Origin: Conexibacter sp.
Lineage (GTDB): Bacteria > Actinomycetota > Thermoleophilia > Solirubrobacterales > Solirubrobacteraceae
Assembly: GCA_025964325.1 (NCBI GenBank)
Contig: JAOPZA010000208.1
Span: forward strand, 1-33,020
Length of the DNA stretch: 33,020 nucleotides
Reading direction: 5' to 3'
Shown here: positions 1-33,020 of the stretch, one piece after another
Layout: the number at the start of each line of letters is the position of its first letter
How positions within the stretch are numbered: the first letter of the stretch is position 1
Notes under the pieces: generated by a model
Told to the model about the DNA's origin: nothing
Database searches by the model: none
The model's input: only the letters and a program-made list of their open reading frames with translations
Position numbers and translations under genes: made by a program

Positions 1-9
1 CAGTTTCGC

Positions 10-954
10 CTAGTCCGCCAGCTGCTCGATCCGGCACTCGGCCGGCGGCTTGTCCTCGCGCCAGCGCTGCACCTTCGCGCCGTGCCGGATCCGCTGACCG
101 CTGACGTGGTCGAAGGAGACCTCGATCACGAGCTCGGGCCGCACCGCGATCCACTCGAGCTCCTTGTCGCTTCTCCAACGGCTCGGCTCGGCGCTGCCGC
201 GCTCGCCGGTCTCGTACGGCGCGAGGCGGCCGACCAGCTCGCGTCTCTCGGCGGCGCGGAAGCCCGAGGTGTGACCGACGACCTGCAGCTCGCCGTCGCC
301 GTCGTAGAGGCCGAGCATCAGCGATCCGACCGTGCCGTCCTCTCTGCCCGGGCGCCAGCCGGCGACGACGACGTCGATCGTGCGCACGCGCTTGATCTTC
401 GCCATCCCGGTGCGCTCGCCGGGCCGGTACGGTGCGGCCAGCTCCTTCGCGATGACGCCCTCGGCGCTCCGCAGCCAGGCCTCCGCCTCGGCGGCGGAAT
501 AGACGATCGGCGTCAGCTCGGCGCCGCCGGGGGCGAGCAGCTCGAGCGCCGCGCGCCGCTCCGTGAAGGAGCGCTCGAAGAGGACGTCGTCGCCGTCGGC
601 CAGCAGGTCGAAGGCGATGAAGCGGGCCGGCGTCTCGCGCGCGAGCTGCGCGATCCGCGACGCTGCCGGGTGGATCCGCTGGGACAGCGCGTCGAAGTCC
701 TGCTGCCCGTCCGCGCTCTCGATCACGATCTCGCCGTCGAGCACGTAGCGGCCGTGCTGCAGCTCGATCTCGGGGAAGTAGCGGTCGAGCGGCTTGCCGC
801 TGCGCGACTGGAGTCTCAGCTCCCGATCATCGACGAACGCGAGCGCACGGAAGCCGTCGAACTTCGGCTCGTATGCCCATCCGGGGCGATCCGGGAGCGT
901 CGTGCGCGAACGCGCGAGCTGGGGTGCGACCGGCGGTGAGAGCGGGAGCGCCAC
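10..954 (-). CDS. ATP-dependent DNA ligase (LigC/LigD ligase-domain type)
   Basis: This 314-residue protein has the nucleotidyltransferase fold of ATP-dependent DNA ligases. The adenylation motif EPKFDGFRA places the AMP-accepting lysine at about residue 31. It is followed by SRSGKPLDRYFPE (motif Ia region), LDGEIVIE (motif III), FIAFDLL (IIIa), EGVIAKE (IV) and MAKIKR (V). The C-terminal third (VVAGWRPG to the end) looks like the OB-fold domain. Such enzymes seal nicks, often in end joining or repair, but no Ku or LigD polymerase/nuclease gene is visible here. The GTG start is supported by GGAGG at 958-962 on the minus strand. The stop lies at the window edge, so the gene is complete. The upstream transporter frame runs 139 bases into it. 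Confidence 0.88.
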   Translation of the reverse strand: MALPLSPPVAPQLARSRTTLPDRPGWAYEPKFDGFRALAFVDDRELRLQSRSGKPLDRYFPEIELQHGRYVLDGEIVIESADGQQDFDALSQRIHPAASRIAQLARETPARFIAFDLLADGDDVLFERSFTERRAALELLAPGGAELTPIVYSAAEAEAWLRSAEGVIAKELAAPYRPGERTGMAKIKRVRTIDVVVAGWRPGREDGTVGSLMLGLYDGDGELQVVGHTSGFRAAERRELVGRLAPYETGERGSAEPSRWRSDKELEWIAVRPELVIEVSFDHVSGQRIRHGAKVQRWREDKPPAECRIEQLAD

Positions 955-1880
955 GATCCTCCGATCCTACCCTGCACCTGCAACACCAGTACCGCGATGA
1001 TGACCGCCGCGCCGCCGAGCAGCTGGACCGGTCCGAGCACCTCGCCGAAGGCGACGAACGCGGCGGCGACCGTGATCGGCGGCTCGAGCGTCGAGAGGAT
1101 GCTCGCGCGCCCCGGCCCGAGCCGCGCGACGCCGCCGAGGAAGGCGGTCAGCGACAGCACCGTCGAGAGCAGCGCGATGACGGCCGCGTAGCCCCACGCG
1201 GCGGCCGGCAGGGCGAGCTGCAGCGTCCCCGATGCGGTCCCGGCCGAGGTGAAGGCGATCGCCGCGCCGCTGCAGACGAGCGCCGCGAACGTGAGCGGAT
1301 GGAGCCGGCCGCCGAGCGCGTCGGCGACGAGCACGTACATCGCGTACATCAGGGCGGCGCCGAGCGCGAGCCCGACGCCGAGCGGGTCGAGCGCGCCGGG
1401 ATCGCCGCCGGCGAGCACCAGCCCGACGCCCGCCGTCGCCAGTCCGAGGGCGACGAAGCGCCGTCGCGAGCCGGACTCGCGTCGCAGCGCGATCGCCCCG
1501 AGGACGACGATCGCCGGATAGCTGAACAGCAGCAGCTCGGCGAGCGACGCGTCGATGCGCGTGAGCGAGGCGTAGAAGAGGCCGGACTCGAGGCTGTAGC
1601 TGCCGAGCCCGATGGCGAGCGCGACCATCCCGATGCGCCAGCTCGGCACGCGCGCGACGCCCTTGTGGAGCGCCAGCAGCCACAGCACCGCGGCCGCGAT
1701 CGCGAAGCGGACGGACAGCAGCGTGACGACGTCCACGCCGGTCGCGTAGGCGAGCTTCGCGACGACGGCCATCGTGCCGAAGCCGGCGGCCGCGAGCGCG
1801 GACATGAGGACGCCCTCGCGCTCGCGCGAGTGGCGCGCCGGCGCCGGCGGGGAGGGGATGGGGGGCGCGGTGAGTGCCAC
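816..1880 (-). CDS. EamA/DMT-family membrane transporter
   Basis: The protein has about ten hydrophobic helices arranged as two EamA repeats, roughly residues 27-165 and 180-305, as in drug/metabolite transporters that usually export small metabolites. The substrate cannot be told. The start is uncertain. GTG at 1880 adds a Pro-rich 25-residue leader without a ribosome site. ATG at 1803-1805 (MSALAAAGFG) has GAGGG upstream and begins just before helix 1. The C terminus is odd: after VLQVQG the frame continues for about 47 Arg/Ser-rich residues that overlap the ligase gene, while another frame has a TAG at 967-969 exactly where a normal EamA protein would end. The gene is divergent from a LysR regulator, an arrangement typical of a regulator and its target exporter. 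Confidence 0.8.
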   Translation of the reverse strand: MALTAPPIPSPPAPARHSREREGVLMSALAAAGFGTMAVVAKLAYATGVDVVTLLSVRFAIAAAVLWLLALHKGVARVPSWRIGMVALAIGLGSYSLESGLFYASLTRIDASLAELLLFSYPAIVVLGAIALRRESGSRRRFVALGLATAGVGLVLAGGDPGALDPLGVGLALGAALMYAMYVLVADALGGRLHPLTFAALVCSGAAIAFTSAGTASGTLQLALPAAAWGYAAVIALLSTVLSLTAFLGGVARLGPGRASILSTLEPPITVAAAFVAFGEVLGPVQLLGGAAVIIAVLVLQVQGRIGGSWRSRSHRRSHPSSRVRARRSRIAPDGHTSRSSTASVRSRSSMIGS

Positions 1881-1890
1881 GCCGACAAGC

Positions 1891-1904
1891 TAGACGATCG
1901 TCTA
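1891..1904. promoter_or_regulatory. 14-bp perfect palindrome, candidate operator
   Basis: TAGACGATCGTCTA is a perfect palindrome in the 70-bp space between the divergent DMT transporter and LysR genes. Its position just upstream of the transporter start suits an operator for the transporter. The bound protein is not known; the neighbouring LysR product is the obvious candidate by location. Confidence 0.5.
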
Positions 1905-1936
1905 ACAATGAACCAGCCTTGATGTGCTTCACTATC

Positions 1937-1953
1937 CATAGGCTCTACCTATG
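1937..1953. promoter_or_regulatory. LysR-type box overlapping the lysR start codon
   Basis: CATAGG and CCTATG form a perfect 6-bp inverted repeat around a 5-bp spacer, and the site contains the T-N11-A spacing known for LysR-type operators (T1939, A1951). The right arm includes the ATG of the LysR gene, so binding there would block its own expression. No Shine-Dalgarno sequence precedes this ATG, which suggests a leaderless or nearly leaderless transcript. Confidence 0.55.
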
Positions 1954-2880
1954 ACGCTGCAGCAGCTCCAGTACTTCCTCGCGGCCGTCGAGCACGGCAC
2001 CTTCAGCGGCGCGGCCGCCGCGCTCTACATGGCCCAGCCGTCGCTCTCGGAGCAGATCCGGCGGCTCGAGTCCGAGCTCGGCGTCGCGCTGTTCGTCCGC
2101 GCCGGCCGGCGGCTCGTGCTGACGGAGGCCGGGCGCGCGCTGCGGCCCGAGGCCGAGCGCACGCTGGCGGCCGCCGCCCGGGCCGCGGCCTCGGTCGCGG
2201 AGGTGCGCGAGCTGACCGGCGGCACGGCGACGATCGGCACCTTCGGCGAGGCACCCAACTGGCTGATCGGCAACGTCGTCGCGACCTTCCGCCGGCGCCA
2301 CCCCGGCGTGCGCGTGCGCGTGATCGGCCTGAACTCCAGCGAGGTCGCCGACGAGGTCCGCGAGGGTCGGATCGAGGCCGGGCTGGTCGTGCTGCCGATC
2401 GACGACGCCGGGCTCGACGTGCGACCCGTGATGACGAGCGAGCTGCTCTACGCGAGCGCCGACGAGGAGCGCCTGCGCGCCCCGATCGCGGTCGAGCGGC
2501 TGGCCGAGGTCCCACTGATCCTCTACGACGCGCGCTGGGGCTCGGACGACCCGACGCGCCGCGCGCTGCTCGAGCGCGCGCAGCTGGCGGGCGTGCGGCT
2601 CGAGCCGGCGATCGAGGTCGAGGAGCTCGGCAGCGCGCTGGACCTCGCCGCCCGCGGCCTCGGCGACACCGTCATCTCGCAGGTCACGACGGTGCGCCGC
2701 GGCGCGCTCCCGAGCGCGCTCGGGCTGGTCCCGTTCGCCGAGCCGCTGTACGAGACCTTCGCCTTCATCTCGCGCCGCGACGCCCAGCTCTCGCCCGCCA
2801 CGCGCGAGCTGGTCGCGCTCGCCGAGCAGCAGCTCGCGACCCTGGCCGAACGCAGCGGCGGCGCCGTCTCGCTGCACTGA
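1951..2880 (+). CDS. LysR-family transcriptional regulator
   Basis: This 309-residue protein has the standard LysR plan. Residues 1-60 form the winged helix-turn-helix (LQQLQYFLAAVEHGTFSGAA, then QPSLSEQIRRLESELGVALF). A linker helix follows, and residues from about 90 to 300 form a periplasmic-binding-like effector domain beginning near TATIGTFGEAPNW. It probably controls the divergent DMT transporter and itself, given the two dyads in the shared 70-bp promoter region. The effector cannot be predicted. The ATG has no ribosome binding site and lies inside an inverted repeat. Codon use is strongly GC-biased, and I noticed no AGA arginine codon, unlike several neighbours. Confidence 0.9.
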   Translation: MTLQQLQYFLAAVEHGTFSGAAAALYMAQPSLSEQIRRLESELGVALFVRAGRRLVLTEAGRALRPEAERTLAAAARAAASVAEVRELTGGTATIGTFGEAPNWLIGNVVATFRRRHPGVRVRVIGLNSSEVADEVREGRIEAGLVVLPIDDAGLDVRPVMTSELLYASADEERLRAPIAVERLAEVPLILYDARWGSDDPTRRALLERAQLAGVRLEPAIEVEELGSALDLAARGLGDTVISQVTTVRRGALPSALGLVPFAEPLYETFAFISRRDAQLSPATRELVALAEQQLATLAERSGGAVSLH

Positions 2881-2937
2881 GCCGCCGGCCGCGACGGGCA
2901 GCGGCGGCGTGGAACTCGCGGCCCGCCACCGACCGTC

Positions 2938-2949
2938 TACGATCCGCCT
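2938..2949 (+). promoter_or_regulatory. candidate -10 element for a leaderless GTG start
   Basis: TACGAT at 2938-2943 resembles an actinobacterial -10 hexamer and lies six bases before the GTG at 2950, so transcription would begin at or next to the start codon. No Shine-Dalgarno sequence is present. I could not identify a convincing -35 element. Confidence 0.4.
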
Positions 2950-3669
2950 GTGTCGCAGACCCCAGAGCACGTGACGGTCGCGGAGGAGGAGTACCTCCAG
3001 ACGCTCTACTGGCTGTTCGAGGCGGGGCTCCCGATGACCGGCGCGAACGTCGCCCGTGCGATGCAGCTGTCCGCGCCGACGGTCCACGAGATGATCGGCC
3101 GGCTCGAGAAGGACGGCTACATCAGCCGCGCGAGAGACCGCTCGATCGCCTTCACCGACTCCGGTCGCCGCCACGCGGAGGAGATCACGAGCCGCCACCG
3201 CCTGATCGAGCGGTTCCTGACCGACGTCGTCGGCGTCCCGTGGGACGACGTGCACGAGGAGGCCGAGCACATGGAGCACGCGATGACGCCGCGCTTCGAG
3301 GCCTACGTGCGCTCGGCCGTCGGCGACGCCGCCACCTGCCCGCACGGCCATCCGATCAAGGTCGGCGAGCGCGTCATCGGCGTCCCGCTGGCCGACTGCG
3401 AGATCGGCGCGAGCGTCACGATCCTGCGGCTCGAGAACGAGGCCGAGGACCTGCTCCACTACCTCAAGCGCGCCGGGATCGAGCCGGGCCGCGAGGGCAC
3501 CGTCGCCGCCAGCGACGCCGAGCACGTCACCGTCGACGCCGCCGGCGAGCCCCTGACGATCACCAGAAGCGTCGCGGAGACCGTCGCCGTCCTGGCCGAT
3601 CCCTCGCCCCCGCCGCGCACCGCGCTCCCGGCCCAGCTGGTGCTGGGCAGAGAACGTTATGGTCGTTGA
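2950..3669 (+). CDS. DtxR/IdeR/MntR-family metal-dependent repressor
   Basis: The 239-residue product has the three-part plan of DtxR-family repressors. An N-terminal winged helix-turn-helix (VARAMQLSAPTVHEMIGRLE, about residues 36-55) is followed by a metal-binding/dimerisation region (HRLIERFL, then EEAEHMEH) with the conserved CPHGHPI segment near residue 135. The C-terminal part, from about residue 150, resembles the SH3/FeoA-like domain of the longer IdeR type. Such proteins bind Fe(II) or Mn(II) and repress uptake genes. Which metal applies cannot be decided here, and no metal transporter is adjacent. The 15 bases ending just past its stop codon are repeated in tandem, and the second copy forms one arm of the terminator hairpin. 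Confidence 0.88.
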   Translation: MSQTPEHVTVAEEEYLQTLYWLFEAGLPMTGANVARAMQLSAPTVHEMIGRLEKDGYISRARDRSIAFTDSGRRHAEEITSRHRLIERFLTDVVGVPWDDVHEEAEHMEHAMTPRFEAYVRSAVGDAATCPHGHPIKVGERVIGVPLADCEIGASVTILRLENEAEDLLHYLKRAGIEPGREGTVAASDAEHVTVDAAGEPLTITRSVAETVAVLADPSPPPRTALPAQLVLGRERYGR

Positions 3670-3690
3670 GCTCGCGGTCGTTGAGCTCGC
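3661..3690 (+). repeat. 15-bp tandem duplication across the DtxR-family stop codon
   Basis: GGTCGTTGAGCTCGC occurs at 3661-3675 and again, without mismatch, at 3676-3690. The first copy holds the last codons and the TGA. The second copy is non-coding and supplies the left arm of the hairpin at 3679-3709. Confidence 0.85.
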
Positions 3691-3709
3691 GCAGGGCGCT
3701 CGCTCAACG
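3679..3709. terminator. hairpin between convergent genes
   Basis: CGTTGAGC (3679-3686) pairs with GCTCAACG (3702-3709). Inside, after a 2x2 mismatch, GCGC pairs with GCGC around an AGG loop. There is no U-tract, so it would be a stem-type terminator or RNA end-protecting structure. It lies just after the DtxR-family gene and faces the convergent aminotransferase gene. Confidence 0.6.
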
Positions 3710-3719
3710 ATCGCTGGTG

Positions 3720-3736
3720 TTCGCGCAGAGCGCGAA
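3720..3736. terminator. second hairpin between the same convergent genes
   Basis: TTCGCGC (3720-3726) and GCGCGAA (3730-3736) are a perfect 7-bp inverted repeat with a 3-base loop. It lies 19 bases beyond the aminotransferase stop and could serve as its terminator. Confidence 0.55.
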
Positions 3737-3754
3737 ACCTGCGGCCGCTGATCC

Positions 3755-4861
3755 TCAGGCGTTGACGGTTCCGAGCGAGCGGACGGCGTCGGCGAGGCGC
3801 TTGACGCCCTCGTCGATCTGCTCGACGGTGACGCCGGAGTAGGCGAGCCGGAAGGCGTTCTCGCCGCCCTCGATCAGGAAGTCGGTGCCCTTCACGATCT
3901 GGACGCCGCGGTCGGCGGCGGCGCGGAAGAGCGCTTCGCCGTCGCTGCCCTCCGGCAGCTCGACCCAGAGGAAGTAGCCGCCCTGCGGCTCGACGAAGCG
4001 CGCCTCCGGCAGCTCGCGCCGCAGCGCGCCGGTGAGGGCGGCCGCGCGCTCGCCGAGCGCCTGCTTGACGGTCTCGACCGAGCGGTCGAGGGCGCCGCTG
4101 CGGCAGAACTCGTTGACGATCGACTGCGCGACCATGTTCGGCGAGATGTAGGTGTTGGTCGCCAGCTTCGCGATCCGCGCGATCAGCTTCTCAGGGCCGA
4201 CGAGGTAGCCGACGCGGATGCCGGGGCAGACCGTCTTCGAGAAGGAGGACGCGTAGACGACCTTGTCGGCGCCGTCGAGCGACAGCATCGTCGGCAGCGT
4301 CTCGCCGCTGAAGCGCAGCGACACGTACGGGTCGTCTTCGAAGATCGTGAAGCCGTGCTGGGCGGCGAGCGCGACGAGGTCGCGCCGCTTCGCCTCGGAG
4401 AGCGTGTAGCCGGCCGGGTTCTGGAAGTTCGGGATCAGGTGGGCGAGCCGGGGAGTGACGCCCTCGGCGATCAGCTGCTCGATGCCGCCGACGTCGATCC
4501 CGTCGGTCTCCAGCTCGATCGGCCGCAGGTCGGCGCCGCGCGAGCGCAGCGACAGCAGCGTGCGGTCGTAGGTCGGCCGCTCGACGACGACGACGTCGTC
4601 GGGCTCGACGAGCGCCTCGAACAGGAACGCGTCGGCCTGCATCGAGCCGTTCGTGACGATCACCTGCTCGGGGGCGACCTCGTGGCGCTCCGCGATCCAC
4701 GCGCGCAGCGGTCTGTAGCCGATCGACGTGCCGTACGAGAAGGTGCCGGCCGGATCGTTCGAGAAGGCGCGATCGGCGGCGGCGCGGAGGCCCTCGACGT
4801 CGATGATGTCGAGCGACGGGGCGCCGCGTGCGAAGGAGATCGGAGCGGGTTCGGAAGCCAT
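3755..4861 (-). CDS. PLP-dependent aminotransferase, class I/II (LysN/MocR-like catalytic domain)
   Basis: The 368-residue protein is a fold-type I aminotransferase. FARGAPSLDIID near the N terminus, the NGSMQADAF cofactor region (about 71-79), NFQNPAGYTLS (about 145-155), FEDDPY (about 174-179) and SFSKTVCPGIRVGY carry the usual conserved positions. The PLP-binding lysine is at about residue 209. The closest types by motif are 2-aminoadipate/aromatic aminotransferases and the catalytic half of MocR regulators, but there is no N-terminal GntR domain. The substrate is not determined. ATG at 4861 is chosen because the fold begins there and GGAG stands just upstream. The longer open frame to 4990 would read Arg-rich sequence through the repeat region. 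Confidence 0.85.
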   Translation of the reverse strand: MASEPAPISFARGAPSLDIIDVEGLRAAADRAFSNDPAGTFSYGTSIGYRPLRAWIAERHEVAPEQVIVTNGSMQADAFLFEALVEPDDVVVVERPTYDRTLLSLRSRGADLRPIELETDGIDVGGIEQLIAEGVTPRLAHLIPNFQNPAGYTLSEAKRRDLVALAAQHGFTIFEDDPYVSLRFSGETLPTMLSLDGADKVVYASSFSKTVCPGIRVGYLVGPEKLIARIAKLATNTYISPNMVAQSIVNEFCRSGALDRSVETVKQALGERAAALTGALRRELPEARFVEPQGGYFLWVELPEGSDGEALFRAAADRGVQIVKGTDFLIEGGENAFRLAYSGVTVEQIDEGVKRLADAVRSLGTVNA

Positions 4862-4906
4862 GACTCCGAGCTTACGCAACCGCGGCCACCCACGTCGCCG
4901 AGGCGC

Positions 4907-5010
4907 AAGGGATCGCGTCGGCGCGGGATCAGGCTTGCAGCTACCCGCGATCGCCCGCCGACGTGTCGAAACGCCGGCGCGTGTGGACACGATCGCAATG
5001 GAATCGCGTC
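4907..5010. repeat. 104-bp tandem repeat, copy 1
   Basis: This is the first of two adjacent 104-bp units that differ at only two bases. It lies between sucD and the aminotransferase gene and has no plausible coding role. It may contain the aminotransferase promoter, but I found no clear -10/-35 pair. Confidence 0.9.
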
Positions 5011-5114
5011 AAGGGATCGCGTCGGCGCGGGATCAGGCTTGCAGCTACCCGCGATCGCCCGCCGAGGTGTCGAAACGCCGGCGCGTGTGGACGCGATCGC
5101 AATGGAATCGCGTC
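5011..5114. repeat. 104-bp tandem repeat, copy 2
   Basis: This is the second copy, directly adjoining copy 1, with a C-to-G and an A-to-G difference. Its last bases (GGAATCGC at 5104-5111) form a hairpin arm with the 15-bp repeat that follows. Confidence 0.9.
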
Positions 5115-5123
5115 AGCGATTCC
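5104..5123 (-). terminator. hairpin downstream of sucD
   Basis: GGAATCGC (5104-5111) and GCGATTCC (5116-5123) are a perfect 8-bp inverted repeat with a 4-base loop, 20 bases past the sucD stop. One arm comes from the 104-bp repeat and the other from the 15-bp repeat. No U-tract follows. Confidence 0.55.
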
Positions 5124-5153
5124 ACCGTCAGCGATTCCACCGTCAGCGATTCC
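5115..5153. repeat. 15-bp repeat, 2.6 copies, running into the sucD 3' end
   Basis: AGCGATTCCACCGTC occurs at 5115-5129 and 5130-5144, followed by a partial unit (AGCGATTCC) at 5145-5153. Read on the minus strand, the partial unit is the end of sucD, and its TGA is at 5143-5145. The gene tail has therefore been duplicated in tandem beyond the stop codon. Confidence 0.85.
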
Positions 5154-6021
5154 CCAGGATCTGCATTGCCAGCTCGGCCGTCTCGGTCGGCGTTCTGCCG
5201 ACGCGCACGCCCTTCGCCTCCAGCGCCTCCTGCTTGGCTCTGGCGGTGCCGGCGGTTCCGGACACGATCGCGCCGGCGTGGCCCATCGTCTTGCCGGGCG
5301 GGGCGGTGAAGCCGGCGATGTAGGCGACGACGGGCTTCGTCACGTTGGCGGCGATGTACTCGGCCGCCTCCTCCTCGGCGCTGCCGCCGATCTCGCCGGA
5401 CATCACGATCAGCTCGGTCTCGGGGTCGGCCTCGAACAGCGCGATGATGTCGATGAAGCTGGAGCCCGGGACGGGGTCGCCGCCGATCCCGACGATCGAC
5501 GAGTTGCCGAAGCCGCGCTGGGCCAGCTCGTTGCCGATCTGGTAGGTCAGCGTGCCGGAGCGCGAGACGACGCCGACGTTGCCCTGCTTGAAGAACGACG
5601 CTGGGATGATGCCGACGCTCGCCTTGCCGGGCGACAGGATGCCGGGGCAGTTGGGGCCGACGAGCGTGACGTTCGGGTTGCGCTTCAGGTGCGTGTAGAC
5701 GCGCAGCTCGTCGTGCGCGGGTATCCCCTCGGTGATCGCGATGATCAGCGAGATGCCGGCCTCCTCGGCCTCGAGGATCGAGTCGGCGGCGAAGCGCGGC
5801 GGCACGAAGATCATCGCCGTGTTCGCGCCCTGCTCCTCGACCGCCTCGGCGAGCGTGTTGAAGACCGGGATCCCCTCGACGTCCTGGCCGCCCTTGCCGG
5901 GCGTCACGCCGGCGACCACCTGGGTTCCGTAGCGCCGGTTGTTGAGCGCGTGGAACGTGCCCTCGCGACCGGTGATGCCGGTGACGACGAGGCGGGTGTC
6001 GGTGCCGACCAGGACGCTCAT
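5143..6021 (-). CDS. sucD: succinyl-CoA ligase (ADP/GDP-forming), alpha subunit
   Basis: The 292-residue protein has the CoA-binding Rossmann domain at the N terminus ([20 protein letters not shown]) and the ligase domain with [12 protein letters not shown] and [10 protein letters not shown]. The motif GHAGAIVSG places the phosphorylated histidine at about residue 248. With SucC it interconverts succinyl-CoA and succinate in the citric acid cycle, with substrate-level phosphorylation. It starts at ATG 6021, overlaps the sucC stop by four bases (ATGA), and has GGGAG seven bases upstream. Longer open reading in the same frame covers sucC in a wrong frame and is not real. Its last bases form part of a tandem repeat. 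Confidence 0.97.
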
Positions 6022-7175
6022 GCCGCCGCTCCCGCGTTCGCTGCCAGTTCGACGACCTTCTCGGCCGCCTCGTTCATCGTCGTGGCGGTGTGGACGTTCG
6101 GCAGGTTCGCCTCGGCCAGCAGTCGGCGTCCCTCGACGTCGTTCGTGCCGTCGAGGCGGACGACGAACGGGACCGTCGGCTTGACGACGTCGAAGGCCTC
6201 GATCAGGCCCTTCGCGACCTCGTCGCAGCGGGTGATCCCGCCGAAGATGTTGAACAGCACGGCCTTGACCTTCTCGTCGGAGAGGATCACCTCGACGGCC
6301 GAGACGATCGCGTCGGCCTTCGATCCTCCGCCGGCGTCGAGGAAGTTGGCGGGTGCGCCCCCGGCCAGCGCGACGACGTCGAGCGTCGACATCACGAGCC
6401 CGGCGCCGTTGCCGAGGATCCCGATGTCGCCTTCGAGCTTCACGTAGGTGAGACCGCGCTCGTGCGCCATCTGCTCCTGCGCGTCCTCTGCGGAGGGATC
6501 GCGCAGCGCGGCGTTGTCGGCGTGGCGGTAGAGCGAGTTGTCGTCCAGCGTGACCTTCGCGTCGAGCGCGCGCACGTCTCGCTCCGGCGTGACGATCAGC
6601 GGGTTGACCTCGACCAGCATCGCCTCCTCGGCGACGAAGGCGGCGTACAGCTTCGCCAGCATCGCCCCGACCGGGCGGATCAGGTCGGCGTCGATGCCGG
6701 CCGCGAAGGCGAGCCGGCGGCCGTGGAAGTCCTGGAAGCCGAGCAGCGGGTCGACGTGCAGTCTCGCGAGCGCCTCGGGGTTCTCCTCCGCGACCTGCTC
6801 GATCTCGACGCCGCCCTCCTTGGAGAGCATCACGAGCGGCGCCTTCGCGGCGCGGTCGAAGACGATCGACGCGTAGTACTCGGCGGCGATCTGCGACGCC
6901 TCCTCGATCCACACCTCGTGGACGGTGAAGCCCTTGATGTCCATCCCGAGGATCGAGCGAGCGTGCTGCTCGGCCTCGGCGCGGTCCTTGGCGACTCTGA
7001 TGCCGCCGGCCTTGCCGCGTCCGCCGATCAGGACCTGCGCCTTGACGACGCACGGGTAGCCGATCTGATCGGCGGCGGCGACGGCCTGCTCGACGGTGCT
7101 CGCCGGCTGGCCCGACGGCACCGGGATCGCGTGGCGGGCGAACAGCTGCTTGCCTTGATATTCGAGCAGGTCCAT
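6018..7175 (-). CDS. sucC: succinyl-CoA ligase (ADP/GDP-forming), beta subunit
   Basis: The 385-residue protein is full length for SucC. It begins MDLLEYQGKQLFARHAIPVP, typical of the family, and carries an ATP-grasp domain (VVKAQVLIGGRGKAGGI, about residues 40-57). The C-terminal ligase domain has ILGNGAGLVMSTLD, NFLDAGGGS and FNIFGGITRCDEVA, which bind the CoA/succinyl-phosphate side. It is the first gene of the sucC-sucD pair. The ATG at 7175 lacks a strong ribosome site; a possible -10 TATAGA stands 13 bases upstream. The gene is divergent from a HAD hydrolase with a 101-bp space between them. Confidence 0.97.
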   Translation of the reverse strand: MDLLEYQGKQLFARHAIPVPSGQPASTVEQAVAAADQIGYPCVVKAQVLIGGRGKAGGIRVAKDRAEAEQHARSILGMDIKGFTVHEVWIEEASQIAAEYYASIVFDRAAKAPLVMLSKEGGVEIEQVAEENPEALARLHVDPLLGFQDFHGRRLAFAAGIDADLIRPVGAMLAKLYAAFVAEEAMLVEVNPLIVTPERDVRALDAKVTLDDNSLYRHADNAALRDPSAEDAQEQMAHERGLTYVKLEGDIGILGNGAGLVMSTLDVVALAGGAPANFLDAGGGSKADAIVSAVEVILSDEKVKAVLFNIFGGITRCDEVAKGLIEAFDVVKPTVPFVVRLDGTNDVEGRRLLAEANLPNVHTATTMNEAAEKVVELAANAGAAA

Positions 7176-7276
7176 AGCGGCGCCGGACTCTATACAAACG
7201 CCGCTGCGTCGCGTCGCGAGGCGCCCAAGGGGGCACGCGACGCCGGAACGCCGCGAACAGGCATAATGCGCCTCCG
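7176..7276. promoter_or_regulatory. divergent promoter region between sucC and a HAD gene
   Basis: On the minus strand TATAGA (7189-7194) is a candidate -10 for sucC. On the plus strand CATAAT (7262-7267) is a candidate -10 only nine bases before the HAD start codon. Between them an 8-bp inverted repeat, GCGTCGCG (7211-7218) and CGCGACGC (7236-7243), encloses a second short dyad. No clear -35 hexamers were found. Confidence 0.4.
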
Positions 7277-7957
7277 ATGGCTCTTCCCAGAAACGTTACC
7301 TTCGTCACCTTCGACGCCTACGGCAGCTTGATCGACTGGGAGACGGGCGTGTACGACGCGTTCGTCAGAGAGGCGAGACGCGACGGCTTCACGATCGACC
7401 GCGACGAGCTGATCCCCCTCTTTCACGCCACGCAGCAGCAGATCCAGTCCGGCTCCTACGAGCTCTATGCCGAGGTCCTGCGGCGCACCGCTGTGCAGAT
7501 CTCGCACGAGCTCGGCTGGGACCTGGAGCCCTCGCGCTCCGGCTTCCTGCCCGACTCGGTCCAGCGCTGGCCGGCCTTCAGAGAGGCCAACCCGACGCTC
7601 GCGAGACTCGCCAAGCAGTACAGAACCGGCCTGATCGCGAACGTCGACGACAAGCTCCTCGGCCAGACCCGCCGGCACATCCCGCTCGACTTCGACCTCG
7701 TCGTGACCGCGCAGCAGGTCCGCTCCTACAAGCCGGACCCCGCCCACTTCAGAGAGTGCGAGCGGCGCGCGGGCACGAAGAGAGGCTGGGTCCACGTCGC
7801 CGCCGGCTACTACACCGACATCGAGCCGGCGCTGAGACTGAGAATCCCGACGATCTGGGTCAACCGCAGCAGACAGCAGCTCGAGTCGGGCCAGAGAAAG
7901 CCGGACGCGGAGGTCTCGAACCTGCGCGAAGCGGCGAGACTGCTCGGCATCGGGTAG
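7277..7957 (+). CDS. HAD-superfamily hydrolase (haloacid dehalogenase-like)
   Basis: The 226-residue protein resembles subfamily IA/haloacid dehalogenase-type HAD enzymes. Motif I is TFDAYGSLID with the nucleophile at Asp13. The alpha-helical cap runs from about residue 20 to 90. Motif III is SYKPDP, and motif IV lies in HVAAGYYTDIEPA. Motif II, which normally ends in Ser or Thr, reads LIANVDD here, so the phosphate-binding hydroxyl is replaced by alanine. The substrate is unknown. It is followed after 13 bases by an MBL-fold hydrolase on the same strand, suggesting co-transcription. Arginine is often written AGA in this gene, which is striking for such GC-rich DNA. There is no good ribosome site before the ATG. 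Confidence 0.85.
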   Translation: MALPRNVTFVTFDAYGSLIDWETGVYDAFVREARRDGFTIDRDELIPLFHATQQQIQSGSYELYAEVLRRTAVQISHELGWDLEPSRSGFLPDSVQRWPAFREANPTLARLAKQYRTGLIANVDDKLLGQTRRHIPLDFDLVVTAQQVRSYKPDPAHFRECERRAGTKRGWVHVAAGYYTDIEPALRLRIPTIWVNRSRQQLESGQRKPDAEVSNLREAARLLGIG

Positions 7958-7970
7958 AGGCCCGCTCGTC

Positions 7971-8750
7971 GTGCGCGCGATCGGCGTCCACGAGGACGTG
8001 ATCGTGATCGCCAGCCGCGTCTGGCAGACGACCTGCACGCTCGTGCGCGGCGGCGAGGAGGCGTTCGTGATCGACTCGCCCGTCTACCCGGACGAGCTGG
8101 AGATCCTGCCGGCGCTCGCCGAGCAGGCGCGCTTCGAGGTCAGCGGCCTGCTCGTCACGCACGCCGACTGGGACCACCTGCTCGGCCGCCTCGCATTCCC
8201 GGAGGCGGCGATCGGCTGCGGTGAGACGACGGCGGCGCGGCTGACGGCGGAGCCGGGCGCGGCCGCGCGGGCGCTGCGCGCCTTCGACGAGGAGCACTAC
8301 GTCGAACGGCCGGCGCCGCTCTCGCTGCCGGGCGTCCAGGCGCTGCCGGTTCCCGGCTACTGCGCCGTCGGGGACAGAGAGCTGGAGCTCCACCCCGCGG
8401 ACGGGCACACGGCCGACGGCACCGTTCTCTGGGCGCCGTGGGCGCGCGTGCTCGTCTGCGGCGACTACCTCTCGCCGGTCGAGCTCCCGATGCTCTCCGA
8501 GGGCGGGTCGCTCGAGGGCTACCTCGCGACGCTGCGACGGCTGGCGCCGATCGTGACGCAGGCCGACACGGTCGTCCCCGGCCACGGCGCGCCGCTCGAC
8601 GCCAGCCGCGCGGCGGCGATCCTGCGCGAGGACGTCGCCTATCTCGAGGCGCTGCGGCGCGACGGTGCGGGAGCGAGCCTGCCGCTCGCCCGCCGCACCG
8701 CCGCGCAGCGCAAGGTCCACGCGGCCAACGTCGCGCGAATCGGCGCCTGA
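7971..8750 (+). CDS. MBL-fold metallo-hydrolase
   Basis: The 259-residue protein has the metallo-beta-lactamase fold. The metal motif is THADWDHL (His64, Asp66, Asp68, His69), a variant of HxHxDH with Asp at the second position. Later ligand positions are the His of ADGHTADGTVL, the Asp of CGDYLS and the His of VPGHGAPL. This suits a hydrolase of the glyoxalase II/lactonase/phosphodiesterase range, but the substrate is not predictable. The GTG start is preceded by AGAGG about ten bases upstream, overlapping the HAD stop region. It probably shares an operon with the HAD gene and ends at a strong hairpin. Confidence 0.85.
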   Translation: MRAIGVHEDVIVIASRVWQTTCTLVRGGEEAFVIDSPVYPDELEILPALAEQARFEVSGLLVTHADWDHLLGRLAFPEAAIGCGETTAARLTAEPGAAARALRAFDEEHYVERPAPLSLPGVQALPVPGYCAVGDRELELHPADGHTADGTVLWAPWARVLVCGDYLSPVELPMLSEGGSLEGYLATLRRLAPIVTQADTVVPGHGAPLDASRAAAILREDVAYLEALRRDGAGASLPLARRTAAQRKVHAANVARIGA

Positions 8751-8768
8751 CCGTCCAGCGCGATCACC

Positions 8769-8801
8769 GCGGGTTCAGCCGGCTCTGCCGGATGAACCCG
8801 C
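8769..8801. terminator. strong hairpin between convergent genes
   Basis: GCGGGTTCA (8769-8777) pairs with TGAACCCGC (8793-8801). After one mismatch, CCGGC pairs with GCCGG around a TCT loop, giving a 14-bp stem. It follows the MBL-fold gene by 18 bases. Confidence 0.75.
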
Positions 8802-8814
8802 AATGATCGGGGGG

Positions 8815-8841
8815 AGCTGGGCCGGCTCTGCCGGCTCAGCT
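8815..8841. terminator. second hairpin with the same core, over the convergent stop codon
   Basis: AGCTG (8815-8819) pairs with CAGCT (8837-8841), and GCCGGC (8821-8826) pairs with GCCGGC (8830-8835) around TCT. It shares the core CCGGCTCTGCCGG with the hairpin at 8769-8801 and overlaps the stop codon of the exported-protein gene. Confidence 0.6.
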
Positions 8842-9660
8842 GCCTCCGATCACGTCGCCCCAGAAGATGCAGGCGTCGCCGTCGCCCCAGACGCCCTGCG
8901 TGCCGCCGGGAATCGTCCCGTGCTTCGCACCCGCGTAGAACTGGCCGCCGAGCTGCGTCCCGTCGGGCGCCAGCAGCTGCACGTCGGGATTCGCCCACGA
9001 CGCCAGCCGGCCGACGTTGGCGTCCGCGAGCGCGACCTCCAGCGCGCGCTGGCGCTCCGGCGTGCCGCTGCTCGTCAGCAGCTGGTTGTCGCCCGTGTAG
9101 GCGCCGGCGTCGCCGACCGCGATCGCACCGTCCTGCGCCGAGCTCGCGAGCACGTACGCGAAGACCTGGTCGTTCGTCGTGTCGAGCACGCACTTGCCGT
9201 AGATCGTCAGCGGGCCGCGCTTGGCGAGCGTGATCGGCGGGGCGGCCGCGAGGCCGGCGTCGGCATCGGCGCCGGCGGTCGGGCTGACGTGCTTGAGCGC
9301 GAGCGGACGCAGCGTGTCGACCGAGCCCGTCGAGTCGGCATGCCCGGCGCGGTCGGCGTAGCGGGCGTGCCCGACCGAGCCGGCGTGCTCGGCGTAGCCG
9401 GCGCGGTCGGCCGTGACCGCCCGCCGCACGTTGCCGAGCGTCCACTCCTGGATCTGCGCGCCGGTCAGCGAGTCGGGCTTGATCCGCTCGGCACCGACGC
9501 TGCCGGGGGTGATGCGGTCCCCGGGCAGCGAGTTTCTGGCGACGGTCGAGCCGTCGATCAGCTTCGTCGTCGCGACGGCGGTGCCGCCGGAGGCGACGAA
9601 CAGGGCGAGCAGCGCGACGACCAGTGCCGGCGACGGGCGGCGCAAGGGGATGCGGCGCAT
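8836..9660 (-). CDS. exported Ala-rich protein of a Thermoleophilia-type family
   Basis: This 274-residue protein has no assignable function. It starts with a basic region and a hydrophobic segment (ALVVALLALFVASGGTAVAT) that looks like a signal peptide or anchor. Next comes a low-complexity stretch of short pseudo-repeats (NSLPGDRITPGSVG, then DSLTGAQI), and then Ala/Gly/His-rich repeats (ADRAGYAEHAG, YADRAGHADSTG) near residues 84-112. The C-terminal half (about 140-274) looks globular and has two cysteines (GKCVLD and DACIFWGD). Exported proteins of this plan are common in Solirubrobacterales-like genomes, from general knowledge. The ATG at 9660 has an excellent ribosome site, GAGGAGG, seven bases upstream. 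It lies 101 bases after the hopanoid operon and may be separate from it. Confidence 0.75.
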   Translation of the reverse strand: MRRIPLRRPSPALVVALLALFVASGGTAVATTKLIDGSTVARNSLPGDRITPGSVGAERIKPDSLTGAQIQEWTLGNVRRAVTADRAGYAEHAGSVGHARYADRAGHADSTGSVDTLRPLALKHVSPTAGADADAGLAAAPPITLAKRGPLTIYGKCVLDTTNDQVFAYVLASSAQDGAIAVGDAGAYTGDNQLLTSSGTPERQRALEVALADANVGRLASWANPDVQLLAPDGTQLGGQFYAGAKHGTIPGGTQGVWGDGDACIFWGDVIGGS

Positions 9661-9686
9661 GCAGGGACCTCCTCAGGTCGATACGA

Positions 9687-9700
9687 CCCGCTCATGCGGG
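9687..9700 (-). promoter_or_regulatory. small hairpin in the leader of the exported-protein gene
   Basis: CCCGC and GCGGG form a 5-bp stem with a 4-base loop between the hopanoid operon end and the GAGGAGG ribosome site of the next gene. It may be a weak terminator or leader element. No promoter could be recognised in the 101-bp gap. Confidence 0.3.
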
Positions 9701-9761
9701 CCGGCGTGCATCCTCTCCGCGCGCCTGCATCGGCGTCCAGTGTGAAGCGTCGCGCCACGCG

Positions 9762-11162
9762 CTAGCGGGAGCGCGCCACCCCCCGCGCGGAGTGGCGCGC
9801 GATCGTCAGGCCGAAGCGCGTCATCGCGCGCGGCGGCCGTCTCAGCCCGTCGAGCACCTCGTCGAGCGCCGACGCGAAGCGTCGCACGTCGGCCTCCTCG
9901 ATCACGTACGGCGGCAGCACGCGGACGACGTTGACGTGGTGCCCGGAGACCTGGGTGAGGATCTGGTGGCGGTCGAACAGCGGGACCGTCAGCAGCTGGG
10001 CCCACAGGCCCGGCTGGCCGCGCTCGACGAGCTGCCAGAGCCCCCGGCTCGCGAGGCCGCCGCTCGGCGGCTGCAGCTCGATCGCCCACATCAGCCCGCA
10101 GCCGCGCACCTCGCGCACGACCTCGTGGCGCTCGACCAGCGGCTGCGTCAGCTCGAGCAGCAGCGCGCCCATGCGGCCGGCCCGCTCGACGAGCCGCTCG
10201 TCGTCGAGCGCGGACAGCGTCGCGATCCCGGCGGCGGCCGCGAGGTCGTTGGTCGCGAAGGTCGAGCTGTGGACGACGGCGCGCTCCATCGAGTCGAACA
10301 CGCGCGCGTGGACGCGGCGCGTCGCGAGCACCGCGCCGATCGGCACGTAGCCGCCCGAGAGCGCCTTCGAGAGCGTCACCAGATCCGGCTCCAGGCCCCA
10401 GTGCTCGAGCGCGAGGAAGCGGCCGGTGCGCCCGAGCCCCGTCATCACCTCGTCGAGGATCAGCAGCGTCCCGTGTCTGCGGCACAGCTCCTGCGCCGCC
10501 GGCAGGTAGTCGCGCTGCGGCACGCGCACGGTCTTGCCCTGCACGGGCTCGACGACGAAGGCGGCGACGTCCCCGCGGCGCAGCTCGCGCGCGAGCGCGT
10601 CGAGGTCGCCGAACGGCACCGCGGTCGTGCCGGGCAGCAGCGGCCCGAAGCGCTCGCGGAAGTCGTCGTTGCCGTTGATCGAGAGCGCGCCGAGCGTGAG
10701 GCCGTGGAAGCCGTGGTCGCAGTGGACGATGCGCCCGCGCCCGGTCGCGGCGCGCGCCAGCTTCAGCGCCGTCTCGATCGACTCCGCGCCCGAGTTCGTG
10801 AAGACGACGGCGCCGAGGTGCGCCGGTGCGCGTCGCAGCAGCTCCTCCGCCAGCACGCCCGCCAGCGTCGTGACGCCCATCTGCGGCAGCGACGCCGTCT
10901 CGGCGGCGAGGAAGCGCTCGAGCTGCGCGCGCACGGCCGGGTTGTTGCGCCCGACGGCGAAGACGCCGTAGCCGCCCAGCAGGTCGAGGTAGCGTTCGCC
11001 GTCGGCGTCGATCAGGTGCGCGCCCTCGCCGCGCGCCCACGCGCGGTCGAAGCCGATCGTGCGCAGGACGCGGCCGAACTGGGGGTTGACGTGGCGGTCG
11101 TTGAGCCGCAGCGCCTCACGCCCGCGGCGTGCGAGGAGCTCGGCGACGTCGAGGCTCGGCAC
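9762..11162 (-). CDS. hpnO: class III aminotransferase, HpnO-like (aminohopanoid formation)
   Basis: The 466-residue protein is a class III PLP aminotransferase. It shows GGYGVFAVG near residue 65, NSGAES (123-128, cofactor phosphate), the DE pair of LILDEVMTGLGRTG (Asp237, Glu238) and the PLP lysine at residue 266 in LSKALSGGYVP. Sequence alone would allow ornithine- or GABA-type activity. Its place 16 bases behind hpnH in a hopanoid operon makes HpnO the best call. HpnO converts the terminal position of the C35 side chain to an amine, giving aminobacteriohopanetriol. It is the last gene of the operon. The GTG start has no clear ribosome site, so translation may depend on hpnH. Confidence 0.8.
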   Translation of the reverse strand: MPSLDVAELLARRGREALRLNDRHVNPQFGRVLRTIGFDRAWARGEGAHLIDADGERYLDLLGGYGVFAVGRNNPAVRAQLERFLAAETASLPQMGVTTLAGVLAEELLRRAPAHLGAVVFTNSGAESIETALKLARAATGRGRIVHCDHGFHGLTLGALSINGNDDFRERFGPLLPGTTAVPFGDLDALARELRRGDVAAFVVEPVQGKTVRVPQRDYLPAAQELCRRHGTLLILDEVMTGLGRTGRFLALEHWGLEPDLVTLSKALSGGYVPIGAVLATRRVHARVFDSMERAVVHSSTFATNDLAAAAGIATLSALDDERLVERAGRMGALLLELTQPLVERHEVVREVRGCGLMWAIELQPPSGGLASRGLWQLVERGQPGLWAQLLTVPLFDRHQILTQVSGHHVNVVRVLPPYVIEEADVRRFASALDEVLDGLRRPPRAMTRFGLTIARHSARGVARSR

Positions 11163-11178
11163 GGGCGTCGCGGAGCCG

Positions 11179-12183
11179 TCAGGAGCTGACGAGCGCGCGC
11201 ACCGACTGCTTGAGCGACTGCGTCGTGGCGAGGACGGCGGTCGGCTCGTAGCCGCAGTGCGCCATGCAGTTGTCGCAGCGCTCGTCTCTGCCGCGCCCGT
11301 AGCTGTCCCAGTCGGTCGTCTCGAGCAGCTCTCTGTAGGTCGTCGCGTAGCCGTCGGCCATCAGGTAGCAGGGCCGCTGCCAGCCGTGCAGCGAGTAGCT
11401 CGGGATCCCCCACGGCGTGCACTCGTAGTCGGTCTTGCCCTCGAGGAAGTCGAGGAACAGCGGGCTGTGGTTCAGCCGCCAGTGCTTGCGGCGGCCGTCC
11501 GCGAACGCCTCGCGGAAGAGCTTGCGCGTCTGCTCCACGCCGAGGAAGTGGTCCTGGTCGGGCGCCTTCTCGTAGGCGTAGGCCGGCGAGATCATCATGT
11601 CGTCGATCTCGAGCTCGTCGTTGAGGTAGTCGAGCACGTCGCGCACCGACTCCGGCGAGTCCTGCGTGAAGACCGTCGTGTTGGTCGTGACGCGGAAGCC
11701 CGCCGCCTTCGCGGCTCTGATCGCCTCGACCGCCTTGTCGAAGACGCCCTCGCGGTCGACGGAGTCGTCGTGGCGCTCCTTCAGCCCGTCGATGTGGACG
11801 GTGAAGGCGAAGTACTCGCTCGGCTCGAAGAGGTGCAGCTTCTTCTCGAGCAGCAGCGCGTTCGTGCAGAGGTAGACGTATCTCTTGCGCTTCACGAGCT
11901 CCGCGACGATCTTCTCGATCTCGGGATGGATCAGCGGCTCGCCGCCGGCGATCGAGACCATCGGCGCGCCGCACTCCTCGACCGCGGCGATCGCCTGCTC
12001 GACCGGCATCCGCATCTTCAGCACGTGGTCGGGCTGCTGGATCTTGCCGCAGCCGACGCAGGCGAGGTTGCACTGGAAGAGCGGCTCGAGCTCGACGATC
12101 AGCGGAAAGCGCTCGACGCGCTTGAGCTTCTGCTTCGCGAGGTACGCACCGATGCGGATGCTCTGGCGGACGGGGACGGGCAC
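11179..12183 (-). CDS. hpnH: radical SAM adenosylhopene synthase HpnH
   Basis: The 334-residue protein matches HpnH, the radical SAM enzyme that adds 5'-deoxyadenosyl to diploptene, forming adenosylhopane and so the extended C35 hopanoids. The [4Fe-4S] motif is CNLACVGCGKI (three Cys in CxxxCxxC spacing), followed by MVSIAGGEPLIHPEI, the usual SAM-contacting GGEP segment. The C-terminal region contains further Cys residues in CDNCMAHCGYEP. The GTG at 12183 follows the HpnG-IspH stop by four bases and uses the GGAGG ribosome site in the end of that gene. Several arginines are written AGA, unlike the upstream operon genes. Confidence 0.93.
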   Translation of the reverse strand: MPVPVRQSIRIGAYLAKQKLKRVERFPLIVELEPLFQCNLACVGCGKIQQPDHVLKMRMPVEQAIAAVEECGAPMVSIAGGEPLIHPEIEKIVAELVKRKRYVYLCTNALLLEKKLHLFEPSEYFAFTVHIDGLKERHDDSVDREGVFDKAVEAIRAAKAAGFRVTTNTTVFTQDSPESVRDVLDYLNDELEIDDMMISPAYAYEKAPDQDHFLGVEQTRKLFREAFADGRRKHWRLNHSPLFLDFLEGKTDYECTPWGIPSYSLHGWQRPCYLMADGYATTYRELLETTDWDSYGRGRDERCDNCMAHCGYEPTAVLATTQSLKQSVRALVSS

Positions 12184-12187
12184 GGCA

Positions 12188-13753
12188 CTACCTCCGATGG
12201 CGCGGCTTTCCGGGAAGCTTGAAGTGGATGTCCTCTTGCGTCACTTCGCGCTCGCTGACGTTGACGCCGCCGAGGCCGTCGAGCGCGGAGATGACCTCCT
12301 GCACCAGCGACTCGGGCGCGGAGGCGCCGGCCGTGAGGCCGACGCGCCGCGCCCCGATCAGCAGATCGGGCGGGATGTCGCTCGCGTCCTCGACGAGGCG
12401 CGCGACGCAGCCGGCGCGCTCGGCGACCTCGACGAGCCGGCGCGAGTTCGAGGAGTTCTCCGATCCGACGACGAGGATCACGTCGCAGTCGGTGGCGAGC
12501 GCGCGGACGGCGTCCTGGCGGTTCTGGGTCGCGAAGCAGATGTCGTCGGAGGAGGGACCGCGCAGCGCCGGGTAGCGCTCGCGCAGCGCGTCCACGAGGC
12601 CGGCCGTCTCGTCGACCGCGAGCGTCGTCTGCGTCAGGTACGCGACGCGCTCGGGATCCGCGATCTCGAGCTGGTCGATCTCGTCGCTGCTCGCGATCAC
12701 CTGCATGCTCGCCGGCGCCTCGCCGACGGTGCCCTCGACCTCCTCGTGCTCCTCGTGGCCGATCACGACGATGTCGAAGCCGGCCGAGGCGAAGCGCTTC
12801 GCCTCGCCGTGCACCTTCGCGACGAGCGGGCAGGTCGCGTCCACGACCTCGAGCTTGCGCGCGGCGGCGTCGCTGCGCACCGCGGGCGAGACGCCGTGGG
12901 CGGAGAAGACGACGGTCGCGCCGTCGGGCACCTCGTCCAGCTCCTCGACGAAGATCGCCCCGCGCTCCTGCAGGTCGGCGACGACGCGCGCGTTGTGCAC
13001 GATCTGCTTGCGCACGTAGACCGGTGCGCCGTGCTCCTCGACCGCCTGCTCGACCATCTGCACCGCACGCACGACGCCGGCGCAGGACGCGCGCGGCGCC
13101 GCCAGCACGACCTCGCGCTCGCCGAGCGCGCTGGCCCAGCCCTCCGCCAGCTCGCAGGCGCGCCGCAGCGCGCGGTAGGCGCGCGCCGCGCCCGTCGCCG
13201 TGCGCAGCGGGTGGTGCAGCTCGCGCTCCGCGGTGTCGAGCACGACGCGCAGCGTGACGAGCGTGCGCGTGCGTGCCGTCGGCGCGATCCAGGCCGACTC
13301 CATGTCGACCGCGATCGCGCCCGTCGCGTGGAGCGCCCGCCGCCGATCGCGCACGACGAGGCGCTGGCTGGAGGCGATCGGCCCGACGCGCACGTTGAGG
13401 CCGCCGCGTCGCAGCGCGCCGGCGAGGATGCTCGGATCGGGGCAGGGCGTCGTTCCGGTCGGGCCGCGCAGCTCCGTCGCCAGGATCACGTCGCCGGGCT
13501 CGAGCGAGGGATCGAGCGCGCCGCAGAAGCCGGCGATCACGATCGCGCCGCCGTCGGCGGTGCTCGTCGCGTCGGCCGCGCGCTGGGCGCGGTGCGGCCC
13601 CATGCCGATCCGCAGGACGCGCGCCCATGGCGCCCCGGCGCGCGCCGCGCGCGCCTCGAGCGCGAGCGGGGCGAGGACGAGGACATCGGGCATGGCGAGC
13701 TGTCCGTCCGCCGCGGCGTGTTCCTCGGTCACCGGCTGTGGAATCGTCGTCAT
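12188..13753 (-). CDS. HpnG-like nucleoside phosphorylase fused to IspH
   Basis: This 521-residue protein joins two enzymes. Residues about 21-205 form a purine-nucleoside-phosphorylase-type domain (MPDVLVLAPLALEARA, IVIAGFCGALDPSLEPGDVI, AIAVDMESAW) matching HpnG, which removes adenine from adenosylhopane. Residues about 213-521 are a full IspH/LytB, the [4Fe-4S] reductase that makes IPP and DMAPP from HMBPP. Its cluster cysteines are Cys224 (CAGVVRAV), Cys308 (DATCPLV) and Cys406 (CFATQNRQ). The family motifs SAHGVSP, GHEEHEEVEG and ENSSNSRRL are also present. There is no stop, frame change or internal ribosome site between the halves. ATG 13753 overlaps the hpnE stop by four bases (ATGA). 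The internal Met21 lacks a ribosome site. Confidence 0.9.
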   Translation of the reverse strand: MTTIPQPVTEEHAAADGQLAMPDVLVLAPLALEARAARAGAPWARVLRIGMGPHRAQRAADATSTADGGAIVIAGFCGALDPSLEPGDVILATELRGPTGTTPCPDPSILAGALRRGGLNVRVGPIASSQRLVVRDRRRALHATGAIAVDMESAWIAPTARTRTLVTLRVVLDTAERELHHPLRTATGAARAYRALRRACELAEGWASALGEREVVLAAPRASCAGVVRAVQMVEQAVEEHGAPVYVRKQIVHNARVVADLQERGAIFVEELDEVPDGATVVFSAHGVSPAVRSDAAARKLEVVDATCPLVAKVHGEAKRFASAGFDIVVIGHEEHEEVEGTVGEAPASMQVIASSDEIDQLEIADPERVAYLTQTTLAVDETAGLVDALRERYPALRGPSSDDICFATQNRQDAVRALATDCDVILVVGSENSSNSRRLVEVAERAGCVARLVEDASDIPPDLLIGARRVGLTAGASAPESLVQEVISALDGLGGVNVSEREVTQEDIHFKLPGKPRHRR

Positions 13754-15108
13754 GCTGTCACCGCTGCCCGTTGGGATCCGTGCGGAACCGCCGCGAGTGC
13801 CACGCCGGCAGCCGTCTGGCCGCTCCGCACGGCTCCCTCCATCGTCGCCGGCCAGGCCGTATCTGTCCAGCTTCCCGCCAGGACGACGCTCGGCAGCCCC
13901 GTCCGCGGGCCCGGTCGCAGTGCGCGCGCGCCGGGCGCTGCGCGGAACGTGGCGGCGTGCTCGCGGGTGACGAAGCAGCGCTCGACGCGCGCCCCACGCG
14001 CCGCCGGCAGCAGCGCGGCGAGCGCGGTCAGATAGTGCTCGCGCAGCGTGTCGGGGTCCATCGACTGCTCGTCGTCGGCGGCCGAGACGGAGACCGCCAC
14101 GTACTGGCCGCCGGCCACGCCCGCCGGGCTGCCGCGGTCGAACAGCCACTGGACGGGCGTGTCGACGCCGGCCGCGAACGGCGTCTCGAGCACGCGCCGG
14201 TCGTAGACGACGTGGACGTTGACGATCGGCGAGCTGCCGAGCCGTTCGAGCTGGGTCGGGTCGACCGCCGCCTCCGGCGGCAGCAGCGCGGCGGCGCGCC
14301 CGTGCGGAACGGCCACGACGACGGCGTCGGCGTCGACCGGTCCCTCGCCGCCCTCGATCCTGCATGCGCCGCCGGCACGGGGGACCACGCGCTCGGCGCG
14401 CCAGCGCAGGCGCACGTCGACGCCGGCCCGTGCCAGCGTCCGTCGTGCCGGCTCGTCGTGCAGCTGGGAGAGCGGGACGCGCGCGTACCCGATGTCGCCG
14501 GCACCGGCGTCGTGCAGCAGCCCCACCTGGAAGACCTGGGCGACCTGCGCGAGCGAGGCCTGCGCGGGCTCGAGGTTCAGCGTCGGCAGGACGATCAGGC
14601 GCCAGATCGCCTGGATCTCGGCCTCGCCCTGACGCTGCTCGTCGAGCCAGCCGCCGAACGCCCGCGCGTCGTTGGCCGGGTCGTCGGGGTCGACGCCGCG
14701 CAGCGCCAGCATCGCCCGCGCGACGCCCAGCCGCTGGCGCGGCGTCAGCAGCCGGTAGCGCGCGAGCGCGCCGGCCAGGTGCAGCGGCGCGGGCGCGCCG
14801 TTGCGTCGCAGCATCGCGGTGCGTCCGTCCGGACGCAGGACCGGGATCTCGAGCCGCTCCTGCAGCACGACGTCGTGCTCCGCGCCGAGGCGCGCCAGCA
14901 GCGAGCGGTACTCCGTGCAGCAGCGCAGGAAGACGTGCTGGCCGTTGTCGACCGCGAGCCCCTCGCGCTCGAACGAGTACGCGGCGCCGCCGAGGCGCGG
15001 CCGCACCTCCAGCAGCGTCACGGCCGCGCCGGCGTCGGCGCAGTCGAGCGCGGCGGCGATGCCGGCGAGGCCGCCGCCGACGATCGCGATGCGCGGTCGG
15101 CCGGTCAC
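13750..15108 (-). CDS. hpnE: hydroxysqualene dehydroxylase HpnE
   Basis: The 452-residue flavoprotein begins with an FAD-binding dinucleotide fold (IAIVGGGLAGIAAALDCADAG, residues about 7-27) and the second signature LEVRPRLGGAAYSFE, both typical of amine oxidase/phytoene desaturase-like proteins. DNGQHVFLRCCTEY follows at about residue 54, a segment typical of HpnE. HpnE reduces hydroxysqualene to squalene as the last step of the HpnC/HpnD/HpnE route. The GTG start has GGGGAGG seven bases upstream. A perfect 6-bp hairpin, GCTCGC and GCGAGC, occupies 15123-15140 in the 55-bp gap after hpnD, right before that ribosome site. Confidence 0.92.
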   Translation of the reverse strand: MTGRPRIAIVGGGLAGIAAALDCADAGAAVTLLEVRPRLGGAAYSFEREGLAVDNGQHVFLRCCTEYRSLLARLGAEHDVVLQERLEIPVLRPDGRTAMLRRNGAPAPLHLAGALARYRLLTPRQRLGVARAMLALRGVDPDDPANDARAFGGWLDEQRQGEAEIQAIWRLIVLPTLNLEPAQASLAQVAQVFQVGLLHDAGAGDIGYARVPLSQLHDEPARRTLARAGVDVRLRWRAERVVPRAGGACRIEGGEGPVDADAVVVAVPHGRAAALLPPEAAVDPTQLERLGSSPIVNVHVVYDRRVLETPFAAGVDTPVQWLFDRGSPAGVAGGQYVAVSVSAADDEQSMDPDTLREHYLTALAALLPAARGARVERCFVTREHAATFRAAPGARALRPGPRTGLPSVVLAGSWTDTAWPATMEGAVRSGQTAAGVALAAVPHGSQRAAVTA

Positions 15109-15122
15109 GATCCAGCCTCCCC

Positions 15123-15140
15123 GCTCGCCGAAGAGCGAGC
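15123..15140 (-). promoter_or_regulatory. hairpin before the hpnE ribosome binding site
   Basis: GCTCGC (15123-15128) and GCGAGC (15135-15140) form a perfect 6-bp stem. It sits in the only sizeable gap of the hopanoid operon and abuts GGGGAGG. It may set the relative expression of hpnE. Confidence 0.4.
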
Positions 15141-15163
15141 CCCCAGGGCGCAGCTCCTCGCGC

Positions 15164-16045
15164 TCACTGGCCGCCGACTCCCGCGAGGCTGCGAACCGCG
15201 AGGGCGGCCTTCTCCCAGATCGGCAGCGAGATGCGATGCCGCGTCAGCTCGAGCGGATCCTCCTCGATGCGGTCGAGGATGCGGCGGTAGATGCCGGTCA
15301 TCGCGAGCACGCACGCGGCGCTGCGCCGGTCGAGCAGCGGCAGCAGCCGCAGGCCGCGCGCGAACCACTCGCGGTTGCGCGCCGCCTCGAAGCGGATCAG
15401 CTGCTCGAGCGCGGCCGGGGGAGCGCCGAGCGGCTCGTCCCCGCAGCCGAAGCGGACGAGGTCCTCCTGCGGCAGGTAGAGGCGGCCGTTCTCGTGGTCC
15501 TCGCGGACGTCGCGCAGGATGTTCGTGAGCTGCATCGCGACCCCGAGCTCGTCGGCGTGGACGAGCGCGGCGGGGAGGTCGCGCGCGCCGAAGATCGCGA
15601 CGCAGAGCCGCCCGATCGAGCCCGCGACGCGCTCGCAGTAGAGGACCAGGTCGTCGAAGGTCGCGAAGCGATCGCCGCGCACGTCCTGCTCGACGCCGTC
15701 GATCAGCGCGTCGAACGCGTCGAGCGGCAGGTCGAAGCGGGCGGATGCGTCGGCGAGCGCGACGATGACGGCGTCGTCGCCGGGGATCCCGCTGCGCAGT
15801 CGCGCGATGCCGTCGCGCTCGCGCGCCAGCAGCGCGACCTTCTCGGCCGTCGGCAGCGAGCCGTCGCCGATGTCGTCGACGCGCCGCGCGAACGCGTACA
15901 CGGCGCTCATCGCGCGCCGCTTCTCCGACGGCAGCAGGCGGATGCCGTAGTAGAAGTTCGCCGCCTCGCGTCGCGTCGTCTGCTCGCAGTCGCGGTAGGC
16001 GTCCGCGACCGCCTCCGCGACCGGTGGGGTGGGGAGGGCGGTCAT
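15164..16045 (-). CDS. hpnD: presqualene diphosphate synthase HpnD
   Basis: The 293-residue protein is a head-to-head prenyl synthase of the squalene/phytoene synthase family. CEQTTRREAANFYYGIRLLP near the N terminus is the HpnD-type opening. The two Asp-rich metal-binding motifs are RRVDDIGDG (about residue 50) and NILRDVREDHENGRLYLP (about residue 170). HpnD condenses two farnesyl diphosphates into presqualene diphosphate. The ATG at 16045 overlaps the hpnC stop (ATGA), with GGAGGG seven bases upstream. HpnC and HpnD are paralogues; I separate them by their N-terminal segments. Confidence 0.9.
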   Translation of the reverse strand: MTALPTPPVAEAVADAYRDCEQTTRREAANFYYGIRLLPSEKRRAMSAVYAFARRVDDIGDGSLPTAEKVALLARERDGIARLRSGIPGDDAVIVALADASARFDLPLDAFDALIDGVEQDVRGDRFATFDDLVLYCERVAGSIGRLCVAIFGARDLPAALVHADELGVAMQLTNILRDVREDHENGRLYLPQEDLVRFGCGDEPLGAPPAALEQLIRFEAARNREWFARGLRLLPLLDRRSAACVLAMTGIYRRILDRIEEDPLELTRHRISLPIWEKAALAVRSLAGVGGQ

Positions 16046-16911
16046 CGGGCGCCCTCCGCCAGCACGCGCGCCCACTCGGCGGCGAACGCCCGCCGGGTCG
16101 GCCGCGGCCGCTCGCCGAGCACGTCGTAGCCAGCCCGCTCGAGCGCGCCGAGCGCCGCGCGACCGCCGGCGACGAACGCGGCGACCGTCACGCGTGCGCG
16201 CAGCGGCAGGCGCCGCACGAGCGGGGCGCCGTCGCGCAGCAGCCCGCGCGCGCGGGCCGTCTCGGTCGCCATCACGGCGCGGAAGGCGGGACTCGGCGTC
16301 GAGGCGAGCAGATCGCCGTCGCCGCAGCCGGCACGCGCGAGATCTTCCTGCGGCAGGTAGACGCGGCCGCCGGCCCGGTCCTCGGCGACGTCCTGCAGGT
16401 GCTCGGTCACCTGGAGGCCGGCGCAGACGCGGTCCGAGAGCTGGATCCGGTCCTCCGTCGCGAGCCCGAAGACGCGCAGCACCAGCTCGCCGATCGGCGC
16501 CGCCGACAGGCGGCAGTAGTCGAGCAGCTCGTCGAAGGTCTCGTAGCGGACCTTGCGCTGGTCCTGCCGGTTGGCCGCGACGAGGCGGGCGAGCGGCGCG
16601 CGCGGGATCGCGCAGGCCCGCACGGTCGGCACGAGACGCTGCATCAGCGGATGCTCGGGATCGCCGCTGCCGTAGACGCGGTCGAGCTCGCCCTCGACCC
16701 AGTCGAGCAGCGCGAGGCGCTGCGCGGGCGCGCCCTCGTCGCCGATGTCGTCGACGAGTCGCGCGTAGCCGTAGATCGCGAGCAGGTGGCCACGCTGGCG
16801 GCGCGGGAGCACGCGGCTCGCGACCGGGAAGTTCTCGGTCCCCGCCTGCGCCATGACGGCAGCGGGCGTCGGCGGCGTGGCCCCGGATCGCTCCGTCGCG
16901 GTCGCCGTCAT
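16042..16911 (-). CDS. hpnC: hydroxysqualene synthase HpnC
   Basis: The 289-residue protein is the second squalene/phytoene synthase paralogue. The N-terminal segment GTENFPVASRVLPRRQR is characteristic of HpnC, which converts presqualene diphosphate to hydroxysqualene. The metal-binding motifs are ARLVDDIGDEG (about residue 55) and EHLQDVAEDRAGGRVYLP (about residue 180). The ATG at 16911 overlaps the end of the cyclase gene by four bases and has GAGGG close upstream. The end overlaps hpnD in the same way, so cyclase, hpnC and hpnD form one translationally coupled block. Confidence 0.9.
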   Translation of the reverse strand: MTATATERSGATPPTPAAVMAQAGTENFPVASRVLPRRQRGHLLAIYGYARLVDDIGDEGAPAQRLALLDWVEGELDRVYGSGDPEHPLMQRLVPTVRACAIPRAPLARLVAANRQDQRKVRYETFDELLDYCRLSAAPIGELVLRVFGLATEDRIQLSDRVCAGLQVTEHLQDVAEDRAGGRVYLPQEDLARAGCGDGDLLASTPSPAFRAVMATETARARGLLRDGAPLVRRLPLRARVTVAAFVAGGRAALGALERAGYDVLGERPRPTRRAFAAEWARVLAEGAR

Positions 16912-18782
16912 CGCGCCCTCAGGCAGCGACCCAGCGCCATGATCGGGAAGACCATGCGATAGAGCCCGTAGTTGATGTAGAAGTCGCCGGGGAAGCCGGT
17001 GCCCGTGGAGGCATCCTCGTCCCAGCCGCCGTCCGGTCGCTGCTGCTCGACGAGCCACGCGACGCCGCGCGTGACCGCGTCGCTGCGCTCGCCGGCCGCA
17101 TCGAGCGCGAGCAGCGCCCATCCCGTCTGCGAGGCCGTGCTGTCGCCGCGCCCGACCCACTCCGGATCGACGTAGGAGCGCGGATCCTCGCCCCAGCCGC
17201 CGTCCTCGTTCTGATGGCGCTCGAGCCAGTCGACCGCGCGGCGGATGACGGCGTCGCCCGGCTCGGCGACGCCGGCGGCGATCAACGCCGGCACCGCGGC
17301 GCCGGTGCCGTACACGTGGTTGACGCCCCAGCGTCCGAACCACGAGCCGTCGGCCTCCTGCGCGTCGAGCAGCCACGCGATCCCGCGCGCGGTCGCCGGG
17401 TCGGCGGAGCGCTGCTCGCCCGCCATCATCTCGACGACGTGCGCGGTCACGTCCGCGCTCGGCGGGTCGATCACCTCGCCGAAGTCGCAGAACGGCAGAT
17501 CGCGGCAGACCGCCCGCGTGTTGTCGGCGTCGAACGCCGCCCAGCCGCCGTCGGCGCACTGCATGCCGAGGACCCAGTCGCACGCGCGCTCGATCGCCGC
17601 CGCGACGCGCTCCGGTTGCGGGTGGTCGACGCGACGCAGCGCGAGGACGACCTCGGCGGTGTCGTCGATGTCGGCGTAGTTGTCGTTCTCGAACTCGAAC
17701 GCCCACCCGCCGGGAGCCAGCCCGGGCCGCTGGACCGCCCAGTCGCCCGGACGCCGGATCTCCTCGTCCAGCAGCCAGTCGGCGGCGCGGACGAGCGCGG
17801 CGTCGTCGGGCGCGACGCCGCCGTCGGCCAGCGCGACGACCGCGAGCGCGGTGTCCCAGACCGGCGACTGGCACGCCTCGAGCCGCCGCATCCCGTCCTC
17901 CTCGATCACGAAGCGGTCGAGCCCGGCGAGCCCCGCGCGCATCACCGGGTGGTCGAGCGGATAGCCGCGCATCGAGAGCGCCATCAGCGAGTACACCCAG
18001 GGCGGCTGGATGCCGCCCCACGAGCCGTCGGACTCCTGGCGCTGGAGGATCCAGCGCTCGGCGCGGGCGAGCGCGAGGCCGCGCAGCGGGTGGATCGGCA
18101 GCCGCTCGTAGCGCTGCAGGACGCGGTCGAGCAGCGCCATCCGTCCGCCCCAGCTGCGCAGCGAGGGCGCCGGCCGGATCGGCGCCAGGCCCGAGCGCAG
18201 CTCGTCGAGCTCGAACGGAAGCGGCCGCGCGGGTCGCTGCGCGGCGATCACGGTGAGCGGCGCGATCGTCTGGCGCGCCCAGCAGGCGAAGTCGTACAGG
18301 TTGAGCGGGAACCACGACGGCAGCAGCGCCACCTCGGGCGGGAGCGCCGGCAGGTCGTCCCAGGACCAGGCGCCGAACAGCGCGAGCCACAGCCGCGTGA
18401 AGACGCGCGAGCGCTCGAGGCCGCCCCGGTCGCGCACGAACGCGGCCGCGGAGAGCATGTGCGGCGCGTCGACGGGGTCGCCGGCGAGTCGCAGCGCGAC
18501 GTACGCCTCGACGGTCGTCGAGAGGTCGCCGGGGCCGCCCGCGAACGTCGCCCAGGTGCCGTCCTCGCGCTGCTGCGAGCGGATCCAGCGGGCCGCCGGC
18601 TCCGTCTCGCGAGGCGTGCGGATGCCGAGGAACTCGCGCATCAGCAGATCCTCCGCGTCCATCGTCACGTTCGTGTCGAGCGCGCCCTTCCACCAGCCGT
18701 CGGCGTGCTGAAGCCGGAGCAGGAAGTCGACCCCGCGTTGCAGCGCCTCCTGCGTCGATTGCTCCTGCACCTGGACGTTCAA
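16908..18782 (-). CDS. shc: squalene-hopene cyclase
   Basis: The protein of about 624 residues is a prokaryotic squalene cyclase. It carries the catalytic DIDDTAEV motif (DxDD at about residues 371-374) and many QW repeats: QHADGWW, QREDGTW, QESDGSWGG, QCADGGWAAFD, QEADGSW, QNEDGGW and QRPDGGWDED. It cyclises squalene to hopene/hopanol at the membrane. It is the first gene of the hopanoid operon. Start choice: GTG at 18842 gives 20 more residues, but GGGAGG at 18794-18799 lies inside that extension and points to the TTG at 18780-18782, eleven bases downstream, where LNVQVQEQ begins. I prefer the TTG, with moderate confidence. Confidence 0.93.
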   Translation of the reverse strand: MNVQVQEQSTQEALQRGVDFLLRLQHADGWWKGALDTNVTMDAEDLLMREFLGIRTPRETEPAARWIRSQQREDGTWATFAGGPGDLSTTVEAYVALRLAGDPVDAPHMLSAAAFVRDRGGLERSRVFTRLWLALFGAWSWDDLPALPPEVALLPSWFPLNLYDFACWARQTIAPLTVIAAQRPARPLPFELDELRSGLAPIRPAPSLRSWGGRMALLDRVLQRYERLPIHPLRGLALARAERWILQRQESDGSWGGIQPPWVYSLMALSMRGYPLDHPVMRAGLAGLDRFVIEEDGMRRLEACQSPVWDTALAVVALADGGVAPDDAALVRAADWLLDEEIRRPGDWAVQRPGLAPGGWAFEFENDNYADIDDTAEVVLALRRVDHPQPERVAAAIERACDWVLGMQCADGGWAAFDADNTRAVCRDLPFCDFGEVIDPPSADVTAHVVEMMAGEQRSADPATARGIAWLLDAQEADGSWFGRWGVNHVYGTGAAVPALIAAGVAEPGDAVIRRAVDWLERHQNEDGGWGEDPRSYVDPEWVGRGDSTASQTGWALLALDAAGERSDAVTRGVAWLVEQQRPDGGWDEDASTGTGFPGDFYINYGLYRMVFPIMALGRCLRAR

Positions 18783-18913
18783 GCTGATGACGACCTCCCT
18801 ACGATGGCGACCCGTGACGGTTGCACGTGCATACTCTTGCACCCGCCGAACGGAAATGCGTTGCGCTTCTCACATGGCGCGTTCGCAGGGGGTCGTCGGC
18901 CGATCTGGCGCGC
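18783..18913 (-). promoter_or_regulatory. probable promoter region of the hopanoid operon
   Basis: This space between the GNAT gene end and shc holds the GGGAGG ribosome site (18794-18799) and a 10-bp palindrome, TGCACGTGCA (18822-18831). TTGCAC occurs as a direct repeat at 18821-18826 and 18837-18842. TATGCA on the minus strand next to the palindrome could be a -10. No definite -35 was found. Confidence 0.4.
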
Positions 18914-19396
18914 CTACGCGGATGCGTCGAGGCGCGCCCGCAGCAGCAGGTCCTGCGTGCCCGGCTCCTTGCCGGTCGCGAACCCGTAGCGCTCGTAGAG
19001 CGCTCGCGCGGGCGCGTTGGCGCTGCTGACGTCGAGCTCGACGCGGCGGCAGCCGTGCTCCGAGGCCCGCGCGATCGCCCGCTCGACGAGCGCGGCGCCG
19101 AGCCCCGCGCGCCGTGACTCCTCGCGCACGTAGAGGTCCTCGAGCCAGCAGTCCTCGGCCGCGTACCAGACGCCGAAGCGGTAGCGCAGCTGGCAGACGC
19201 CGGTGGCGGGCGCGTCCTCCTCGACGGCGGCCAGCAGGAACTCCGACTCGCGCCGTTCCATCAGCCGCTCGACGCTCGCGAGGAACGCGTTCTCCGACGG
19301 CCAGTCGCGTCCCATGTGGTCGCGGAAGGCGACCAGCAGGGCGGCGACCGTCTCGGCCTCGTGCTCCTGCGCGAGCCAGACCGTCGGGGCCGTCAC
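18914..19396 (-). CDS. GNAT-family N-acetyltransferase
   Basis: The 160-residue protein has the GNAT fold. The core strand and acetyl-CoA loop are DCWLEDLYVREESRRAGLGAALVE (motif A, R-x-x-G-x-G/A form, about residues 92-115). C-terminal to it lie VELDVSSANAPARALYERYGF and a final strand, as in the family. The substrate is unknown. The GTG start overlaps the TAG of the upstream carboxylase gene by one base, so it is very likely translated from the same mRNA. Whether it acts on a related metabolite or protein cannot be judged. Confidence 0.85.
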   Translation of the reverse strand: MTAPTVWLAQEHEAETVAALLVAFRDHMGRDWPSENAFLASVERLMERRESEFLLAAVEEDAPATGVCQLRYRFGVWYAAEDCWLEDLYVREESRRAGLGAALVERAIARASEHGCRRVELDVSSANAPARALYERYGFATGKEPGTQDLLLRARLDASA

Positions 19397-21189
19397 TACT
19401 GCGCCGCGGGCGGCGAGGCGATGACGGCGATCGTGTCGCCGGCGGAGATCGCCGCGCCTTCGGTGATCGGGAGCTCGGCGATCGTGCCCGCCTTGTGCGC
19501 GGTGATCTCGTTCTCCATCTTCATCGCCTCGATGATGCAGAGCAGCTGGCCCTCCTCGACCGTGTCGCCCTGTCTCACTCTGACTCTCCACATGTTGCCC
19601 TGCATCGGCGAGGGCAGCGTGTCGGCGCCGCCGCCGCTGCTGCGCTTGCGCTCCCCGCGCGCCTTGCGCGGGGCGGCCGCCGGCGCGGAGCCGTTCGCGA
19701 GCGCGACGCCGGCGCCGGCGTAGGCGGGTCCGATCACGGTCACGTCGAAGCGGCGACCGGAGACCTCGACGGTGTAGGCCTGCTCGACCTTCGCCGCCTC
19801 CTCGTCGTCCTCCGCCGGCGCCTCCGGCTTCGGGAAGGCCAGCGTCTTGAGCCATCTTCTGTCCTCGACCAGGTCGCGGCAGGTCTCGGCGTTGGCCCAC
19901 TGCTCGGTCGCGAGCAGGGCGGCGTGGAAGGGGATCAGCGTCTTCAGCTCGGTGATCTCGTACTCGGCCAGTGCGCGCAGCATCCGCGCCGTCGCGCTCG
20001 CGCGGTCGCTGTCCCAGACGATCAGCTTCGCCACCATCGGGTCGTACATCGGCGAGACCTCGCCGCCGGGGCCGACGCCCGAGTCGACGCGCACGCCGGG
20101 GCCCGAGGGCTCGCGGTAGGCGCCGATCCTCCCGGGGGCGGGAGCGAAGTTGCGGGCCGCGTCCTCGGCGTTGATGCGGCACTCGATCGCGTGGCCGCGC
20201 AGCACGACGTCCTCCTGCGCGTAGGCGAGCGGCTCGCCGGCCGCGGCGCGGATGCCCTCGCGCACGATGTCGATCCCGGTCGTCATCTCGGTCACGCAGT
20301 GCTCGACCTGGACGCGCGTGTTCATCTCGAGGAAGAAGTACTCGCCGTCCTGCAGCAGGCCCTCGATCGTGCCGGCGCCGACGTAGTCGACGGCGGCCGC
20401 GGCGTCGGTCGCGATTCTGCCGATTCTCGCGCGCAGCTGCGCGTCGACGGCGGGCGCCGGCGACTCCTCGATCAGCTTCTGGTGACGGCGCTGGACCGAG
20501 CAGTCGCGCTCGCCGAGGTGGATCACGGCGCCGTGCCGGTCGGCCAGCACCTGCACCTCGACATGGCGCGGATCAGGCAGGTAGCGCTCGATGTAGACGG
20601 TCGGGTCCGAGAAGAACTTCTCGCCCTCGCGCGCCGCGCCGTCGAAGGCGTCCTCCAGCTCGTCGGCCGTCAGCGCGACGCGGAAGCCCTTGCCGCCGCC
20701 GCCGCCGGCCGCCTTGATGGCAACTGGGTAGCCGATCGTCGCGTCGATGATCGTGCGGGCGTCCGCGACGGTCGCGACCGGCTCGGTCGTGCCCGGCACG
20801 ATCGGGACGCCGGCCTTCTGCATCAGCTCGCGCGCGGCGGTCTTCGAGCCCATCGCGTCGATCGCCGACGCGGGCGGCCCGATGAACGTGACGCCCGCCT
20901 TCTCGCAGGCCGCGGCGAACGCCGCGTTCTCCGCCAGGAAGCCGTAGCCGGGGTGGATCGCGTCGGCGCCCGACTCCTTCGCGACCTCGAGGATCTTGTC
21001 GACGACGAGGTAGGACTCGGCCGCGGGGCCGGGGCCGATCAGGTACGCCTCGTCCGCGCGCTGGACGTGGATCGCCTCGCGGTCGAGCTCCGAGTAGACG
21101 GCGACGGACGCGATCCCCATCTCCTCGCAGGCGCGAATCACGCGGACGGCGATCTCGCCGCGGTTCGCGATCAGGATCTTCTTGAACAC
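19396..21189 (-). CDS. accA: acyl-CoA carboxylase alpha subunit (biotin carboxylase plus biotin carrier)
   Basis: The protein of about 597 residues starts FKKILIANRGEIAVRVIRAC and has the biotin carboxylase ATP-grasp core: GYGFLAENAAF, the glycine-rich AAGGGGGKGFRV loop near residue 163, and the catalytic EMNTRVQVEH segment near 286. A variable linker leads to the C-terminal biotinyl domain, where EAMKMEN carries the biotinylated lysine at about residue 557. Such subunits serve acetyl- and propionyl-CoA carboxylases in actinobacteria and pair with a beta subunit (here 30658-32298) and epsilon (28227-28451). GTG at 21189 gives the usual MFKK start. TTG at 21201 would add four residues. No ribosome site is visible for either. 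Confidence 0.95.
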   Translation of the reverse strand: MFKKILIANRGEIAVRVIRACEEMGIASVAVYSELDREAIHVQRADEAYLIGPGPAAESYLVVDKILEVAKESGADAIHPGYGFLAENAAFAAACEKAGVTFIGPPASAIDAMGSKTAARELMQKAGVPIVPGTTEPVATVADARTIIDATIGYPVAIKAAGGGGGKGFRVALTADELEDAFDGAAREGEKFFSDPTVYIERYLPDPRHVEVQVLADRHGAVIHLGERDCSVQRRHQKLIEESPAPAVDAQLRARIGRIATDAAAAVDYVGAGTIEGLLQDGEYFFLEMNTRVQVEHCVTEMTTGIDIVREGIRAAAGEPLAYAQEDVVLRGHAIECRINAEDAARNFAPAPGRIGAYREPSGPGVRVDSGVGPGGEVSPMYDPMVAKLIVWDSDRASATARMLRALAEYEITELKTLIPFHAALLATEQWANAETCRDLVEDRRWLKTLAFPKPEAPAEDDEEAAKVEQAYTVEVSGRRFDVTVIGPAYAGAGVALANGSAPAAAPRKARGERKRSSGGGADTLPSPMQGNMWRVRVRQGDTVEEGQLLCIIEAMKMENEITAHKAGTIAELPITEGAAISAGDTIAVIASPPAAQ

Positions 21190-21261
21190 GGCGCGGAACA
21201 ATAACGGTGAACGCGCGAAATGCCTGCCGGTTCCGGACGGCGCCGCGCCGCGCCGCGCCGC

Positions 21262-22560
21262 TCAGACGATCAGACCGGCTCCGACGGTGTCGTTCGACGC
21301 CTCGTCGATCAGGATGAAGCTGCCGGTGTCGCGGTTGCGCTCGTAGGGGTCGAACGCGAGCGGCGCGCTCAGGCGCAGCTTCACGTGGCCGATCTCGTTG
21401 AGCGCCAGCTCGGGCGCGTCGGGGTCGCGCCCGAGCGTCTCGACGTCGAGCTTCCAGTCGATCCCGTCCACGACCGCGCGCACCGCACGGGCGGCGTGCT
21501 TGATCGCGTATCTGGCGCGCGGGCGCAGTGGCGCGTCCGCCATCCAGCAGACGACGGCCTCCAGCTCGCGCGCGACCGTCGGCGCGTCGGAGGGCCGTGC
21601 GATCAGGTCGCCGCGCGAGACGTCGACGTCGTCCTCCAGCCGGACCGTCACCGACTGCGGCGGGAACGCCTCCGCGAGCGAGCCCTCGAACGACTCGATC
21701 GACGCGATCCGCGAGGTGCGGCCGGACGGCAGGACGACGACCTCCTCGCCCGGCACCAGCACGCCGCCGGCGACCTGGCCGGCGTAGCCGCGGTAGTCGT
21801 GGTGCTCGTCGTCGCGCGGGCGCACGACCCACTGGACCGGGAAGCGCCAGTCGTCGAAGTTGCGGTCGCCGGCGATCTCAACCGTCTCGAGATGGTCGAG
21901 CAGCGCCGGGCCGTCGTACCACGGCATCCGCTCGGAGAGGTCGACGACGTTGTCGCCCTTCAGCGCCGAGACCGGGATGAAGCTGACGTCCTCGAAGCCG
22001 GCGATCCCGTCCGACCAGCTCCGGAAGTCGGCGACGATGCGGTCGAAGGTGGCCTGGTCGAAGTCGACGAGGTCCATCTTGTTGACGGCGACGACGAGGT
22101 GCGGCGTGCGCAGGAGCGCGGAGATCGCGGCGTGGCGACGCGACTGCCGCACGAGGCCGTTGCGGGCGTCGACGAGCACGAGCGCGAGGTCGGCGGTCGA
22201 GGCGCCCGTCACCATGTTGCGCGTGTACTGCTCGTGCCCGGGGCAGTCGGCGATGATGAAGCGCCGGCGGTCGGTCTGGAAGGAGCGGTAGGCGACGTCG
22301 ATCGTGATGCCCTGCTCGCGCTCGGCGCGCAGGCCGTCGGTCAGCAGCGCGAGGTTGAGCTCGCCGTCGCCGCGACGCTCGCTCGTCTCCTTCACCGCCG
22401 CCAGCTGGTCGGCGAGGATCGACTTGGCGTCGTGCAGCAGACGGCCGATCAGCGTGCTCTTGCCGTCGTCGACCGAGCCGGCCGTCGCGAAGCGCAGCAG
22501 CTCGGTCGTGCCGCCGCGCGAACGCTCGGGGCGTCCGTTGGTTTCGATCGTGGCCGTCAT
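21262..22560 (-). CDS. cysN: sulfate adenylyltransferase subunit 1 (GTPase), CysN
   Basis: The 432-residue protein is an EF-Tu-like GTPase: G1 GSVDDGKST (residues 28-36), DCPGHEQY (G3) and NKMD (G4), followed by two beta-barrel domains. With CysD it makes APS from sulfate and ATP, driven by GTP hydrolysis. It ends without a CysC APS-kinase domain, so APS, not PAPS, is the likely product used. The ATG at 22560 has GGGAGG eight bases upstream. Part of that site is paired with the sequence directly after the cysD stop codon. Confidence 0.95.
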   Translation of the reverse strand: MTATIETNGRPERSRGGTTELLRFATAGSVDDGKSTLIGRLLHDAKSILADQLAAVKETSERRGDGELNLALLTDGLRAEREQGITIDVAYRSFQTDRRRFIIADCPGHEQYTRNMVTGASTADLALVLVDARNGLVRQSRRHAAISALLRTPHLVVAVNKMDLVDFDQATFDRIVADFRSWSDGIAGFEDVSFIPVSALKGDNVVDLSERMPWYDGPALLDHLETVEIAGDRNFDDWRFPVQWVVRPRDDEHHDYRGYAGQVAGGVLVPGEEVVVLPSGRTSRIASIESFEGSLAEAFPPQSVTVRLEDDVDVSRGDLIARPSDAPTVARELEAVVCWMADAPLRPRARYAIKHAARAVRAVVDGIDWKLDVETLGRDPDAPELALNEIGHVKLRLSAPLAFDPYERNRDTGSFILIDEASNDTVGAGLIV

Positions 22561-22561
22561 G

Positions 22562-22614
22562 GGTGATTCCTCCCGAACGGCGTAGCAGTATGGGGAGCAG
22601 TGGCAGGAATCACC
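22562..22614 (-). promoter_or_regulatory. long-range stem between the cysD stop codon and the cysN ribosome site
   Basis: GGTGATTCCT on the mRNA starts at the last base of the cysD UAG. It is perfectly complementary, over 10 bases, to AGGAATCACC, which covers the 3' part of the cysN ribosome site (GGGAGG at 22569-22574) and its spacer. The arms are 22605-22614 and 22562-22571, with 33 bases between. A ribosome finishing cysD would melt the stem, giving translational coupling. No U-tract follows, so a terminator is unlikely. Confidence 0.65.
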
Positions 22615-23519
22615 TAGAAATATCCCTCTCGCTTGCGGTCCTCCATCGCGGCCTCCGTCACGCGGTCGTCCGCGCGCGTCTGGCCGCGCTCGGTGATGTC
22701 GGTCGCGGCGATCTCCGCGACGACGTCCTCGAGCGTGATCGCCGTCGACGGGACGGCCCCGGTGCAGGTCATGTCGCCCACGGTGCGGTAGCGCACCGAG
22801 GTCGTGAACGGCTCCTCGTCGTCGAGCAGCTCGACGAAGTCGCTGGTCGCGTAGAGCATCCCGTCGCGCGCGAAGACCTCGCGCTCGTGCGCGTAGTAGA
22901 TCGGCGGCAGCTCGAGCCGCTCGCGGGCGATGTACTGCCAGACGTCGAGCTCGGTCCAGTTCGAGATCGGGAAGACGCGCACGTGCTCGCCTCTGCGCAC
23001 GCGACCGTTGTAGAGCGACCACAGCTCGGGGCGCTGGGCCTTCGGATCCCACTGCCCGAAGTCGTCGCGGAACGAGAAGATGCGCTCCTTCGCGCGGGCG
23101 CGCTCCTCGTCGCGGCGGGCGCCGCCGAACGCGGCGTCGAAGCCGTGGGTCTCGATCGCGTCGAGCAGCGTCGTCGTCTGCAGGCGGTTGCGCGAGGCGC
23201 GCGGACCGGTCTCCTCGACCGCGCGGCCCTGGTCGATCGACTCCTGCACGGAGGCGACGATCAGGCGCTCGCCGATCGCCGCGATGCTGCGGTCGCGGTA
23301 CTCGATCACCTCGGGGAAGTTGTGGCCCGTGTCGACGTGCATCACCGGGAACGGGAACCTCGCCGGGCGGAACGCCTTCTCGGCCAGCCGCAGCAGCACG
23401 ATCGAGTCCTTGCCGCCCGAGAACAGCAGGACCGGACGCTCGAGCTCGGCGGCGACCTCGCGCATGATGTGCATCGCCTCGGCCTCGAGCGCGTCGAGGT
23501 GTGAGAGCTCGTGGGTCAT
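22614..23519 (-). CDS. cysD: sulfate adenylyltransferase subunit 2, CysD
   Basis: The 301-residue protein is an ATP pyrophosphatase-type adenylyltransferase with the PP-loop SGGKDS (residues 34-39). The conserved segments MHVDTGHNFPEVIEYRD and AFGGARRDEERARAKER follow. The C terminus (EAAMEDRKREGYF) is typical of CysD. It activates sulfate to APS with CysN. The ATG at 23519 overlaps the stop of the upstream transporter gene by four bases (ATGA) and has GGAG five bases upstream. cysN follows after 53 bases that hold a regulatory stem. Confidence 0.95.
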   Translation of the reverse strand: MTHELSHLDALEAEAMHIMREVAAELERPVLLFSGGKDSIVLLRLAEKAFRPARFPFPVMHVDTGHNFPEVIEYRDRSIAAIGERLIVASVQESIDQGRAVEETGPRASRNRLQTTTLLDAIETHGFDAAFGGARRDEERARAKERIFSFRDDFGQWDPKAQRPELWSLYNGRVRRGEHVRVFPISNWTELDVWQYIARERLELPPIYYAHEREVFARDGMLYATSDFVELLDDEEPFTTSVRYRTVGDMTCTGAVPSTAITLEDVVAEIAATDITERGQTRADDRVTEAAMEDRKREGYF

Positions 23520-24424
23520 GAGGGCTCCGTCGCAAGTGGAGGCGCGCCGACGCGTGCGCGCGCCCGGATGAAGTGGAGCGCGATCGCCGCGACGGCGACC
23601 ACAGCCGGTGCAAGGAAGATGACATACACCGGAAACCCGACGCCGGCCTTGTTCAGCAGCGCCAGCCCGGCGGCGAGCAGCACGATCCCGAGCGCCGGCC
23701 GCAGCGCGTTCTCGGGCAGCCGCTGCGCCAGCTCCGTGCCGACCCAGACGCCCGGGAGCGAGCCGATCAGGATGTTGCCGGCGAGCAGCAGGTCGACGTT
23801 GCCGCTGACGAGGTGGGCGATCGAGGCGACCCACAGCAGCAGCGCGGCGTGGAAGACGTCGGTGCCGACGACGCGACGCGGCGAGAGGCGGTAGACGGTG
23901 ATCAGCCCGACCGCGATCAGCGCGCCGCTGCCGGCCGAGGTGAGGCCGAGCACGAAGCCGACGGAGACGCCGATCACGACCGCGGCGATCTTGTGCCGCA
24001 GTCTGAAGTCGACGTGGTCGCGCTCGTTGGCGCCTGCGAAGGCGAGCGCCCGCGCCAGCACCGCGACGCCCGTCAGCAGCAGCGCGCCGGCGACGAGCGA
24101 CAGCAGCAGGTCGTCGAACCTCTTCGCGCCGAAGCTGCTCTCGAGCATGCGCAGGACGACGACGCCGCCGAGCGCGCCGGGGATGCTGCCGACGGCGAGC
24201 CACAGCGCGAGCGTCATGTCGACCGTGCCCTTGCGCCAGTGGCGCCAGCCGCCGAGCGTCTTCGTGACGGCGGCGTAGGCGAGGTCGGTGCCGATCGCGG
24301 TGGTGGGTGCGGTGCCGAACACGAGGATCAGAGCGGGTGTCATGAGGGAGCCGCCGCCGACGCCGGTCGTGCCGACCAGCACGCCCACGCCGAAGCCGAA
24401 GGCGATGATCAGCGGCCAGTCCAT
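23516..24424 (-). CDS. TauE/SafE-family membrane transporter
   Basis: The 302-residue protein has about eight hydrophobic helices and the repeated Gly-rich segments of the TauE/SafE family: LVGTTGVGGGSLMTPALILVFG near the N terminus, and FVLGLTSAGSGALIAVGLI in the second half. Family members move sulfite, sulfoacetate or other small oxyanions, most often as exporters. Its place between cysH and cysD, with only a 4-base gap before it and an ATGA overlap after it, makes a sulfur oxyanion the likely substrate. It could import sulfate or relieve sulfite build-up, and the sequence does not decide. No strong ribosome site precedes the ATG, so it probably relies on cysH translation. Confidence 0.85.
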   Translation of the reverse strand: MDWPLIIAFGFGVGVLVGTTGVGGGSLMTPALILVFGTAPTTAIGTDLAYAAVTKTLGGWRHWRKGTVDMTLALWLAVGSIPGALGGVVVLRMLESSFGAKRFDDLLLSLVAGALLLTGVAVLARALAFAGANERDHVDFRLRHKIAAVVIGVSVGFVLGLTSAGSGALIAVGLITVYRLSPRRVVGTDVFHAALLLWVASIAHLVSGNVDLLLAGNILIGSLPGVWVGTELAQRLPENALRPALGIVLLAAGLALLNKAGVGFPVYVIFLAPAVVAVAAIALHFIRARARVGAPPLATEPS

Positions 24425-24428
24425 CAGG

Positions 24429-25118
24429 TCAGCCGTGCAGCCCGCACTCGAGCTTGCCGCTGCCGGCCCAGCGGCCGCTGCGGTCGGCGGCCGGGACGGT
24501 GCAGTGGGTGCAGCCGATCGACGCATACCCGTGGTCGTGGAGCGGGTTGTACGGCAGGCCGTTCTCGTGGATGTAGCGCCAGACGTCCTTCTCGCTCCAG
24601 TCGGCGAGCGGCGCGGCCTTCCAGATCCGGTGCTTCGCGTCCCAGTCGATCTTCCGCGTCGTGGCGCGCGTCGGCGCCTGGTCGCGGCGGACGCCGGTCA
24701 GCCAGCCGTCGACCTGGCCGAGCGCCTCGTCGAGCGGGCCGACCTTGCGGATCGCGCAGCAGGCGTCGGGGTCGCGCTCCCACAGCTTGTCGCCGTGCTC
24801 GGCGGCCTGCTGCGCCAGCGTCATGCCGCTGAACGACTCGATCCGGATCCCCCAGTGCGCTTCCATCGCCTTCCACGTCTCGTACGTCTCGGGGAAGAGG
24901 ACGCTCGTGTCCAACGTGAAGATGCGCGCCTTCGGCTCGACTCTGACGAGGAGGTCGATCAGCACCGACTCCTCCTGCTGGAAGGAGCACGCGAGCAGCA
25001 GCCGCGGGTGGAAGCGATCCACCATCCGCGCGATCACGCCTGCGGCGTCGAGCTGCTCAGCGCCGTCGGTCAGCGTTGCGTCGAACGTGTCGTCGGTCGG
25101 GGCTGCCGTGCTCGTCAT
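24429..25118 (-). CDS. cysH: APS reductase, iron-sulfur type CysH
   Basis: The 229-residue protein is a phosphoadenylyl/adenylyl-sulfate reductase. It has the four-cysteine cluster signature of APS-using enzymes: Cys120-Cys121 (DACCAIRK) and Cys203-Cys206 (GCTHC). The catalytic cysteine near the C terminus is in ECGLH (Cys225). It reduces APS to sulfite with thioredoxin. This fits the presence of CysDN without CysC. It is the first gene of the cysH-tauE-cysD-cysN block. GGAG stands eight bases before the ATG at 25118. Confidence 0.94.
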   Translation of the reverse strand: MTSTAAPTDDTFDATLTDGAEQLDAAGVIARMVDRFHPRLLLACSFQQEESVLIDLLVRVEPKARIFTLDTSVLFPETYETWKAMEAHWGIRIESFSGMTLAQQAAEHGDKLWERDPDACCAIRKVGPLDEALGQVDGWLTGVRRDQAPTRATTRKIDWDAKHRIWKAAPLADWSEKDVWRYIHENGLPYNPLHDHGYASIGCTHCTVPAADRSGRWAGSGKLECGLHG

Positions 25119-25205
25119 GTCGATCGCTCCACGTGTCGCTTCCTGGGATCGTCCTGGTCAGCGGGCCAATGAAAATAGCAAAAGCCGATCGCAATTCGGA
25201 TCTTT
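25119..25205 (-). promoter_or_regulatory. AT-rich promoter region before cysH
   Basis: An unusually AT-rich patch (around 25165-25205) stands upstream of cysH, including TATTTT on the minus strand and a short dyad, CCGA and TCGG, separated by 7 bases. This is the likely promoter/operator of the cysH-cysN block. I could not fix exact -35 and -10 hexamers. Confidence 0.4.
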
Positions 25206-25850
25206 CTAGCTGGCGTCGTGGATCAGCTGTGGGAGAGCGGACATCTCGTCGAAGACGACGGCCCCCTCGCGGGCCAGCAGCTCGGCCGGCGTGCGCTCCG
25301 CGTAGCCGAGGACCGTCATGCCGGCAGCGACGCCCGCTCGCACGCCCGCCGGGCTGTCCTCGACGACGACGGTGCGCGCCGCCTCGAAGCCCATCTGCTG
25401 GGCGGCGTGGAGGAAGAGGTCGGGCGCCGGCTTGCCGTGCTCGACGTCGGCGGCGCTGAAGATCTGCGCGTCCTCGAAGTAGGCGAGCAGGCCGGCGACG
25501 GCGAGCCCGTGCCGGATCCGCTCGTGGCTGCCGCTCGAGGCGACGCAGCGTGGCAGCCCGAGCTGGTCGAGCGCGGCGGCGATCCCGAGCACCGGCTCGA
25601 GCTCGGCCTCGAAGCGCGCGAACAGCCGCTCGCGGTAGCGCGCGTGCAGGTCCGCCGGCGGCGCCTCGCCGAGCCGCTCCGTCACGACCGTCACCGCGTG
25701 CTCCCACGAGCGCCCGAGGAACGCCTCGACCGACTGCTCCGGCGTCATCGCGAGCCCGATCTCCGTCAGCACCCCCGCGAGCGTGGCGTTGGAGATCGGC
25801 TCGGAGTCCACGAGAACGCCGTCGCAGTCGAAGATGACGCTGGCGATCAA
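25206..25850 (-). CDS. HAD-IA family phosphatase/phosphomutase-like protein
   Basis: The 214-residue protein is a HAD subfamily IA enzyme with all four motifs intact: FDCDGVLVDSE (Asp8 nucleophile, Asp10), CVASSGS (motif II Ser), GKPAPDLF (motif III Lys) and VVVEDSPAGVRAG (motif IV Asp). A helical cap spans about residues 15-80. Beta-phosphoglucomutase, phosphoglycolate phosphatase or sugar phosphatase roles are all possible. It lies between the sulfite reductase gene and cysH on the same strand, with 142 and 87 bases around it, so a sulfur role is only suggested by place. The start is TTG at 25850 without a ribosome site. No better start precedes motif I. Confidence 0.85.
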   Translation of the reverse strand: MIASVIFDCDGVLVDSEPISNATLAGVLTEIGLAMTPEQSVEAFLGRSWEHAVTVVTERLGEAPPADLHARYRERLFARFEAELEPVLGIAAALDQLGLPRCVASSGSHERIRHGLAVAGLLAYFEDAQIFSAADVEHGKPAPDLFLHAAQQMGFEAARTVVVEDSPAGVRAGVAAGMTVLGYAERTPAELLAREGAVVFDEMSALPQLIHDAS

Positions 25851-25870
25851 GCCGGGCGGGGGGCTGCGGG

Positions 25871-25999
25871 GTTTGAGCGCCGGATCGGGTTCGCTGGCGA
25901 GGACGCAGGGAGCGTGGTGGGCGCCACCCCACGAGCCGGCACCGCCGGCGAAGCCGGTGGTGAGGACATGGCCAGCGGGCCCGAGACGCCGCTCAAACC
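25871..25999. repeat. 129-bp intergenic element bounded by 10-bp inverted repeats
   Basis: GGTTTGAGCG (25871-25880) and CGCTCAAACC (25990-25999) are perfect inverted repeats. The right one contains the sulfite reductase stop codon. Between them lies a further hairpin at 25940-25962. No flanking target duplication was seen. It could be a terminator structure or a small palindromic repeat element. Confidence 0.5.
25940..25962 (-). terminator. hairpin after the sulfite reductase gene
   Basis: CACCGCCGGC (25940-25949) pairs with GCCGGTGGTG (25953-25962), 10 bp with one wobble pair, around GAA. It lies 31 bases past the sulfite reductase stop and would separate it from the HAD gene. Confidence 0.55.
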
Positions 26000-27822
26000 G
26001 CGCACTCTCCTTCGCCGCGGACCACCTCGAAGGGGATGTCCTTCGACCAGTCCATGAACAGGTTCATGTTCTCGAGGTTGAACTCGGCCGGCAGCGCGAG
26101 GTCGCGCACGAGATCCTCGAAGGCGGTCGTGCCGACCCGCTCGGCGAAGGCGTTGAACTCCTCGCCGGGCTGCCGGTCGCTCTCGTAGAAGCGGATCCAG
26201 CGCTCGACCGCCTCCGGCACGCGCTTGGACGGGAGGCGCAGTCTGAGGCGTGCGCCGTAGCCGACCTTGCCGGTGTCGTAGGTGCCGCCGATGTGCGGGA
26301 TCGAGGCTGGGATCGTCTTGTCGCCGACTCTGATCGAGGCGCCGTAGAAGCCGATGTTCGCGATGTGGTGCTGGCTGCAGCCGTTCGGGCAGCCGGACAT
26401 TCTGATGTGGATCCGCTTCGTCAGCTCGTCCTCGATCTGCATCGCCTCGAGCCGCTCCGTGACGGCGCGGTTGAGGCCCATCGAGCTGGTGATGCCGAGT
26501 CTGCAGGAGTCCGTCCCCGGGCACGAGACGACGTCCATGATCTCGTCGACGCCGTCGCCGCCGAGCTCGAGCTCCTGCAGGCGCGTCCAGACGTCGTAGA
26601 CCGACTCGTCGCGGACCCAGCGCAGCACGAGGTTCTGGTGCACGGTCGTGCGGGCGTAGCCGGCCGTGAAGTCGCGCATGATCTGCCCGAGGCCGCGGAA
26701 CTGCTCGGGCGTCAGGTCGCCGCGCGTGATCTTCACCTGGACGGCCGAGAAGCCCTCCTGGCGCTGCGCTCTGACGTTCGATCTGCGGAAGCGCTCGAAC
26801 GCCGACAGGTCGCCGTTGGGCGAGCCGTAGCTCGCCGGCGGCGCCGGCGCATAGGTCTCCTCGTCGTGCACGAACAGCAGCGGCGTGGGGTCGAAGTCGC
26901 GCTCGGCGACCCAGTCGCCCTTCAGCTCCTCCTCGACCTGGGCGCGCAGCTCGTCGATCCCGAATCTGTCGACGAAGACCTTGATGCGCGCGCGGGCGCG
27001 GTTCTTGCGCAGCCAGTCCTGGCGGTCGAAGATGCGGAAGACGGCCTCGGCGACCTTCAGGTACTCGCCGTCGTCGGCGCGCACGAACTCGTACAGCGTC
27101 GGCGCGATCCGCGGCATGATCGAGGTGCCGCCGCCGACGCGCATCTCGAAGCCCTCGACGCCGTCGCGGATGCGGCTGATGTAGGCGATGTCGTGGATGC
27201 CGGTGATCGCACGGTCGGCGTCGGAGCCGGTGAACGCGGTCTTGATCTTGCGCGGCATCATCTGCGTCGTCGGGTGGCGCACGAAGTAGCGCACGTATGC
27301 GCCGGCCCAGGCGGTCGGGTCGAACGTCTCGTCGTCGCAGACGCCGGCCCACGGGTCGGCGGTCACGTTGCGCACCGTGTTGCCGCAGCCCTCGCGGCTC
27401 GAGAGGCCGACCGAGCTGATCTCGCGGATCAGCTTCGTCATGCGGTCGAGCGGGACGTGGTGCAGCTGGACGTTCTGGCGCGTCGTGACGTGGCCTCTGC
27501 GCAGCGGCGCGTAGGTCTCGGCGATGTGGCCGAACATGTCCATCTGCTCAGGGTTGATGCCGCCCCACGGGAGCTTCACGCGGACCATCTGGACGTTCGG
27601 CTGGCGCTGGCCGTAGACGCCCTGCCGGAGGCGGAATCTGATGAACTCGTCCTCCGGCGTGCCGCCCTCGAGGAACTGCGCGGCTTCGTTGTCGAAGTCG
27701 TCGAACTCGCGCTCGAGGATCGGGATCACGTGCCCCGGTACGTCCTGGACGATCTCGGGGTTGTCGATCGAGCCCGGCTTGCCGGACGTCTTTCTCTTCT
27801 CGTGAACCGAGCTGGGCTCCAT
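25993..27822 (-). CDS. sir: ferredoxin-type sulfite reductase (siroheme, NirA/SirA family)
   Basis: The 609-residue protein has the duplicated ferredoxin-like and siroheme domains of assimilatory sulfite/nitrite reductases. The four cysteines holding the [4Fe-4S]-siroheme centre are Cys434 and Cys440 (CPGTDSC) and Cys478 and Cys482 (CPNGC). RRGHVTTRQNVQLHH contributes siroheme contacts. Tyr70 (GVYGQRQ) and Cys146 (EGCGNT) might be the Tyr-Cys pair described in M. tuberculosis SirA/NirA, which is inference. The neighbouring cysDNH genes favour sulfite over nitrite as substrate. The ATG at 27822 has AGGAGGA eleven bases upstream. A TTG at 27867 would add 15 residues but places that ribosome site inside the gene. 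Confidence 0.93.
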   Translation of the reverse strand: MEPSSVHEKRKTSGKPGSIDNPEIVQDVPGHVIPILEREFDDFDNEAAQFLEGGTPEDEFIRFRLRQGVYGQRQPNVQMVRVKLPWGGINPEQMDMFGHIAETYAPLRRGHVTTRQNVQLHHVPLDRMTKLIREISSVGLSSREGCGNTVRNVTADPWAGVCDDETFDPTAWAGAYVRYFVRHPTTQMMPRKIKTAFTGSDADRAITGIHDIAYISRIRDGVEGFEMRVGGGTSIMPRIAPTLYEFVRADDGEYLKVAEAVFRIFDRQDWLRKNRARARIKVFVDRFGIDELRAQVEEELKGDWVAERDFDPTPLLFVHDEETYAPAPPASYGSPNGDLSAFERFRRSNVRAQRQEGFSAVQVKITRGDLTPEQFRGLGQIMRDFTAGYARTTVHQNLVLRWVRDESVYDVWTRLQELELGGDGVDEIMDVVSCPGTDSCRLGITSSMGLNRAVTERLEAMQIEDELTKRIHIRMSGCPNGCSQHHIANIGFYGASIRVGDKTIPASIPHIGGTYDTGKVGYGARLRLRLPSKRVPEAVERWIRFYESDRQPGEEFNAFAERVGTTAFEDLVRDLALPAEFNLENMNLFMDWSKDIPFEVVRGEGECAV

Positions 27823-27906
27823 GCGCTTGAGTTCCTCCTGTGCCGGGCGGGTTCCGAAAGGTATCAAACCCGGGGGTGTTTTCGGGGTTTAGGACGCGGG
27901 CGCGCG
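27823..27906 (-). promoter_or_regulatory. leader of the sulfite reductase gene
   Basis: This 84-bp gap contains, on the minus strand, an inverted repeat (AAACCC and GGGTTT) with an A-rich centre, then GGTTTGATACC, itself partly symmetric, which could be a -10/operator region. AGGAGGA is the ribosome site. The dyad may be the rhodanese terminator or a sulfur-responsive operator; neither can be shown. Confidence 0.35.
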
Positions 27907-28230
27907 TCAGGCGTCCGACGCGACGGGCAGCCGGGCCTGTTCCCAGGCGACCATGCCGCCCTCGAGGTCGGCGGCCTGGTAGCCGGCGGCGCGCAGCGCC
28001 TCGGCCGCCATCGCCGAGCGCACGCCGCTGTGGCAGTAGACCAGCAGCGGCACGGCGGGGTCGAGCTCGTCCGCGCGGACGGACAGCTCGCCGAGCGGGA
28101 TGTGCAGGCTGGGAGCGATGTAGCCCTCGGCGCGCTCGTGGTCCTCGCGCACGTCGAGCAGCGTGAACTCACCGAGCCGGTCGGCTGCCTCGACGGCGGT
28201 CAGCAGGCGGGTGGCGGAATCGGGTGTCAT
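27907..28230 (-). CDS. single-domain rhodanese-like protein
   Basis: The 107-residue protein is a rhodanese domain. It has LLDVREDHERAEGYIAPSLHIPLGEL, then the active loop CHSGVRSA with the persulfide-carrying Cys66, then the helix GYQAADLEGGMVAWE. Single-domain rhodaneses transfer sulfane sulfur. The location 84 bases before the sulfite reductase gene suits a role in sulfur handling. The ATG at 28230 overlaps the stop of the carboxylase epsilon gene by four bases (ATGA). No strong ribosome site is seen, so translation is probably coupled. Confidence 0.9.
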   Translation of the reverse strand: MTPDSATRLLTAVEAADRLGEFTLLDVREDHERAEGYIAPSLHIPLGELSVRADELDPAVPLLVYCHSGVRSAMAAEALRAAGYQAADLEGGMVAWEQARLPVASDA

Positions 28231-28451
28231 GAGCCCCAGGGGTGCGGGTCGCCCCAGGCGGAGGGGTCGTCGGCCTCGCGGCGAACGCCTTCGAGCAGCG
28301 CGCTGCGACTCCACAGGTTGCGCTTCGGCGCTGGCGCGACCGGCGTCGGCGCGGTCTCGCGCATGAACCGCTCGAGCGCGGCGACGACCGCGGCGGCCTC
28401 CTCGGGGGAGGCGCTCGGCGCCACGATCGTGAGCTGCGGCCGTCGGTTCAT
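28227..28451 (-). CDS. accE: acyl-CoA carboxylase epsilon subunit
   Basis: The 74-residue protein matches the small epsilon subunit of actinobacterial acyl-CoA carboxylases. It has a short N-terminal strand (QLTIVAPSASPEEAAAVVAALERF), a Pro-rich linker, and a C-terminal SLWxxR-like segment (NLWSRSALLEGVRR) ending in WGDPHPWGS. This subunit stabilises the alpha-beta carboxylase complex. Here it is not beside the beta gene but at the head of a short unit with rhodanese. The ATG at 28451 has no ribosome site and is only 23 bases from the divergent gene, so its promoter must overlap that gene's start. The assignment rests on size, motif and the other carboxylase genes in the window. Confidence 0.75.
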   Translation of the reverse strand: MNRRPQLTIVAPSASPEEAAAVVAALERFMRETAPTPVAPAPKRNLWSRSALLEGVRREADDPSAWGDPHPWGS

Positions 28452-28474
28452 CGGGTCAGGGTATCGTGCGCGCG

Positions 28475-29656
28475 ATGGCGGCAGGGACGGGGCCGCAGCG
28501 GGCCTGGAACACGGCGCAACGGCATTGGCCGTGGTGCGTCGCCGCCGTCGTGGTCGCCGCCGTCGCGCTGCGGCTGCTGCTGATCGCGCTGAGCGACGGC
28601 GGCGCCGATCTCGGCATCTACGTCCACTTCGGGCGCCTCGCACTGGCCGGGGCGAACCCCTACGACGCGCCGAGCGGCGGGCCGATCTCGCCCGTGATGG
28701 CCGACAGCCCGCCGCTGGAGTTCGCGCTCTTCGCCGGCCTGCTGAAGCTCCACGACGCGCCGGGCACGCTGCGGGTGGCGTTCGCGCTGTGCGACGGCGC
28801 GACGATCGCGCTGGTCGCGCTGGTGTACCCGCGGCCGCGCGCGTGGCGCGCGGCGTTCGTCGCCTTCTACGCGTTCAACCCGTTCGTGCTCGTCGCCTGG
28901 GCGGTGTTCTCGGAGGACAAGACGCTGCTGTTCCTGCTGATCGTGCTGCTCCTGCTGGCACTGGAGCGCGAGCGGCTCGGCCGCGCGTGGGCGGCGGCGA
29001 GCGCGCTCGTGGCGTTGAAGTTCCTCGGCGCCTTCTTCGCGCCGGCGCTCGCGCTGCACAGCTGGCGCGAGCGCGGCGTGCGCGGACTCGTCCCGGTCGG
29101 CGCATTCGTGCTCGTCGCCGCGGCGAGCTGCCTGCCGTGGTTCCCCGACAGCCTCGACGCGTTCGACCATCGCCACGCGCGCCTGCTGCTCGACCCGCCC
29201 TTCCACGCGAGCCTCGGGGTCCTGCTCGCTCGCCTCGGGCTCTACGCGCCCTTCGAGCCGCAGCTGGCGACGGCGCTCGCGCTGCTCGCCGTCTTCGTCG
29301 CGTTCGCGTTGCGGCGGCTCGACGTGCGCGACGCCGTCGTGCTGTCGATCTTCGCCGGCTACGCGTTCCTGCCCGACGAGGTCCCGAACCGGATCCTCCT
29401 GATCACGCTGCCGTTCCTGCTCGTGCTGTCGCCGTCGCGGCGCGGGTGGGCGGCGATCTGGGCCGCCTCGCTGCCGGCGGCGGCGGCGGTCGTCGTCGCC
29501 GCGAAGGGGGCGCCGGCGCCGCTCGAGCAGCTGCTCGGCCGCGAGTCGTCGGTGCCGCACGTGCTGTGGAGCCACCTGCTGCCGGCGCTCGTGCTGGTGC
29601 TGTGGGCACGCGAGCGACGCACCCGCGCGCGGCCGCTCCCGCTCGGGATACGGTAG
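28475..29656 (+). CDS. polytopic membrane protein, glycosyltransferase-like (GT87/GT-C type)
   Basis: The 393-residue protein has about ten hydrophobic helices. An extracytoplasmic loop after the first helix contains DLGIYVHFGRLALAGANPYDAPSGGP and DSPPLEFALFAGLL, a pattern seen in polyprenyl-phosphate-dependent mannosyltransferases (GT87/DUF2029-like). FSEDKTLLFLL and FLPDEVPNRILLITLPFLL are further typical stretches. It would act at the membrane on a lipid-linked sugar, but the substrate is unknown. The start is ATG 28475 or GTG 28466. It is divergent from accE by 23 bases or fewer, and a TATCGT stretch at 28460-28465 could be its -10. Confidence 0.7.
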   Translation: MAAGTGPQRAWNTAQRHWPWCVAAVVVAAVALRLLLIALSDGGADLGIYVHFGRLALAGANPYDAPSGGPISPVMADSPPLEFALFAGLLKLHDAPGTLRVAFALCDGATIALVALVYPRPRAWRAAFVAFYAFNPFVLVAWAVFSEDKTLLFLLIVLLLLALERERLGRAWAAASALVALKFLGAFFAPALALHSWRERGVRGLVPVGAFVLVAAASCLPWFPDSLDAFDHRHARLLLDPPFHASLGVLLARLGLYAPFEPQLATALALLAVFVAFALRRLDVRDAVVLSIFAGYAFLPDEVPNRILLITLPFLLVLSPSRRGWAAIWAASLPAAAAVVVAAKGAPAPLEQLLGRESSVPHVLWSHLLPALVLVLWARERRTRARPLPLGIR

Positions 29657-29661
29657 GCCGC

Positions 29662-30564
29662 ATGATCCCTTCCCGTCGCATCGTCCCGGGACTCGTGGCA
29701 GCGCTCGCGCTGCTGATCGCTCCCACGTCCGCGCTCGCCGCCACGAAGGCGCCCAAGCCGGTCGCGCAGTACTACGTCTCGCTCGGCGACTCGTACGCCT
29801 CCGGGTACCAGCCGGCACCCAGCGGCGGTCTCGGCAGCAACTCGCGTGCCGGCTTCGCCTATCAGACGGTCACCGCCGCGGCCAAGCGCGGCTACCGCTA
29901 CAAGCTCGTGAACCTCGGCTGCGGCGGGGCGACGACGACGTCGATCCTGAAGCAGGTCGGCTGCCCGAAGGCCGCGCTGGGCCCCGGCGCGCCGGCCTAC
30001 CCGAAGCTGACGCAGATCGCGGCGGCCGAGCGGTTCCTGAAGCAGAACCGCGGCAAGGTCGGCCTCGTCACGGTCTCGATCGGCGGCAACGACGTGACGG
30101 CGTGCGTGAGAGATCCGGCGACGGCCGTGACGTGCGTCGCGAACGCGGTCGGCACGATCAAGCGCAACGTCACCACGCTCGCGAAGCGCCTGCGCGCGGC
30201 TGCCGGCCCGAAGGTGCGGATCGTCGGCATCACCTATCCCGACGTGATCCTCGGCCTCTCGCTGAAGCCCGGCGGGCAGACGCTCGCAACGCTCTCGGTC
30301 ACCGCCTTCAGAGCGATCATCAACCCGGCGCTGAGCAGCGCCTACACGGCGGTCGGCGGGAAGTTCGTCGACGTGACGGCGGCCACCGGCGCCTACGGTC
30401 CGCTCACGCAGACGACGACGCTCGCGCCCTACGGCACGATCCCCGTCCCGGTCGCGCGCGTGTGCGACCTGACCTGGTTCTGCGCCGTCGGCGACATCCA
30501 CGCGAGAAGAGCGGGCTACGCCCTGATCGCCGACCTGGTCGCGGGGACGCTGCCGAGACGATGA
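29662..30564 (+). CDS. secreted SGNH/GDSL hydrolase
   Basis: The 300-residue protein has a signal peptide (IVPGLVAALALLIAPTSALA, with cleavage likely after Ala26). It carries the SGNH blocks: YVSLGDSYASG with the nucleophile Ser44, NLGCGGATT (Gly), VSIGGNDV (Asn), and DIHARRAGYALIADLV with Asp278 and His280. Related actinobacterial proteins are secreted esterases or lipases; the substrate is not known. It begins five bases after the membrane-protein stop, so the two form an operon. Several arginines are AGA. The gene ends at a series of hairpins. Confidence 0.9.
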   Translation: MIPSRRIVPGLVAALALLIAPTSALAATKAPKPVAQYYVSLGDSYASGYQPAPSGGLGSNSRAGFAYQTVTAAAKRGYRYKLVNLGCGGATTTSILKQVGCPKAALGPGAPAYPKLTQIAAAERFLKQNRGKVGLVTVSIGGNDVTACVRDPATAVTCVANAVGTIKRNVTTLAKRLRAAAGPKVRIVGITYPDVILGLSLKPGGQTLATLSVTAFRAIINPALSSAYTAVGGKFVDVTAATGAYGPLTQTTTLAPYGTIPVPVARVCDLTWFCAVGDIHARRAGYALIADLVAGTLPRR

Positions 30565-30574
30565 ACTGGGACGT

Positions 30575-30604
30575 GCGGCGCTTCCCGCGAGAGGGGAGCG
30601 CCGC
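30575..30604. terminator. hairpin 1 of 3 after the SGNH hydrolase gene
   Basis: GCGGCGCTTCCC (30575-30586) pairs with GGGGAGCGCCGC (30593-30604), a 12-bp stem with one wobble pair and a 6-base loop, ten bases past the stop. It is probably the main terminator for the plus-strand operon. Confidence 0.75.
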
Positions 30605-30610
30605 GCGATT

Positions 30611-30637
30611 GGGAGTTTTCGCCCTGCGAGAACTCCC
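30611..30637. terminator. hairpin 2 of 3 in the convergent gap
   Basis: GGGAGTTTTCGC (30611-30622) pairs with GCGAGAACTCCC (30626-30637), a 12-bp stem with one wobble pair around CCT. It lies in the middle of the 93-bp convergent gap. Confidence 0.7.
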
Positions 30638-30638
30638 G

Positions 30639-30664
30639 GCTGTAAAGGCGCCAGCCCTTACAGC
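30639..30664. terminator. hairpin 3 of 3, over the carboxylase beta stop codon
   Basis: GCTGTAA (30639-30645) pairs with TTACAGC (30658-30664). Inside, after one mismatch, GGC pairs with GCC. It includes the TAA of the minus-strand carboxylase gene. Confidence 0.55.
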
Positions 30665-32298
30665 GGGATGTTCCCGTGCTTGCGCTTCGGGCCCGGCTCG
30701 CGCTTCGTCTGCAGCGTCTCGAGCGCGGTGATCAGCTTGGGGCGCGTCTCGTGCGGGACGATGACGTCGTCGATGTAGCCGCGCTCGGCCGCCGAGTAGG
30801 GATTGGCGAACCGCGCTCTGTAGTCGTCCATCAGCTTCGCCCGCCGCGCGTCGGGCGTCGGGCTGCCCGCGATGTCGCGACGGTAGATGATGTTGACGGC
30901 GCCCTCCGGCCCCATCACCGCGACCTCCGCCTGTGGCCAGGCGAAGTTGAAGTCGGCGCCGAGGTGCTTGGACGCCATCACGTCGTAGGCGCCGCCGTAG
31001 GCCTTGCGGGTGATGACGGTGATCTTGGGGACCGTCGCCTCGGCGTAGGCGTAGAGCAGCTTGGCGCCGTGGCGGATGATCCCGCCCCACTCCTGCGCGG
31101 TTCCGGGCAGGAACCCGGGCACGTCGCACAGCGTCAGGAGCGGCACGTTGAAGGCGTCGCAGGTGCGGACGAAGCGCGCCGCCTTCTCTGAGGCGTTGAT
31201 GTCGAGCACGCCGGCCATCGAGGACGGCTGGTTGCCGACGATCCCGATCGCGTAGCCGTTCAGTCGCGAGAAGCCGCAGATGATGTTCGTCGCGTGGTGC
31301 TCATGCACCTCGAAGAACTCGCCGTCGTCGACGATCAGCCGCACGACGTTGCGCATGTCATACGGCTTGTTCGGGCTGTCCGGCACGACCGTGTCGAGTT
31401 CCGCGTCCATCCGCAGCGGGTCGTCGGTCGGCTGCACGCGCGGCGGCAGCTCGAGGTTGTTCGACGGCAGGAAGGAGAAGAGGTAGCGCGCGTCCTCGAG
31501 GCACTGGTCCTCGTCCTCGGAGGCGAAGTGGGCGACGCCCGACTTCGTGTTGTGGGTCATCGCGCCGCCGAGCTCCTCGAACGTCGGCTCCTCACCGGTG
31601 ACGGTCTTGATCACGTCGGGACCGGTGATGAACATGTGCGACGTCTCTCTCACCATGAAGATGAAGTCGGTGATCGCGGGGGAGTAGACGGCGCCGCCGG
31701 CGCACGGGCCCATGATCAGGGACAGCTGCGGGATCACGCCGGAGCTCTTCACGTTGCGGAGGAAGACGTCGCCGTAGGCGCCGAGCGAGACGACGCCCTC
31801 CTGGATCCGCGCGCCGCCCGAGTCGTTGATGCCGATCACGGGGCAGCCGATCTTCGCGGCCAGGTCCATGATCTTGCACATCTTCTCGGCCATCACCTCG
31901 CCGAGCGAGCCGCCGACGACGGTGAAGTCCTGGCTGAAGACGCAGACGCGGCGGCCCTCGATCGTGCCGTGACCGGTCACGACGGCGTCGCCCCAGGGGC
32001 GGTTCTTCTGCATCTCGAAGTCGTGCGTGCGGTGGCGCACGAACGTGTCGAGCTCCTGGAAGGAGCCGGGATCGAGCAGCTTCTCGACGCGCTCCCGCGC
32101 CGTGTACTTGCCCCGCGCGTGCTGCTTCTCCTCCGCCTCCGGAGCCGAGTGCAGCGCCGCCTCGCGCAACTCGTGCAGCTGTGCGAGCTTCTCCTCGTAG
32201 GTCTCCGGGGCCTTCTGGCGGGGCGTTCGCCTGTGCCCGCTGCGTGAGGCGGCCAGAAGCGCGGCGTCCGTCTGTCGATCGTGGGGGCTGCTTGCCAT
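30658..32298 (-). CDS. accD: acyl-CoA carboxylase beta subunit (propionyl-CoA carboxylase type)
   Basis: The 546-residue protein is a full-length carboxyltransferase beta subunit. It begins with a polar leader, then [16 protein letters not shown] and the [17 protein letters not shown] segment. The N-terminal crotonase domain holds [12 protein letters not shown] and [20 protein letters not shown]. The C-terminal domain holds [28 protein letters not shown] and [17 protein letters not shown]. The close match to PccB/AccD5-type proteins suggests propionyl-CoA (possibly also acetyl-CoA) as substrate, making methylmalonyl-CoA. Its alpha partner is probably at 19396-21189 and epsilon at 28227-28451. 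The ATG at 32298 has no ribosome site; a TAGGAT about nine bases upstream suggests a very short leader. Confidence 0.96.
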
Positions 32299-32302
32299 CG
32301 AA

Positions 32303-32319
32303 CGCGGATCCTATCCGCG
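32303..32319. promoter_or_regulatory. dyad at the carboxylase beta promoter
   Basis: CGCGGAT (32303-32309) and ATCCGCG (32313-32319) form a perfect 7-bp inverted repeat with a 3-base spacer, centred about 13 bases before the accD start codon. On the minus strand it contains TAGGAT, a candidate -10. A repressor bound here would block transcription, so it is a good operator candidate. Confidence 0.45.
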
Positions 32320-32338
32320 CTCGCCGTCCGCGGCCGGC

Positions 32339-33020
32339 CTAGGCCCGTGAGAACGGACGGTGGTGCGCGGTGCCCAGTCGATCCAGCATCGACGTCAGCA
32401 CGGCGGTCACTTCCTCCGCCGCGATGTCCTCCGCCGCCTTCAGCTCCGCGGAGATGTCAGAGGCCTGCTCGTGCTCCGTCGGCTGCTCCTCATCCGGGGA
32501 AGGCTCGTGGTCGGTCGTCTGCCGGCGCTGAGACGCATCGGCCGCGGCTGCTGCCGCCGCTGCTTGCGCCGCCGCGGCGGCTGTCGCCGGCTGCGGCTGC
32601 TTCACGGGCTGCACTCCAGAGAAGGGCGCCTGCGGCCATGCGTGGGCGACTGGTCCGGAACCGTCCTCGGCGGACCATTCCGCCGTGCCGTCGCCGCCGT
32701 CTACCGTCCCGTACCGGTGGAGTTGATCCTCGGGGTCGAGAGGCTCGTCGGCGTCGGCGTCGGCGTCGCCGTCGCCGTGGGGGGCGGCCGGGGTCGGTGC
32801 GAGCTCCACCGTGGCCGGGCGGGGACGCCGGCGGAACAGTCTTGCCAGAAAGCCGCGTCGCGGCTCCGGCTCGCGCTCTTCCTCGGCCTCGGGCTCGGAG
32901 TCGTACTCCCACTCCTCCTCGTCCCACCGCTCCTCCTCGGCGAGGAGTGTGGGCTCGGGATCGGCCTCCGGCGCGGGTTCGGTGTCGGAGGCCCAGCGAT
33001 CGCCGTTTTCGGGGAGCTGC
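32339..33020 (-). CDS. acidic unknown protein, N terminus beyond the window
   Basis: I do not recognise this protein. The frame stays open to the right edge, so the visible part is the last 226 residues. It starts with a very acidic, Trp-containing stretch (about 40 residues including WDEEEWEYDSEPEAEEE), followed by a sharply basic, amphipathic segment RRGFLARLFRRRPRP. A Pro/Asp-rich linker with ADADAD, an Ala run of about 20 with a Gln, and an acidic region follow. The C-terminal end, SAELKAAEDIAAEEVTAVLT, looks helical. The GTG at 32809 is an in-frame start candidate, but coding continues upstream with the same composition. There are no cysteines in the visible part. It lies 40 bases upstream of the carboxylase beta gene on the same strand. 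Confidence 0.7.
   Translation of the reverse strand, partial: QLPENGDRWASDTEPAPEADPEPTLLAEEERWDEEEWEYDSEPEAEEEREPEPRRGFLARLFRRRPRPATVELAPTPAAPHGDGDADADADEPLDPEDQLHRYGTVDGGDGTAEWSAEDGSGPVAHAWPQAPFSGVQPVKQPQPATAAAAAQAAAAAAAADASQRRQTTDHEPSPDEEQPTEHEQASDISAELKAAEDIAAEEVTAVLTSMLDRLGTAHHRPFSRA

What the first reader, a model, noticed from the sequence alone, without database searches (positions are those of the whole stretch)
12188..13753. HpnG-like phosphorylase and IspH encoded as one polypeptide inside a hopanoid operon
Seen: one open frame joins a nucleoside phosphorylase domain (DMES motif near residue 150) to a complete IspH with all three cluster cysteines (224, 308, 406), with no stop, frame change or internal ribosome site at the joint near residue 210. 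Known: HpnG and IspH are normally separate proteins, though actinobacterial hopanoid clusters can contain MEP-pathway genes. Inferred: the fusion ties C5 precursor supply to side-chain processing of adenosylhopane, or simply fixes their ratio. If this is the only IspH of the genome, an essential enzyme depends on a hopanoid operon.
Basis: partly seen in the sequence, partly recalled or inferred. Interest (0 to 1): 0.75.

Follow-up and report, generated by a model that had tools for sequence, protein, structure and literature searches.

The report
HpnG–IspH fusion in hopanoid operon
A soil actinobacterium makes one protein that joins an enzyme finishing the isoprenoid building-block pathway (IspH) to an enzyme that trims the side chain of hopanoids (bacterial sterol-like lipids); the fusion is real, old and shared by many actinobacteria, and it is a spare, hopanoid-dedicated IspH rather than the cell's only one.

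Summary
Window 12188-13753 (-) is one 521-codon frame: a nucleoside-phosphorylase domain (DMES at 150-153) followed by a complete IspH (cluster Cys 224/308/406), inside an SHC-HpnC-D-E-[fusion]-HpnH-HpnO-like operon. It is neither unique nor the only IspH: a stand-alone IspH lies on contig C205 and groups with genus-mates. The same fusion occurs in Thermoleophilia and in isolates of Frankia/Parafrankia, Amycolatopsis, Microtetraspora, Actinomadura, Plantactinospora and others, in hopanoid clusters; 26 of 27 fusion genomes tested have two or more IspH. All fused IspH domains form one clade (99). Both active sites are conserved and both halves are under purifying selection. Elsewhere the halves decay independently, so the join is separable. 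Best reading: a hopanoid-dedicated second HMBPP reductase made at a fixed ratio with the adenosylhopane phosphorylase, not a channelling machine. Prior art: Rao et al. 2015 (PMC4746011) listed a phosphorylase-IspH from Frankia as possibly random; its HpnG identity, hopanoid context and breadth appear unreported in what I could search. A side branch of this IspH sits in encapsulin operons.

The parts
12188..13753 (-). Fused gene: HpnG-like nucleoside phosphorylase + IspH (521 aa)
   Evidence: one open frame; two Pfam domains; homologous fusions in many genomes
13145..13690 (-). HpnG-like phosphorylase domain (residues about 22-203), active-site motif DMES at residues 150-153
   Evidence: PF01048 1.6e-14; TIGR03468 90 bits, below cut-off; MTAN/PNP fold; motif conservation
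12203..13117 (-). IspH domain (residues about 213-517), cluster cysteines 224, 308, 406 and the catalytic His/Glu/Thr/Ser/Asn set
   Evidence: PF02401 2.7e-92; TIGR00216 313 bits; residues conserved; Foldseek to E. coli IspH 9ql0, TM 0.90 of target, 51% identity
16908..18842 (-). squalene-hopene cyclase, first hopanoid gene upstream of the fusion
   Evidence: TIGR01507 752.6 bits, over cut-off
16042..16908 (-). HpnC squalene synthase (start not fixed; the match lies in the C-terminal part of an 883-codon open frame)
   Evidence: TIGR03464 303 bits
15164..16075 (-). HpnD presqualene diphosphate synthase
   Evidence: TIGR03465 294 bits, over cut-off
13750..15108 (-). HpnE hydroxysqualene dehydroxylase, overlaps the fusion's start codon by 4 nt
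   Evidence: TIGR03467 418.8 bits
11179..12183 (-). HpnH adenosylhopane synthase (radical SAM), starts 4 nt after the fusion
   Evidence: TIGR03470 536.7 bits
9762..11162 (-). class-III aminotransferase, HpnO-like by position
   Evidence: aminotransferase models; homologues beside HpnH in other hopanoid loci at 49-72% identity

Best explanation
The gene makes one bifunctional protein. Its C-terminal half is a genuine IspH (HMBPP to IPP/DMAPP), a second, hopanoid-dedicated copy beside the housekeeping IspH. Its N-terminal half is the actinobacterial form of HpnG, which removes adenine from the adenosylhopane made by the neighbouring HpnH. Joining them in the operon makes the last, oxygen-sensitive iron-sulphur step of C5 supply appear with, and in fixed ratio to, a side-chain enzyme whenever hopanoids are made. 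Shown here: single frame, operon, both active sites, one origin, a second IspH in nearly all carriers, purifying selection on both halves, and independent decay of either half in some lineages. Inferred: the two catalytic activities, production of the full-length protein, and that the benefit is co-expression and dosage rather than substrate channelling (the two substrates lie at opposite ends of the pathway).
For: Domains and intact residues; operon and synteny with SHC/HpnH in essentially all fused loci; fused IspHs are one clade apart from the stand-alone IspHs (SH-aLRT 99); 26 of 27 fusion genomes tested carry another IspH, while the Streptomyces and Nocardia genomes without the fusion carry one; genus-mates G002, G004 and G006 lack both a hopene cyclase over cut-off and the fusion, G000 and G001 have both; 15 of 32 Streptomyces hopanoid loci with unfused HpnG carry IspG and/or Dxs, 1 of 39 fusion loci does (counted; one genus, so not independent); dN below dS for both halves; the IspH half was redeployed in MEP/encapsulin operons without HpnG function, and in Amycolatopsis thermalba the only two IspHs found belong to this clade.
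Against: No activity, expression or proteomic data. The HpnG half scores half of TIGR03468's cut-off. The Streptomyces IspG/Dxs contrast is confounded by phylogeny. Most hopanoid producers manage without the fusion, and Solirubrobacteraceae relatives of genus code g15 have HpnG without a second IspH. Fusion and co-transcription are partly redundant as ratio devices.
Confidence: 0.7

Rival explanations
1. The fusion is a neutral accident: read-through of two adjacent operon genes fixed once and was inherited; it has no benefit beyond what co-transcription would give.
For: The halves decay independently: Nocardia L133 keeps HpnG with an IspH remnant lacking the cysteines; G040/L089 and Amycolatopsis/Prauserella copies keep IspH with a decayed HpnG. 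Rao et al. 2015 allowed that the Frankia case may be random (PMC4746011).
Against: The single frame persists across two classes with both halves conserved, and no case of adjacent but separate hpnG and ispH of this clade was seen.
Confidence: 0.25
2. The IspH half has a different job in the side chain, for example an iron-sulphur reduction acting on a hopanoid intermediate or passing electrons to HpnH; the reductase that turns ribosylhopane into bacteriohopanetetrol is still unknown (PMC12583986).
For: Position between HpnE/SHC and HpnH; an unassigned reductive step exists in the pathway; carriers already own an IspH.
Against: Every HMBPP-binding and cluster residue checked is kept in all or nearly all of 60 fused proteins; the same clade is used in MEP/encapsulin operons, in G627 without any hopene cyclase, and seems to be the only IspH of A. 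thermalba; Streptomyces and Saccharopolyspora hopanoid clusters lack this IspH.
Confidence: 0.1
3. Two separate proteins are made, by internal initiation or proteolysis, so the fusion is only nominal.
For: An in-frame GTG lies eight codons before C224 in the window.
Against: No Shine-Dalgarno-like motif there; 11 of 59 fused genes lack any start in the stretch and only 5 have a start with an SD-like motif; the join is a continuous predicted helix plus short linker.
Confidence: 0.08
4. The N-terminal half is a non-catalytic docking or stabilising domain in this organism.
For: Degenerate N-termini exist in relatives (G040 DTGS with lost Asp, G001 DREP).
Against: In the window all motif residues are intact, no other HpnG was found in the genome, and dN is below dS. 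Degeneration in G012 and G040 coincides with a second, intact HpnG.
Confidence: 0.06

Closest known systems
'UDP/PNP phosphorylase-IspH' of Frankia sp. QA3, EUN1f and EAN1pec (Rao et al. 2015, PMC4746011)
   Same: Same architecture; Parafrankia sp. EUN1f locus L094 is in the same IspH clade.
   Different: There reported from one genus, not recognised as HpnG, no hopanoid context given in the text found, thought possibly random; here shown across Thermoleophilia and several Actinomycetes orders, in hopanoid operons, with one origin.
IspH-RPS1 and IspH-UbiA fusions (same paper)
   Same: IspH joined to a second domain, called Rosetta-stone proteins.
   Different: Different partner domains; there the extra domain is S1 repeats or a prenyltransferase, here a phosphorylase N-terminal to IspH.
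HpnG (TIGR03468), hopanoid-associated phosphorylase
   Same: PNP fold, DMES motif, beside HpnH/SHC.
   Different: Below the curated cut-off (90 vs 187 bits); fused to IspH.
Streptomyces hopanoid cluster (SHC-HpnG-HpnH with IspG/Dxs)
   Same: Hopanoid cluster carrying extra MEP-pathway genes.
   Different: HpnG unfused; IspG and Dxs in place of IspH.

Membership tests
IspH / LytB (TIGR00216) | Score over the curated cut-off | tested here: met
   313.4 vs 187.85 bits
IspH / LytB (TIGR00216) | Three [4Fe-4S] cysteines and the HMBPP-binding His/Glu/Thr/Ser/Asn set | tested here: met
   C224, C308, C406 and the 10 other positions checked all present in the window; conserved in 60 fused proteins, with one Ser to Ala at S226 in 4 of them
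IspH / LytB (TIGR00216) | IspH fold | tested here: met
   Foldseek TM 0.90-0.92 (target) to E. coli IspH
IspH / LytB (TIGR00216) | HMBPP reductase activity | not testable with these tools
   needs assay
HpnG (TIGR03468) | Score over the curated cut-off | tested here: not met
   90.4 vs 187.1 bits
HpnG (TIGR03468) | PNP/MTAN fold and DMES-type active site with upstream Glu and downstream Asp | tested here: met
HpnG (TIGR03468) | Genomic linkage to SHC/HpnH | tested here: met
HpnG (TIGR03468) | Release of adenine from adenosylhopane | not testable with these tools
   needs substrate and assay
IspH fusion (Rosetta-stone) proteins | Both domains in one frame, recurrent in independent genomes | tested here: met
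   67 HpnG hits run on into IspH in one frame, 59 distinct proteins once repeats and one chimeric contig are removed
IspH fusion (Rosetta-stone) proteins | Full-length protein made in cells | not testable with these tools
   needs proteomics or immunoblot

The most novel reading that the evidence does not exclude
An ancient HpnG-IspH fusion founded a lineage of dedicated second IspHs in actinobacteria: it supplies C5 units to hopanoids, and one branch moved into Family 2B encapsulin terpenoid operons, where the decayed HpnG domain became an N-terminal region that may load IspH into the nanocompartment, shielding an oxygen-sensitive iron-sulphur enzyme.
Probability: 0.2. Interest if true: 0.7.

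Novelty: new member of a known kind. Interest (0 to 1): 0.42.

Why it matters
It turns a one-genus curiosity into a widespread, single-origin arrangement and gives a clear hypothesis: some actinobacteria keep a separate terminal MEP enzyme for hopanoids. That matters for hopanoid biomarker interpretation (fused HpnG falls far below the standard HpnG model, so HpnG surveys by cut-off can miss it, and IspH annotation hides it), for MEP-pathway drug targeting (carriers have two IspHs), and for engineering, since it marks where nature coupled precursor supply to a triterpenoid pathway.

Tried and rejected
Only-IspH hypothesis: rejected by the second IspH on C205, which groups with genus-mates and so is not a foreign contig. 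Assembly artefact: rejected by single-contig and isolate genomes; one MAG contig (L080) does look like a chimera at the conserved start of ispH and was left out. Frameshift in G023: it is a run of N, not biology. Curated HpnG membership: not met. HpnG tree: too poorly resolved to say whether Streptomyces, Saccharopolyspora and g15 HpnGs are ancestral or split off; only Nocardia is clearly a decayed fusion. Phylum-wide even sample of 396 genomes found only three intact fusions: the fusion is scattered, not general. Papers: no description of HpnG-IspH in a hopanoid operon was found, but most subscription papers are not held.

Full report
WHAT IS THERE. The minus-strand frame 12188-13753 encodes 521 residues without interruption. 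Residues 46-203 match PNP_UDP_1 and 215-491 match LYTB. The best named models are IspH (TIGR00216, 313 bits, over cut-off) and, more weakly, HpnG (TIGR03468, 90 bits, under its cut-off of 187). The gene lies in a tight same-strand run: SHC, HpnC, HpnD, HpnE, fusion, HpnH, class-III aminotransferase. HpnE overlaps the fusion start by 4 nt and HpnH begins 4 nt after its stop, so co-transcription is likely (inference from spacing). The AlphaFold model (pLDDT 89, pTM 0.84) has two folded domains, a long helix 182-208 and a short linker; Foldseek matches E. coli IspH (TM 0.90 of target) and MTA/SAH nucleosidases (TM about 0.65 of target).

NOT THE ONLY IspH. The window's genome (4.34 Mb, 251 contigs, 96.65% complete, 3.85% contamination) has a second IspH at C205:13383-14207. 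In the IspH tree it falls with the IspHs of genus-mates G002 and G006, so it belongs to this lineage. Across 27 fusion-bearing genomes searched for PF02401, 26 have two or more copies; the exception, G341, is 68% complete.

NOT UNIQUE. Among 41 close relatives 8 carry the fusion, in one of which an N-gap interrupts it. In 399 genomes of the class 74 have an HpnG-like match, and the best of them are mostly fused, including three single-contig genomes. A scan of named genomes brought fused forms from Microtetraspora, Thermomonospora, Actinomadura, Nonomuraea, Amycolatopsis, Prauserella, Pseudonocardia, Actinopolymorpha, Plantactinospora, Frankia, Parafrankia and Pseudofrankia; Streptomyces, Saccharopolyspora and Nocardia have HpnG without an intact IspH partner. 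In an even sample of 396 genomes of the phylum only three intact fusions appear, so the trait is scattered. Fused IspH domains form one clade against the stand-alone IspHs (SH-aLRT 99): one origin of the fused IspH, by descent or transfer.

BOTH HALVES LOOK ACTIVE. All 13 IspH positions checked (cluster cysteines and substrate-binding residues, E. coli numbering) are present in the window and conserved in 60 fused proteins apart from S226A in four. In the HpnG half the upstream Glu, DMES and the downstream Asp are intact in the window and in most fused copies. dN is below dS for both halves in eleven pairs, though dS over long distances is only approximate. A short stretch of a near relative (start of L080) differs from the window at 14 of 65 codons in the HpnG half, all synonymous.

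THE HALVES ARE SEPARABLE. In G012 and G040, which own a second, intact HpnG beside HpnH, the fused HpnG has a changed motif (DTES; DTGS with Asp to Arg). In Nocardia wallacei HpnG continues into an IspH remnant without cysteines that still matches the IspH profile. In Amycolatopsis and Prauserella a second copy has IspH with an N-terminus reduced to a weak HpnG remnant (HMM E 1e-5 to 3e-9 at Z=1000). Decay of either half without the other argues against an obligate channelling complex and for two useful activities that happen to be co-made.

WHY IspH HERE. Established knowledge: IspH performs the last MEP step and, with IspG, is an oxygen-sensitive iron-sulphur bottleneck (PMC13001223). HpnH adds the 5'-deoxyadenosyl group to diploptene and HpnG is thought to remove adenine to give ribosylhopane (PMC12583986). 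Each hopanoid needs six C5 units. Streptomyces hopanoid loci often carry IspG and/or Dxs (15 of 32 loci), fusion loci almost never do (1 of 39) (counted). This fits the idea that actinobacterial hopanoid clusters tend to bring their own MEP enzymes, but one genus supplies one side of the contrast. Within the window's genus, carriers have a hopene cyclase and non-carriers tested do not.

COMPARISON WITH THE LITERATURE. Rao et al. 2015 (PMC4746011) listed five further IspH fusion types, among them 'UDP/PNP phosphorylase' from three Frankia strains, as possibly random. I found no paper that identifies the partner as HpnG or ties it to hopanoid operons; the library lacks most subscription papers, so this is absence in what could be searched. 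One paper's remark that hpnH clusters with shc and ispH in subdivision-1 Acidobacteria (PMC5462960) conflicts with its own description of that cluster (ispA) and was not followed up.

SIDE BRANCH. IspHs of this clade lie in Family 2B encapsulin operons of Amycolatopsis thermalba (with IspG), A. bartoniae, A. taiwanensis, Prauserella flavalba (with a polyprenyl-transferase cargo protein) and genome G627, whose operon also has a terpene-cyclase-like frame and a methyltransferase-like frame by inspection. They form one clade (99/96) nested among the fused IspHs. Four carry an N-terminal FTAAQSI motif and a GxxGLGxA motif resembling the cargo motif GPTGLGT reported for this encapsulin family (PMC8346489); none of 111 intact HpnG domains has it. 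That the remnant loads IspH into the shell is a guess worth a test.

VERDICT. A true, conserved, under-described fusion; most likely a hopanoid-dedicated second IspH tied to HpnG for co-production. The claim of an only IspH is wrong, the uniqueness is much smaller than it looked, and the fusion type was already on record for Frankia.

Noticed in passing
L193 6476-7783, L194 6304-7713, L195 7053-8342, L197 6629-7882, L201 6917-7822: IspH copies of the fused clade inside Family 2B encapsulin operons, with decayed or lost HpnG N-termini; four share FTAAQSI and GxxGLGxA motifs, the latter resembling a reported encapsulin cargo motif.
   Followed up: partly
L197 6629-7882: The A. taiwanensis encapsulin-linked IspH has altered active-site motifs (for example GHAGNEEVDG and GSKSSPNA), so it may be inactive.
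   Followed up: no
L080 1-1140: MAG contig (Frankiaceae BP_193) whose first part matches the window's fusion and whose IspH then diverges: a likely assembly chimera at the conserved start of ispH.
   Followed up: yes
L193 / genome G413 (Amycolatopsis thermalba): Only two IspHs found, both of the fused clade; the housekeeping IspH seems replaced or is missing from the draft.
   Followed up: partly
L133 10480-10980: Nocardia wallacei HpnG with a cysteine-less IspH remnant as its C-terminal tail.
   Followed up: yes
L037 8881-10236: In genus-mate G001 the fusion is not next to other hopanoid genes within 18 kb and its HpnG half is degraded (DREP); the genome has a hopene cyclase on another contig.
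   Followed up: partly
L202 7351-11006: An IspH of this type followed by Dxs and IspG in G633: an accessory MEP operon without HpnG and outside the hopanoid cluster.
   Followed up: no
L198 1790-7136: Saccharopolyspora kobensis: a second, unfused IspH in a locus with an encapsulin-like shell gene; its tree place is unsure.
   Followed up: no
window 21262-27867 (-): By reading the translations, a sulphate-assimilation set (CysN/CysD-like, CysH-like, a sulphite/nitrite-reductase-like protein, a TauE-like permease) upstream of the hopanoid operon.
   Followed up: no
PDB 9ql0: The top structural match is E. coli IspH crystallised with adenosine hemisulphate; a curiosity given that the fusion partner is an adenosine-type phosphorylase, with no evidence of relevance.
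   Followed up: no
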